In this document: positions 1 through 64,000 of the stretch, piece after piece | Numbering within the stretch: position 1 is the first letter of the stretch | How the letters are laid out: every line of letters begins with the position of its first letter | Notes under the pieces: generated by a model | What the model saw: only the letters and a program-made list of their open reading frames with translations | What the model was told of the DNA's origin: nothing | Databases searched by the model: none | Program-made: the position numbers and the translations under genes | DNA from: Prosopocoilus inquinatus | Taxonomy: Eukaryota > Arthropoda > Insecta > Coleoptera > Lucanidae | Length of the DNA: 64,000 bases | Reading direction: 5' to 3' | Assembly: GCA_036172665.1 (NCBI GenBank) | Contig: CM069871.1 | Location: forward strand, 1,860,001-1,924,000

Positions 1-959
1 AATCTAGGAGGACTCGAATGTATTTGGATGGACGAACAACAGAAAATTAAATAAGTAGAGATGGGAGAGATGGACGTCCGTAACAGGGGTGTATTAGGGG
101 AAAACGAAAAGATTGAAGGAAGTAGAGATGGACATTCAAAGGTGCACGAAAAGAAGAAAATCATCAATCAAGAGAGAGAGAGAGAGAGAGAGTGAGAGAT
201 GCGCAAACTAAAATAACCTAACGGAAGCGAACAATTTAATTTCAACTGCCAATTAAGCAGTATAACATTGTTTAACTCGTGCTTAATCGCTCATATAAGA
301 ATTTGCGCGATTTATTTCGATTTTATACGCGCCGCGCGTAAGCTTAAGTGTTTATGATTATTACCGGACGTTTATTACCCATCGTATATGCGTTTCAATT
401 ACCCGTTTCGTATTACACGAGCTGAGTAAAACAAAAGTTACTTAGTACGCATGCGCCTCACTGCAACCGACCGAAGTATGTTTTGGTGAAAACTTGTTGC
501 CACCTTAAGATTATTTATTCGAAAAATAACTAGAATCCTTAACGATGGAATATTAAAGATACGTTTTTAACCGAGTGTCCATCTTAAACTAAATAGTTTA
601 AGTTAAACGCACAGACAATAATGTAAAGAATCTCAATTGTGTATATATTTACATAAAAAAAAAAACATTTAAATACTTATTAAAACTTGTGATTGGTTTT
701 GTTTGTATTTCGACTTCTTCTCTCTTTAAATACTGTTCGTCGCCTCAAGTTTCTCTAATTCCATTATCATCTATCTTCCACGCTCAAATAATTTGCTTGG
801 TGATTTGAATTGCAATCCCAATCTCTATGGATATGCAGAAAATGACAAGAATGGTTTAGCGATGGTCTTATAGGAGGACAAAAAGGACAGAAAGCTGAAA
901 TTAAAACTCAAAGTAAAACTTCAAAACCTGTAAGGGGGAAGAAAAGTTCGACAATGATG
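1..959. other. single-copy non-coding sequence
   Basis: AT-rich unique sequence without an open frame of note. It holds a GA microsatellite at about 171-199 and short A-runs. I see no splice, promoter or RNA gene signal I can support. Confidence 0.6.
171..199. repeat. (GA)n microsatellite
   Basis: An uninterrupted run of GA dinucleotides ending in GTGAGAG. Confidence 0.95.
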
Positions 960-1386
960 ATAGAATGAAAAACGGGGACGAGGCTGAAACAATTCAAAAG
1001 AGTTTCCGTCCTCCAGGCGCCACGCAAGCGCCGACAACAAGTCGTGTACAATTCAAGAAACCTCCCTCGAGATTGCTCCACAATACCAAAATGCGTGCCG
1101 TTTTGCAGACGGACACACCGCGAAAATGGGGTAGAACCCCCTCGCACACCAACACCGGTCTCTGGAGAAACCAACTACAACGACTACTGCGTGCTCCGGG
1201 CACGTCACAAATCAATAAAGCCACACCAGGCCTTACATCTAACCAAGGAAGGAAGGGTTTGCACAAATCGAAATCGTCGTGACGCCAGACGTAAAGGGGA
1301 CCAACGGCATGAAACGTCAAATGTGAACGCGATTTAATATATTCGTCGAAGTAACAAGCGTACAAAAAATTGAATGAATTTAACAC
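960..1386. other. GC-richer block with overlapping open frames, unassigned
   Basis: This block is visibly richer in C and G than its flanks. Frames are open on both strands (105 and 97 codons on plus, 130 codons on minus). I recognise no domain, and overlapping frames on both strands in a short C-rich stretch are expected by chance. It could be an exon, an old transposon piece or a conserved non-coding element. A gene is not supported. Confidence 0.3.
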
Positions 1387-1935
1387 AAAAACTGAGACGT
1401 CGCGCCGCCGGATTTTATAGAATAAACATTCAATGTGGTTCCCACGTAATACTCGGAAACGCGATGCAATGAATGCTAAAAACAGAAACTCCGGGCGATA
1501 AAATTTACCTAACGCAATTAAAAAAAAAAAAAGAATGCCGAAATAGCAAGAATCATAAGACGATTTAATGCCGGGGTGTTCTGAGATGTATATATACAGT
1601 ACGTCCCCGGACTCGGTTTACAAGAGAGAGAGAGGAAAAGGTTAATTTTGATTTTACAAAAAAAGAACATCAAAAGATTTTTCTTTTGCTTTTTGATTTA
1701 CAATGAACATATCTGTAATTAAAATTGTTATTTCAATGCAGGGTGTTCTTAACATCGAAAAAAAAAACAAACAACCAAATCAATATTCGGCGACGATTAA
1801 TCCACCACGTAATTCAAGTTTACGTCGGATGGGATCTTCCCTGTAACTGTTACGGATTTGTTAAATTATTAAATTGATTTTTTTTTTAATATTTCCACTT
1901 TATTAGGTGAGTACTCCTTATTCCGCCCCCATAAA
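1387..1935. other. single-copy AT-rich sequence
   Basis: Mostly unique sequence with A-runs and a short GA run near 1624-1634. The only recognisable piece is the transposon-end fragment at 1597. Confidence 0.5.
1597..1620 (+). mobile_element. short terminal fragment of the CAGTGYGTCC TIR family
   Basis: A TA dinucleotide is followed by CAGTACGTCCCCGGACTC. The same terminus opens the elements at 55380 and 55837 and, inverted, closes the latter at 58258. Only about 24 bp match, so this is a remnant at best. Confidence 0.4.
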
Positions 1936-4300
1936 TCAAAATCGAGAAATTGTTAAGACAGAGTCACCGCTTTTGTCAAAATGGGGATTGAGTTTACAAA
2001 AACATTTAAAATAAATGTTACTGTGTGTTACTATTGGTCTAAATACTGTACTATACACTACAATTTTTCTAATTTTTTCTTTTTTGCCACGGAAGGAGTT
2101 AGTTAAGTATTTTGAGAGGTACGCGAAAAAAAAAACAGTCGGCGAATTGCACCACAAAACTAAATCGAGGCGTTGGACAATTCGTATTAGAAAAATTCAA
2201 TTATTTTACGACGAAGACGATGATGGCAAGAACCTATCAGATTACTCTGGAAAGAGATTAAGGCAACAATGTAAAGAATTTTCTATTGAAAGCTCATTGG
2301 CAATCGTAATCCAAAAGAATTTTCAAGTTTTTAATCGGAAATTAGTTGAACATGGACTGTTATAGAGTCTCAATAATGTGGAAAAGATGTGATTTAAAAA
2401 AAAACAGTGTGCGAATTGCACCACAAAACTAAATCGAGGCGTTGGACAATTCGTATTAGAAAAATCCAATTATTTTGCGACGAAGACGATGATGGAAAGA
2501 ACCCGTCAGATTACTCTGAAAAGAGACTAAGCAAATAATGTAAGGATTTTTCTATTGAAAGCTCATTGGCAATCGTAATGCAAAAGAATTTTCAAGTTTT
2601 TAATCGGAAATTAGTTGAACATGAACTGTTATGGAGTATAAATAATGTGGAAAAGATGTGATTTAAGAAAAAACAGTCTGCGAATTGCACCACGAAACTA
2701 AATCGAGGCGTTGGACAATTCGTACTAGAAAAATTCAATTATTTTACGACGAAGACGATGATGGCAAGAACCTATCAGATTACTCTGAAAAGAGATTAAG
2801 CAAACAATGTAAGGATTTTTCTATTGAAAGCTCATTGGCAATCGTAATGCAAAATAATTTTCAAGTTTTCCTTCGGAAATTAGTTGAACATGGACTGTTA
2901 TAAATAGAATATAAATTATGTGGAAAAGAAGTGATTAAAAAAAAACAGTCTACGAATTGCACCACAAAACTAAATCGAGGCGTTGGACAATTCGTATTAG
3001 AAAAATTCAATTATTTTACGACGAAGACGATGATGGCAAGAACCTATCAGATTACTCTGGAAAGAGATTAAGGCAACAATGTAAAGAATTTTCTATTGAA
3101 AGCTCATTGGCAATCGTAATCCAAAAGAATTTTCAAGTTTTTAATCGGAAATTAGTTGAACATGGACTGTTATAGAGTCTCAATAATGTGGAAAAGATGT
3201 GATTTAAAAAAAAACAGTGTGCGAATTGCACCACAAAACTAAATCGAGGCGTTGGACAATTCGTATTAGAAAAATCCAATTATTTTGCGACGAAGACGAT
3301 GATGGAAAGAACCCGTCAGATTACTCTGAAAAGAGACTAAGCAAATAATGTAAGGATTTTTCTATTGAAAGCTCATTGGCAATCGTAATGCAAAAGAATT
3401 TTCAAGTTTTTAATCGGAAATTAGTTGAACATGAACTGTTATGGAGTATAAATAATGTGGAAAAGATGTGATTTAAGAAAAAACAGTCTGCGAATTGCAC
3501 CACGAAACTAAATCGAGGCGTTGGACAATTCGTACTAGAAAAATTCAATTATTTTACGACGAAGACGATGATGGCAAGAACCTATCAGATTACTCTGAAA
3601 AGAGATTAAGCAAACAATGTAAGGATTTTTCTATTGAAAGCTCATTGGCAATCGTAATGCAAAATAATTTTCAAGTTTTCCTTCGGAAATTAGTTGAACA
3701 TGGACTGTTATAAATAGAATATAAATTATGTGGAAAAGAAGTGATTAAAAAAAAACAGTCTACGAATTGCACCACAAAACTAAATCGAGGCGTTGGACAA
3801 TTCGTATTAGAAAAATTCAATTATTTTACGACGAAGACGATGATGGCAAGAACCTATCAGATTACTCTGGAAAGAGATTAAGGCAACAATGTAAAGAATT
3901 TTCTATTGAAAGCTCATTGGCAATCGTAATCCAAAAGAATTTTCAAGTTTTTAATCGGAAATTAGTTGAACATGGACTGTTATAGAGTCTCAATAATGTG
4001 GAAAAGATGTGATTTAAAAAAAAACAGTCTGCGAATTGCACCACAAAACTAAATCGAGGCGTTGGACAATTCGTATTAGAAAAAATCAATTATTTTGCGA
4101 CGAAGACGATGATGGCAAGAACCAATCAGTTTATTCTGAACCTATCAGATTATTCTGAAAAGAAATTAAATAAACGCTGTGAAGATTTTTCTATTGAAAG
4201 CTCATTGGCAATCGTAATGCAAAATAATTTTCAAGTTTTTAATCGGAAATTAGTCGAACATGAACTGTTATAGAATAGAATATCAATAATGTGGAAAAGA
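1936..4300 (+). repeat. ~270 bp satellite organised as an 810 bp trimeric higher-order repeat
   Basis: Monomers begin near 2147, 2418, 2690, 2960, 3230, 3500, 3770 and 4040. Types run A-B-C-A-B-C-A-D. Each A-B-C trimer is 810 bp, and the 2150-2958 and 2960-3768 trimers look identical by eye. A and C monomers hold a 72-codon open frame containing DEDDDGKN; it opens with TTG, not ATG. B monomers have an in-frame TAA after AGCAAA. The first copy is fused in frame to an upstream leader from an ATG at 2015 (116 codons). Differences between the A and C frames that I checked change the amino acid, which argues against selection for protein. D has an internal duplication near 4123-4160. Either a satellite or a decayed, amplified coding fragment. 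Confidence 0.9.
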
Positions 4301-4779
4301 TGTGATACTTAATAATTCAGCAACTTTCAGTGACACGCGCGCCGCACCGAATTTTCCGGTGGGGTGCGGTTTTAATAAACCAATTCGTCGAGAGTCAAGC
4401 CGGGGTCCCATTACGGAACGCACCCCACATAATTTCACAGTTAATGCGAAGACCCGGTGGCGCGTGCAGGGCGCACAGACGTAATCCTCGCCCTTTTGCG
4501 TTAGAACAATGCGACTAGCAATTTATGTATTTAATTCCGTATTTCTGATTTTCCCGGCGGAGGAGCCGAATTAACCGGGACTTTCCCGCGGCTTTTAAAT
4601 TGCGAACGGCAGGCACACCGCACCGGGACACTTTCTTCTTCCTATTTAACGCAGCGCGACATTTTACGTATGAAGTCGTCTCCAAACGGAATAAAGTCTC
4701 TAACTGCAAAACAAATCGAATGCGCTGTTTAAATTTGGAGTTTCAGGAGAATTAAAACTAAGAAAATTCTAAAAATTAA
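4301..4779. other. GC-richer single-copy block
   Basis: Unique sequence between two satellites, with several CpG-rich stretches such as the one at 4334-4366. Short open frames exist on both strands, but none has recognisable content. Could be a conserved non-coding element or an old mobile fragment. Confidence 0.4.
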
Positions 4780-7230
4780 AAATCAATAAGTACAAACTAT
4801 GTCAAGGTCAACCCAACTCAACTGAACCTTGCCCTTTTAAATCAAAAATAAATGTAAACATTTTAAAAACAAGTAAAATTAAGCTAGATGGTTCTCAAGG
4901 TCAACCCAACCCAATTGAACTAAACCAAACTCTATTAAATCAACCCAAATAAAAATTTAAAAACTAAAGTTAAAATAGACTAGAATTTCAGAAACGACTA
5001 AAATTAAACTCGTCCTCTGTCAAGGTCAACCAAACCTAACTGAACTGAACCTAATTCTATTCAATTTAAATTCAATTCAAAGTTAAAAATTATATAACAA
5101 GCAAATTTAAATCCGTTTTAATTAATTTTGAGAAATTTAAGGTCGAACCAACCCATCTAACCTTAACTTCGCCCACCACAAGTTAAAAATAAAAATTAGA
5201 AAAAAATACAGAATATTAAAAATTAACGAAAATTAAGTTCAACCAATTTCAAAACCCCGAAACCCAACTTGATAGTGTGCAACTCGACGGAAATATTAAA
5301 AAATTAAAATTAAAAATCAATAAAAACTAATTTCAAATAATGTCAAGGCCCAATTAAATTAAACCAATTAGAAATTAAGAATTAAAATTAAAAAAATATA
5401 CAAATTTTAAAAGCAACTAAAATTATTCTCGACCCATCTCAAGGTCATCCCAATCCAACTCAACTAAACTTAGCTTTATTAAATCAACCCAAATAAAAAT
5501 TAAGAATTAAAAAATGACCAAAATTGAAAAAATATTAAATTTTTAAAAACGATTAAAATTAAGTTCGTGTGAACTGAAGGTCAACCAAACATAACTGAAC
5601 TGAACCTAATTCTATTCAATTTAAATTCAATTCAAAATTAAAAATTATATAACAAGCAAATTTTAATTAATTTTGAGAAATTTAAGGTCGAACCAACCCA
5701 TCTAACCTTAACTTCGTCCACCACAAGTTAAAAATAAAAATTACAAAAAAAATACAGAATATTAAAAATTAACGAAAATTAAATTCAACCAATTTCAAAA
5801 CCCCCAACCCAACTTGATAGTGTCCAACTCGACGGAAATATTAAAAAATTAAAATTAAAAATCAATAAAAACTAATTTCAAATAATGTCAAGGCCCAATT
5901 AAATTAAACCAATTAGAAATTAAGAATTAAAATTAAAAAAATATACAAATTTTAAAAGCAACTAAAATTATTCTCTACGCATCTCAAGGTCAACCCAATC
6001 CAACTCAACTACACTTAGCTTTATTAAATCAACCCAAATAAAAATTAAAAATTAAAAAAAGACCAAAGTTGAAAAAATATTAAATTTTTAAAAACGATTA
6101 AAATTAAGTTCGTGTGAACTGAAGGTCAACCAAACATAACTGAACTGAACCTAATTCTATTCAATTTAAATTCAATTTAAAATTAAAAATTATATAACAA
6201 GCAAATTTTAATTAATTTTGAGAAATTTAAGGTCGAACCAACCCATCTAACCTTAACTTCGTCCACCACAAGTTAAAAATAAAAATTACAAAAAAAATAC
6301 AGAATATTAAAAATTAACGAAAATTAAATTCAACCAATTTCAAAACCCCCAACCTAACTTGATAGTGTTCAACTCGACGGAAATATTAAAAAATTAAAAT
6401 TAAAAATCAATAAAAACTAATTTCAAATAATGTCAAGGCCCCATTAAATCAAACCAATTAGAAATTAAGAATTAAAATTAAAAAAATATACAAATTTTAA
6501 AAGCAACTAAAATTATTCTCGACCCATCTCAAGGTCATCCCAATCCAACTCAACTAAACTTAGCTTTATTAAATCAACCCAAATAAAAATTAAGAATTAA
6601 AAAAAGGATCAGTTGGAAAAAGATTAAATTTTTAACAACCATTAAAATTAAGTTCGTGTGAACTGAAGGTCAACCAAACATAACTGAACTGAACCTAATT
6701 CTATTCAATTTAAATTCACTTCAAAATTAAAAATTATATAACAAAAAATTTAAGTGGGTTTTAATTAACTTTAAGAAATTTAAGGTCAAGCCACCATCAC
6801 AAGTTAAAAATTAAAAATTAGAAAAAAAATACAACAAAGTAAAAATTAAGGAAAATTAAGTTCAACCAATTTCAAGAACCTTAGCCCAAGTAAACTCAAC
6901 TTAATGGTGTCCAACTTGACGGAAATATTAAAAATTAAAATTAAAAATAGTTTGAAACTAATTTCAAACAATATCAAAGTCAATCCAACCCAACTAAACC
7001 TAATCGTATTATATCAAAGTAATTGCGAATTAAGAACTAAAGTTAAAATATATACAAATTTTAAAGGCAATTAAAATTATGCTTGACGAGTCTCAAGGTC
7101 AACCCAACCTAACTCTATTAAATCAACTCAATTAAAAATTAAGAATTAAAAAAAAGATCAAAGTTAAAAAAATATTAAAATTTTAAGAACAAGTAAGATT
7201 AAGCTCGTCTCAACTCAAGGTCAACTAAAC
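4780..7230 (+). repeat. AT-rich ~545 bp tandem repeat with AAGGTCAACCCAAC sub-motif
   Basis: A marker beginning GTGAACTGAAGGTCAACC recurs at about 5567, 6113 and 6658. The segment CAACTCGACGGAAATATT recurs at about 5280, 5826 and 6371, and as a variant near 6913. Spacing is 545-546 bp. Within each unit, AAGGTC-AACCCAAC boxes recur every ~90-130 bp, separated by stretches dominated by AAATTAAAA. The first and last units are degenerate. No coding content. Confidence 0.9.
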
Positions 7231-8827
7231 ATAAGCTCCTAATTTCGTCGATGCGTTTCCTCGAAACAACGAAGTTTTAACAATGCATTCGAATCAATAA
7301 ATAATCGATAAACTGCCGATGAGTCAACATTGACGTCCGTCGCCCGGACTTTAACCGGAACTGAGCTTTCCGGATTGCAACAACATGCACAAGAAATATT
7401 GTCCAGATTAATTTATTGGAAGCTTGATTTTCTTTTTTTTTTTTTGAGGATAAAATACCTGTGTAAGGTAGACGCAGGACGTGACAAAATGCGTTTGGGT
7501 CCAAATACCAACGCACCAAAATTTTCAGCGTCCCGTTAATTTAATGAGCGAGCACGTTAATTGTTCTTGAGTGTAAAATACGATTTGCTGTGCGGCATTC
7601 TCGATTAGCTCGAACGACTTGGTTTCCATTTGTCAGCACGGAATTCCCTCGATATTAAAACGTTAATTTTGCATGAGTTACATCGACCGCAGGCAAGATT
7701 GAACAGCGAGCTAAGCAGACGTCGGTTATTCATGCTGGACAACTTCCGCAGCAATTAAGCTTGGAATTGACCGTACTTGTGGAATGCTAACTAAACACTT
7801 TTGTCAATTAAATCTAAGAAGTAAAATCGAATTTAAATAAAAAAATTTCAAATGCGATGGATGGTGAGGTGAAGTGAGTTTAATACTACGTCGTGCTGAG
7901 TCGGGTGTGTGGTATAAGATAACCACATCTCGGAGTTAAAATTTAAACAAGTGACTCATTTTTGAGCTCGTATAGGAGTCGTTCTTGTGAGGAGACGCGA
8001 AAATTAAAGCCGTATCCGTCAAATTCATCCGAAATACAGTTCACAAAGAGTATGCAAATTCTTGATGCCTTGCATTTTCCGCTGGATCGTCGTCTTCGTC
8101 GTCGTCGTCGTCATCTCTCTCTCTCCCTCCTCTCCGGTTTGGTCTGATTAAATTTTACTCGAAAGCGATTCATAATACGAGCTGTACATCTTCCGGCTGT
8201 TGCAAAGAGACGCAAAGACACACAGACAGCAATTTCAACTACTTTGTGCAAAATTAATGCGCCGCGCTCGATGGGGCTGAATTAACTGTTCGGGGTTTAA
8301 TTTATAAATCAAAGTAAATTGCACGCGTAGTAGTCTTTTTTTTTTTTTTAGAGAACAGAGAGTTTGAGTTTCGCTGCGCTTTGTGAGGCAGAGCGGGAGA
8401 ATTAAATTGTTCTGGCATGTTTTTAATTAATTATTACAGGATGTAATCAGAAGCTCACAAAGAAACTACCTTTACATCTCAAACAGTTGAAAAAAAGTTT
8501 AATTATTCAACCTAAACGCGCATCCATTGAAGATTTGGCGAGAATTTCCTCTGATTCACATTGTCATGTTTGAAAAAGTCGATTTGGAATTTCATACGCG
8601 TATTTTTAGGTTTACTTAACTAAACTGTTTAGTCAGCATTTCCCAAGCACGGTCATCGACTCAGGCTGCATCATGGCAGAAGTTGTCTAGCATGAATTAT
8701 CGATCTCTGATTAGCTTGCAGATCCAAGGTTCTTTTCGGTCGATGGAACTTATGCAAAATTAATGTCTTAATAGAAGGAATTCCATGCTGACAAATGAAA
8801 ACCAAGCACGTCTAAACCTACTAGATC
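7231..8827. other. single-copy non-coding sequence
   Basis: Unique sequence, moderately AT-rich, with T-runs at 7430-7446 and 8336-8350 and a trinucleotide tract at 8087-8135. The reading frames are short. I see no gene. Confidence 0.6.
8087..8135. repeat. (CGT)n followed by (CT)n microsatellite
   Basis: A compound simple repeat: CGT triplets run into a CT/CCT tract. Confidence 0.95.
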
Positions 8828-10369
8828 CAGTGACGTAGCTATAAGGCTTGCAGGGATTGCTAAGCAACTCGGCCCTAAGACGCTGTAGGACCTGTTGGGT
8901 GTCTAAAGTAAAATATCTTGCCTGGACCTCTAAACATTCACTAAAGCTTCATACTTCAAAGATTTACAAAATATTTTCAAATACAGAAAGTAAGTTAAAA
9001 CAGAAAGAAATTGAAAAAAGAAAGAAGAAAAACTAAGAGGATTAATTTTTGGAGATGTTATTGCCAGAAAACTACATTTTTGGCAACAATTTCGAATAAA
9101 CTACATTTATAGCGCCCTCTGTTAATCCGAATCGTAAATTTGTAATTTGCCAGGTGGAAATTTCAAAACAACTGAAAAACGTTAAAAACGTTCAAGGACA
9201 ATGACCTGAAAACAACTGAAAAACCCTAGAACACTCAAAAACAACGTTCTTGAAACGACTTTAATTTAATTTAATTTAATTTAATTTAATTTAATAATGT
9301 CTCTATTCTCCAAAAAAATAACATATAATAGAAACAAAAAAAATGAAATTTAGAACAAGGCGAGTATGTTGAATAAAAAAAAAAAATGTGACGCCATCGT
9401 AACGTCGTGTGTACTTTGGTATCTTTATGTGTGGCGCCATCTGTTAACATAAGTCGTGTAACTTTGCTATCTTTATGTGTGGCGCCATCTGTTACCATAA
9501 GTCGTGTGACTTTGGCATCTTTACTCGTGTTATCTTTATTCGCAGGGAAGAAATTTCAAGGCAACTGAAAAACGTTAAAAAAAAACTTGTGTTACAAAAA
9601 AAAAATCAAATAATTAAAATCAAACGCAAATGGTTTAAAGAAGTTTCGAGGAAATTTCAAGCGCACGTAAGTCTGTTAATCTGCAGCCGCGAAACAGCTG
9701 AGAACAAATTTATTTCAGAACGTTCAAGAACAATGTTCTTGAAACAACTCGGAATAAAAAAAATAACACACATGTGTGGCGCCGCCTCTTATCATGAGTC
9801 ATAACTTGTTCTTAAAATAACTTCGAATAAAAAAAAACATTTGTGGCGCGCCACCTGTTATCGCGAGTCACAACTTAGTCGGCTTTTATTGTGAGGAACA
9901 ACAATTTCAAGACTACCGAAAATCGATTTAAAAAAAATTAATAAATCGAAAAATAACGTTACGAGAAACAGTTTCGAATGAATAAAGTTGAACAGAGACG
10001 GTTAAAAAACAGTTTCTCAAAGAAATTTTAAATGTAACCAGCGCCATCTGTTAATCTGTGGTCGCAGTTGCTTTTGTTCCCTTTAAATTCTGGAAGACTG
10101 TTTCAAAACTAGGCCGAGAAACTGTCCGAGAAATGTGTAGTTTAAGCATGCTTCGCTTCGAGAGCTTATCTAACCTAAAATTTTGACAGCTCTTGACAGT
10201 CACTTTTTACAAATGGGATAATCCGAAAGCAGTCTTGACTTATTTAGCATTGAAAGTATGCGGCCGAATATATATTTTATTTTTTTAACTTCACTTAATA
10301 ATAAATATTGCAATAATAAAAGGTGCTCGTAGAAATTTTGCAACCCTGCGTCCTCCGGTTACGCCACTG
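8828..10369. mobile_element. non-autonomous hAT-like DNA transposon (1,542 bp)
   Basis: The left end CAGTGACGTAGC and the right end, read inverted as CAGTGGCGTAAC, form imperfect terminal repeats of ~33 bp that both run on to GCAGGG then TTGC. Flanking octamers ACTAGATC (8820-8827) and AGCAGATC (10370-10377) agree at six of eight positions, consistent with a decayed 8 bp target duplication, the hAT size. The interior has no transposase frame. It holds a pentanucleotide tract and repeated GGCGCCATCTGTTA boxes (9433, 9481, 10040, variants at 9778 and 9842). A related left end lies at 29109. Superfamily is inferred from terminus and duplication length only. Confidence 0.65.
9260..9296. repeat. 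(TTTAA)n microsatellite
   Basis: About seven perfect copies of the pentamer, inside the hAT-like element. Confidence 0.95.
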
Positions 10370-10377
10370 AGCAGATC

Positions 10378-10760
10378 GTATTTCATTTTTTTTTTTTTTT
10401 TGGAATAAGACTTGGTCCGTATAATTTAGAGGTTGTCGTCGAAATTTCCTTTCTCTCTCGGGGTCTTCTTTGAAATTTATTGGATTGGAAGTAGATAAGA
10501 ATTTTATTTAATTAAAAAAAAAAAGAAAACTGAATTGTGTTTAAAAAAAGTAAGCGCAGATTGGGCAAAGGTTTAACTGAACGTCCTGAATAAGTCGTGC
10601 GATAGAGAACGCATTATAAAAATAAAGAAGAAGAAGAAATATAATCAGTCACATCCACTTGCGTTGGGGGACTGGCCGCCAGATGGCGCCCGCCAGGCCA
10701 TTCGCAAATTGCAGTTAGTACGGTTAGTACTCCAAAGAGAGGCGAAGACTGCGAACTGAG
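10378..10760. other. single-copy sequence
   Basis: AT-rich, with homopolymer runs at 10387-10401 and 10514-10524. A GGCGCC-containing patch at 10670-10700 is GC-rich and weakly self-complementary. No gene seen. Confidence 0.5.
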
Positions 10761-10980
10761 CTGCGGTTTCCTAGGAGAGTCGGTTGGGCTGAAACTGATT
10801 GCGACCGACGGCGACGCGACGTTCGCTCTAACCAAAAGCGAGAAATTAAATCAGGATGTTTCCTAGACTCCGCTCGGTTTTTGTTGTTTGTTTGTTTGTT
10901 TGTTTGTTTGTTTGTTTGTAGTTAGAGCAGACGACGGTCGCGGTTACTTTCAGCCAACCGACTTCCTAGGAAACCGTAGT
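10761..10980. repeat. inverted repeat (~60-72 bp arms) with a (TTTG)n loop
   Basis: The left arm (10761-10832) contains CGGTTTCCTAGGA and ends GCTCTAAC. The right arm (10921-10980) starts GTTAGAGC and contains TCCTAGGAAACCG. They pair along most of their length, with a few bulges. The ~88 bp loop holds a TTTG microsatellite at about 10881-10919. Could be a fold-back element or a transcribed hairpin. Confidence 0.85.
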
Positions 10981-11890
10981 TTCGATCGGACCTTGCTTCC
11001 GAACTATACTTTTGCGCAACGTACTGCGCAAGGTAGGCAACCATACCTACACATTAGAAACGCCGCACGTCTAAAACAATATCACCTATAAAAATTTATG
11101 AAAAGTTTCATTTTATGTGTGGTTTTGTAAAGTGGATGATGATGGCCTGTGGAAGGAATAGGCAAAGAAAATTCTTTTTTTTTTTTTGACTTACCTTTGT
11201 AAAATCCATCCTCTGCAGTAGCGTCGGTTGACCAAACGAAGAAGACGATGACACACATCCACACAATCCACATTCGACATTGGGATGACATGCTGTAAAT
11301 TCTCATCTCGTGTCACTTTTAAAAGTCTACCACAACATTGCAAGTTACATTATGAGCTTCCACTCCAATAAAGATCGAAGAGTGCATTTCGAGATAATTT
11401 CATATGCGAGCAACGTCTGGCTTAAAATTACACCATGGCGGGGCTGTCGAAATAAATTATCTTGTACGGTCCATCTGGCCTATTTGTGTGGGCAGTAATG
11501 TGGATTTTTATCGGGTCAGCATGCACACAAACACACACACACATACATGCACACACACAGACGATGGAAAAAGGAAATCAAAGCGAAGCTCGCGCAATTT
11601 ATAAATGGGATTTTTGTACGTGGCTAAGGTCAAGCATGTGGTTTTAAATATCTGATTAGCCAGCGGATTTATGGGCACGTATGTTCCGTGTACAAGGGGG
11701 CATGCAAATTATCGAGGTGAATTGCGGTTATCTATTAACGTGTGTCGCCTTAAATGATGTTTTATAAGATCGTTTTGCTCTCAGGTCTTTCACGGATCGG
11801 TGCACTTTGACATGGAAAGAACGGCCATACCTCCAGGAAAAAAAATTACATGTTCTACATGATACATGGATACTCACGTACTTCAACAGC
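10981..11890. other. single-copy non-coding sequence
   Basis: Unique sequence with a T-run at 11176-11187 and a CA-rich tract at 11524-11561. No coding or RNA gene seen. Confidence 0.5.
11524..11561. repeat. (CA)n microsatellite, interrupted
   Basis: CA dinucleotide runs interrupted by ATACATG. Confidence 0.9.
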
Positions 11891-14800
11891 GATTAAATTA
11901 AAACGAAACAGCAAGTCCTTCATAAGCAGACCTAGGACATTTCCGAGCGTTGCCGTGGTTACGCTATGGTATAACGTGCACCGTTCATTGGGGGTAACCG
12001 CAGCTATCTTCTGTCTGAAATAGTGCTGGCAACCAAATCGGTTTTTTGGATAACCGGTTAACCGGTTTTGGATTATCCGAGGTTTTAAACAAAACCGAAA
12101 ACCGGTTATCCGGATAATCGGTTATTCGAATATCCAATTATTTGGATAATCGGATATCCGAATATCCAATTATTTGGATAACCGGATATTCGAATAATAT
12201 CGGTTTTTGGATAATCGGATACTCGAATGACCGGTTATTCGAATGATGAAAAATATTCAAATAGCCCAACTACTTGATATTCAAATAACTGTGTACACAA
12301 TTTTTTTCATCGATTTAAAGATAATCTTAGGAATTTGAGGCAGCAAATTTAAAACTCAAATAAAATTGAAAATGAGTAAATATTAAAAGTATTAAAAAAT
12401 AAAAAGGTAAATTATATCTGTTATGTTCACCCCGTAAAAAAAAATGTAAGTGGTCAAGTGGTACTTCTAATCCACATATTAGAAGTCGAAGGAGAAGAAT
12501 TAAAGTAATTTTAGTTTTTGTTGTTAGTTTTGTTTTCGACCGTACCCAACCGTCTTTCGGAGAATTCAATAAAAGTTTGTTATGGTACAGATGTTGTTCG
12601 GCACCGTAATGAATTTTTACAGCACAAAATATTTGCATTACTTTTACAATTTGTTGAATATTGTTCATTAGATAGAACAAGAATAATTGACATATATCTA
12701 GTATTTAACAAAAAAAAAAAAAACAAAAAGGGTCTGTTTTTTATTAATCAGATTTTCGGGTAATCCAAAAGCTGGTCTTTTGATTACAGATTTCGCGAAT
12801 ATCCGAATAGTCGGCTTTTGAATATATTCAAGTAGACAGTTTTTCAAATATCCGAAGAGTCGGTTTTTGGATACTGGAATAGTCGGTTTTTCGAATATCC
12901 GAATAATCGGTTTTTGGATATTCGAATAGTCGGTTTTAACCATTATTTGGATAACCGGTTTTATCCAAAACCGGTTTTTAAAGAAACCGATTATTCGGTT
13001 TCAATTTTTTCCGGTTTTTGCCAGCACTAGTCTGAAATGTCCCAAGTCTGTTTATAAGTAAGGGTAAGTTAGGACGAAATGTGATCATATACAGGGAACT
13101 CGAAATGATTGTCCTGATCCTACACTACTTTCCGCGAGCTTCGCTTCAATATTTACGACTACCAGATGAAGATTGGCGCGGAAAGCAGGGGAGTGCAGGG
13201 GACATTCATAAAACTTACATCCAAATCGAACTTAATTAATAAAAAAAAAAACATCCGGTATACGTAAGTATTGATGCGAAGCTCACGGAAAGTAGTACAG
13301 GATCTGGACAATCAATTTCCATCGTCCGGTATTTTATAAACCGTCGTCTCTCAAACTATTTACAATTCCTCTTGAGTCATCCCGTGTTGTCTCTTAAGAT
13401 GGCGATTAAAACGACACAAGAAATTCTTTATAAGCAGACCTAGGATATTTCGGTGCATTGCCATGGTTACGCATAGTTTAACGTACGCCATTCGTTGGGG
13501 GTAACCGCAGCAATCCTCCGTCTGAAATGTCCCAAGTCTGTTTATAAGTAAGGGTAAGTTAGGACGAAATGTGGTCGTATACACGGAAATCAGGAAATGA
13601 TTGACCTGATCCTACACTACTTTCCGCGAGCTTCGCATCAATATTTACGTCTACCAGATGAAGATTGGCGCGGAAAGCAGGGGAGTGCGGGGAACATTCA
13701 TAAAACTTACATCCAAATCGAACTTAATTAATAAAAAAAAAAAAACATCTGGTATACGTAACTATTGATGCGAAGCTCACGGAAAGCAGTATAGGATCAG
13801 GACAATCAATTTCGATCGCTCGGTATTTTATAAACCGTCGTCTCTCAAACTATTTACAATTCCTCTTGAGTCATCCTGTATTGTCTCTTAAGATGGCGAT
13901 TAAAACGACACAACAAATTCTTTATAAGCAGACCTAGGACATTTCGGAGCGTTGCCATGGTTACGCTATGGTATAACGTGCACCGTTTATTGGGGGTAAC
14001 CGCAACAATCCTCCGTCTGAAATGTCTTAAGTCTGTTTACAAGGAAGGGTAAGTTAGGACGAAATGTGGTCGTATACACGGAAATCAGGAAATGATTGAC
14101 CTGATCCTACACTACTTTCCGCGAGCTTCGCATCAATATTTACGTCTACCAGATGAAGATTGGCGCGGAAAGCAGGGGAGTGCGGGGAACATTCATAAAA
14201 CTTACATCCAAATCGAACTTAATTAATAAAAAAAAAAAAACATCTGGTATACGTAACTATTGATGCGAAGCTCACGGAAAGCAGTATAGGATCAGGACAA
14301 TCAATTTCGATCGCTCGGTATTTTATAAACCGTCGTCTCTCAAACTATTTACAATTCCTCTTGAGTCATCCTGTATTGTCTCTTAAGATGGCGATTAAAA
14401 CGACACAACAAATTCTTTATAAGCAGACCTAGGACATTTCGGAGCGTTGCCATGGTTACGCTATGGTATAACGTGCCCCGTTCATTGGGGGTAACCGCAG
14501 CAATCCTCCGTCTGAAATGTCCCAAGTCTGTTTATAAGTAAGGGTAAGTTAGGACGAAATGTGGTCATGTACAGGGAAATCGAAATGATTGTCCTGATCC
14601 TACACTACTTTCCGCGAGTTTCGCATCAATATTTACGTCTACCAGATGAAGATTGGCGCGGAAAGCAGGGGAGTGCGGGGAACATTCATAAAACTTACAT
14701 CCAAATCGAACTTAATTAATAAAAAAAAACATCCGGTATACGTAAGTATTGATGCGAAGCTCACGGAAAGTAGTATAGGATCAGGACAATCAATTTCGAT

Positions 14801-15035
14801 CGTCCGGTATTTTATAAACCGTCGTCTCTCAAACTATTTACAATTCCTCTTGAGTCATCCCGTGTTGTCTCTTAAGATGGCGATTAAAACGACACAAGAA
14901 ATTCTTTATAAGCAGACCTAGGATATTTCGGTGCGTTGCCATGGCTACGCATAGTATAACGTACACCGTTTATTGGGGGTAACCGCAACAATCCTCTGTC
15001 TGAAATGTCCTAAGTCTGTTTACAAGGAAGGGTAA
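11891..15035 (+). repeat. ~490 bp tandem repeat, each full unit containing a ~65 bp inverted repeat
   Basis: The marker GTCTGAAATGTC recurs near 13030, 13517, 14015, 14512 and 14999, a spacing of roughly 485-498 bp. A partial unit precedes the array at 11891-12020. Each unit contains arms such as 13102-13165 and 13255-13319, which share GATCCT..ACTACTTTCCG and GAGCTTCGC in inverse order around a ~90 bp spacer with an A-run. Frames such as the 91 codons at 14646 are by-products. The unit looks like an inverted-repeat element that spread in tandem. Confidence 0.9.
12021..13029. mobile_element. non-autonomous hAT-like element (1,009 bp) with perfect 8 bp target duplication
   Basis: Both ends read TAGTGCTGGCAA inward. 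The flanks are GTCTGAAA at 12013-12020 and again at 13030-13037. Sister repeat units nearby carry this site once (for example at 13517), so they act as empty sites. Next to each end are dense alternating boxes of GGATAACCGG and CGAATATCC, about 220 bp on the left and 290 bp on the right. They resemble the subterminal binding sites of hAT elements. The middle (about 12300-12720) is unique and carries no transposase. Confidence 0.9.
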
Positions 15036-18000
15036 GTTATTTTTAATTTTCTTTTTGCTCTTGTCGTCGAATTAATTTTTCGTTTTAAATCGGCGATTGC
15101 TTTTTTGCTTTGCTGGCGACATTCCACCAATAGAATCCAGTTTATTTTGTTTTTGTTTTATTTCATTCTTCATATTTTATGGTGCTCTGTGTCAGTATTT
15201 TTAATTTTCTTTTGTTTCTTACTGTCGAATTAAATTTCGTTTCAAATTGTTGCTTGCTTTTTTGATTCGCTGACATTCCGCCACAGAATCCGATTTCTTT
15301 TGTTTTTATTCTCGTTTCGTTCTTGATATTTCATAGTGTTTTGTATCAGACGCCTTTGGTAATTAATTAATCAATTAATTAATTGCAAAAATTATTGTAC
15401 TTTTAATTTTCTTTCGTTTCTTGTCATCGAATTAATTTTTCTTTTTTTTTTAAATCGGCGCTTGCTTTTCTGATTTGTTCAAAATCCACCACAGAATCCG
15501 TCCATGTTTGCCGATCGTCTTTTGTTTTTAGAGACGCTTAGAAATTCAAAAATTCCTTTTCCTTCAAAGCTTCCCGATCGTCTTTCATTTTCTCCGAATA
15601 ATTCAATTCAAAATTCGATTGAAAAAATTTTAATTGTTTTTTTTTCGTCTTTTGCTCTAAATTGCTCATACATACTTCCTTTCATCGTTCATTACATTAA
15701 TATTATTATTATTATTATTTTTTGATTGGTCCGACCGACTTTTGTTTGTTCGCCGAAAATGTCCTTTTCCGCTTTCCCGTTGGTTAAAATTTCCTAGCTT
15801 TTTTGATTATTTTTGATTTTTCTCGTTCGACCGCTGTCGTCGATTGATTCCTCCAAATTTTCCAATCGACTTTTGTTTTTTCTTCCTTCTTAGTTGCAGG
15901 CAAGAGTCGCTTGATTTTAATTTAACTATATTTTTGCGCTATCGTTCTTCAATTGTTTTTTTCTTATATTCTCATTTTTTACAAGTGTTTCAAATTTGAA
16001 CGTTGAACTTTTTTTTAAATTAAATTCTCCGATTGTCTGTGTTTTTGCGCTATTCTTCTTAAATTGTTCTTTTTTTTATATTCTGATCTTTTACAATTGT
16101 TTTTTTTTCCAAGTTAAACATATTTTTTTTTTATTAGACTTTTCCGATTATTTTATTCGTTTTTTTATTTACTTTTGATCTTTATTTTCACCGTTTTCGT
16201 GTTTAGTCTTTTTTTGCATCGTTTTCGCTGTTTGCTCCAGCAACATCAGGACCGGCTATAAATTCTAATTTTTTTTGCAAAAATATTTCGTTTACGATTT
16301 TTTTTTTGGATTTTTGACCGTTGCGTTTATAAAATTCCAGTTGTCTTTTTTTTTCTTTCAAAATTCTTTTTTGTTTTGCCTCCTCCAAATATTCCGATCG
16401 GCTTTTGTTTTTGTTTTTGTTTTCGCTTGATTTTAATTTTAATTTTCGTGCTGTCGTTATTCAGTTTTTTTTATTCTTCGCTTTTTTTTCAATTTTAATT
16501 TTTTTTTAATTTTGTTTAAATTTCAAAATTGTTTTAGATTTTCTCTTTTAATTTGTGCCCTGTGTCTTTTAGTTTCTCGCTGCAAATCAAGGTCGTTCGA
16601 AAATTCTAAAAAAAAAAAAATTTAATTGTTCTAATTTGTTCCAAATTGTTTGTACCTACACTTCCGTCGTGTTTGTTTTTTTTTGTTTTGTCTCGTCCAA
16701 ATTTTCCGATCGGCTTTTGTTTTCGTTTTTGTTTTCGTTCGTGTTTTATATTTTCGTGCCATCGTTCTTCGTTTCTTTTTATTCTTCGTCGTTTTCTTTA
16801 CAATTATTTTACAACTTCAATTTTTTTAAATTTTGTTTAAATTTCAAAATTGTTTTAGAATTTCTCTTTTAATTTGTGACCGTCTTTTATTTTCTCGCTG
16901 CAAATCAAGGTCGTTCGAAAATTAAAAAAAAAAAAATTCAATTGTTCTAATTTGTTCCAAATTGCTTGTACCTACACTTCCGTCGTGTTTGTTTTTTTTT
17001 GTTTTGTTTTTTTTTTGTTTCGTCTCGTCCAAATTTTCCGATCGGCTTTTGTTTTCGTTTTTGTTTTCGTTCGTGTTTTATATTTTCGTGCCATCGTTCT
17101 TCGTTTTTTTTTATTCTTCGTCGTTTTGTTTACAATTATTTTACAACTTTATTTTTTTAAAATTTTGTTTAAATTTCAAAATTGTTTTAGAATTTCTCTT
17201 TTAATTTGTGACCGTCTTTTAGTTTCCCGCTGCAAATCAAGGTAGTTCGAAAATTTAAAAAAAAAAAATTCAATTGTTTTAATTTGTTCCAAATTGCTTG
17301 CACCGACACTTCCGTTTTTTGTTCATTATATTTTCATTTTTGAACTTGTCTAACCGATTTTTTATTTTCCGTTTTCCCCCGTTGATTAAACGCCGACGTC
17401 AATTGTTTCCTTTAAATCTTCCGATCGGCTTTTGTTTTTAATTTTTTTTTCTTTTGTGTTTTTTTTTTGTTTTGCCTCTTCCAAATTTTTCGATCGGCTT
17501 TTATTTTCGTTTTTGTTTTCGCTTGATTTTAACTTATGTTTTCACGTTTTCGTTCTTCGGTTCTTTTTTATTCTCCGTTGTCTCTTTCTGCAATTATTTT
17601 TCAACTTTAATTTTGTTTAAATTTCAAAATTGTTTAGACGTTCTCTTTTAATTTGTGACCGTCTTTTATTTTCTCGCTGCAAATCAAGGTCGTTCGAAAA
17701 CTCTAAAAAAAAAATTCAATTGTTCTAATTTGTTCCAAATTGCTTGCACCTACACTTTCATTTTTGAATTTATTCATCCGACTTTTTATTTTTCGTTTTC
17801 CCGTTGATTAAATGCCGACGTCGATTATTTCCTCCAAATCGTCCGATCGGCTTTTGTTTTTGTTTTTTCTTTTGTTTTGCTTCTTTTTGTTTTGCCTCCT
17901 TCAAATTTTCCGATCGGATTTTGTTTTCGCTTGATTTCAATTTATATTTTCGTGCTGTCTTGTTTGGGTTCTTTTTTATTTTTCGTCGTTTTTTTTTACA

Positions 18001-19760
18001 TTTATTTTATCAAATCAATTTGTCCGGCCGACGTCTTATTTTCCGTTTTCCGGTTGATTAAATGCCGACGTCAACTGTTTCCTCCAAAACATCCGATCGG
18101 ATTTTGTTTTTGTTTCGTGTTTTTTTTGCTTTGCCTCCTCCAAATTTTCCGATCGGCTTTTGTTTTTGTTTTTGTTTTCGCTTGATTTTAATTTATGTTT
18201 TCTTCGGTTCTGTTTTTATTCTTTGTCGTTTTTTTAACAATTATTTTTCAACTTTATTTTTTTTTTAATTTTGTTTAAATTTTAAAATTGTTTTAGACTT
18301 TCTCTTTTAATTTGTGACCGTCTTTTAGTTTCTCGCTGCAAATCAAGGTAGTTCGAAAATTCTAAAAAAAAAAAAATCAATTGTTCTAATTTGTTCCAAA
18401 TTGCTTGCACCTACGCTTCCATTTTTTGTTCATTATATTTTCATTTTTGAATTTGTCCGGCCGACTTTTTATTTTTCGTTTTCCCGTTGATTAAATGCCG
18501 ACGTCGTTTGTTTCCTGATCGTCCGATCGGCTTTTGTTTTTGTTTTGCTTTTTTTTTGTTTTGCCTCCTTCAAATTTTCCGATCGGCTTTTGTTTTTTTT
18601 CGCTTGATTTTAATTTATATTTTGGTGCTGTCGTTCTTCGTTTCTTTTTTTATTCTTCATCGCCTCTTTTTACAATTATTTTTGAAATTTTGTTTAAATT
18701 TCAAAATTGTTTAGACGTTCTTTTTTAATTTGTGACCGTCCTTTAGTTTCCCGCTGCAAATCAAGGTCGTTCGAAAATTCTAAAAAAAAATTCAATTGTT
18801 TTAATTTGTTCCAAATTCCTCAAATCAATCAAATCAAATTTATTTCAAGACAAACTCTGACAAAAAAAAACTAATTTTTTTTTAATTTTGCACCTATACT
18901 TCTGTGTTTTTTGTTCATTATATTTTCATTTTTCAATTTGTCCGACCTATTTTTTATTTTTTGTTTTCCCGTTGATTAAACGCCGACGTCGATTGTTTCC
19001 TCCAAAGCTTCCGATCGGCTTTTGTTTTTGTTTTGTTTTGCCTCCTCTAAATTTTCCGATCGGCTTTTGTTTTTGTTTTCGCTTGATTTTTTAATTTTTA
19101 ATTCCCTGCTATCGTTCTTCAGTTTTTTTTTTAACAATTATTTTTCAACTTTAATTTTTTTTTTAATTTTGTTTAAATTTCAAAATTGTTTTTGTCTTTT
19201 AATTTGTGACCGTCTTTTAGTTTCCCGCTGCAAATCAAGGTCGTTCGAAAATTAAAAAAAAATTCAATTGTTCTAATCTGTTCCAAATTGTGCAAATCAG
19301 TCAAATCAAATTTATTTCAAAACATAAACTATTTTTTTTTTTTAATTTTGCCCTTTCACTTCCGTTTTTGTTCATTATATTTTCATTTTTGAGTTTGTCC
19401 GACCGACTATTTATTTTCCGTTTTCCCGTTGATTAAATGTCGACGTCAATTGTTTCCTCCAAAGCTTCCGATCGGCTTTTGTTTTTGTTCTTGTTTTCGC
19501 TTGATTTTAATTTATATTTTAGTGCTATCTTTCTTCGTCTTTCTTTACAATTATTTCTTAACTTTAATTTTTTTTTAATTTTGTTTAAATTTGACTGTGC
19601 AAATCTAGTTTGGTTTTTCTTGTTGATTTGTAATTTTTGCGATTGTTTGCTTTTTTTTTTTGACTGCAAATTGTTCGCAACATCTTTTTTAACTTACAAG
19701 TTCGTCTATTGATTATTTTCTTGAAATTTTTCGTCGTCTTTCCATCCGTCATAATATTTA
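15036..19760 (+). repeat. T-rich degenerate tandem repeat with CCGATCGGCTTTTGTTTT boxes
   Basis: The plus strand is overwhelmingly T. GCTGCAAATCAAGGT recurs near 16578, 16900, 17230, 17678, 18337, 18752 and 19226, and CCGATCGGCTTTTGTTTT many times between. Unit length varies from ~320 to ~660 bp through internal gain and loss. The first 450 bp (15036-15490) are a related subfamily with a CATTCC(A/G)CCA-AGAATCC motif, also found at 23091-24170. The long Phe/Leu/Ser-rich frames here follow from base composition and are not genes. Confidence 0.85.
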
Positions 19761-19764
19761 ACGT

Positions 19765-19960
19765 TTCAGAGATGGGTAAAACTCAACAAAAAAAGAAACT
19801 GAAAATGCAAATTAAAAAAAGAATAATAGAGAATAGAGAAGGGTAAAACTCAACAAAAAGGGAAAAGAAAATGCAAATAAAAAAAAAATTAATATAGAAT
19901 AGAGAAGGGTAAAATTCAACAAAAAAGAAACTGAAAATGCAAATTAAAAAAAAATTAGTA
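19765..19960 (+). repeat. ~65-70 bp A-rich direct repeat, three copies
   Basis: GGGTAAAA(C/T)TCAACAAAAA, then AAAATGCAAAT, occurs three times in succession (19773, 19841, 19906). Confidence 0.85.
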
Positions 19961-21040
19961 CTGAAAATATTGAACTTTCGAACGTCGAGGGAAAACTCAA
20001 AAATTTGCCCTACAACCCTATTTACGAGACGTCGGATTTCATTTCATCGACCGTTCCCAGATACAGACGTATCGACGAGGGTGGAAGGAAAACCGGAAAT
20101 GCGGGCATTTCGTCCTCGAATTAAGAACTCGCGAGTTCCTCCACGCACTTCCCTACGCCATAAATTCGCCTCGCATCCCTCGAAATGACCCCCCGGGCCC
20201 GCAAAGAGCAAGCACATATTTTACGTTACGAGAATATCTAATACTTTGGATTTCAAAATTATGTATGAAACTGGCTCGGCTGGCCTCCATATTATGCGCA
20301 CATGTACGGCCGTAAAAGTTTTTATTAAACCGGAAAGTAAAGCCACGCATTGTACAAATTGTTCGGTTAAACGCCCCGTAAAACGAAAGAATGCCGCACG
20401 CAATATTTTGCGAAATTTATTTTTCCGCCAGAAGAGATCGCTCTCGTTTTATTTCCAAAAAAATAAAAAAAATTACGAGTTATGGATGATGGCGTTCTTA
20501 CCCCCCGCCGCGGTTACCACCGGGCGATTAAATTACTTCCTGATTTCTGGTTGTTCACAGGGGGGAGGAAGCGAAGAAAGTGCGAGTTTTTTTCCCCCCA
20601 GCAAAGAAACAAATAGTTTATGGTGCGACGAGCGCTTTTAAAGTCGTAACGAGAAAATTATTGCGGTTTCCGTTCACCACCGTCTCTCATTCACGCAGGA
20701 CATAAAAAAAAAGAATGACGACAATTTCAAATTGTGTTATTTGCTTGTTCGAATACTTTTCTTAATCACGAGAAATAATATTACTTAAGACTTTCAGATT
20801 TTCTATTTGCAGGCCACTTTTAAAATAATTCAACCGAAATGCATACTGTACCGCTGCGAGCGTGAAAAACGAGCCGCGTCTTAAACTTAAAATCGTACAA
20901 TATGGCAGTTTTACTTCTTTCAGACACCCTGTGCATAATTGGCGACGTTTTTAATAACTCGGCGGCTTGGTAAGGCTGCGAATCTGAAACCATCACGTGA
21001 ATTTAATATCTTAGTGATACATCCAAAATTTGAAAATTAT
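19961..21040. other. single-copy sequence with a GC-richer centre
   Basis: The part at 20030-20660 is less AT-biased than its surroundings and has open frames of up to 131 codons, but they show no domain I know. Could contain conserved non-coding sequence. No gene called. Confidence 0.4.
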
Positions 21041-21140
21041 TTCAATGAATGAAACTTAATAATCAAACAAGTGAATGCAGAATAAATTAGATTAAAGAAA
21101 AGGAACATCAAACATTCTTATTTGGTGAAGGATGAGTGAA

Positions 21141-21230
21141 TTAGTTCGCTGCATGTCCCTCCGTATAGCTATTTCGGCCCTAATTAGGACCTCATCAGCA
21201 GAAAAGTACCTCGAGGAACTTCACTGCAAT
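21141..21230 (-). ncRNA. hammerhead ribozyme, type I, copy 1 (core consensus intact)
   Basis: Read on the minus strand: CTGATGA (21192-21198), stem II GGTCC/GGGCC closed by TAATTA, GAAA (21172-21175), then TAGCTATA and predicted cleavage between 21164 and 21163 (triplet AUA, allowed by the NUH rule). Inner stem I pairs CGGAG with the bases just before the core using two G-U pairs. An outer AGTTC/GAACT helix follows. Stem III carries U-A where copy 5 carries C-G, a compensatory change. Confidence 0.85.
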
Positions 21231-21585
21231 CCGATCGTCTCGCCTGATTTACGCGGAATTGAAGGCAATAGCTTCAGGTGCGCCATCGCGCGGCCGGAGC
21301 TTTCTCCTTACACCGGTATGCGGAGGAGTTTCTCACGCTATTCTTCTGCTGGTGAGGTACCAATTACGGTTGAAATACCTTGCAACGACTTTAATAAATA
21401 CCTAGCGCACAGCAGCATTGATGGTATTCGTTATTTTTCGCAAAGTGCAAGGTCAAATCTCCGTCCACGCACCTTAAGTAAGTTGCAATGAACGAATGAA
21501 GCAAATACGAATTATGAATGCAGAATAAATTAAATTAAGGGAAAAAAAACAATCAAACATTCTTATTTTGTGAAGAATTAATGAC

Positions 21586-21675
21586 TTACTTCGCTGCGAG
21601 CCCCTCCGTGTAGCTATTTCGGCCTTAATTAGCACCTCATCAAAAGAAAGGTAGCTCGAGAAACTTCGTTGCAAT
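21586..21675 (-). ncRNA. hammerhead ribozyme copy 2 (core damaged)
   Basis: Same layout as copy 1, but the conserved CTGATGA reads TTGATGA and the base before the cleavage nucleotide is C instead of U (ACA triplet). Stem II has mismatches. Predicted inactive. Confidence 0.75.
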
Positions 21676-22030
21676 CCGATCGACTCGTCTGATTTACGCG
21701 TAATTGAAGGAAATAGCTTAAGGTGCGCCATCGCGCGGCCGCAGCTTTCTCTTTACACCGGAATGCGGAGGAGTTTCTCAAGCTATTCTTCTGCTGGTGA
21801 GGTACCAATTAGGGTTGAAATAGCTTCCAGCAAGTTTAAAAAATGCCTAGCGCACAGCAACTTCGATGTTATTCGTTATTTCTCGCAAAGTGCAAGGTCA
21901 AATCTTCGTCCGCGCACCTTAAGTAAGTTGCAATCAACGAGTAAAGCAAATCCGAATTACTAATGCAGAATAAATTAGGTTATGGGAAAAAAAACAATAA
22001 AACATTCTTATTTGGTGAAGAATGAATGAC

Positions 22031-22120
22031 TTAGTTCGCTGCGAGCCTCTCCGTGTAGCTATTTCGGTCCTAATTAGGACCTCATCACAAGAAGGGCAGC
22101 GCGAGAACCTTCGCTGCAAT
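22031..22120 (-). ncRNA. hammerhead ribozyme copy 3 (core damaged)
   Basis: Stem II is a perfect 8 bp palindrome (GGTCCTAA/TTAGGACC), but the core reads GTGATGA and the cleavage triplet is ACA. Outer stem I can pair GCTGC with GCAGC and GTTC with GAAC. Predicted inactive at the usual site. Confidence 0.75.
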
Positions 22121-22470
22121 CCGATCGTCTCGCCTGATTTACGGGTAATCGAAGGCAATAGCTTAAGGTACGCCATCCCGCGGCCGGAGCCTTCTCTTTA
22201 TGCCGGAATGCGGAGGAGATTCCCACACTATTCTTCTGCTGATGAGGTACCAATTAGGGTTGAAGTAGCTTGCAGCAAGTTTAAAAAATGCCTAGCGCAC
22301 AGCAACATCGATGTTATTCGTTATTTTTCGCAAAGTGCAAAGTCACCCGTCCGCGCACCTTAAGTAAATTCCAATGAACGAATAAAGCAAATCCGAATTA
22401 CAAATGCAGAATAAATTAGGTTAAGGGAAAAAAACAGTCAAACATTCTTATTTGGTGAAGAATGAATCAC

Positions 22471-22560
22471 TTAGTTCGCTGTGAGCCTCTCCGTGTAGCT
22501 ATTTCGGCCCTAAATTGGGACTCATCAGCAGATGAGTAACTCGAGAAACTTCGTTGCAAT
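22471..22560 (-). ncRNA. hammerhead ribozyme copy 4 (core intact, cleavage triplet ACA)
   Basis: CTGATGA and GAAA are both intact and inner stem I pairs. The triplet at the site is ACA, so U16.1 is replaced by C. Activity is doubtful. Confidence 0.75.
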
Positions 22561-22649
22561 CCGATCGGCTCGCCTGATTTACGCGTTATTGAAGACGATA
22601 GCTTAAGGTGCGCCATCGCGCGGCCGGAGCCTTGTCCTTACACCGAAAT

Positions 22650-22730
22650 GCGGAGAAGTTTCTCACGTTATTCTTCTGCTGATGAGGTGCCAATTAGGGC
22701 TGAAATAGTTTGCAGCAAGTTAAAAAAAAA
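22650..22730 (+). other. hammerhead-like core on the opposite strand (inverted duplicate in each unit)
   Basis: On the plus strand, CTGATGA (22679-22685), a 16 nt stem-II-like segment and GAAA (22702-22705) recur. Homologues lie at 21349, 21796 and 22237, with CTGGTGA in some. Downstream of GAAA the sequence no longer gives a proper cleavage triplet or stem I. I read it as a decayed inverted copy of the ribozyme region. Confidence 0.6.
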
Positions 22731-22954
22731 TGCCTAACGCGCTGTTGTGTCCGCGTTGATCGCTTTGTGCGTGATAGCTTATGGCACAGCAACATTGATG
22801 TTATTCGTTATTTTTCGCAAAGTACAAGGTGAAGGTCAAGGTCCGTCCGCACACCGTAAGTTGCAATGAACGAATAAAGCAAATCCGAATTAAGAATGCA
22901 GAATAAATTAGATTAAGGAAAAGAAAGCAATCAAACATTCTTATTTGGTGAAGA

Positions 22955-23045
22955 ATGAATGAATTAGTTTGCTGCAAATCCCTCCGTACAGCTGTTTCGG
23001 GCCCAATTGGGACCTCATCAGCAGAAGAGCAAAGTGCAAGGTCAA
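22955..23045 (-). ncRNA. hammerhead ribozyme copy 5 (core consensus intact, rebuilt outer stem I)
   Basis: Minus strand: CTGATGA, stem II GGTCCCAA/TTGGGCCC with one mismatch, GAAA, CAGCTGTA, with cleavage predicted between 22987 and 22986 (triplet GUA). Inner stem I is CTTCTG/CGGAGG. An internal deletion brought a new segment next to the core, yet TTTGCT still pairs with AGCAAA to form an outer helix. This is the best-preserved copy in the array. Confidence 0.85.
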
Positions 23046-23090
23046 ATCTCCGTCCGCGCATCTTAAGTCGCAATGAACGAACTAAGCGAA

Positions 23091-24170
23091 TCCGAATTAT
23101 TAATTCTACAAAAGGAAAAAAAGGAAAACAAACAGAAAATGAGCAATTTAGTTTTTTTTTTGCTAACGTTCCGCCAGAGGAGAGTCATCAGTCTTCTTTT
23201 GTTTTTAAGATTTTTAGACTCTCTTTTGTTTTTCTACCGGTACTTGATTTTCAAAATTTCGTCGACTTTCTATTTTCAATTGTTCGTTCATTTAGTTCAA
23301 TTTTTAATTTTCTTTTGTTTCGCTTTAAATTGACATAAACAAAAAGAAATTGAAATAAGCGGCATTTATTGGGAGGTAAAATCGAGCAAAATTAGTTTAC
23401 AACCGTTCCGCCAGAGGAGCATCGTCGGTCTTCTTTTGTTTTTTTAAGATTTTTAGAGTTTCTTTTGTTTTTGTTTTTTATTTATTTATTTTTTATTTCA
23501 TTCTTCATGTTTAATAGGGCTTTGCGTCGGTACTCTTTTGTTTCTGTTTGTCGAATTAAAATTAAATTCATACTTAACCTTCGCCTTTTGTAGTTAATTA
23601 ATTAATCGCGCGAAATTATTGTATTTTTAATTTCTTTTTGTTCTTGTCGTCCAGAATTAATTTTTCCTGCCGTGCACCTTAAGTTGTGCAATAAATCAAT
23701 AAACGATTAAGCAAATCATAATTCTAAAAAAAAAGGAAAACAAATAGAAAATGAGCAAAATTTAATTTTTTTTTTGCAAAAACTCCGCCAGTGGAGCGTC
23801 ATCGGTCTTCTTTTGTTTTTTAGACTTTTAAAGTCTCTTTTGTTTTTCTACTAACACTTGATTTAATACTTGATTTTCAAAATTTCGTCGAGTTTCTATT
23901 TCCAATTGTATGTTCATTATTTAGTTTAGATCTTGGATTTTGAATTTTCTTTCGTTTTTTGCCACCGAATTAATTTCTCGTTTTGAATTAAACGAAAAGG
24001 CAATGAGGCAAGTGACAATTATCAGGAGGATAAATCCGGGTCATTTTTAAAATACTTTTAAAACCAAACCATGTTAATCTGTTTTTTTTTTAATGTATAA
24101 CCAGGTAAAAGAATTCGGGTCACTTATTCCGCTAAGTACTCGGACTGCATTAGCCGCAATGAACGATGCT
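23091..24170 (+). repeat. T-rich degenerate repeat with CCGCCAG-GGAG boxes
   Basis: TTCCGCCAGAGGAG occurs near 23169 and 23406, and CTCCGCCAGTGGAG near 23784. Each is followed by a TCTTCTTTTGTTTTT tract. Related to the subfamily at 15036-15490. The 127-codon frame near 22955 crosses from the satellite into this tract and is not a gene. Confidence 0.75.
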
Positions 24171-24179
24171 AAAACCGAA

Positions 24180-25050
24180 ATTCTTCTTCTTTTCTTGTCA
24201 TTTTGATAATTTTTTCATTTGAGTTTCTAAAATCAAGAGAATTTCCTTTTTTTCTTTCTTTCCAAGTATTTCCAAAAGTTCAGATACCATTCATACGATG
24301 CAATGCAAAGGAACGCCTCCAAAATCAAAATTGAGATAGCAAAATGGACCGCTTTTGCTCTCTTCAATTTTTAATGAAAGGGGAGTTTCTAAAATGAAAA
24401 GAATTTGCTTTTTTCTTCCTTTCCAAGTATTTTCAAAAGTCCAGATGCCGTTCATACAATGCAATGCAAAGAAACGCCTCCAAAATCAAAATTGAGCTAG
24501 TAAAATGGACCGCTTTTGGTCTTCCTTTAATTTTTAATGAAAGGGAAGTTTCTAAAATCAAGATAATTTCCTTTTTTTCTTTCTTTTCAAGTATTTCCAA
24601 AAGTCCAGATGCTGTTCATACAATGCAATGCAAAGGAACGCCTCCAAAATCAAAATTAAGATGGCAAAATGGACCCCTTTTGCTCTTTCTTTAATTTTGA
24701 ATGATAGGGGAGTTTCTAAAATCAAGAGAAATTCCTTTCTTTCTTTCTTTCCAAGTATTTCCAAAAGTCCATATGCTGTTCATACAGTGCAATGCAAAGA
24801 AACGCCTCCAAAATCAAAATCGAGATAGCAAAATGGACCGCTTTTGGCCCTTCCTTAATTTTGAATGAAAGGGGAGTTTCTAAAATCAAAAGAATTTCCT
24901 TTTTTTCTTTCTTTCCGAATATTTCCAAAAGTCTAGATGCCATTCATACAATGCAATGCAAAGGAATGCCTCCAAAATCAAAATTGAGATAGCAAAATGG
25001 ACCGCTTTTGCACTTTCTTTAATTTTGAATGAAAAAATGCAAAAGAGCAA
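24180..25050 (-). repeat. ~163 bp tandem repeat (family shared with 29.35-30.8 kb, opposite orientation)
   Basis: CAATGCAATGCAAA recurs near 24299, 24460, 24622, 24787 and 24951. Read on the minus strand, the unit contains CCTTTGCATT, TTTTGGAAATACTTGGAAAG and CTCTTGATTTTAGAAACTC, in the same order as the 112 bp unit at 29345-30830, plus ~50 bp extra around TAGCAAAATGGACCGCTTTT (plus strand). The 66-76 codon frames are phase by-products. Confidence 0.9.
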
Positions 25051-27383
25051 GTCACAATGAACGCCACCAAGACGCCTTCCTCAACATTCTGAAATTGCAA
25101 AATGGAGTCCATAGAGTACGAAAAAATATCAAGAGACAAGCTGCAAATGAGATTGGGATTTATGTGGCAAAGTAAGGAAGACTGAATGGAAACAAACGGG
25201 GGTGGCCCACATTCAAAAAAGAAGAAAGCGAAAGAGAAGATAAAAATCACCAGATTTTGGAAACCACATTAGAAAACTGAGGTTCTTGCCCCAAGAAGGT
25301 GAGAACCAAAAGAACTTAAAGCAGTGGCAATGTTTTCACTTTTTTTCATTTTTTTTTTTTCATTTATTATTATTAAATTTATATTTTATTTTTTGAAAAC
25401 TTCTAGAGATGTTTAAATATTTTAAGCTTGATTCTTAAACTTATTCAAAAATTCAATTTATGTCTAGTTGTTTTATTAAGGGGAAAAAAAACCGGAAAGT
25501 TTCTTTCTACGATAATATAAAAAAATGTAAAAAATTTTCGAAAATTTGTTCTAATTTTGTGATCTCTAATATTTTATTAATGATTTAAAATTTTATTTTA
25601 TTTTTGTTTCCTTTAGAAGCAGTAGCAATGCTTTTTTTTTGTTTCTCATTTTCATATCATTTATTCTTATTAAATTTATTTTTATTTTTTGAAAACTTCA
25701 GGAAAGAAGAAATTACTGGAACGTTTCTTTCTCTCTCGCTTATAATAAAAAAAATTAAAAATTATTTTCTAGAATTTGTTTAATTAAGTTCAAAAGAATT
25801 TTTAATAATTTTCGAATTAATTGTAATTAAGAACCAAACACGTTTTTCGGGATTTTTAGAGCAAATTTATAATTTATTAAAAATTTTTGTAAGAAGCTGT
25901 GCTTTCTTGTTCTTGTTTTTCTTGTTCTTGTTTTACTTGATGAGCTTTCGCAATCGTTAGTTTTAAATTTGTAAAAAAAGCTTTCATAATCTGCTTTATT
26001 TTTTATTCATTTAAGATTTTTAAATTTTTTCAACATTAATTTTCACTTCCCAATCCGATCGTCATTTGTTTTATTTGCTTGTTATACTTTGCTTTCGTTT
26101 TGTGAATTATAAGCTTTTAACTGCTTTAAATTTTTTTGATTTTTTTTTTTCACTGTTCCGAAACTTTGTTCTAATTTCAAAAGTATACATAACAGCAACA
26201 AGACCCCTCCCCTACCCGATCGTGCAACTGCATTTAGATATTTTTTTTTTGAATTATTTATTTCTTCAATATTTTCGATAATTTTAATAATGTTTTTGTT
26301 TCATTAATTAGTGTCACCTTTTCTCCCGTATCTTCGTTTTCATTTTTCATATCTGGTTTGATCGTATTGTTTATTATCGTTTAGAAAATTAACCATTGTA
26401 GATTTAGGTTATTTTTTTAAATTAAGTTTGACAATTTTTGCAAATATTTTTTTTTTAGTTTTTTTTAAGTTTCTTTTTTAGTTTATTTTTAAAATCTTCT
26501 TTCCGAATTATGCCTAAATAATAACAACAATAATAATATTTATCGATGCCATTCACTTTTTACAAAAATGAACAAAATCAATAATTATGCTTTTTTTCTA
26601 TTGTTTTTTTTTTTCATGTCCGGTTTCGTTCCCTTTGTGTTTTCTTTTACATTGTACTTTTTATCACCTTTCACTGTGCCATTTTAAGGTTATGATATTT
26701 TTTCTAATTTGACGATTTCACTTTTTGCGACTTTAGGACACTAACTTTTTTTATAATGCACATAATTCTCTCGTCATTAAATTAATTATGTGATTTTCTA
26801 ACTTCAAAAGTATACGTAACCGCAACAAGAATACCCCCCACTCCGATCATGCAACTGCATTTTTTAAACTTTTTTTCTCTTCGATATTTTCGATAATTTT
26901 GATAATGTTTTTGTTTCATTAATTAGTGTCACTTTTTTCTTTTTTCCTGTATCTTCGTTTTCATTTTTCATATCTGGTTTGATCGTATTTTTTATTATCG
27001 TTTAGAAAATTAACCATTGTAAATTTAGATTATTTTTTTGAATTAAATTTCACTGACAATTTTTGCAAATATTCTTTTTAGTTTATTTTTTTTAATATTC
27101 TTTCTGAATTATGCCTGATTAATAATAACAATAATAATATCAATTGGTGTCACTCATTTTTTACAAAAATGACCAAAGTCGATAATAATAATGCTTCTTT
27201 CCACTGTTTTTTTTTTTAATGTCCGGTTTGGTTCTCTTTATTTTTTTTTGTGTCCAGATTGGTTCACTTTGTGTATTTTTTACGTCGTAGTTTTTATCAC
27301 CTTTCACTCTGCCACTTTCAGGTTTCAATTTATATATTTATTTATTTATTTTTTCTTATAGTATCGTCTGCTCATTTTAAAGT
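25051..27383. repeat. AT-rich sequence with two direct duplications
   Basis: 25320-25410 is repeated loosely at 25610-25710. A longer block, with AAAAGTATAC(A/G)TAAC, CGATCGTGCAACTGC or its variant, and ATATCTGGTTTGATCGTAT, occurs at about 26170-26530 and again at about 26800-27140. The rest is low-complexity T/A. No gene. Confidence 0.7.
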
Positions 27384-27490
27384 GTAACGCCTTGAAATTT
27401 GAGAATAGGCAACCCATTCTACTTCCGTGCTTTTTGCTGCATTACGAAAGCAAGGCGTTACTTCTGATTTGTTTGATGGGTTGCCTATTC
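27384..27490. repeat. two interleaved inverted repeats (pseudoknot-like order A-B-A'-B')
   Basis: A = GTAACGCCTTG (27384-27394) pairs with CAAGGCGTTAC (27451-27461). B = GAATAGGCAACCCAT (27403-27417) pairs with ATGGGTTGCCTATTC (27476-27490). Because the pairs interlock, a transcript could fold as a pseudoknot. Function unknown. Confidence 0.85.
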
Positions 27491-27806
27491 GAATCAGTAT
27501 TTAAACAATGAACATCCTGTATATTTTATTATTATTATTAATATACTATGAGAAATTGAGATGATCGTTTTACAAATTCCAAATCTAAAATCTAAGTAAA
27601 CCAAAATGCGTAACTGTTTACCACCGTCCTCGGCGTACAAACGCGACCGACCTGCTTCTTTATCTTCAACAAATATTTGCTCTTGCAACGAGAGGCTTCT
27701 TGACATTTATATTAGTTATTTAAAACTACATATTAACATGTACGAATTAAGTTTTTTTTTTGTTGTGGTTTCCAAAATCAAAATCAATTTTTACCTTCTC
27801 TTTTTT
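27491..27806. other. single-copy AT-rich sequence
   Basis: Unique sequence with an ATT microsatellite at 27525-27540. No gene seen. Confidence 0.5.
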
Positions 27807-27941
27807 TTTAGTTAGAAGGTTCTCACAGAGACAGTTCTAGAAGAATGAGGAGCATGCGCACAACGAAAAAAACCGTTCGCTTATTTGTTGTGCGCATGCT
27901 CTTGACGGTTCTAGAACTGCCTCTGCGACCCCTAACTAAAC
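27807..27941. repeat. 135 bp imperfect inverted repeat (hairpin or MITE)
   Basis: The ~55 bp arms begin TTAGTTAG and end CTAACTAA. They share CAGTTCTAGAA and a perfect inner AGCATGCGCACAAC block, and are separated by a ~21 nt A-rich and T-rich loop. Target duplication is unclear. Confidence 0.85.
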
Positions 27942-29108
27942 GAAATGTCAAAAAAAAAAGTAAATCGGCCCACGTTAATCTCTAATCTCTTCGTTAAAGT
28001 GTTTTCATGTAGCAATTAAACGCCATAAACAACTCCCGGCCTGCATTATGTTAATTATAAACGTTCTACTTATATTAATTTATTGAATTAAATATCTTCA
28101 AGGCTTTTTCTCGCGTTTCCTCTGCGATATCAAATTACAAGTTATGCTGGGAATTAATCGGCGTACAGATAGCAAGCACACCTGATCACATCTGCGGCGA
28201 CCAGGTGTTCGCTGCTCCTGCGAAGAAACCTCGACTTCTTCTTCTTCGTTACCAGTTTCATCCGGCCGACGATCGACCAATACCGCGCCTAATCGGTTTT
28301 AATGATAATTATTCGTCTCTCTGACTTGACATTCCGGTGATCGATGATTTTGATGACTAAGACGTAAAACGTCCGGCATTCAATAATTCATTAATAAAAT
28401 GAACATGTGACGTAAGTACGTGTTTTTTTTTAATGAAAAAAAAAAAAAAAAAAAAAACCGAGCGACTTTTGCGTTTCTCGTCTAGGATTTCCTAGTCCGT
28501 CGGTTGATTATTATTACTACACGGTCAGCTCGGCCTGGCTTCCTGTTACCATTTTTTTTACGTTCTTCTCGGAATAATACCGTTTCTAACTTGCCTCTGT
28601 TTTTTTTTTCCTACTTAATTAATTTACATTTCGTTACGTCACGAAGGTGTTCCGAATGATCCGCTAATTTGATGTTTTCAGATCAATGCCAGTCAGTTTT
28701 TTCTTTCTTTCTTTTTTCTAATTAATTTATTATCCTTTACTTTTATGTTGTTTATCTTCATAAACAGTTAGTTAAACGCTTTCTTTCATATCTACCGCAG
28801 ATAAAACTCGGATTTGCGGTTTTTACGACTACGTAATATGCTACTTCTCAAGTGATCATCAGCGAAGTCGTAAAGTACTGATAAAGATCCAATCTTATGT
28901 TGTTTATAAGCTTACGCGGTTATATTTCACGTAATTTTACGATAATGATGATACTTACACGGTATAATATTCATAAATTTATGTGTTGAATTTATTTAGT
29001 GGTTTTTGGCTGAGTTTGTAGATAACGACGGCTTCTGCAAGCCGAAAAGAAATCAAGTCAAATTAAATATTGTGTATACACTAGCACTTTGGTTATACAT
29101 ATTAAAAC
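27942..29108. other. single-copy non-coding sequence
   Basis: Unique sequence with a GC-richer patch at 28190-28290 and a poly-A tract at about 28435-28457. No gene seen. Confidence 0.5.
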
Positions 29109-29145
29109 AGTGGCGTAGCTGTAGGTGTTGTAGGATTTGCCCGAT
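29109..29145 (+). mobile_element. solitary left terminus of the hAT-like family
   Basis: CAGTGGCGTAGCTGTAGG followed by TTGTAGGATTTGC resembles the left end at 8828. I found no matching right end nearby, so this is probably a truncated copy. Confidence 0.45.
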
Positions 29146-29344
29146 CGCCCAATCGTACCTCGAAGAATGAAAGATTTTGAAATCTTCGTCAAATCCCACC
29201 GCTGCCACCAAAAATGTATAGGACATGGTTATATGCAGGCACAAGAATTTAGGCCACTTAGTGTTGGACTCTTTTTACACCGAATGTACTATTTGTTCTC
29301 GCCACCTTTCCGCGGCGCTTCGATGTAACAAATTACTATTGAGT
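29146..29344. other. single-copy sequence
   Basis: A short unique stretch between the transposon terminus and the 112 bp array. Confidence 0.4.
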
Positions 29345-30830
29345 AGGAGTGGAAGGAGTGCAATTCGAGCGTTCTCATTTCGCCATCTGGAGTTTTGGAA
29401 CTATTTGGAAAGACGGGAAAAAGGAAATTTTCTTGATTTTAGAAACTCAAATGGAAGAAGTATCGAAATTCCTTTGCATTCTTGTATCAGTGGCATATGC
29501 AGTTTTGGAAATACTTGGAAAGACAGAAAAAAAAGGAAATCCTCTTGATTTTGGAAACTCAAATGGAAGAAGTAACGAAATTCCTTTGCATTCTTGTATC
29601 AGTGGCATATGCAGTTTTGGAAATACTTGGAAAGACAGAAAAAAAAAGGAAATTCTCTTGATTTTGGGAAACTCAAATGGAAGAAGTATCGAAATTCCTT
29701 TGCATTCAGGCATCAATGGCATCTGGAGTTTTGGAAATACTTGGAAGGACAAGAAAAAAGGAAATTCTCTTGATTTTAGAAACTCAAATGGAAGAAGTAT
29801 CGAAATTCCTTTGCATTTTCGTATCAATGGCATCTGCAGTTTTGGAAATACTTGGAAGGACAGGAAAAAAAAGAAATTCTCTTGATTTTGGGAAACTCAA
29901 ATGGAAGAAGTAACGAAATTCCTTTCCATTCTTGTATCAGTGGCATCTGGAGTTTTGGAAATACTTGGAAGGACAGGAAAAAAGGAAATTCTCTTGATTT
30001 TGGGAAACTCAAATGGAAGAAGTATCGAAATTCCTTTGCATTCTGGTATCAATGGCATCTGAAATTTTGGAAATACTTGGAAGGACAAGAAAAAAGGAAA
30101 TTCTCTTGATTTTGGGAAACTCAAGTGGAAGAAGTATCGAAATTCCTTTGCATTCTTGTATCAGTGGCATCTGCAGTTTTGGAAATACTTGGAAGGACAA
30201 GAAAAAACGAAATTCTCTTGATTTTGGGAAACTCAAGTGGAAGAAGTATCGAAATTCCTTTGCATTCTCGTATCAATGGCATTTGAAATTTTGGAAATAC
30301 TTGGAAGGACAAGAAAAAAGGAAATTCTCTTGATTTTGGGAAACTCAAGTGGAAGAAGTATCGAAATTCCTTTGCATTCTTGTATCAGTGGCATCTGCAG
30401 TTTTGGAAATACTTGGAAGGACAGGAAAAAAGGAAATTCTCTTGATTTTGGGAAACTCAAATGGAAGAAGTATCGAAATTCCTTTGCATTCTGGTATCAA
30501 TGGCATCTGAAATTTTGGAAATACTTGGAAGGACAAGAAAAAAGGAAATTCTCTTGATTTTGGGAAACTCAAGTGGAAGAAGTATCGAAATTCCTTTGCA
30601 TTCTTGTATCAGTGGCATCTGAAATTTTGGAAATACTTGGAAGGACAAGAAAAAAGGAAATCCTCTTGATTTTAGAAACTCAAATGGAAGAAGAATCGAA
30701 ATTCCTTTGCATTCTCGTCTCAATGGCATCTGGAGTTTTGGAAATACTTGGAAAGACAGAAAAAAAAGGAAATCCTCTTGATTTTAGAAACTAAAATGGA
30801 AGAAGAATCGAAGTGACAAGAGAAGAAGAA
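29345..30830 (+). repeat. 112 bp tandem repeat, about 12 copies
   Basis: GAAATTCCTTTGCATT recurs about every 112 bp from 29464 to 30699. Units are 111-114 bp, so reading frames drift; the 178-codon frame at 29349-29885 exists only because early units are 113-114 bp. Minus-strand frames of 75-128 codons arise the same way. The family is also present in reverse at 24180-25050. Confidence 0.95.
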
Positions 30831-31496
30831 GAATGTCGGTTTTGGAGACGTTCTTGCGGCTCGCTCCTTTGCATTCTTTTATCAATGATGGCGAAAATCC
30901 TCTGGAGTTTCGGAAATATAATGTGTCTATTTGAATTTGTGGTCTAGTAAGCTCTGACGTCTCCGCACGTATGTCGCACGCCCTTTCACGTCAATCAGTT
31001 TATTTTCATTTCAAATAAACCGTATTTTGTAAATAAAAATAACTGTTATCACAAACTTCTGTATTATTTTCGGCAAATGTTAAATTAAAAGTTTGATTTA
31101 ATTCACGGCATGAGTTTAACAGTTCCAACGGTTACCAGATCACGCATTTAAATGAACACATGTTACTTGGAAAAAAAGAAAACAGAAAATTCGCTCGGTT
31201 TTAGATGCAAGTGCATTGGAAGAAGAACCGAAATGACTAGTGGGGAGGCGCCTGCTTTTGGAAATCAAAATTAAAGAAAGGGCAGAAATTGTCAGTCAGT
31301 AGTTCAATCAAAAATAAAAAAAGCAAAGTTTGTGGTGCACGGAAACGTGGTGGCTGGTAGTGAGCACTTTCCATAACCAAAAAAGAAGAAATAGTGACAC
31401 AACTCAATCCAATTTAGAAACCCTGGCGAGAAGATGAGCGACGACCCCAAAAGATGAATCCAAAAAACTTCTCTGGAAAAGATATCTATAAAAAGA
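30831..31496. other. single-copy sequence with decayed pieces of the 112 bp repeat
   Basis: Stretches such as GGAAGAAGAACCGAAATGAC (about 31219) echo the neighbouring array. The rest is unique. No gene. Confidence 0.5.
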
Positions 31497-31832
31497 CCAA
31501 GCAACTAAGGCAGGCCTTCGTTAAAACTAATGGTTTGAATCAGCATCTGTAAACCAGCAGCAGCACAAGAGGGAAGGAAAGAAAGCAGGAAACGGATTTT
31601 CGCCAATGAAGCGAATTGAGGATTTTCGCCAATGGAAGCGAATTGAGGATTTTCGCCAATGGAAGCCAATTGGTGAAAATCCTCAATTCGCTTCCATTGG
31701 CGAAAATCCTCAATTCGCTTCATTGGCGAAAATCCGTTTCCTGCTTTCTTTCCTTCCCTCTTGTGCTGCTGCTGGTTTACAGATGCTGATTCAAACCATT
31801 AGTTTTAACGAAGGCCTGCCTTAGTTGCTTGG
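31497..31832. repeat. 336 bp near-perfect palindrome
   Basis: The left arm (31497-31662) opens CCAAGCAACTAAGGCAGGCC. The right arm (31666-31832) closes with its complement, GGCCTGCCTTAGTTGCTTGG. The centre is built from repeated GAGGATTTTCGCCAATGG segments and differs by an indel and a base. A transcript from either strand would fold into a ~165 bp duplex with almost no loop. The same 72-codon frame exists on both strands. A partial third copy of the centre follows at 31833-31880. Confidence 0.95.
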
Positions 31833-34000
31833 AATTGAGGATTTTCGCCAATGGAAGCCAATTGGTGAAAATCCTCAATCATAAAGAAAACTACAGGAAG
31901 GCCAATCAAAAGAAGACGAGGTGGATGGGACAGCTTCAACAAAAATTGATAACTTCGGGGAAGGAGCAACAGCAAGAAGAAGAACGCGGACAGCTGCAAA
32001 GAAAAGATTTAAGGGACAAGGATATGATCAAAAGAAGACCTGAAGCAATACCATCACTGCTTCAAACATTAAAAAAGATATACAGGAAGGTCAATCAAAA
32101 GAAGACCGAGCAGGTGGAACAGCTTCAGCAAAAATTGATAAATTCTGGGAAGTAACAACGGCAAGAAGAGCAAAGCGGATAGCAGCCAGAGAGGAAATGA
32201 TTTATGGTACATACAATGACATGACGAAAAGATTTGATACAATGCCAGCACTGCTTCAAATATTAAAAAAAATCTATAGAAGAAGATCGAGGAGGTAGGA
32301 CAGCTTCAGCAAAAACTGATAAATTCTGAGAAGCAACGGCAGTAAGAAGAAGGACATGGATAACAGCAAGGAGAAGATTTAAGGTACAATGAATGACATG
32401 ACGAAAAGAAGATTTGATACAATGCTTCAAACATAAAAAAAAATCTACGGGAAGGTCAACCAAAAGAAGACCAAGCAGTTCGGATAGCTTCAGCAATATG
32501 GCAGGAAAGAAGATTTGAAGCAGTACTAGAACTGCTTCCACCACAGACATTCACACGGATTGGGACATCCCAAGGACAGGAAGAACTTAAAAAAAAACAT
32601 TCAGTAAGAAAAGGAAAGGCTAAAGAGACAATAACAAAGTAAAGCAAAACGTCTTCTATGAAGCGAAAACACACAGAAGATAAAATGGTTAAGAGAAGAA
32701 CAAAAGAAAGAAAACTGGACGACAAGTTTCTTAAAGAACTAAATAAAGCTTGGTAAGAGAGTTCTGTTCTGGAGAAGACGACTTGGTAAGGAAAGGGCCG
32801 TGCAAAACAAAAACAAAAACTTCTAAAATACCAATTAGAAAGCAAAAGAAAATTGAAAAGATTTAAGAGACAATGGCATGAAAACAAAATTTGGAAAAAT
32901 ACGAATTCACAACATTCTGAGAACATGAAGAAAGCCAAAACGCCATTTAGTAAGAAGGTGAAGAAAAGACTGAAGAGGCGTTGACAAAAAAAAGCTTGGA
33001 AAGCAAAACGTTATCCATGAAGAAAATAGAAGAAAATACACAGAAAAAAGAACAACAAGTGGAAAGTCTTGGTGAGGAACTACAGCTTGGTGAAAAAGTT
33101 CTGGACGGGCATAAATATCACGCGCGAAAAGAACGCATAAGCCTAAACCAATTTAGGAGAAAAATCATATGTTTAGAAGACAGAAAAGTAGAAGGTTTGG
33201 TAAAAACCAACATTACTTTCGGCCCATTTGAAAGACGAAAATGAAGAGAGGAGAAGGCAATATCATGGCAGTGTACAAAATAATTTGGAAAACTCACCAG
33301 GTAACCAGGGCAAAACAAAAAAATCAATTCGCAAAAGGAAAAGAGGGAGATATTGTAGAAGGCATTTCGGAAAAGTTCACAGTTTAATGTGCGTAGGTTG
33401 CGAAAAAAATTAAAGTACAGAGAAGAAATTACAAGTAAAGGGCAAGAGGCACAGGAAATGGTCCAACGAACCCCAAAGGAGATCATCTTTGATAATTTAG
33501 ATTCCTGACCGTGAGTTCTTCTTCATTTCAACAACAAAATCCAAAAGACATTGGAAAATGCGAAGTCGCACAACGGAGATCACCGAATCAGCAGGTCGAA
33601 GAAGGGCAAGGAAAATATAAATGTTCAGAAGAGGATAACAAAACGTCCATTAGTAAAACGAGTGATAACATAAAAGAGAAGATGAATTAAACTCAGAGAT
33701 TCAGGAGGAAGAAAAATCTTAAGTGATTTACCTCCAAATTAGAAAAACGGAAAGGAAGAACAGAAGAACCGAATGAACTGAGGACATGGATTTTAGAAGG
33801 ACCAGACGATTCAGAAGATTTTGAAGAGAACTAGAATAGTTACAGAGTGAACCATCAAACGACTGGGCAATACGGAAAGATTAGAAGAAAAAAGATCCGA
33901 AACAACCAGCTGACGAGGAAAAAAGGAAGACGTGACACTAAGGATCAACAAATGGAAAAAAAAGGTAAAGACCGGAGAGGAAAGGAATAGAAAGGAAGAA
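31833..34000 (+). repeat. purine-rich degenerate tandem repeat
   Basis: A ~190 bp unit with GGAAGGTCAA(T/C)CAAAAGAAGA and CAGCTTCAGCAAAAA(T/C)TGAT is visible at about 31895, 32085, 32275 and 32450, then decays into A/G-rich sequence to ~34000. Frames on both strands (up to 160 codons on minus) are compositional. Confidence 0.75.
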
Positions 34001-34780
34001 ACATAAGTTTCAGAGAAGGCACCAAATTAACATTTCAGTTCTATTTTTCCCTCCCCTATTGCAAATGGAATGTCTGAGGTCACCCCTCCTTACAATTATT
34101 TTGGAATCAAGTTTTCAAAGTTGTGAAGACCAGTTTCATTCCAATTTTACTTTTGGACCTGCTATATTTTTTTAAAAGTTTTTGCCAAAATTCTTCTGAT
34201 GATAAGATAAAGCAAAATAAGTAGGTGCAAAAGGGGATGTTCTAATTTTTAATAGTTTTCAAAGGGCGCGTTCGCCACAGCCCGGCCTGAGGAAAATCGT
34301 CGAAAATTCAGGAATATCTGCAGAAGTGGTTACTTTTTAATAAAGCCAACATTCAAAAGCGCTTCGTGTGCTGCAAAAAGAGCAACAACGACACCGGCGC
34401 GCTCGTCTGCTGCAAGTGAGCGAAAGCGCCGGAATATAATGAAACACCCTCGAAGAGAGACAAATATTTGAACTGCGAACGGAAAACTAAGTTGCCCCGG
34501 TGTCAGAAATGATAAAAGGTAACTTATGCAGTTCTGCACCCCCTTGCTTCATTTTATTTTCAGTTTTAAACAGCGGCGGTCGGTATAGTGCAGTTAATAT
34601 CGTTTGCCGTCTGCATCAAGATGTGAAACGACGACAACGAAACGGAATTCTATTACTCGTATAACTTCCTTTTGAAATTAACACGCTTAGTCGCATGTTC
34701 GGTGGCCTTTCGCACTTCATTCTCATGGCTGAAAGTTTGAACCAAGAGATTCGAGGGGGTTGGGGTGGGTTTAAATTGGG
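34001..34780. other. single-copy non-coding sequence
   Basis: Unique stretch separating the purine-rich from the pyrimidine-rich block. No gene seen. Confidence 0.5.
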
Positions 34781-36266
34781 ATTCTAAGGAGGAAGTCATC
34801 TTCTTCTTTTTCCTCGTCCATCTAAATTAGGGTTCTAAGGAGGAAGTCTCCTTCTTCTTCCACCGAAATTAGGATTCTAAAGAGAAAATCTTCTTCTTCT
34901 CCATCCATCTGAATTAGGGCTCTAAGGAGAAAATCTGCTTCTTCTTTTCTTCTTCCACCTAAATTAAGATTCTAAAGAGGAAGTCTTCTTTTTCTTCTTC
35001 CACCTCCTCTGGTACGTTAGTAAACTTGCTGCTCTTTCTTTCGTCACTTTTTCCTCCTATTCTCATCTTAGGTATAACCGTTCTGGAAGGATTATACTCG
35101 TCTCCTTATAGTCTTCATTTACTCAAAGCCGTCTTCAACTATTTTACCTTTTACCTGTTCTGAACGATATGCTTCGCCGATCATGCGTTGCCTTATCCAA
35201 AAGTCGTCTTCATTATTCATCGTTATCCTTTGTCTACCTTTCTGAAAACGTGTATGGATTTATGGAGGACGTCCTCTCCTAATTCTCTCATAGCCCTTGG
35301 TTCTCTGCTGGAGGTAAGTCTTTCCTTATCTTGTGCCTCGTCGATGATCCAGTGTTGTCGACAGTCCCTAAATCTCTTGTGCTTCTTTAACCGTTCTGGA
35401 GTCTCCATAAAGTCTTCATTTAACTATTTTACCTTCTCTGGAGGAAAATCACTAGGTCTCTTGTGATTCGTCGATCATCCGTTGCTTTTTACAAAAGCTG
35501 TCTTTATTCTTCATCATCGTCTTTCGCCCAACACTTTATCTTTTCTGAGAATTTGTATACGGATTTATGGAGGACACCTTCTCCTAATTCTTTCTCAATC
35601 CCCCGGATTCTCTTCTGAAGATAGGTCTTTCTTTTTCTTGTGCCTTGTCGATAATATTGTCTTATCCAAAAACCATGCCTTCTTCTTCGCCCGCTTTGTC
35701 TTTTTTGGCAAGTTGTACGGATTTATGGCGGAAACCTTCTCCTTCTTCTTCTTCTTCTTTTTCTTCCTCAACTCCTGGCTGTCATCTACGGATAGGTTTT
35801 TTTATTCTTGTGCCTCATCGATGATCCTGTGTCGTCTTATCCAAAAGCCTTCTTCATCCTTCACCCTTCCTCATCGTCTACTTTTTCTTTTCTGGAAATA
35901 TGTGTGAATTTATGGACGATACCATCTCCTCCACCCCTCCTCAGTCCCGGCCCTCTTTTTTGGAGGCAGGTCTTTCTCTTTCTTGAGGCTCGCCGATCCT
36001 GTGTTGTCTTATCCAAACCATTTTCATCCGTTTAACTTGAAGGCTTCCGCCGCCGTTGTTCATGGTTAAGTTCTTGGCTTCTGATTGGAACCTCGTGTCT
36101 ATTGGCAGTAGAAGAAATCCGAGATATACTTCTTCTAACCCGAAGTCAAGAATTCAACCACCATTTTCATCCTTCATCATCATTAATGCCTTCTTCTTTA
36201 GCCACTTCGTCTTTTCTGGCAATTTGTACGGATTTCTAGCGAACACCTTCTCTTTCTCCTTCTTCT

Positions 36267-36301
<35 letters not shown>

Positions 36302-36725
36302 TTCTTCCTCAACCCCTGGCTCTCTTCCAGAAATATGATTTTATTTTTTTTGTGCTTTATCGATGAGGATCATCGTCGCCTTAACCAAAAACCTTCGTCT
36401 TTCAGCATTCTCTTCTACCACTTTCTCTTTTCTCGAAATTTGTACGGATTTATTGAGTATGCCATCTCCTTCTCGCCTTCTTTCTCAGGCCCTGGCTCTC
36501 CCCTGGAGGCAGGTCTTTCTTTTTCTTGAGTCTCGTCGATCCTGTGTTGCTTTATCAAAAAACCATCTTCATCCTTCATCATCATCACCATCGACGCCTT
36601 CTCCTTCTTCCTCGCGCACTTTCTTTGCCTTTTCCGGTGGACATTATGAAGGATGTCTTCTTCATTTTCCTCGGCCGTTTGCTTCCTTCCCAGCTCATTC
36701 TTTTTCCATCTTGCACCGCATTTTT
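34781..36725 (+). repeat. pyrimidine-rich degenerate tandem repeats
   Basis: 34781-35010 holds about five ~60 bp units around ATTAGG(G/A)TTCTAA(G/A)GAG plus CTTCTTCTTCC. 35040-36725 repeats a block of CGGATTTATGG, CCTTCTCC, AGGTCTTTCTTTTTCTTG and CGTCGATGATCC with irregular ~170-370 bp spacing. Frames of up to 157 codons are rich in Ser, Phe and Leu and show no domain. Confidence 0.75.
36248..36312. repeat. (CTT)n microsatellite
   Basis: A nearly uninterrupted CTT triplet tract within the pyrimidine-rich block. Confidence 0.95.
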
Positions 36726-37034
36726 CTAAAACTGTCCGTTACTTTTGACCATTTACGTTTTCGCGACTTGAACCTTTTCCGTTGACTGCTTTTAACTTTA
36801 CAAAACGCAGCATAAAACGAAAATTTAAGCAGAAGCATTCAAGAGAAAAACAGAAACTTCTTGCTCACATAAAAATCGACGCGCGGTAAACTTTTCGTAG
36901 CCGCAAAAAAATAAACACGCGGACTTTTCGCTTAATTAATTACGGCGGACCAGTAACAGTTTTGCGACACTTTTTTTTTTTTTGGCCGGTGTTTACCTGC
37001 CAATTATCGGCGTTTATTTTAAAAATCTCTGTGT

Positions 37035-37066
<32 letters not shown>

Positions 37067-37619
37067 CCGAGAGCGTCGTTAACCGAGTGACAAAACTGTT
37101 TGAACAGATTCGGCATAAACTATTAGCAGAATGCAAACGAAACAGATTTTAGGTACTTTTTTATCTCGTGTGTGATAAACATCACAGGCAACGGATGAGT
37201 AATTTAAGCGAGGCAGTTAAAAAATGTTACCGAATGCGCCATAAAATAATTTCATGTCTCCATTTTCCATGTAAAACGTGGCGGAATCATTTCGTCGTTC
37301 ATCGTTCGAGCTTCCTTTTATTATACCTTTTCTAGACCTTCAACATTTCACATCTCTTTGATTTTCTGAAATTTTTGGTGAATACTGGACCTGCCTCGCT
37401 TTGAGGAGAACGTAGCTTACGATTCCTACCGACTGCGCCACGTTATGTTGGTATATTTTGTTTTAAATGTACACATGGCTGTCGTATAAGAAACATCATA
37501 CCTCGCCTTTTACTTTTATTTCAATACGTAAATACAGACTAAAGTATAGATAGATATTTCTTATAATGTGTTTAACAATGTGTATGAGAAGTATTAAAAT
37601 ATGGTGTAACCGTAAGCCT
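36726..37619. other. single-copy sequence with a (CA)n tract
   Basis: Unique sequence. A CA dinucleotide run lies at about 37034-37063. No gene seen. Confidence 0.6.
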
Positions 37620-39119
37620 AATGAAAAAACAGTCAAATTGTGATCGAAAAGTGTACGAACGATTAAATAGTGCTCAAAAAATATCAATGAATGACAAATA
37701 ATGAAAATAATGATTCAATAGTGACAAAAAAGTCAAACAGTGCTTGAAAAATGATACGCTATGATGATCCAAAAATACTGTGATATATTAAATTAAGTAA
37801 TGTGAAGCAATAAATGCTAATTAACTAAAGAAGTTAATCAGCGCGAGTAAGCAGAAAGTTAAATGAAGGCTTAGTAAAGTGACGTGAAACTCAATCAGTG
37901 AGTGTAAGTCAAGCCTAATCATCAAACAGTGCGGAAAGTAAAGCGGACGATCAAATAGTGAACAGAAAGTGACGTGAACGGTCAAAGACTGAACGCAAAG
38001 CGACGTGAATGATCAACTAGTGAAGTGTTTCTTAAACGATTAAAAAGTGATAAGTAAGATCAAATAGTTGTGAACAAAAAGTAAGCAGCGATTAATTAAG
38101 TAAAGATCGGAGAGTGATAAGTAAGATCAAACAGTGACCGAAAAGTGTACGAGCGATTAACTAGTGATCGGAAAAGTGATATAAATGACAAATAGCCATC
38201 AGAAAGTAAGTAGCGATTAAATAATGATCAGATAGTGAAAAGTAAGTGACCAGAAAGTGTACGAGTGATTAACTAGTGATCGGTAAAGTGGTGTAAATGA
38301 CAACTAGTGATCAGAAGGCAGGGAGCGATTAAATAATGAACAGTAATAAGTAAGTAAGATCAAATAGTGACCGAAAAGTATATGAAAGATTAACTAATGA
38401 CTGGTAAAGTGACATATCTGACAAATAGCGATCAGAAAGCGAGGACCGATTAAATAATGTGATGAGTAAAATCAAATAGTGACCGAAAAGTGAAAAGTGA
38501 ACGATTAACTAATAACTGGTAAAGTGACATAAATGACAAATTAGTGAAAGTGAATAAGATCCGTGCGGATAGTGAACAGAAAGTGACGTACGTGAAAGAT
38601 CAAAGGCTGAACGCAAGCAACGTGAATGATCAAATAGTGACAGAATATTGACACGTAAGATCAAGTAGTGTTCAGAAAGGAGCTATAAATAGCAACAATG
38701 CAATTAATTAATCAATTAATCAGAGAGTAAGCGGAGAGTTAAATGCAATACTTATCGAAAAGTGATGTGAAACTGAAATTCGAATGATCAGGGCGAAGCG
38801 ACGTGAATGACCAAATAGTGTAAGATCAGACAGTATTCAGAAAGAAAGGACCGATAAAATGGGGATGATAGAGATGTACGATTAATTAAAGTGATCGAAA
38901 CTGTGAAATGAATGGTAAACAGTGAGAGTAAATGACGGAAATGCTGATTAGGTAGGTAAATTAATCAAAAAGTGAGCTGAACGTAAAATGAACTGCCAAA
39001 TACTTATCGAAAAGTGAGGTGAAACTTGAAGGAAAGTCAAATTCAATCATCAAAAAGTACTAAAGTTAAAGTCGACCGTCAGAACGTGACGGTGACGTAA
39101 ACGATCAAAGAATGAACAC
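37620..39119 (+). repeat. GTGATC minisatellite, degenerate part
   Basis: Short boxes of the form AGTGATCRRAAAGT, GATTAA(A/C)TAGTGA and AAGTGACGTGAA recur every ~20-40 bp in no fixed longer order. The plus strand is purine-rich. Confidence 0.85.
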
Positions 39120-42100
39120 AAAGCGACGTGAATAAATGAATAATCAAATAGTGATGGCCAAAGTGATGTGTAAGATCAAGCAGCGATCAAAAAGCTAGAA
39201 ACGATTAAATTGAGATCGGAAAGTGATCAACAAGTGTATGAACAAATAATCAACGATCGGAAATTATGCGAACAAATAACTAGTGATCGAAAAAGCATTT
39301 GAATGACGAATAGTAAGAGTAAATGGCACGAACGATGGCTAAATAAAGATATTAAACAGAGAGTAAGCAAAAAGGGAAATAAACTGCCAAGTAGTGAACA
39401 GAAAGTGACATGGACGATCAAATGCTGAACAGAAAGTGAAGTGAATGATCACAAAGTCACAGCACAGCGACGTGTAAGATCAAGCAGTGATCAAAAAGCA
39501 AGAAACGATTAAATAGAGATCGGAAAGTGATCAAAAAGTGTATGAACAAATAACCAGCGATTGAAAATTGTATGAACAAATAACTAGTGATCGAAAAAGC
39601 ACTTGAATGACGAATAGTAAGAGTAAATGGCACGAATGATGGCTAAATAAAGAAATTAATCAGAGAGTTAGCGAAAAGTGAAATGAACTGCCAAGTAGTG
39701 AACAGAAAGTGACACGAACGATCAAATGCTGAACGGAAAGTGAAGTGAATGATCAAATAGTCATCGCACAGTGACGCGTAAGCCCAATCAGTGATCAAAA
39801 AGCAAGAAACGATTAAATTGAGATCGGAAAGTGATCAAAAAGTGTATGAACAAATAATCAGCGATTGAAAATTGTATGAACAAATAACTAGTGATCGAAA
39901 AAGCATTTGAATGACGAATAGTAAGAGTAAATGGCACGAACGATGGCTAAATAAAGATATTAAACAGAGAGTAAGCAAAAAGGGAAATAAACTGCCAAGT
40001 AGTGAACAGAAAGTGACATGGACGATCAAATGCTGAACAGAAAGTGAAGTGAATGATCACAAAGTCACAGCACAGCGACGTGTAAGATCAAGCAGTGATC
40101 AAAAAGCAAGAAACGATTAAATAGAGATCGGAAAGTGATCAAAAAGTGTATGAACAAATAACCAGCGATTGAAAATTGTATGAACAAATAACTAGTGATC
40201 GAAAAAGCACTTGAATGACGAATAGTAAGAGTAAATGGCACGAATGATGGCTAAATAAAGAAATTAATCAGAGAGTTAGCGAAAAGTGAAATGAACTGCC
40301 AAGTAGTGAACAGAAAGTGACACGAACGATCAAATGCTGAACGGAAAGTGAAGTGAATGATCAAATAGTCATCGCACAGTGACGCGTAAGCCCAATCAGT
40401 GATCAAAAAGCAAGAAACGATTAAATTGAGATCGGAAAGTGATCAAAAAGTGTATGAACAAATAATCAGCGAGCGAAAATTATGTGAACAAATAATTAGT
40501 GATCGAAAGAGCATTTAAATGACGAATAGTGAGAGTGAATGACACGAATGTTGGCTAAATAAAGAAATTAATGAGAGAGTAAGCGAAAAGTGAAATGAAC
40601 TGCCAAGTAGTGAACAGAAAGTGACACGAACGATCAAATGCTGAACGGAAAGTGAAGTGAATGATCAAATAGTCACAGCACAGTGACGCGTAAGCCCAAG
40701 CAGTGATCAAAAAACAAGGAACGATTAAATAGAGATCGGAAAGTGATCAAAAAGTGTATGAACAAATAACCAGCGATTGAAAATTGTATGAACAAATAAC
40801 TAGTGATCGAAAAAGCACTTGAATGACGAATAGTAAGAGTAAATGACACGAATGATGGCTAAATAAAGAAATTAATCAGAGAGTAAGCGAAAAGTGAAAT
40901 GAATTGCCAAGTAGTGAACAGAAAGTGACATGGACGATCAAATGCTGAACAGAAAGTGAAGTGAATGATCACAAAGTCACAGCACAGCGACGTGTAAGAT
41001 CAAGCAGTGATCAAAAAGCAAGAAACGATTAAATAGAGATCGGAAAGTGATCAAAAAGTGTATGAACAAATAACCAGCGATTGAAAATTGTATGAACAAA
41101 TAACTAGTGATCGAAAAAGCACTTGAATGACGAATAGTGAGAGTGAATGACACGAATGTTGGCTAAATAAAGAAATTAATCAGAGAGTAAGCGAAAAGTG
41201 AAATGATCTGCCAAGTAGTGAACAGAAAGTGACTTGAACGATCAAATGCTGAACGGAAAGTGAAGTGAATGATCAAATAGTCACAGCACAGTGACGCGTA
41301 AGCCAAAGCAGTGATCAAAAAACAAGGAACGATTAAATAGAGATCGGAAAGTGATCAAAAAGTGTATGAACAAATAATCAGCGAGCGAAAATTATGTGAA
41401 CAAATAATTAGTGATCGAAAGAGCATTTAAATGACGAATAGTGAGAGTGAATGACACGAATGTTGGCTAAATAAAGAAATTAATCAGAGAGTAAGCGAAA
41501 AGTGAAATGAACTGCCAAGTAGTGAACAGAAAGTGACAGTTACGATCAAGTGCTGAACGGAAAGTGAAGTGAATGATTAAATAGTCATCGCACAGTGACG
41601 CGTAAGCCCAATCAGTGATCAAAAAGCAAGAAACGATTAAATTGAGATCGGAAAGTGATCAAAAAGTGTATGAACAAATAATCAGCGATCGAAAATTATG
41701 CGAACAAATAACTAGTGATCGAAAGAGCATTTGAATGACGAATAGTGAGAGTGAATGACACGAATGTTGGCTAAATAAAGAAATTAATCAGAGAGTAAGC
41801 GAAAAGTGAAATGATCTGCCAAGTAGTGAACAGAAAGTGACTTGAACGATCAAATTCTGAACGGAAAATGAAGTGAATGATCAAATAGTCACAGCACAAC
41901 GACGTCTAAGATCAAGCAGTGATCAAAAAGCAAGAAACGATTAATTAGAGATCGGAAAGTGATCAAAAAGTGTATGAACAAATAACCAGCGATTGAAAAT
42001 TGTATGAACAAATAACTAGTGATCGAAAAAGCACTTGAATGACGAATAGTAAGAGTAAATGGCACGAATGATGGCTAAATAAAGAAATTAATCAGAGAGT

Positions 42101-42960
42101 AAGCGAAAAGTGAAATGAACTGCCAAGTAGTGAACAGAAAGTGACAGTTACGATCAAGTGCTGAACGGAAAGTGAAGTGAATGATCAAATAGTCATCGCA
42201 CAGTGACGCGTAAGCCCAATCAGTGATCAAAAAGCAAGAAACGATTAAATTGAGATCGGAAAGTGATCAAAAAGTGTATGAACAAATAATCAGCGAGCGA
42301 AAATTATGTGAACAAATAATTAGTGATCGAAAGAGCATTTAAATGACGAATAGTGAGAGTGAATGACACGAATGTTGGCTAAATAAAGAAATTAATCAGA
42401 GAGTAAGCGAAAAGTGAAATGATTTGCCAAGTAGTGAACAGAAAGTGACTTGAACGATCAAATTCTGAACGGAAAGTGAAGTGAATGATCAAATAGTCAC
42501 AGCACAGCGACGTGTAAGATCAAGCAGCGATCAAAAAGCAAGAAACGATTAAATAGAGATTGGAAAGTGATCAAAAAGTGTATGAACAAATAACCAGCGA
42601 ACGAAAATTATCTGAACAAATAACTAGTGATTGAAAATGACGAATACTGAGAATAAATGGCACGAACGCTGAGTAAATAAGGAAGTTAATCAGAGAGTAA
42701 GCGAAAAGTGAAATGAACTGCCAAGTATTTATCGCAAAAGTAAAGTAGATCGTTAGATAGTGAACAGAAAGTGACGTGAACGATCAAAGATCAAACGGAA
42801 AGTGAAGTGATTGATCAAACAGTGACTGCACCGTAACGAGAATGATCAAATATTGACAGCAAAATGACGTGAATGATTAAATACTGACAGCACAGTGACG
42901 TATAAGACCAAGTAGTGATGTGATCAGAAAGTGATAAGTAAAGTTAAAATGAATGGCAAA
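39120..42960 (+). repeat. GTGATC minisatellite, 304 bp higher-order array (~12 copies)
   Basis: CTGCCAAGTAGTGAACAG or a close variant recurs at about 39384, 39688, 39992, 40296, 40600 and so on to ~42718, at 304 bp steps. Alternating variants (GGGAAATAAACTG versus GTGAAATGAACTG) make a 608 bp dimer; 39227-39834 and 39835-40442 look virtually identical by eye. Stop codons are dense, so coding is excluded. The final ~240 bp are degenerate again. Confidence 0.95.
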
Positions 42961-44860
42961 GAGGGATAGTTTGAGGAATTGTAATATGGGAGGGGGGCTC
43001 TAATTACTACAATCATTTTTCTTTAACTTTCTGTGATCAAAGATGAACTTTTCGTTTTAGAATCAGCCTGTATCTCGGTTCGGAATTGTTTCCGACGAGC
43101 GATTAAAGCTCCCTCCCGTTGTCGTCGTCGTCCCGCAGTTTAAAAATCAACTTTTCGCCGTCATCCTGTTTAATACGCCAACTTGAATTAACAATGATTT
43201 GCTTTCACGGCGAGCGACGTTATTAACGTCGAGCTAAACTACGGTCTCACGTCATTAATAACGCTCGAGTTGTTTTGTGAAACAAGAAAATTGATTCGAT
43301 CTGATGGGATGTTTTAATAACTAAATCAAGTCAACTTCAGGGTGGCCTCATTATTTCTCCTCATCCTCATCATCCACCCTATCCGCCTCCTCCCACCCCC
43401 GCTCGTCGAAATCTGTCCCGCAGTTTCCAACTCATCGAACTGCGAAACTAATCAATTAAAAGTGCACGGACCGACGACGGACGCTAGGTAGGTAAAGTAA
43501 GTAGTCTCCATTTTGCAACTGACACGTCTCGAATGAATGAATAATTTATTTAGGTTTGTAGAGGAGAATGCAATTATTTAAAGTGCATGGCATTTCTTTG
43601 AAAAAAGAGTTGAAAACCATTTTTTTTCTGTGTGACGTTCATTTACGTACCTAAAGCTAAGCTTAAGCTTAAGATTTACACAAAATAAAATTACAAGTTG
43701 CTATCACCTGAATGAATTTACTTTATCTCCTGAATAATTAACGCAAAACGGTTACTGAAGAAGACAATCAGCTGTTCTGAGCTAGTTCTCTGAGGTAGAC
43801 GAGATCAATGCCGTCAGGAGGAGTGACCCTGGCTGATATCTACACCGCTGCGGAACCGTCCTCCAAGGATCGCGGCGTGCCGCCAAAATTTCGAAAAATT
43901 TCCAGAAGAATAATTCACTTTTGCATCCAAAAATAATTGTTCGTCGCAACAAAACCTCATATCGTACTTAAAAAGTATATTAAAACAAAAAATAAACAAT
44001 ACGACAGTATAAAATCCAACGTCACCAAAAACCTGACTCTAACAAATCACACGTTCGTACGCGGCGTTGAAAATAAGTGACTTAATCTCTTAAATAAAGT
44101 TCAATAACAGTCAGTATTAATCTTCATAAAATGTGAACCGGTACTCCATCAGACTTAAATATAACGCAGCTTAATTTATTCGAGATGACATTAAACTATT
44201 TAAATGCACACGTAAGTGTCGGTATATCTGCGTTATATACAAACATGCATTAAATGTCGATGGTTGCCAACTGCCGGACGTCCGCGTATTCCTGTCCTCA
44301 CGTACATTCGACCTTCGTTGCACCTGATTCGCGTTCGGGATACGATAAGCGATGGAGTAATACCGGCGAAACATAACAGAGCCAGAAGAAAAGCGCAAAA
44401 CGAGAAAGCGGAAACGACAAGCGGATTCCTCTTTTGAAATAAAGAAATCGTATAAAACCAAAATGGAGTGTAGTTTCTCAATTGCCTTTCAATTCACCGG
44501 GAAAAGAACGGGTTGGCTGCTTGGTAAAATTTATTTACAGCAAAAGTCAGCAGATTTACAAGGCACAAAAAATTCCAGTAAACACTGCAGTTAATTAGAG
44601 TCTCGCATAAAATTAGCAAGGAATCCCAGTACACGTTAACAGGTTTGTATCTCGTAACGACGAAATGCAAAAAAGTAAAACGCTGGAAGAGGACTTGTGA
44701 GCGAGTCAAGATGGTTAGCCAATTAGAATTCAGATATGGGTCACGTGATCTCTAGAACCTAATAGAAGCTGTGACATCAAGATGCCTAAACGGAAACGGC
44801 AGTGTGGCCAACTGACTACCACTGTGTCGTTCCACATGTGAATTTTTTAAAAAGAACCGG
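42961..44860. other. single-copy non-coding sequence
   Basis: Mostly unique sequence, with a few GC-richer patches (43060-43170, 43370-43440, 44270-44360). Short frames overlap on both strands at 44216-44481 without recognisable content. No gene called. Confidence 0.5.
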
Positions 44861-46870
44861 GGAATTAAACTGTAACTAAGTATCCCACAGATGAATTTTA
44901 AAAACTAATCGGGGAATTAAACTGTAACAAAATACCCCCCACATGAATTAAAAAAAAATAACCGGAGAATTAAACTGTAACAAAGTATCCCACACATGAA
45001 TTTTAAGAACGGACTGGGGAATTAAACTGTAACAAAGTATCCCACACATGAATTTTAAAAACGAATCGGAGAATTAAACTGTAACAACTTATCCCACATA
45101 TGAATTTAAAAAACAGAACCGGGAAATTAAACTGTAACTAAAACTGTGAGTTTTTTTTAAAAGAACCGGGAAATTAAACTGTAACAAAGTATCCCACAGA
45201 TGAATTTTAAAAACGAATCGGCGAATTAAACTGTAACAAAGTACCACACACATGAATTTTAAAAATGAATCAGGGAATTAATCTGTAACAAAGTATCCCA
45301 TACATGAATTTTAAAAAAAGAACCAGGAAATTAAATTGTAACAAAGTATCCCACATATGAATTAAAAAAAAGAACCGGAGAATTACACTGTAACTAAAAC
45401 TGTAAGTTTTTTAAAAAAAACCGGGGAATTAAACTGTAACTAAAACTGTGAGTTTGTTTTAGAAGAACCGGGGAATTAAACTGTAACAAAGTATCCCACA
45501 CATGAATTTTAAGAACGAATCGGGGAATTAAACTGTAACAAAGTATCCCATACATGAATTTTAAAAAAGAACCAGGAAATTAAATTGTAACAAAGTATCC
45601 CACATATGAATTAAAAAAAAGAACCGGAGAATTAAACTGTAACTAAAACTGTAAGTTTAAAAAAAAAAACCGGGGAATTAAACTGTAACTAAAACTGTGA
45701 GTTTTTTTTAAAAGAACCGGGGAATTAAACTGTAACAAAGTATCCCACACATGAATTTTAAAAACGAATCGGGGAATTAAACTGTAACAAAGTATCCCAC
45801 ACATATATTTTAAGAACGAATCGGGGAATTAAACTGTAACAAAGTATCCCATACATGAATTTTAAAAAAGAACCAGGAAATTAAATTGTAATAAAGTATC
45901 CCACATATGAATTAAAAAAAAGAACCGGAGAATTAAACTGTAACTAAAACTGTAAGTTTTAAAAAAAAAAAACGGGGAATTAAACTGTAACTAAAACTGT
46001 GAGTTTTTTTTAAAAGAACCGGGGAATTAAACTGTAACAAAGTATCCCACACATGAATTTTAAAAACGAATCGGGGAATTAAACTGTAACAAAGTATCCC
46101 ACACATGAATTTTAAGAACGAATCGGGGAATTAAACTGTAACAAAGTATCCCATACATGAATTTTAAAAAAGAACCAGGAAACTAAACTGTAACAAAGTA
46201 TTCCACACATGAATTAAAAAAAAGAACCGGGGAATTAAACTGTAACTGAAACTGTGAGCTTAAAAAAAACCGGGGAATTAAACTGTAACAAAGTATCCTA
46301 CAGATGAATTTTAAAAACGAATCGGGGAATTAAACTGTAACAAAGTATCCCACACATGAATTTTAAAAACGAATCGGGGAATTAAACTGTAACAAAGTAT
46401 CCCATACATGAATTTTAAAAAAGAACCAGGAAACTAAACTGTAACAAAGTATTCCACACATGAATTAAAAAAAAGAACCGGGGAATTAAACTGTAACTGA
46501 AACTGTGAGCTTAAAAAAAAACCGGGGAATTAAACTGTAACAAAGTATCCTACAGATGAATTTTAAAAACGAATCGGGGAATTAAACTGTAACAAAGTAT
46601 CCTACAGATGAATTTTAAAAACGAATCGGGGAATTAAACTGTAACAAAGTATCCCACACATGAATTTTAAAAACGAATCGGGGAATTAAACTGTAACAAA
46701 GTATCCCATACATGAATTTTAAAAAAGAACCAGGAAACTAAACTGTAACAAAGTACCCCACACATGAATTTAAAAAAAATAACCAGAGAATTACACTATA
46801 ACAAAGTATCCCACACATGAATTTTAAAAAAGAACCGGGAAATTAAACTGTAACAAATTATCCCATACTC
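44861..46870 (+). repeat. ~52 bp minisatellite, about 38 copies, with a longer-period order
   Basis: Each unit contains GAATTAAACTGTAAC, then AAAGTATCCCACACATGAAT and a variable A-run with AACGAATCGGG or GAACCGGGG. A shorter variant with AAACTGTGAG recurs about every 250-300 bp (45144, 45445, 45694, 45993, 46250, 46503), giving a higher-order pattern. Confidence 0.95.
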
Positions 46871-47430
46871 GTCCTTTTATAAAACCGAACAGCAGAATTG
46901 TTTTTTTTTTTCTTCTTCCATTATTATATCGCATTGTTTAAATTCGAGAACTATATTTGGAAACATCAAACAAACAAACAAACGAAAAAAAAAACCGCAG
47001 CGTTTCGAAATATTCACGCATTCAACTCGCGGCCGCAACTAACAAACAAACAAACAAGCAAAAAAAAATCAAATCAAATGAACGATTTTCCTTGAAATTG
47101 AATTTTTAAATTATCTCGGCCGCCACCAATTAGCGTGAATATCCGCGATACAATGGCACGGAATTATATTTAGCGCAAAAGAAAATCAATAAACAAAATC
47201 AGGTACGCGTACGTACGTATTCCTGCACTCCAAATCGCGCGTTTCGATTCACCGAATGCTTTCATCGCTGAATTATTCAGTTTTAATTTAGGCTCAGCGA
47301 ACTGTACGTGCGTGCATGGTACACTGGGTCCTAAAATTTTACCGATGAGCAAATTTGTAGGTACTCAACTCAACAGAATTTGTTATTTTTATAATACTTT
47401 CATACCCTTCTTTAATCACAAAATGTTTTG
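46871..47430. other. single-copy sequence with two (CAAA)n tracts
   Basis: CAAA tracts lie at 46968-46984 and 47040-47060. Otherwise unique. No gene seen. Confidence 0.5.
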
Positions 47431-48430
47431 CTTTTCATCTTTCACAATCCTCTGTGTTTTGCTGCAATGCAATTATTCTATTATTAGACACGCCCACAAT
47501 GTAAAGAGTGACCAATCGAATGCTGCAACGGTCTTTTCCACGCCTTCAATTTAAAGAGTGACCAATCGAATGCTGCAACGGTCTTTTCCACGCCCCCAAC
47601 TTACGCCCTCAATTTTGCTTTTCATCTTTCACAATCCTTTCTGTTTCGCTGCAATGCAATTATTCTAGACACGCCCATAATGTAAAGAGTGACCAATCGA
47701 ATGCTGCAACGGTCTTTTCCACGCCTTTAATTTAAAGAGTGACCAATCGAATGCTGCAACGGTCTTTTCCACGCCCCCAACTTACGCCCTCAATTTTGCT
47801 TTTCATCTTTCACAATCCTTTCTGTTTTGCTGCAATGCAATTATTCTAGACACGCCCACAATGTAAAGAGTGACCAATCGAATGCTGCAACGGTCTTTTC
47901 CACGCCTTTAATTTAAAGAGTGACCAATCGAATGCTGCAACGGTCTTTTCCACGCCCCCAACTTACGCCCTCAATTTTGCTTTTCATCTTTCACAATCCT
48001 TTCTGTTTTGCTGCAATGCAATTATTCTAGACACGCCCACAATGTAAAGAGTGACCAATCGAATGCTGCAACGATCTTTCCCACGCTCTCAATTTAAAAA
48101 GTGACCAATCGAATGCTGCAACGGTCTTTTCCACGCCCCCAACTTACGCCCTCAATTTTGCTTTTCATCTTTCACAATCCTTTCTGTTTTGCTGCAATGC
48201 AATTATTCTAGACACGCCCACAATGTAAAGAGTGACCAATCGAATGCTGCAACGGTCTTTTCCATGCCCTCAATTTAAAGAGTGACCAATCGAATGCCGC
48301 AACGTTCTTTTCCACGCCCTCAATTTAAAGAGTGACCAATCGAATGCTGCAACGGTCTCTTCCACGCCCTCAATTTAAAGAGTGACCAATCGAATGCCGC
48401 AACGTTCTTTTCCACGCCCCCTAACTTAAA
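47431..48430 (+). repeat. 180 bp tandem repeat with paired GTGACCAATCG boxes
   Basis: TTTCACAATCC recurs about every 180 bp (47440, 47626, 47806, 47987, 48167). Each unit holds a 52 bp sub-unit twice, with AAAGAGTGACCAATCGAATG and CTGCAACGGTCTTTTCCACG. About a dozen GACCAATCG boxes result, each close to the NF-Y (CCAAT) consensus. Confidence 0.95.
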
Positions 48431-48960
48431 GATGAACCAAGCAAAGAACTGATCCTTCCTGCATCGACAGTAACGATCATTTCCGTGCCCTTAAATTAAA
48501 AAGAATTAATCAGATAGCTTGTCTTTGTCGCAACCATAATCAGTAACGTCCACTGCTACGCCCTTACATTAAAGAGTAACCAATCACGGAGCTCACTCTT
48601 GTTGCAACGATAATTACTCTCTTTTGCGTGCCCTTATATTAAAAAGAACTAATCAGAGAGCCGCAATCATAACCAGTAACGCCCACTACTACGCCCTAAA
48701 ATTAAAGAGTAACCAATCACTGAGCTTGTTCTTGTTGCAACGATAATAACTTCCGTTTGCGTGCCCTTAAATTAAAGAGAACTAATCAGATAGCTTGTTT
48801 TGCCGCATTCATAACTAGTAACGCCCACTGCCACGCCCTCATAATAAAGAGTAACCAATCACAAAGCTTGTTCTTGCTGTGGCGATAATAGCGTCCATCG
48901 GCGTGCGCTTAAATTAAAGAGAGCTAATCAGAAAGCCGCAATCATAATTTTAGTCTTTAG
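48431..48960 (+). repeat. diverged extension of the CCAAT-box repeat
   Basis: Units with ATTAAAGAGTAACCAATCAC and TTGTTGCAACGATAAT continue with more divergence, alternating with ATTAAA(G/A)AGAACTAATCAGA. Confidence 0.85.
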
Positions 48961-49910
48961 GGGTAAAAATGTTTAAACAAAAAAAGAAATAACTTTTGAA
49001 ATTGGGCGTTGCCGTTGTCGGTATTGCTTCATCGTTGCAGTGCAGTTCATCGTTTGGGGGCGTTGAAATGGGCCTCTTTACTCAAGGTCACGCTCAAGAT
49101 CGATTTCCTCTCAATACATCACGTCCTCTGACTGGTTATTTCTTAATTTAGGGCCGTCGAAGTGGGCTTCGTTCAAATTTATTTTACGCGCAGAAATAAT
49201 GTGAGGTTTAAATTTTGATTTATAAACACCGAATGAAACGTATTTCTTATTTGAAGGACGTCAGCTTCGGCTTTAAATTCAACGAAGTTTGGGTTGATAC
49301 AAAGAAGAAGAAAAAAAAGATTGAAAAAGTAAAGAAATAAGAACGAAACGACCGAGCAAATAGATTTATAACAGTAAACTTGTTTTCGCATTCATAAACG
49401 TTAAGTAAGAGTCGGGCCCAAATTAAACATGAAAGCTCCTTGTAAACACAACCGGGCGTACTGTTTTCGTTAATATCCGACGCGCCGCCGCCGTATCGAT
49501 AAATTGATTTAAGGCACGTTCTGCAATGTGCTTGTGCAGCTCGTTCGTTAGAAAAACAAAAACAAACTTATTAATTCGCCCGGGAGTGCTTAACGCGCTC
49601 GTTATTCTTTCGCACATCCGTCTTGTAAACATTCAATTAGGTACATAGTTCTATTCGATGCAAGATTTATGCCATTAATTCCAGCAATTTATTTCATAAG
49701 CAAATGTTCGATTTAACGCCGTAACCGGGGGCTTAGTAATTTTATATCGCTGATAAGATAAGACGACACTGTATTAAATAAATACAGTCAGTCAGAATCT
49801 AAAATCGTTTTGCCCATTTGTATACGCACTAATTTAATTTTCGCTCGCAGCATCGCGTTGCGTTAACATTGTAAGTAATAGGCAAAGGATAAGCACAGAG
49901 CGCCGCTCGC
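48961..49910. other. single-copy non-coding sequence
   Basis: Unique sequence with a few GC-richer patches. No gene or RNA seen. Confidence 0.5.
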
Positions 49911-50500
49911 GATTAATTAAGTCCGATTAACTTTTGTTTTGACGGTTGGATCATCTTGTAATTTTGTGAAATGCTCCAGCGGAGTATTCTACGCAATCCT
50001 ACCAAGTTTCATCCCCATTGCACGGTTCGAACAATTGTTATGCAAGAAATTCTGCGCTTCCAAAAAACATTTTTTCTTGTTTAAACGTTTTTATCCCTGA
50101 TGACATAAGGTATTGTGACGTCAGAAGCGGCACTGTTCCAAAAAAAACGCCCTCGGTCGCGCCAAATAAAAGGATTCGAGTTCTTACACTCCCTTTCAGA
50201 TCTTTAGGGAACGCTTACGGCATGGAGTAGGCAGTTAGAGACCGTCCCCAGCGCTCCTTTATTTTAATCTACCCTATAAAATAAATAATACACAAAGAAT
50301 AGGTATGTATAGAGCGTCAAACAATCATCGGCCAAAATTAAGTTCGATTAACTTTTGTTTAAACCATTGGATCACTTTGTAATTTTGTAGGAACGTCCAG
50401 TATGGTATCCTAGATAATCAAACCAAATTTCATCACGATTGCACGGCTAGAAAAATTGTTACGTAGTACTTCCGCGCTTCCGAAACGCAAATTAACGTGT
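49911..50500 (+). repeat. two diverged copies of a ~170 bp dispersed repeat
   Basis: 49915-50085 and 50335-50495 share GATTAACTTTTGTTT, TTGGATCA-CTT, TTGTAATTTTGT and TTTCATC-CATTGCACGG-like segments in the same order. Element type unknown. Confidence 0.75.
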
Positions 50501-52440
50501 TTCTGCACGGTGAATTCCCCTCGTAGATAGCATCAAGGTAAAGCTCACGAAAAGCGCTGTCTAATGACGTAAACAAAACCCTGGATCAACTGAGAAATAA
50601 AAATAATTTTCTTTGTTTAAACATTTTTACTCCTCCTAGTTTTTTCTTTCTTTTGAATGCTGTTTGTTTTTATTTTAATTTGGTTCTTCTCTTTTTCCAT
50701 TCGTTTAATATTATCTTATGTTTTAATCATCTGTCAATTGTATTTTGTTTTTGTTTAATTTCATCGATCCTCTCTCTATCGATAATGCAAACTAAAAACA
50801 AAAGCGAATCGCCGAGCGTAACAAAAAATAATCAACGCAATAAAAGAGTTCCATTTACAAATATTTTGATATTCCTTTCTCATTTGCATTTGCTTAGTCT
50901 TATTTTTAATTTCATCAATCCTCTGTCAATCATATTTTGTTTTTGATTATTTGTAAATCAAAAACAAGATACGAAACAACAAAATAAAACAAAAGCGCAT
51001 CGACGACACAAAACAAAATCCAGTCGCCGTCATTTTATAAATCTTTTGATTTTAATTTAATTTTGTCGATCCGTTTTCATTTTCTTTTGTTTTATTGCTT
51101 ATATTGAATAAATTGAATAAAGCAAACTGTATTTATAAATATTTATTTTTTTCCTTATTTGCGTACGACGTCTTTTTCTAAAGTAAATATTTCATCTTTG
51201 TTTAACTTCGTCGATCGTCTTTTGTTTTATTTTGTTGATTATTTTTAAATTCATTCCATTATTCGCTTCTTGTTCTTTGTTTCTTTTGATTTTTATTTAA
51301 GCGAATCGATTTTCCTTTTTTTTTTTATTTATTCATTGTTTTCCTTTCTGTTTTTTTCATTGATTCTTTGTCGGTAACGCAAACGCAAAACGAAGACGAA
51401 GCGAACCAAAAAATCAAATGAAACAAAAGACAATCGATCGGTGGATGTCATTTTACTGTCATTTTTACCTTTTATTTCAATTTTATCGATCGATTTTCAT
51501 TTTTTTTTTGTTAGTCCCTTTTTCCTTGTTTTCACCGCCGATGTTTTCCTCATTTGTACTTCCCATTTTTTTTTTAATATTCATTTTGATTTTGTTTAAT
51601 TTATTGATCGTCTTTTGTTTTATTTGGTCTGTTTGTTGTTCGTTTCGTTCTGCAGTCGACTTTCGGTTTTTCGTTTTTTTTTTATTTTTATTTTATCCGA
51701 TCGATTTTTTGTACTTTTTTGTTTCTTTCTTGTTTTGTTGTTCCGTCTCTTGTTTTGCTTTGTTCTGTTGTTCATCTTTCGTTCTGCGTTTGTATTTAAT
51801 AAAATAATTTTACTACATTCGTTTTATTTAATTTATTGTTTTGTCGTTTTTTGTTTCGTTGTTTTCGTCTTTCGTTTTCATTTCTGCGTTCGATAAATTT
51901 TTGATTTTTATTGTTCCCATTTTTGTTTTGTTTTGTTGATCGTCTTTTGTTGCTTCATTTTATCGATTATTTTGTTTTTCAATCTCACGTTCACTTTTAG
52001 TTTTTTTTTTTGCTTTCGCGGTTTGATTTTATTGTTCCCATTTTTTTAAATTTATTGATCGTCTTTTGTTGCTTCATTTTATTGATTGTTTTGTGTTTCA
52101 ATCTCTCGTTCACTTTTATAGTTTTTCGCTTCCGCCACCCTTCCCTTTCATATTTTTTTTTCGATTTTTATTACTATTTAATTTCAACGATCTTTTCTTG
52201 TCTGTTTAATTGACTTTTGTTGCATTTTGTAATTCGCCTCTAGCTTCATTTTATACATAGTTCGTGTTTTGTTTTATTTTGTTGTCCGTTTTTGTTTTCA
52301 CGTGCGTTCAGTTTGTTTTTATTGTTCCTCTTTTTCTATTATTGTTTGCCCCAAATCTACCCAATTTTTGGATAAAAATACCTGGCTGCATAAATATTCC
52401 GGTATTTCCCCCACCAAATTTTATTTACCGGATGTATTAC
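50501..52440 (+). repeat. T-rich low-complexity block with GATCGTCTTTTGTT boxes
   Basis: Similar in composition to 15036-19760. GATCGTCTTTTGTTT occurs at about 51215 and 51605, and GATCGTCTTTTGTTGC near 51936 and 52055. Some sequence precedes the dense T tract (50590 onward). Frames of up to 129 codons are Phe/Leu-rich by-products. Confidence 0.7.
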
Positions 52441-52446
52441 CATCAC

Positions 52447-52710
52447 TAATCAAGAGATGGCGCTCTGAATAATTCTTGTCATGCCGTTATGATTCTCAAT
52501 TTTGAAACGTAATTTTGAAACTAAAATTATTGTGCAGGCGATGCAAATCGTTTTCGATTGCAGTGAAAACTTTGAGCAGCTGTTTCAGCCCTACTTGAGG
52601 CTTCTCCTGCAATGTCAGGTCAAAAAGCGATCGTAGGATGTCGCTGTTTTATCTCTAGCTACTAACTTGGTCAAGAGATGGCGTTTCGAAAGATTCTCGC
52701 CACGCGCGCC
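52447..52710. repeat. direct repeats flanking a decayed hammerhead element
   Basis: TCAAGAGATGGCG begins at ~52449 and again at ~52671, each followed by similar GAA-ATTCT sequence. They bracket the decayed element at ~52530-52661. Confidence 0.6.
52530..52661 (-). pseudogene. decayed copy of the hammerhead-bearing element
   Basis: This copy shares with 54859-55090 the segment GATTGCAGTGAAAAC, the stem III block GCTGTTTCAGCCC (plus strand) and the 3' part CAATGTCAGGTCAAAAAGCG through GCTGTTTTATCT. The CTGATGA half of the ribozyme core is missing, so it cannot be a hammerhead now. Confidence 0.75.
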
Positions 52711-53588
52711 ATGACTTTGTATTTTCGTTTTAGCTTTAAAATTGTGTAGCTTTAAACCACAGTAAAAAAAAACAATGGGTAGTAGCGCGGGCGTCCGAAA
52801 CGTGCACGAGAATATATTTTAACGTTGGCCGCATTAAGTGAACGGTCAAATTGTACAAAATCGTCAAGTCAGCGGTCCGACTAAATCCTCCCTCTGGCCA
52901 ATCACCAATTGAGAAAAGTGATCACGTGATTTGGTTTGACCACTTCGACCGTTCACTTACCGCAGCCTTTATCTCCTGCTGAAAGATTAAACACCGTGCT
53001 CTCTCGCGCATTGATATTCGAACCCCTCTTTCAGCTGTCGCTCTCGCAATTGATCTAGCGCTTTCATGCACATATCCGAGTGCTCCTGTCGCGTCACCTA
53101 ATACATCGTTCACCGTGCTTCAAACTCATATATTCAGAGCTCGGTCCGAGTAACGATGCGAAAATTTACCACTGCAGCGCCCGTGTCAGAGCAAATTATG
53201 GGGTCAGATATTATACTTTCGGATTTGATTGTTAATTTTCCTCGAACGTCGCGCGTCGCGTACACCGAACGGTCCTCATTTGCAATTTAAATCTGTATAA
53301 TCCGAACGGCGGAGGAGGAGGTGGAGGAGGGAGCTTCGGCAAACCGCATATCGAGCTTGCAACTGCATTATTAATGCATCCACAAACAACATAGAGGAGG
53401 GTTTCCTTAAGTCCGTGCCTGTCATCGCCGCGCTATGCTTTTGAACAATCAAAAGATAAGAGTTTGTATTGCACGGAAACGAAAGTCAGATGAGATGGTA
53501 GATTGCATTAAATAATTTTCAAAGGGCGGCGCGGCGAGCAGACAGGGACGTATCGAGGAATAAATATGTACATACGAGTATCTATGTA
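52711..53588. other. single-copy sequence
   Basis: Unique, relatively GC-rich in places. Contains the inverted repeat at 52828-52967 and a GGAGGAGG tract near 53310-53330. No gene called. Confidence 0.5.
52828..52967. repeat. inverted repeat, ~35 bp arms
   Basis: Left arm GCCGCATTAAGTGAACGGTC (52829 onward) pairs with GACCGTTCACTTACCGCAGC (right, ~52947-52966), with weaker pairing further in. The loop contains the palindrome ATCACGTGAT. Confidence 0.75.
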
Positions 53589-53699
53589 CAGTCGCGATCA
53601 AGCGAATCGAGACCGATTGACAGTTTTGTAACTCTTACCACCAGAGTCGATAAGAGCGCGGTTAGCTCGCAGCGGTCTCGTTTAGATTGATCGCGACTG
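53589..53699. mobile_element. 111 bp Tc1/mariner-like MITE
   Basis: Ends CAGTCGCGATCAA and TTGATCGCGACTG are perfect inverted repeats. An inner GAGACCG/CGGTCTC pair continues the stem. It is flanked by TA on both sides. Too short to encode anything. Confidence 0.9.
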
Positions 53700-53701
53700 T
53701 A

Positions 53702-54119
53702 CATTCCCGGTAACGAAAGATCTTTTCGCTTCATTTCAGTTTTATCAGATTGTTGCGTTTTGAGTGGGTTGGTAGGTGCATAATTTGAATAGATTCGGGC
53801 GCAGCTGTCTGCTCTGCTAATTAAAATTAATGAGCGCCCATTTTCCGCGCATAAACGCAGCCTTGTGTTTTGCTTTTAATTTTAGTTTAATCCGGACGTG
53901 CATTTGTTTCCAAGTGGGATTTGTTTAGCGCGCACACACACACACGTACACACCGATGTGATGCGATGATGTTGAGGTTATCATTGCTTCATAATCATAA
54001 TGTATGAGATACCTATGGGATTTATCGCATTCACTTCGATGATATAATCTTCAACAAGCAATCTCAAGAAAGGAAAAATGAAAAACAATAAATACAACGG
54101 CTACAAACTGAATGAAATA
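53702..54119. other. single-copy sequence
   Basis: Unique sequence with a short CA tract at ~53934-53944. No gene seen. Confidence 0.5.
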
Positions 54120-54121
54120 TA

Positions 54122-54798
54122 CCGGGTGCCTCAATAAGCGTGGCGATCGGAAATAAATGTATTTACAGAAAACTGTAATACCTACCTACAGCTTCGTGAG
54201 AAAAAAAAAATATGATTAATGTGAGGAAGAAGAATAAGTCAGATATTAAATAATGAAAGCAACGAACAGTAAACCTCAATCGGACAAGGTTACTTGTGGT
54301 CTCTTTCTCGATATGAGCAAAGCTTTCGATAGCATCAATCACTTCATAATCCTTGAAAAATTAGAAATTTACGAGGGGCCTCCCAAAAAAATCCTTTCTA
54401 ACAAATCTGTCAGACAAATCTAAAAAAATCTACTAGAATCCCTTCTGTCAAACAAATCTTAAAATTGGTGGAAGAATTTTGTCTGCTTACCAAACTGTAG
54501 AAAAGGGCGCCCCCCCGAGGCTCAGTACTCGGGCCGCTTTCGTTTACGATTTATATAAATGACCTCCAAAGTGTTCTTATCGTAACATAGTTAGTTCTAT
54601 TTGACTCGTCACAAATCATAAGCTTCAGTAAGAACGAAGAGATTATAACCCTAACTCATAACTCCATTGAGAACCTCACATGGTCAGATGGTTCATAATG
54701 AATGATCTAAAAATTAAATAAAAATAATAATAATTGTATATAGGTATTACAATTTTCTGTATACCCCCTGGTCGCCCCGCTCTTATTGGAACACCCGG
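54122..54798. mobile_element. 677 bp Tc1/mariner-like element containing a LINE fragment
   Basis: The left end CCGGGTGCCTCAATAAG matches the inverted right end CCGGGTGTTCCAATAAG. The similarity runs on to ACAGAAAA-TGTAATACCT, making TIRs of ~70 bp. TA flanks both sides. No transposase; the interior is the LINE fragment at 54271-54720. A second right end of the same family lies at 58261-58318. Confidence 0.8.
54271..54720 (+). pseudogene. LINE reverse-transcriptase fragment (frame-disrupted)
   Basis: Plus strand, frame 54271: FLDMSKAFDSINH is the non-LTR retrotransposon RT motif A, with the catalytic Asp in LDMSKAFD. About 190 bp later, in a separate segment, GAPPRGSVLGPLSFTIYIND is motif B. 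The segment between is damaged and motif C (YADD type) is missing. The fragment ends near a (TAA)n-like tail at ~54718-54735, as in I/Jockey-type elements. A related fragment lies at 55130-55375. Clade not assignable from this much. Confidence 0.85.
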
Positions 54799-54887
54799 TA
54801 CATGTCTCTTGTCTGTTGATTGATATCTAAGATTGTAACTGCGTTATTTTAATTATGATAAAATTTTGTTCCAAATCGTGTTTGATT

Positions 54888-54976
54888 GCAGTGAAAACCT
54901 CGAGCAGCCTCTGTGCAGCTATTTCAGCCCTCTTTGGGGTTTCATCAGCAGAGACGTAGCTCGACATTCCCACTGC
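54888..54976 (-). ncRNA. hammerhead ribozyme, type I, with long stem I (cleavage triplet GCA)
   Basis: Minus strand: CTGATGA (54942-54948), stem II of ~16 nt, GAAA (54922-54925), TAGCTGCA, cleavage position between 54914 and 54913. Stem I is extensive: GTCTCTG/CAGAGGC, then TCGAG/CTCGA, then GCAGTG/CACTGC at the outer end, with GGAA opposite TTTT. This near-continuous pairing around the conserved core is hard to explain by chance. The base before the cleavage nucleotide is C, not U, so ordinary activity is doubtful. Confidence 0.85.
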
Positions 54977-55028
54977 AGACCAAAAACGACTTGTCCAATT
55001 TATTCGCAATTACTATGTAATAGTGATG

Positions 55029-55090
55029 AACAGATAAAACAGCAATGTCAGGTCAAAAAGCGATCGTAGGATGTCGCTGTTTTATCTGTT
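55029..55090. repeat. perfect 15 bp hairpin at the element's end
   Basis: AACAGATAAAACAGC (55029-55043) is the exact reverse complement of GCTGTTTTATCTGTT (55076-55090), around a 32 nt loop that is conserved in the decayed copy at ~52610-52650. Confidence 0.9.
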
Positions 55091-55129
55091 ACATATTATA
55101 ATAAGCCAGTAACGTGATATAGGTGCACG

Positions 55130-55378
55130 TACTTACTTGGGCGTCCCCCAAGGCTCAATACTCGGACCGCTTTCGTTTACGATTTACACAAATGACCTCC
55201 CAAAGTGTTCTGATCATAAAACTCTGATTCGTCACAAATCATAAGCTTCAGTAAGAAGGACGACACTATAACCCTAATTCATAACTCACATTGAGAACCT
55301 CACATGGTCAGATGGTTCATAATGAATGAACTCAAATGAAATCATAACCGTATCTAATAATAATAATAATAATTGCAT
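55130..55378 (+). pseudogene. second LINE fragment with (TAA)n tail
   Basis: GVPQGSILGPLSFTIYTNDL (about 55140-55199) is RT motif B, closely related to the copy at ~54500. Downstream sequence (CCTCACATGGTCAGATGG) matches that copy, and the fragment ends in a (TAA)n tail at ~55356-55372. 5'-truncated and out of frame. Confidence 0.85.
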
Positions 55379-55379
55379 A

Positions 55380-55480
55380 CAGTGTGTCCTCGGATTCAGT
55401 TCGCGATACGTATAATGGACCAAAAATTTTCCGAATTCCGATTTCATATTTTGCAATTCATGTCTGCTTGGTGCATTATC
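55380..55480 (+). mobile_element. left-end fragment of the CAGTGYGTCC TIR family
   Basis: After TA, CAGTGTGTCCTCGGATTC and then GATACGTATAATGGACC match the left TIR of the element at 55837. Similarity ends near GTCTGCTTGGTGC. No matching right end of its own was seen. Confidence 0.7.
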
Positions 55481-55836
55481 GTCGTGCCTTCGTGTTTTTC
55501 CTTCCCCCCTACTTCTTCATGTAACGGTGGAAGGGCGGAGGTCGCTCTAAGTTCACTGATTTTTCTGAACAATAACGAAAAAAAAAGAAAGAAAGAAAGA
55601 AAGAATCCCAATTATCTAAAGTGCGAAGCTGGAATAATTAACAATTAGGAGCTTTCGAAGGAAGACACCAAACTGATATACAACATTCAAAAGGAAAGTA
55701 AAGTAAAATATAAATGAACGGGGAGGCTGTGGAAATCCTTCCAGGCTTGAAACTGTGTACGTAAATGAACTGCCTCAAATACCTTAACTGTGGTTCGACA
55801 TCATGCAGATAAGTTTACTCAGAGGGATCGCATATA
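55481..55836. other. sequence between transposon copies
   Basis: Unique sequence with a GAAA-type A-rich tract at 55577-55602. No gene seen. Confidence 0.4.
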
Positions 55837-58258
55837 CAGTGCGTCCCCGAATTGAGTTCGCGATATGTATAATGGACCAAAAATGTTTGAATTCCGATTT
55901 CGTATTCGATTGCAATTCAGGTCTGCTTGGTGCAAGAAGATGAATTCGTGACAAATTTCACCTCGAAAGCCTTCAAGGTGGCGGAATTAACACAAGAAGA
56001 AATAAAATATGTGTAGGAAAAGTCGTAATCCTTTCGAATTTAGAAGAAAATTTTACTGACATAAAATGATTTTCGTTTGAAATTATAGAAATATACCAAA
56101 TTTCAGCGACCTATTCACTCATTTGTTTTTTTTTTCTACTTCATAATTGCATCATTTTTATTCTGATTATTTTTTATTCATCTGCTCATTTTAAATGGTA
56201 GATACAATTTAATTATTCTCACTTTTTTATATTACACGTTCATTTCTCGCTTTTTGTTTTAATTTAATAAAACACGAGTGTTAACGTCTTGTATCACCGA
56301 TCTAAGTTAAAGCGATTCTTTTCTGTTTGCGAGATTTATTCTTGTCTTTGTTTGTTGCGTGCGCTAAGAATACTCTGTTTTCCTTTTTTCGTTTTTTAAG
56401 CGACCGATTTTTTTCCTTCAACTTTCCTTCGTTCGGTCCTGTGCTAGACTTTCTTTTTATTTTGAATAATTTTTCGGTTTGACTTTAAGCGTTCGTTTTT
56501 TGATCGATGTTTTCACTTTCCAAAATTTGTTTTCTTTTTTATTTATTGCTTGCGCAAGCCATTCTTCATTTCTCTTGACCTCGAAGATCGTTCGATCGTT
56601 TTTTGTTTTGTTTGTTGTTTAATTTACGTTTAGTTACTTTTTCCTATTTAGTTCTCAATTTGCCTTTTTTTTATCCAAGTCAGAGTTGGTTTCTCTTTTA
56701 TTTTTTGGTTGAAATTTAAGCGATCGCGTTTTGTTTCTGAATTTTGTTCTTTTTTTTAATTTTCGAAGAATCAAATCCCGCCTAAGATACTTTCATTTTG
56801 TCTTCGATTTTTAATTTGATTGGGTTTGAGATTCACTTTTTTTAAGTTAAAGCGATGGTCTTTTGTTTCTGAAATATAATAAATTTTTGTTTGTTTGTTG
56901 CTCGCGCGAAGAACATTCTATGTGTTTCATTTTTTTAGCAAGATCGTTCGATCGTCTTTTGTTTTTTCTATTTTATTTTTTTCACCTATAAATTTTTTTG
57001 TGTTTTTTTTTCAATTTGCATTTGTCTATTTCAGGGTTATGTTTTTTTCTTTGTTTCGACTGATCTTTTGTTGTTTAAGTTTAAGCGATCACGTTTTGTT
57101 TCTAAATTTTGTTTTTTTTTTTAATTTTCAAAGAATCAAATCCCGCCTAAGATACTTTCATTTTTGTTTTCGATTCTTAATTCGATTGGGTTTGAGATTT
57201 CATCTTTTCAGTTAAAGCGATCGTCTTTTGTTTCTGAAATTTAATAAATTTTTGTTTGTTTGTTGGTCGGGCGAAGAACATTCTATGTTTTTCATTTTTT
57301 AGCAAGATCGTTCGATCGTCTTTTGTTTTTGCTATTTTATTTTATATCATCTATAAATTTTTTTGACTTTTTTTCAATTTGCCTTTGTCTATTTCAGGGT
57401 TATGTTTCTTTTCTTTGTTTTGACTGATCTTTTGTTGTTTAAGTTTAAGCGATCCTCTTTGTTGCCGAAGTTAGTTTCTTTTCTTTGCTTCAAATTCTCG
57501 AAAGAAAATTCTTTCCAAGGTACTTCCAATTGCCTCTTCGATTTTTATTATTTGATTGATGTTCTTGTTTTGAAAATTAAAGCGATTGTCTTTTGTTTCT
57601 GGAATTTGTTTTTGTTTCTTCTTTATTTGTCACTCGCGCGAAGGATTTTCTGCATTCCTTTTTTCATTTTATTTGGAAACATTGTTTTCTTTTTGTTTTT
57701 TTCTTTTTCTATTTGCATTTTGCTAATTTTTCCGACTTTTATTCATGAATTCCTTCCGGTCTCAGTCAGGCTTATTTTTATTTTGAATTTTTTGTTAATT
57801 TTTCCGACTTTTATTTATCAATTCCCCCGATCTGAGTTAGGCTTATTTTTATTTTGACCATTCATATTTCAGTCAGTTGTAAGAAATGAACGTCGTCAGG
57901 TGCTGACAGGGATGAACTATTATTTGAATATTTTATTTGTATTTTGATCAATAAATACGTAGATGGCGTTAATAATTTAGAACTTAACTGAAGTATTGTT
58001 TATGTGATTAGTGATTTTCCGTAATTCAATTTTTCTTTCTGGAATGTTAAAATTTGGCATATCTCCCTAATCTAAATTCAAAAGGAAGTCCGCAGATTTT
58101 TTCTTCTTGTGTTAATTCCGCTTCCTTGAAGAAATTCAACGTCAAATTTGGAGCACATTTATTTCGCGTTAAGCACACCTGAACTGCAAAACATGAAATC
58201 TAAATTCAAAAATTTTTTGGTCTATTTTATGCATCGCGGAGTCAATCCGGAGACACTC
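55837..58258. mobile_element. 2.4 kb TIR element with T-rich interior
   Basis: The left end CAGTGCGTCCCCGAATTG and the inverted right end GAGTGTCTCCGGATTGAC are followed by parallel segments (ATGGACCAAAAA / ATAGACCAAAAA, then GCGGAATTAACACAAGAAGA on both arms), giving TIRs of ~250 bp. TA lies on both sides, as in Tc1/mariner. There is no transposase. The interior (about 56110-57860) is T-rich repeat with GATCGTTCGATCG and TCTTTTGTTT boxes, related to blocks at 59480 and 62220. Frames there, up to 164 codons, are compositional. Confidence 0.75.
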
Positions 58259-58260
58259 TA

Positions 58261-58318
58261 ATTTTCTATACCTATACCCCCCGGTCGCCTCACTCTTATT
58301 GGGACACCCGGTACATGT
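58261..58318. mobile_element. right-end fragment of the CCGGGTG mariner-like family
   Basis: TCTTATTGGGACACCCGGTA and the adjoining TACCCCCCGGTCGCC match the right end at 54798. The element at 55837-58258 apparently inserted at a TA within this copy. Confidence 0.75.
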
Positions 58319-59084
58319 CTCCTGTTGATTGATATCTAAGAATGCAACTGCGTCATTTTAATTATTATAATAAGCCAGTACGTGGTGTGGGTGCACGTAC
58401 TTACTTATTTATTTTAATTTCGCTTAATATTTCTTTCACGATTTCCGCTGTTGGATTAAGTTAGGGGAACGCGCGCGTAATTTTTCTAGAGCCACGCACC
58501 TACGTACGTAAGTCGAATAGAGAATACGAATACGACGAATATGTGCCCGATTATAATTCTGTTGCTTTCGTGTAATATTCAATTATTTCAGCGAAAATAA
58601 TTTTTTGGCATTCGAAATGACGTGCGTTCGAATACCGTCACGTTTGGTGTTGGCGTTGGTTCGGTAAACGTATCGATGCTCTAGTCTAATGGGAATCAGC
58701 TGATTTGTAATTTGACGGGTTTTAAGATTCATTTATTAAACAAATTATTTTTAGGAAAGAAAACGGTGCTCTCCGTTTTTCGTAAAAGTCTCTTTTTAAG
58801 GAAAACATTTTTTTTTTTAATATGCGCGAAGCTTTTAAACGCAATGCATCCACCGGTAGACGTCGTGCGCAATTGTCCATTCTTCTATTTAATTTTGATA
58901 TTAAATATTTTTGCCTATCCTTGATTTGAAGCCACAATGTAACACGTGTGCGTTCTTTCTTCAGGAAAATAAAATAAAAAAAAACTATTATTACATTTCG
59001 TCAGAATTTTTCGTTTTTATTAATTTCATCAATTTCACAAAAGTGTTTCTTTGATTCTTTATTTTCAGAAAAGCAAAAGTGATC
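58319..59084. other. single-copy sequence, including an empty-site homologue
   Basis: 58319-58430 matches the flanks of the hammerhead insertion at 54859-55090 without the insert. The rest is unique. No gene seen. Confidence 0.5.
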
Positions 59085-60010
59085 CATCTGCTTAGTTTAA
59101 GTACTGGAAACAAAAGAAAGTCTGATCGCTTTAAAAGAAAAAAGAAAATTAAATAAAAACAGAGCGAAACGTTTTCTTTTTCTTACTTTAAGTATTCAAG
59201 TGTGAAACAAAACAAACTCAAACCATTGCAGTTGTCAAAACAGATGATGATGGTTGTCAAAATTGTTTCCAAAAAAAAAAAAAAGAAAAGAAAAACCAAC
59301 GAACTCTGTTGGAATAAAGATGTTTAAAACGGGGTAAGAAAGATAATGGTAAAATTTTCTAGGAAACAGAAAAACTAAGAGTGAGAAAAACAAGCGAAAA
59401 ACAACTTCTATTAAATTTAAAAAACATTAATGACACAATTTTTTTTTTAATGAATCGAAATTAAAATCATGTGTAAGAACGTTCGTTTTTTGATCGATAT
59501 TTTCACTTTCCAAAATTTGTTTTCTTTTTTATTTATTGCTTGCGCAAGTCATTCTTCATTTCTCTTGATCTCGAAGATCGTTCGATCGTTTTTTGTTTTG
59601 TTTCTTGTTTAATTTACGTTTGGTTACTTTTTCCTATTCTGTTCTTAATTTGCTTTTTTTTCCAAATCCAAATCAGAGTTGGTTTTCCTTTTATTTTTTT
59701 GGTTTAAATTTAAGCGATCGCGTTTTGTTTTTGAATTTTGTTTTTTTTTTTAACTTTCGAAGAAGCAAATCCCGCCTAAGATACTTTCATTTTTGTTTTC
59801 GATTTTTAATTCGATTGGGTTTGAGATTTCATCTTTTCAGTTAAAGCGATCGTCTTTTGTTTCCGAAATTTAATAAATTTTTGTTTGTTTGTTTGTTGTT
59901 CGCGCGAAGAACATTCTATGTTTTTCATTTTTTAGCAAGATCGTTCGATCGTCTTTTGTTTTTGCTATTTTATTTTTTTTATCATCTATAAATTTTTTTG
60001 ACTTTTTTCA
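59085..60010 (+). repeat. dispersed ~0.8 kb repeat (block B, copy 1)
   Basis: A-rich first half with GCAGTTGTCAAAACAGATGA, then a T-rich half with CTTGCGCAAGTCATTCTTCA. It matches 61860-62627 closely and the T-rich half also matches 56490-57340. Confidence 0.85.
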
Positions 60011-61196
60011 ATTTGCCTCATGTGTAAGAACTATGAACAGTCAGTTGCATAGAAGGCAAAGGAAGTAATTGCAGCTAAAAAAAAAAAAACTAAAAACCGA
60101 ATAACAAGAAAAATAATTTTAGAAATTTCTAGGCGGCCGGTTTCAGGATAATAAAAATTAATAAAATAAAATCATTCATAACTATTTTCACAGAAACGTC
60201 ACAAAAAGTACAAGGAAATGAATTTCGCGATCTAGTTTTTTTTTTTATTTTGAAATAATAATTCTTTTGTGTGTAAAATTTTCCGTTTTCTTACAAGAAT
60301 TCAGTTTTGCGCTGCGAATTATTCATGCTAAAAGTCGTTTTAAATCGCGGTCTTGAAGAATCATAATATTTCCTTTCCGAAAAAATTAAACACTGAAATT
60401 AAATTCCTTACGTTCCATTGTCTTTGCGGCAGGGGATGAGACGATTTGCCGTCGCCGATTCGCCGCCGCCAATTTTTGTCGTAGAACCAATTCACCGTCC
60501 GCCCAATTCGCCGTCGCATGTTACTGCTCTACTTAGCTTGATCAGCGTTCCAGTACGTTTCAAGTAAATTAAAATGGACTGTACTATAATTTATTTATAT
60601 TATTATTGGTCCATTTCAAACAAAAATAAATTCCTAATTACAGTACGACCATATCGTAAGACACAAATCACCGAGCATTTAATCATAATTGTATTTTTAT
60701 TTAATGGAACCCCCCCAATATCTCGAAAACAGTCGACTTTTGATGTATGGTGATTTTGATTTGTATGAAAATCAATGTGATTTTGAGCAGAATCTGAGAA
60801 TTTAAAAAAGAAAAATTGGAGGGACACCCTGCGGAATAAGAAATACTTCTTGGAAGAGCAAAAAAATGCAACTGTTTCTTTATCTATTTATCACATTTAG
60901 TTAATGAAAAATTATTTTATTTTCCGTTAAATGTGTTAGCTTTTTTATTTTATTTATCGATAATTATCGCGTATTATTATTTGGATACGTGCGTCGATTT
61001 AAAACTTTCATCGCTGACGGTGAATTTACCGACGGCGAATCGGCGACGGCGAATAGTCCTAGACCGTTTGCCGTACGTCTTTTACGCTTGCTAAAGATTG
61101 CTAAAAAGACATTTTTCTTTCGGATTTGAACTGTTTCGGCCGTGTTTAATTTCAGAATTGGCATCTTAACTCCAGTTTCTAGCTGATGCGACCGTT
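60011..61196. other. single-copy sequence around a possible TIR element
   Basis: Outside the inverted repeats at 60431-61080, this is AT-rich unique sequence. No gene seen. Confidence 0.4.
60431..61080. mobile_element. possible ~650 bp TIR element with GATTCGCCG termini
   Basis: The left arm (60431-60500) carries TTGCCGTCGCCGATTCGCCG and AATTCACCGTC. The right arm, inverted (61010-61080), carries TTCGCCGTCGCCGATTCGCC and AAATTCACCGTC. The pairing is clear, but outer boundaries and target duplication are not. Confidence 0.6.
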
Positions 61197-63290
61197 TTTA
61201 ATTTCATCGAAAGTCCTTTCTGTTGTTAAATATTTTCGGTATTTTACGCCGTCACGTGTCACGATGCCGATGCGAAAAACCCCAACGCTTGAAGACATGT
61301 CAAATCACGTGATATCACGTGAACTCACGCGACGTGATTGTAACGTGTTTCCCGCATAATTCTTACGACTTGTTACAAATTTGGAGGTTTTGACTATCGT
61401 TCAATGATAACAAACTCATGATGCATAAATAAAAAAAAAAGAACTTGAACAACAACAACAACAACAAATGTACGCGTTTAAGTTTCGATAAATACCTAAT
61501 CGAAAACAATCTTACTTTAGGTACATCGCAGCATCGAAGTTTGTATTTAAAGTTATGTATGTAACTGGCGATTTTTGATTTTGATTTGAACAAACAGTTG
61601 AGTTGGGTTAATACGGTATGATCACGTCAAAATGGTACGTGTGTTGTGTTTTCGAAACGCACGTCGCGTCGCGTCGCTCTTATTTGTAAGGTATACAATA
61701 CATGATTGTTAGTTTAGTATGTTACATACATACATGTTACCAGACCAGACTGGAAGAAGGAATCAAAATGCGTAAATGTGTAACGCGATACACTTTTGCG
61801 CCAACAACAAAAACAAGTAACGCATTCACATTCACGTTCACGTCTACATCTGATCGCTTTAAACTTACGAAAAAGAAAGAAAAAAAGAAAATTAAATAAA
61901 AACAGAGCGAAAAGCTTTCTTTTTCTTACTTTAAGTATTCAAGTGTGAAACAAAACAAACTCAAACAATTGCAGTTGTCAAAACAGATGATGATGGTTGT
62001 CAAAATTGTTTCCAAAAAAAAAAGAAAAGCAAAACCAACGAACTCTGTTGGAATAAAGATGTTTAAAACGGGGTAAGAAAGATAATGGTAAAATTTTCTA
62101 GGAAACAGAAAAACTAAGAGTGAGAACAACAAGCGAAAAACAACTATTATTAAATTTAAAAAACAATAATGACACAATTTTTTTTTTAATTAATCGAAAT
62201 TAAAATCATGTGTAAGAACGTTCGTATTTTGATCGATGTTTTCACTTTCCAAAATTTGTTTTCTTTTTTATTTATTGCTTGCGCAAGTCATTCTTCATTT
62301 CTCTTGACCTCGAAGATCGTTCGATCGTTTTTTGTTTTGTTTCTTGTTTAATTTACGTTTACTTACTTTTTCCTATTCTGTTCTCAATTTGCCTTTTTTT
62401 TTTCAAATCCAAATCAGGGTTGGTTTTCCTTTTATTTTTTTGGTTTAAATTTAAGCGACCGCGTTTTGTTTCTGAATTTTATTTGTTTTTTTTAATTTTC
62501 GAAGAATCAAATCCCGCCTAAGATACTTTCATTTCTGTCTTCGATTTTCAATTCGATTGGGTTTGAGATTTCATCTTTTCAGTTAAAGCGATCGTCTTTT
62601 GTTTCTGAAATTTAATAAATTTTTGTTTGTCCTTTCCCGTTGTTAAATATTTTCGGTATTTTACGCCGTCACGTGTCACGATCCTGACGCGAAAAATCCC
62701 AACGCTTGAAGACACGTCAAATCACGTGATATCATGTGAACTCACGCGACGTGATGGTAACGTGTTTCCCGCATAATTCTTACGACTTGTTACAAATTTG
62801 GAGGTTTTGACTATCGTTCAAGGATAACAAACTCATAATGCATAAATAAAAAAAAAGGAACTTGAACAACAACAACAACAACAACAACAAATGTACGCGT
62901 TTAACTTTTGATAAACACCTAATCGAAAACAATCTGTAGACAATTTCTTATTTTAGGTACATCGTAGCATCGAAGTTTGTATTTAAAGTTATGTATGTAC
63001 ACCGGCGATTTTTGATTTTGATTTGAACAAACAGTTGAGTTGGGTTAATACAGTATGATCATGTCAAAATGGTACGTGTGTTGTGTTTTCGAAACGCACG
63101 TCGCGTCGCGTCGCTCTTATTTGTAAGGTATACAATACATGATTGTTAGTTTAGTATGTTACATACATACATGTTACCAGACCAGACTGGAAGAAGGAAT
63201 CAAAATGCGTAAATGTGTAACGCGATACACTTTTGCGCCAACAACAAAAACAAGTAACGCATTCACATTCACGTTCACGTCCACATCCAC
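61197..63290 (+). repeat. 1.43 kb direct duplication (A-B-A')
   Basis: Block A (61197-61860) is repeated as A' (62630-63290) with few differences: shared features include GAAGACA(T/C)GTCAAATCACG, an AAC microsatellite, ACATACATACATGTTACCAG and TAACGCGATACACTTTTGCG. Block B (61860-62627) lies between and matches 59085-60010. So A+B is a ~1,433 bp unit present one and a half times. A and A' both carry CACGTG-type boxes. Confidence 0.9.
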
Positions 63291-64000
63291 ATCAACATCC
63301 ACGTTAACGTAGCCGCCTCGCTACGCCTCCTGCCACATCTATTTTATTAGCAGACCGAAAATAGGCTTATTATTGACGAGGTAAGAAAATAGAAAAAGAA
63401 ATTATGGGTGCACACTATTTATGCTAGGAATTACCACATGTAGTTCCGAGTAGGTACACACACGACATGTACGCACGAAATTCGACGACGATTGGGATGT
63501 GTTCTTTAAGTCTTAACAAATTCTTGCACGACCGACGGTTTATTTAAAAACACCCGCACGGTTCACACCAACAACGTGTCTAAAACCACGCGGTGTGTCC
63601 CAGCAAGATCACGTCTATGTCTGACCGTCGCTGGTCCAGCGAGTCCAACTCTGTGACTAAGACTTCTTATATCCTCCGGGCACTTCGCTACTTAAACTTA
63701 ACTTCTTGCCTCCTCGGCGGGCTTGCAGATTCATTCGTCCGTCGTTCGCGATGAACATACATACACACGTACGTACAAACACACACACACAGACGTACGT
63801 ATACGTCTCCGTTTGTTATTGTTTTGATGATGGTGATGGTGGTGATGATATTGTTGTCTTCTCCTCCCACTTAACAAAAAAAAAACTCCTTCATTCTCGA
63901 ATTCGACGTGAAAGGCCGTCCGTTGTCGTCGTCGTCGTCATGTTGTTTGTTCTTGTTTACAACGCGCCAGGCTACTACTACTGTACGAAAATATCAATGC
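63291..64000. other. single-copy sequence with simple repeats
   Basis: An imperfect hexamer tract (CACATC/CACGTT type) bridges 63255-63306. CA-rich runs occur at ~63778-63792 and CGT triplets at ~63923-63938. The sequence is less AT-rich than most of the window. I see no coding exon I can support. Confidence 0.5.

Follow-up and report, generated by a model that had tools for sequence, protein, structure and literature searches.

Closest described systems

Animal non-LTR retrozymes, in the portion of Cervera and de la Pena 2020 (PMC7229834) drawn on here, are tandem repeats with a type I hammerhead, with partial tandem dimers, target duplications and a high copy number; their movement is treated there as open, Penelope-like elements (PLEs) being named as a strong candidate and primed circular templates being postulated. 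The same portion covers the hammerhead satellites of newts, schistosomes and cave crickets. The Penelope and Poseidon PLEs, in the consulted sections of Frangieh 2024 (PMC11167929) and Arkhipova 2013 (PMC3846280), combine a reverse transcriptase plus GIY-YIG frame with a repeated flank, head-to-head copies and an optional 30-40 nt 'tail' at one inverted flank. With the Anolis PLE in vitro, both strands are cut and extended and there are two internal start sites (PMC11167929). Head-to-head copies were ascribed to self-priming in 2013 (PMC3846280) and no strand difference was seen in vitro in 2024 (PMC11167929); the use of both start sites in every insertion, one per target strand, is not stated in the consulted sections of either paper.

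The locus described here lies in the window, that is, the whole 64-kb stretch of Prosopocoilus inquinatus DNA that was analysed. Like the newt, schistosome and cave cricket satellites it is a tandem satellite with hammerhead motifs; unlike them, as they are portrayed in that portion of PMC7229834, its units are mostly dead and units 1-4 carry a hammerhead on the other strand as well. A 312-bp family in the same genome is like the animal non-LTR retrozymes of that source in its type I hammerhead, 312-nt unit, 44% GC, partial tandem dimers, target duplications and high copy number. The main text of PMC7229834 describes tandem repeats and does not contain the word 'inverted', whereas the 312-bp family, which is known from DNA alone, is mainly an antisense-plus-sense pair with two fixed outer ends. 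We propose, as the probable reading of these sequences, that reverse transcription is primed by the two nicked strands of the target, each at a different RNA site, the RNA being circular in the case of the retrozyme, and that the array descends from such an insertion.

Minus-strand hammerheads of the array

TRF places a repeat of period 445 at 21073-22728 (3.7 copies, 88% matches), and the sequence continues with an internally deleted fifth unit to about 23090, which agrees with the ~445 bp tandem array claimed in a sequence-only reading of this DNA. Units 1-4 are 85.6-89.8% identical. With a 445 bp unit, 43.5% GC and 2/5 hammerheads intact, the array can be set beside the animal non-LTR retrozyme criterion of a tandem repeat of 150-450 bp, a type I hammerhead and GC <50%. 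The scores below come from our own covariance model, built from 16 hammerheads of the genome including the five array units.

21073..23090, no strand assigned: 445-bp tandem array of four complete units plus an internally deleted fifth (TRF, sequence, unit identity)
21151..21210, minus strand: hammerhead of unit 1, full core, triplet AUA, predicted cut 21164/21163 (own model 74.8 bits, training member; strict descriptor; alignment)
21596..21655, minus strand: hammerhead-derived sequence of unit 2, TTGATGA, A-C at 15.1-16.1, predicted dead (own model 61.9 bits, training member)
22041..22100, minus strand: hammerhead-derived sequence of unit 3, GTGATGA, A-C at 15.1-16.1, predicted dead (own model 63.7 bits, training member)
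22481..22540, minus strand: hammerhead-derived sequence of unit 4, core kept, A-C at 15.1-16.1, predicted dead (own model 61.9 bits, training member)
22974..23033, minus strand: hammerhead of unit 5, full core, triplet GUA, predicted cut 22987/22986 (Rfam 18.2 bits; own model 70.0 bits, training member; strict descriptor)

The sequence-only reading had assigned a type I hammerhead to the minus strand of every unit. The type I layout on that strand and the hammerhead anatomy are real, but the core CUGANGA ... GAAA together with three stems and an NUH triplet is present in units 1 and 5 and not in units 2, 3 and 4. CTGATGA, supposedly common to all five units, occurs in three of the minus-strand copies (units 1, 4 and 5). 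The A15.1-U16.1 pair is intact in units 1 and 5 only, and these two keep the full core and an allowed triplet, as had been said; units 2-4 have lost U16.1, and units 2 and 3 also C3. The compensatory change in stem III from C-G to U-A had been read correctly, as had the two predicted cuts with their 1.82-kb piece (22987-21164 = 1823); stem II of unit 5 has a U-C mismatch. Working 445-nt monomers, which had also been expected, do not agree with the absence of U16.1 from 3/5 units.

Within the 64-kb window the strict descriptor (core, stems I-III and NUH) matches units 1 and 5 only, and across 150 first-order Markov windows of 64 kb it gave one match in total; given their common descent, units 1 and 5 are one event in this chance estimate. 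A covariance check gave a divided result: the stock Rfam search is not significant at its curated score, while the genome-specific model is significant with a training set that includes the units. At the gathering score Rfam has no match in the 64-kb window, and the 34 bits of RF00163 (Rfam type I) are not reached, unit 5 scoring 18.2 bits with Hammerhead_1 (E 0.71; 4227 families, 2.4 kb). Other weak Rfam matches in evalue mode, to snoRNA and lncRNA models, were taken as chance. Our own model gives the array units 61.9-74.8 bits, which, as they are training members, is no independent proof; counted as independent support are its two matches to window sequences outside both the array and the training set (65.5 and 32.6 bits) and 7/8 genome matches above the Rfam cut-off (74 of 83,220 candidates scored).

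In the 16 hammerheads 88.8% of stem cells are paired as against 30.4-45.1% when the alignment is slid, and 16 cells are changed on both sides as against 7.2 in shuffles (0/500 as high). Pairs with a change on both sides number four and pair types 13, neither in excess of shuffles of these 16 sequences (310/500 and 500/500 as high, respectively). Folded in isolation, 60-nt pieces with the hammerheads of units 1, 5 and L011 adopt another structure, with CAGC of stem III on GCUG of the core and z from -0.55 to -1.50, which we count against the proposed cycle. Self-cleavage of these hammerheads is a prediction from their sequence.

Plus-strand copies and the origin of the array

Units 1-4 also bear a second, decayed hammerhead in the opposite (plus) orientation, inside an inverted repeat of 65-67 nt, which the sequence-only reading had overlooked.

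21337..21395, plus strand: decayed hammerhead of unit 1, CTGGTGA (own model 11.2 bits, E 0.48)
21782..21840, plus strand: decayed hammerhead of unit 2, CTGGTGA (inverted repeat; own model 30.2 bits)
22227..22285, plus strand: decayed hammerhead of unit 3, GAAG in place of GAAA (inverted repeat; own model 28.6 bits)
22667..22725, plus strand: decayed hammerhead of unit 4, core kept, usual place without stem III or triplet (inverted repeat; own model 39.1 bits)
21612..21825, no strand assigned: inverted pair in unit 2, arms 21612-21678 and 21759-21825, 80 nt spacer (inverted repeat, homology)

Working ribozymes of both polarities, in the manner of viroids, were considered and rejected, the plus-strand cores being changed or having no cleavable triplet at the usual place. 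The inverted pair runs from an antisense to a sense segment, the order seen in dispersed retrozyme insertions. Given that its arms are 72-77% alike in units 1-4, as compared with 85.6-89.8% between units, the pair is older than the amplification. On the minus strand, positions 21158-21261 of unit 1 match nt 214-318 of the 312-bp retrozyme unit with 69% identity (E 1e-10), which upholds the kinship with animal-type retrozymes that had been suggested, and on the plus strand 21778-21830 match nt 262-315 with 74% identity (E 1.7e-5). The array is a decayed satellite with hammerhead motifs on both strands that seems, from these sequences, to stem from a small mobile element still abundant in the genome. 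An inverted pair belonging to a relative of the 312-nt retrozyme would have diverged and then been amplified in tandem as the 445-bp unit; homology and order point to a retrozyme insertion as its putative ancestor.

The dispersed 312-bp retrozyme and its insertions

The related 312-bp hammerhead retrozyme, in the preferred reading the younger family, is represented in the genome by 23,934, 22,388 and 20,112 matches to three patterns, with none for the reversed controls. Its 312-nt unit of 44.2% GC fits the animal non-LTR retrozyme criterion (about 170-400 nt, type I hammerhead, GC <50%), and its hammerhead layout is recognised by R1. Two more weak R1 matches lie in L016. Rfam type I does not find the common 312-nt hammerhead, giving two HH9 matches only (14.3-14.5 bits, E 4.8-5.4), and this miss counts against the proposed cycle; a sibling copy in the same locus as the common variant reaches 36.3 bits, above the Rfam cut-off. 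The array had been taken for the retrozyme itself, but in this genome the mobile unit measures 312 nt and occurs in dispersed copies, most of them antisense-plus-sense pairs, and a genome-wide count with the unit-specific pattern of the array gave six matches, five in the array and one on C1. A solo relative of the array unit is found at C1:71630703. Two old dispersed copies lie in the window itself; their target duplications are not convincing by eye.

54860..55090, no strand assigned: old copy, antisense 54860-55043 (outer end close to site A) and sense 55039-55090 (outer end close to site B), 88.6% and 88.5% identity
54901-54960, minus strand: hammerhead in this copy (own model 65.5 bits, not a training member)
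52542..52652, no strand assigned: second old copy, antisense 52542-52611 and sense 52601-52652, 76.5% and 88.5% identity
52562-52621, minus strand: decayed hammerhead in the second copy (own model 32.6 bits, not a training member)

The insertion sample comprises 75 insertions at 62 loci, which were picked by a pattern adjoining site A, so that BB insertions may be under-sampled. Antisense-then-sense ('-+') insertions make up 54 of the 75 and simple '+-' insertions are absent; another 15 are single-stranded pieces, which we count against the proposed cycle. Among 58 insertions of '-+' type the outer ends are A and B in 53, BB in two, AA in one and unclassed in two, and 114/116 ends fall within two bins that span 24% of the unit, site A at a median of nt 61 after the ribozyme cut and site B at nt 200. 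In a circular fold of the 312-nt unit the most open 14-nt windows start at 54-60 and 185-189; the end positions A and B themselves are moderately open (18% and 16% of windows are at least as open), a further point counted against.

Exact target duplications of at least 9 bp flank 46/53 insertions as against 5.2% of 2000 mismatched flank pairs, with a length of 12 bp in 24 of the 43 insertions that have at least 10 bp; dispersed copies with target duplications mark the 312-bp family as mobile. All 54 simple inner junctions are unique. Segments exceed 312 nt in 29/141 cases, with a maximum of 737 nt, the main form being the inverted pair and not a tandem. The ribozyme cut site is crossed by 52/53 segments that start at A, and 1/106 inner ends falls on it. 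The retrozyme RNA is presumably circular.

A Penelope-like element in the same genome

A PLE of the L087 type has RVT_1 (5.1e-15) and GIY-YIG (9.5e-7) matches in one open frame of about 787-788 aa, and its named relatives are arthropod (Tribolium, with 51% identity over 56%, Molorchus, Aedes and a springtail). The arms of L087 are identical over 1847 nt, and its repeated flank (pLTR), at 156-342 and 2760-2946, over 187 nt. Among the 150 GIY-YIG matches listed there are 47 '-+' neighbours as against no '+-', and in each of the 11 PLE pairs read one end is tailed and the other untailed, with a duplication of 12-16 bp. Neither R1 nor Rfam detects a hammerhead in the PLE flank, where a motif is seen by eye only. 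The bases outside the PLE duplication resemble those of the retrozyme less sharply, with T at +3 in 14/22 and at +2 in 10/22. A block of PLE-retrozyme similarity after the hammerhead (p 0.04) was too weak to use. The failure of R1 and Rfam to detect a hammerhead in the PLE, its less sharply matching flanking bases and the weak similarity count against the proposed cycle, and the PLE is a putative helper of the retrozyme. What the copies establish at the level of sequence is the anatomy, the existence of two fixed end sites and their pairing, the target duplications, the uniqueness of the junctions, segments that exceed one unit, and a PLE that bears this signature too.

Proposed insertion mechanism and its alternatives

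The cycle that we propose would begin with transcription of a source copy in which two or more hammerheads stand head to tail; the hammerheads would release a 312-nt RNA that presumably closes to a circle. A PLE protein, as the candidate helper, would nick an AT-rich target on both strands, with about 12 bp between the nicks, and one target 3' end would be extended on the RNA from site A and the other from site B. As both cDNAs are antisense, the chromosome strand would read antisense then sense, with the RNA 3' sides outward. The two cDNAs would be joined internally at a variable point, and copying may exceed two rounds of the circle. That Penelope-type machinery works by obligatory two-site, two-strand target priming, and that retrozyme circles are copied by the same machine from opposed sites flanking the hammerhead stem, we rate as slightly better than an even prospect. 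In LINE-1 twin priming, too, both target strands prime on one RNA and produce an inverted part; there, a minority of insertions take this course and the second start varies, whereas the 312-bp retrozyme mainly takes this form and both of its starts are fixed. The two-site, two-strand reading was not found in print in the literature searched, subscription journals and preprints apart. Counted against the two-site rule are the PAc start sites in vitro, which the consulted part of PMC11167929 gives as alike for top and bottom strands.

The array itself could be a working retrozyme satellite whose minus-strand self-cleavage yields circularising RNAs of 445 nt or 1.82 kb, given the core and NUH triplet of units 1 and 5 and a size and GC (43.5%) within the range given for animal retrozymes in the portion of PMC7229834 used; we consider this very improbable, with three of five units devoid of U16.1 and two of these also of C3, almost all unit-specific matches (5 of 6) confined to the array, and Rfam scores below cut-off. 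A local inversion or duplication, rather than a two-strand insertion, would leave the hammerhead as the only part that the array has in common with the retrozyme. Homology to the retrozyme spans about 105 nt in one arm and 53 nt in the other, and neither ends A and B nor a target duplication were found for the array, as that origin would have it; it is nonetheless unlikely in our view, the order and orientation being equal to those of the dispersed insertions and the order recurring in the window copies at 52.5 and 54.9 kb. DNA transposons, too, have fixed outer ends and duplicate a constant length of target, and the 312-bp family might be seen as a transposase-moved DNA element: a fold-back element or a deletion derivative whose ends A and B are fixed and whose internal deletions vary. 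Amplified deletion derivatives should have junctions in common, and the copies have none; furthermore the segments, which reach 737 nt, represent a 312-nt circle in permuted tandem copies, ends A and B are not mutual inverted repeats, and the PLEs of the genome display the same order. This reading was dropped on account of the junctions and strikes us as extremely improbable.

Two alternatives concern the priming and the template. Self-priming (snap-back) on the antisense template, instead of priming by both target strands, was put forward for rotifer PLEs in 2013 (consulted part of PMC3846280), and identical inner coordinates on both arms in 4/54 insertions (L018, L056, L073 and L085) could be its product. 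It leaves unexplained the unlike outer ends in 53/58 retrozymes and 11/11 PLE pairs, and inner ends lie within 10 nt of each other in 6/54 insertions where 3.6 would be expected from independence, so that we hold snap-back to be quite improbable. A linear multimeric transcript might also serve as template, with no ribozyme-made circle and a hammerhead dispensable for insertion. Ribozyme mutants left Anolis PLE insertion unchanged in vitro, according to the consulted part of PMC11167929, which counts against the proposed cycle, and the common hammerhead falls outside the Rfam type I model; two-unit head-to-tail sources are nevertheless a minority (16/141 segments >372 nt), yet 29/141 segments exceed one unit, and paired changes are kept in the hammerhead fold, though two covariation measures do not exceed shuffles. 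A linear template is, on balance, an unlikely reading that still deserves some weight next to the preferred one of two-site, two-strand priming on a circle.

Implications

The retrozyme copies bear testable footprints, namely two fixed starts, priming by both strands, and copying past the cut site and for more than one round, and these suggest that a single mechanism lies behind both the 'tail' of Penelope elements and their head-to-head arrangement. If true, the two-site rule would account at once for copies in head-to-head order, for the tail being optional and for the duplicated target. The genome would then preserve twenty thousand or so footprints left by circular RNA templates, from which satellites like the array can grow. 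The array may show one possible fate of such an insertion: a local satellite that bears hammerheads on either strand.

Hammerheads of the tandem array

The assembly spans 650 Mb in 173 contigs; the window, which has a GC content of 35%, lies within contig C3. The array in question contains the type I hammerhead layout on the minus strand of every unit:

21073-23090: tandem array of period 445, with four complete units plus a fifth that is internally deleted
Unit 1, minus strand: CTGATGA, stem II of six pairs, GAA, stem III ATA/TAT, triplet AUA
Unit 5, minus strand: CTGATGA, stem II carrying a single U-C mismatch, stem III ACA/TGT, triplet GUA
Units 2, 3 and 4, minus strand: C at position 16.1

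The C at 16.1 deprives units 2, 3 and 4 of an NUH triplet, and C3 is additionally lost in units 2 and 3. A strict descriptor matches only units 1 and 5 in the window; across 150 Markov windows of equal length it found a single match in total. The cut positions that the sequence-only reading predicted, 22987/22986 (unit 5) and 21164/21163 (unit 1), 1823 nt apart, are correctly placed for these two units. The plus strand displays a second, decayed hammerhead motif; it and the minus-strand copy form the arms of an inverted repeat (arms of 65-67 nt, 80 nt between them). Tandem arrays are very common across the window (87 TRF rows in 1-64000).

Recognition of the array by the stock Rfam model failed at the curated score (best 18.2 versus 34 bits). 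Genome-wide, the Rfam type I model recovered 8 matches with E of 0.001 or better, 7 of them above the cut-off (74 of 83,220 candidates scored). The common hammerhead of a dispersed 312-nt retrozyme unit falls off this model, and a sibling copy at the same locus scores 36.3 bits. A set of 16 hammerheads from this genome, namely the five array units and 11 dispersed copies, was aligned and used to build a covariance model, R1. In this alignment 88.8% of cells are paired, versus 30.4-45.1% when it is slid, and 16 cells are altered on both sides versus 7.2 in shuffles; pairs with change on both sides and the number of pair types were not above shuffles. Strong R1 matches in 1-64000 are confined to the 21-23 kb array and two dispersed copies. 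For the decayed plus-strand motif, R1 gives 39.1 bits in unit 4, 30.2 in unit 2 and 28.6 in unit 3; unit 1 reaches 11.2 bits at E 0.48. Short hammerhead pieces are, on their own, predicted to fold otherwise; with a stem III of three pairs a dimer may be required, a need that the abstract of PMC7229834 states for amphibian retrozymes. Elsewhere in the genome, weak hammerhead-model matches at L016:955-1011(+) and L016:9453-9509(-) (27.2 and 30.8 bits) sit within a ~1.6 kb inverted repeat and are possibly a third hammerhead family.

Kinship with a dispersed 312-nt family

Outside its training set, R1 detected two places in the window, 54901-54960(-) with 65.5 bits and 52562-52621(-) with 32.6 bits, which are old copies of the dispersed element with the 312-nt unit. 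Around one old copy (54860-55090) lie two copies of a single stretch (54512-54712 and 55145-55336, 90-96% alike), which by eye resembles a portion of a non-LTR reverse transcriptase. The family is abundant: a hammerhead pattern of 29 nt is matched 23,934 times in the genome (up to 3 mismatches), and patterns near B and A, the two fixed outer-end sites described below, 22,388 and 20,112 times (up to 2 mismatches); reversed control patterns have zero genome matches. When the RNA of a single genomic unit is folded in silico, the hammerhead region caps a predicted stem of ~44 pairs (z -8.7).

Array segments 21158-21261(-) and 21778-21830(+) align with nt 214-318 (69% identity, E 1e-10) and nt 262-315 (74%, E 1.7e-5) of the 312-nt unit, and by these alignments the array is homologous to the retrozyme. 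The arms within one array unit are 72-77% alike and units 1-4 are mutually 85.6-89.8% alike, which suggests that the inverted pair predates the tandem amplification. Genome-wide, a pattern specific to the 445-bp unit is matched 6 times, 5 of them within the window array; the sole other, C1:71630703-71630728(-), is exact over 26 nt. Judged from its sequence, we regard the array as a decayed satellite that is kin to the retrozyme rather than a working retrozyme. The sequence-only reading had picked out a real feature and its correct kinship, but had mistaken a decayed satellite for a functional element.

Order and ends of retrozyme insertions

We read 62 loci on contig C1 (22 of the first 30, 8 being left out as overlapping, and 40 more regions), which contain 93 of the 100 listed places of the 29-nt pattern. 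Of 75 insertions, 54 have the order '-+' (an antisense followed by a sense segment on one chromosome strand), 10 '+', 5 '-', three '--+', and one each '-+-+', '++' and '-+-'; none has the simple order '+-'. Likewise, among the matches listed, retrozyme neighbours within 1.5 kb comprise 21 '-+', 6 '--', 2 '++' and no '+-', and site-B pattern neighbours within 800 bp comprise 24 '-+', 6 '++', 4 '--' and one '+-' pair, 756 bp apart. Two stretches of contig C5 separated by 8.4 Mb, L013 (39943000-39952999) and L014 (48357900-48367899), share 99.85% identity over 9962 nt and an identical set of retrozyme insertions; they represent either a segmental duplication of recent date or a duplicate made in the assembly.

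Two bins, chosen after the data were seen and spanning 24% of the unit, hold 114 of 116 outer ends. The 58 insertions of '-+' type have ends A+B in 53, BB in 2, AA in 1 and unclassed in 2; an A end is thus matched with a B end 53 times and with a second A end once. Choosing loci through a pattern close to A introduces no bias toward A-B pairing, though BB insertions may be under-sampled. Exact flanking repeats of at least 9 bp accompany 46/53 insertions versus 5.2% of 2000 mismatched flank pairs; 43 of these repeats reach at least 10 bp, among them 24 of 12 bp and 12 of 13 bp. These target duplications are 85% AT (flanks 66%), and the bases immediately outside are mostly G, T, T (32, 60 and 59 of 86).

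All 54 simple junctions are unique. The inner ends of the two arms look independent: they fall within 10 nt of each other in 6/54 insertions versus 3.6 expected, with exact coincidence in 4 of these 6. Aligned segments overlap at 39/54 junctions, in most cases by 2-8 nt, an overlap that may reflect microhomology. Among the 141 segments are 29 longer than one unit and 5 longer than 500 nt (maximum 737). The predicted ribozyme cut site is crossed by 52/53 A-started and 22/53 B-started segments, and coincides with 1/106 inner ends. The predicted circle is most open in the 14-nt windows starting at nt 54-60 and 185-189; the windows placed on the mapped A and B ends stand out less, with 18% and 16% of windows equally or more open.

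A Penelope-like element with the same architecture, the probable helper

A genome search for the GIY-YIG domain (PF01541) gave at least 150 matches above cut-off (150 scored of 2232 candidates); among the matches listed, those lying no more than 10 kb apart form 47 '-+' pairs, 1 '--' and no '+-'. One Penelope-like element (PLE) insertion, L087, combines an antisense arm encoding a 788-aa open frame with RT and GIY-YIG domains and a sense arm that matches it perfectly along 1847 nt; its outer ends differ by 41 nt in length and its target duplication is 12 bp. Ten more PLE pairs each have one long (243-245) and one short (203-207) end, with duplications of 12-16 bp. The long end fits the "tail" of the Penelope papers. 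A hammerhead-like motif of the PLE was seen by eye and not found by the models; by hand count, the start sites of the PLE lie ~46 and ~87 nt past the expected cut of this motif, and retrozyme site A lies ~50-61 nt past the retrozyme's own, a similarity no more than suggestive. A PLE is the likely helper of the retrozyme, but not necessarily the one read here, since the target preference of the latter resembles that of the retrozyme in weaker form. A separate 396-aa open frame at L012:1228-2415(+) resembles by eye a Tc1/mariner-type transposase.

In work on an Anolis PLE, both strands were cut and extended by the protein, which used two internal start sites on either side of the tail and favoured 5'-ATT-3'; no start-site difference between the strands was observed there (PMC11167929). 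A 2013 paper places the tail at one of the inverted flanks and ascribes head-to-head copies to self-priming on an antisense template (PMC3846280). We read the insertions of the retrozyme and of the PLE in the same genome as the probable footprint of two-site, two-strand priming, whereby the two RNA start sites would serve the two target strands, one each. This priming footprint, shared by retrozyme and PLE, would be a larger find than the array itself.
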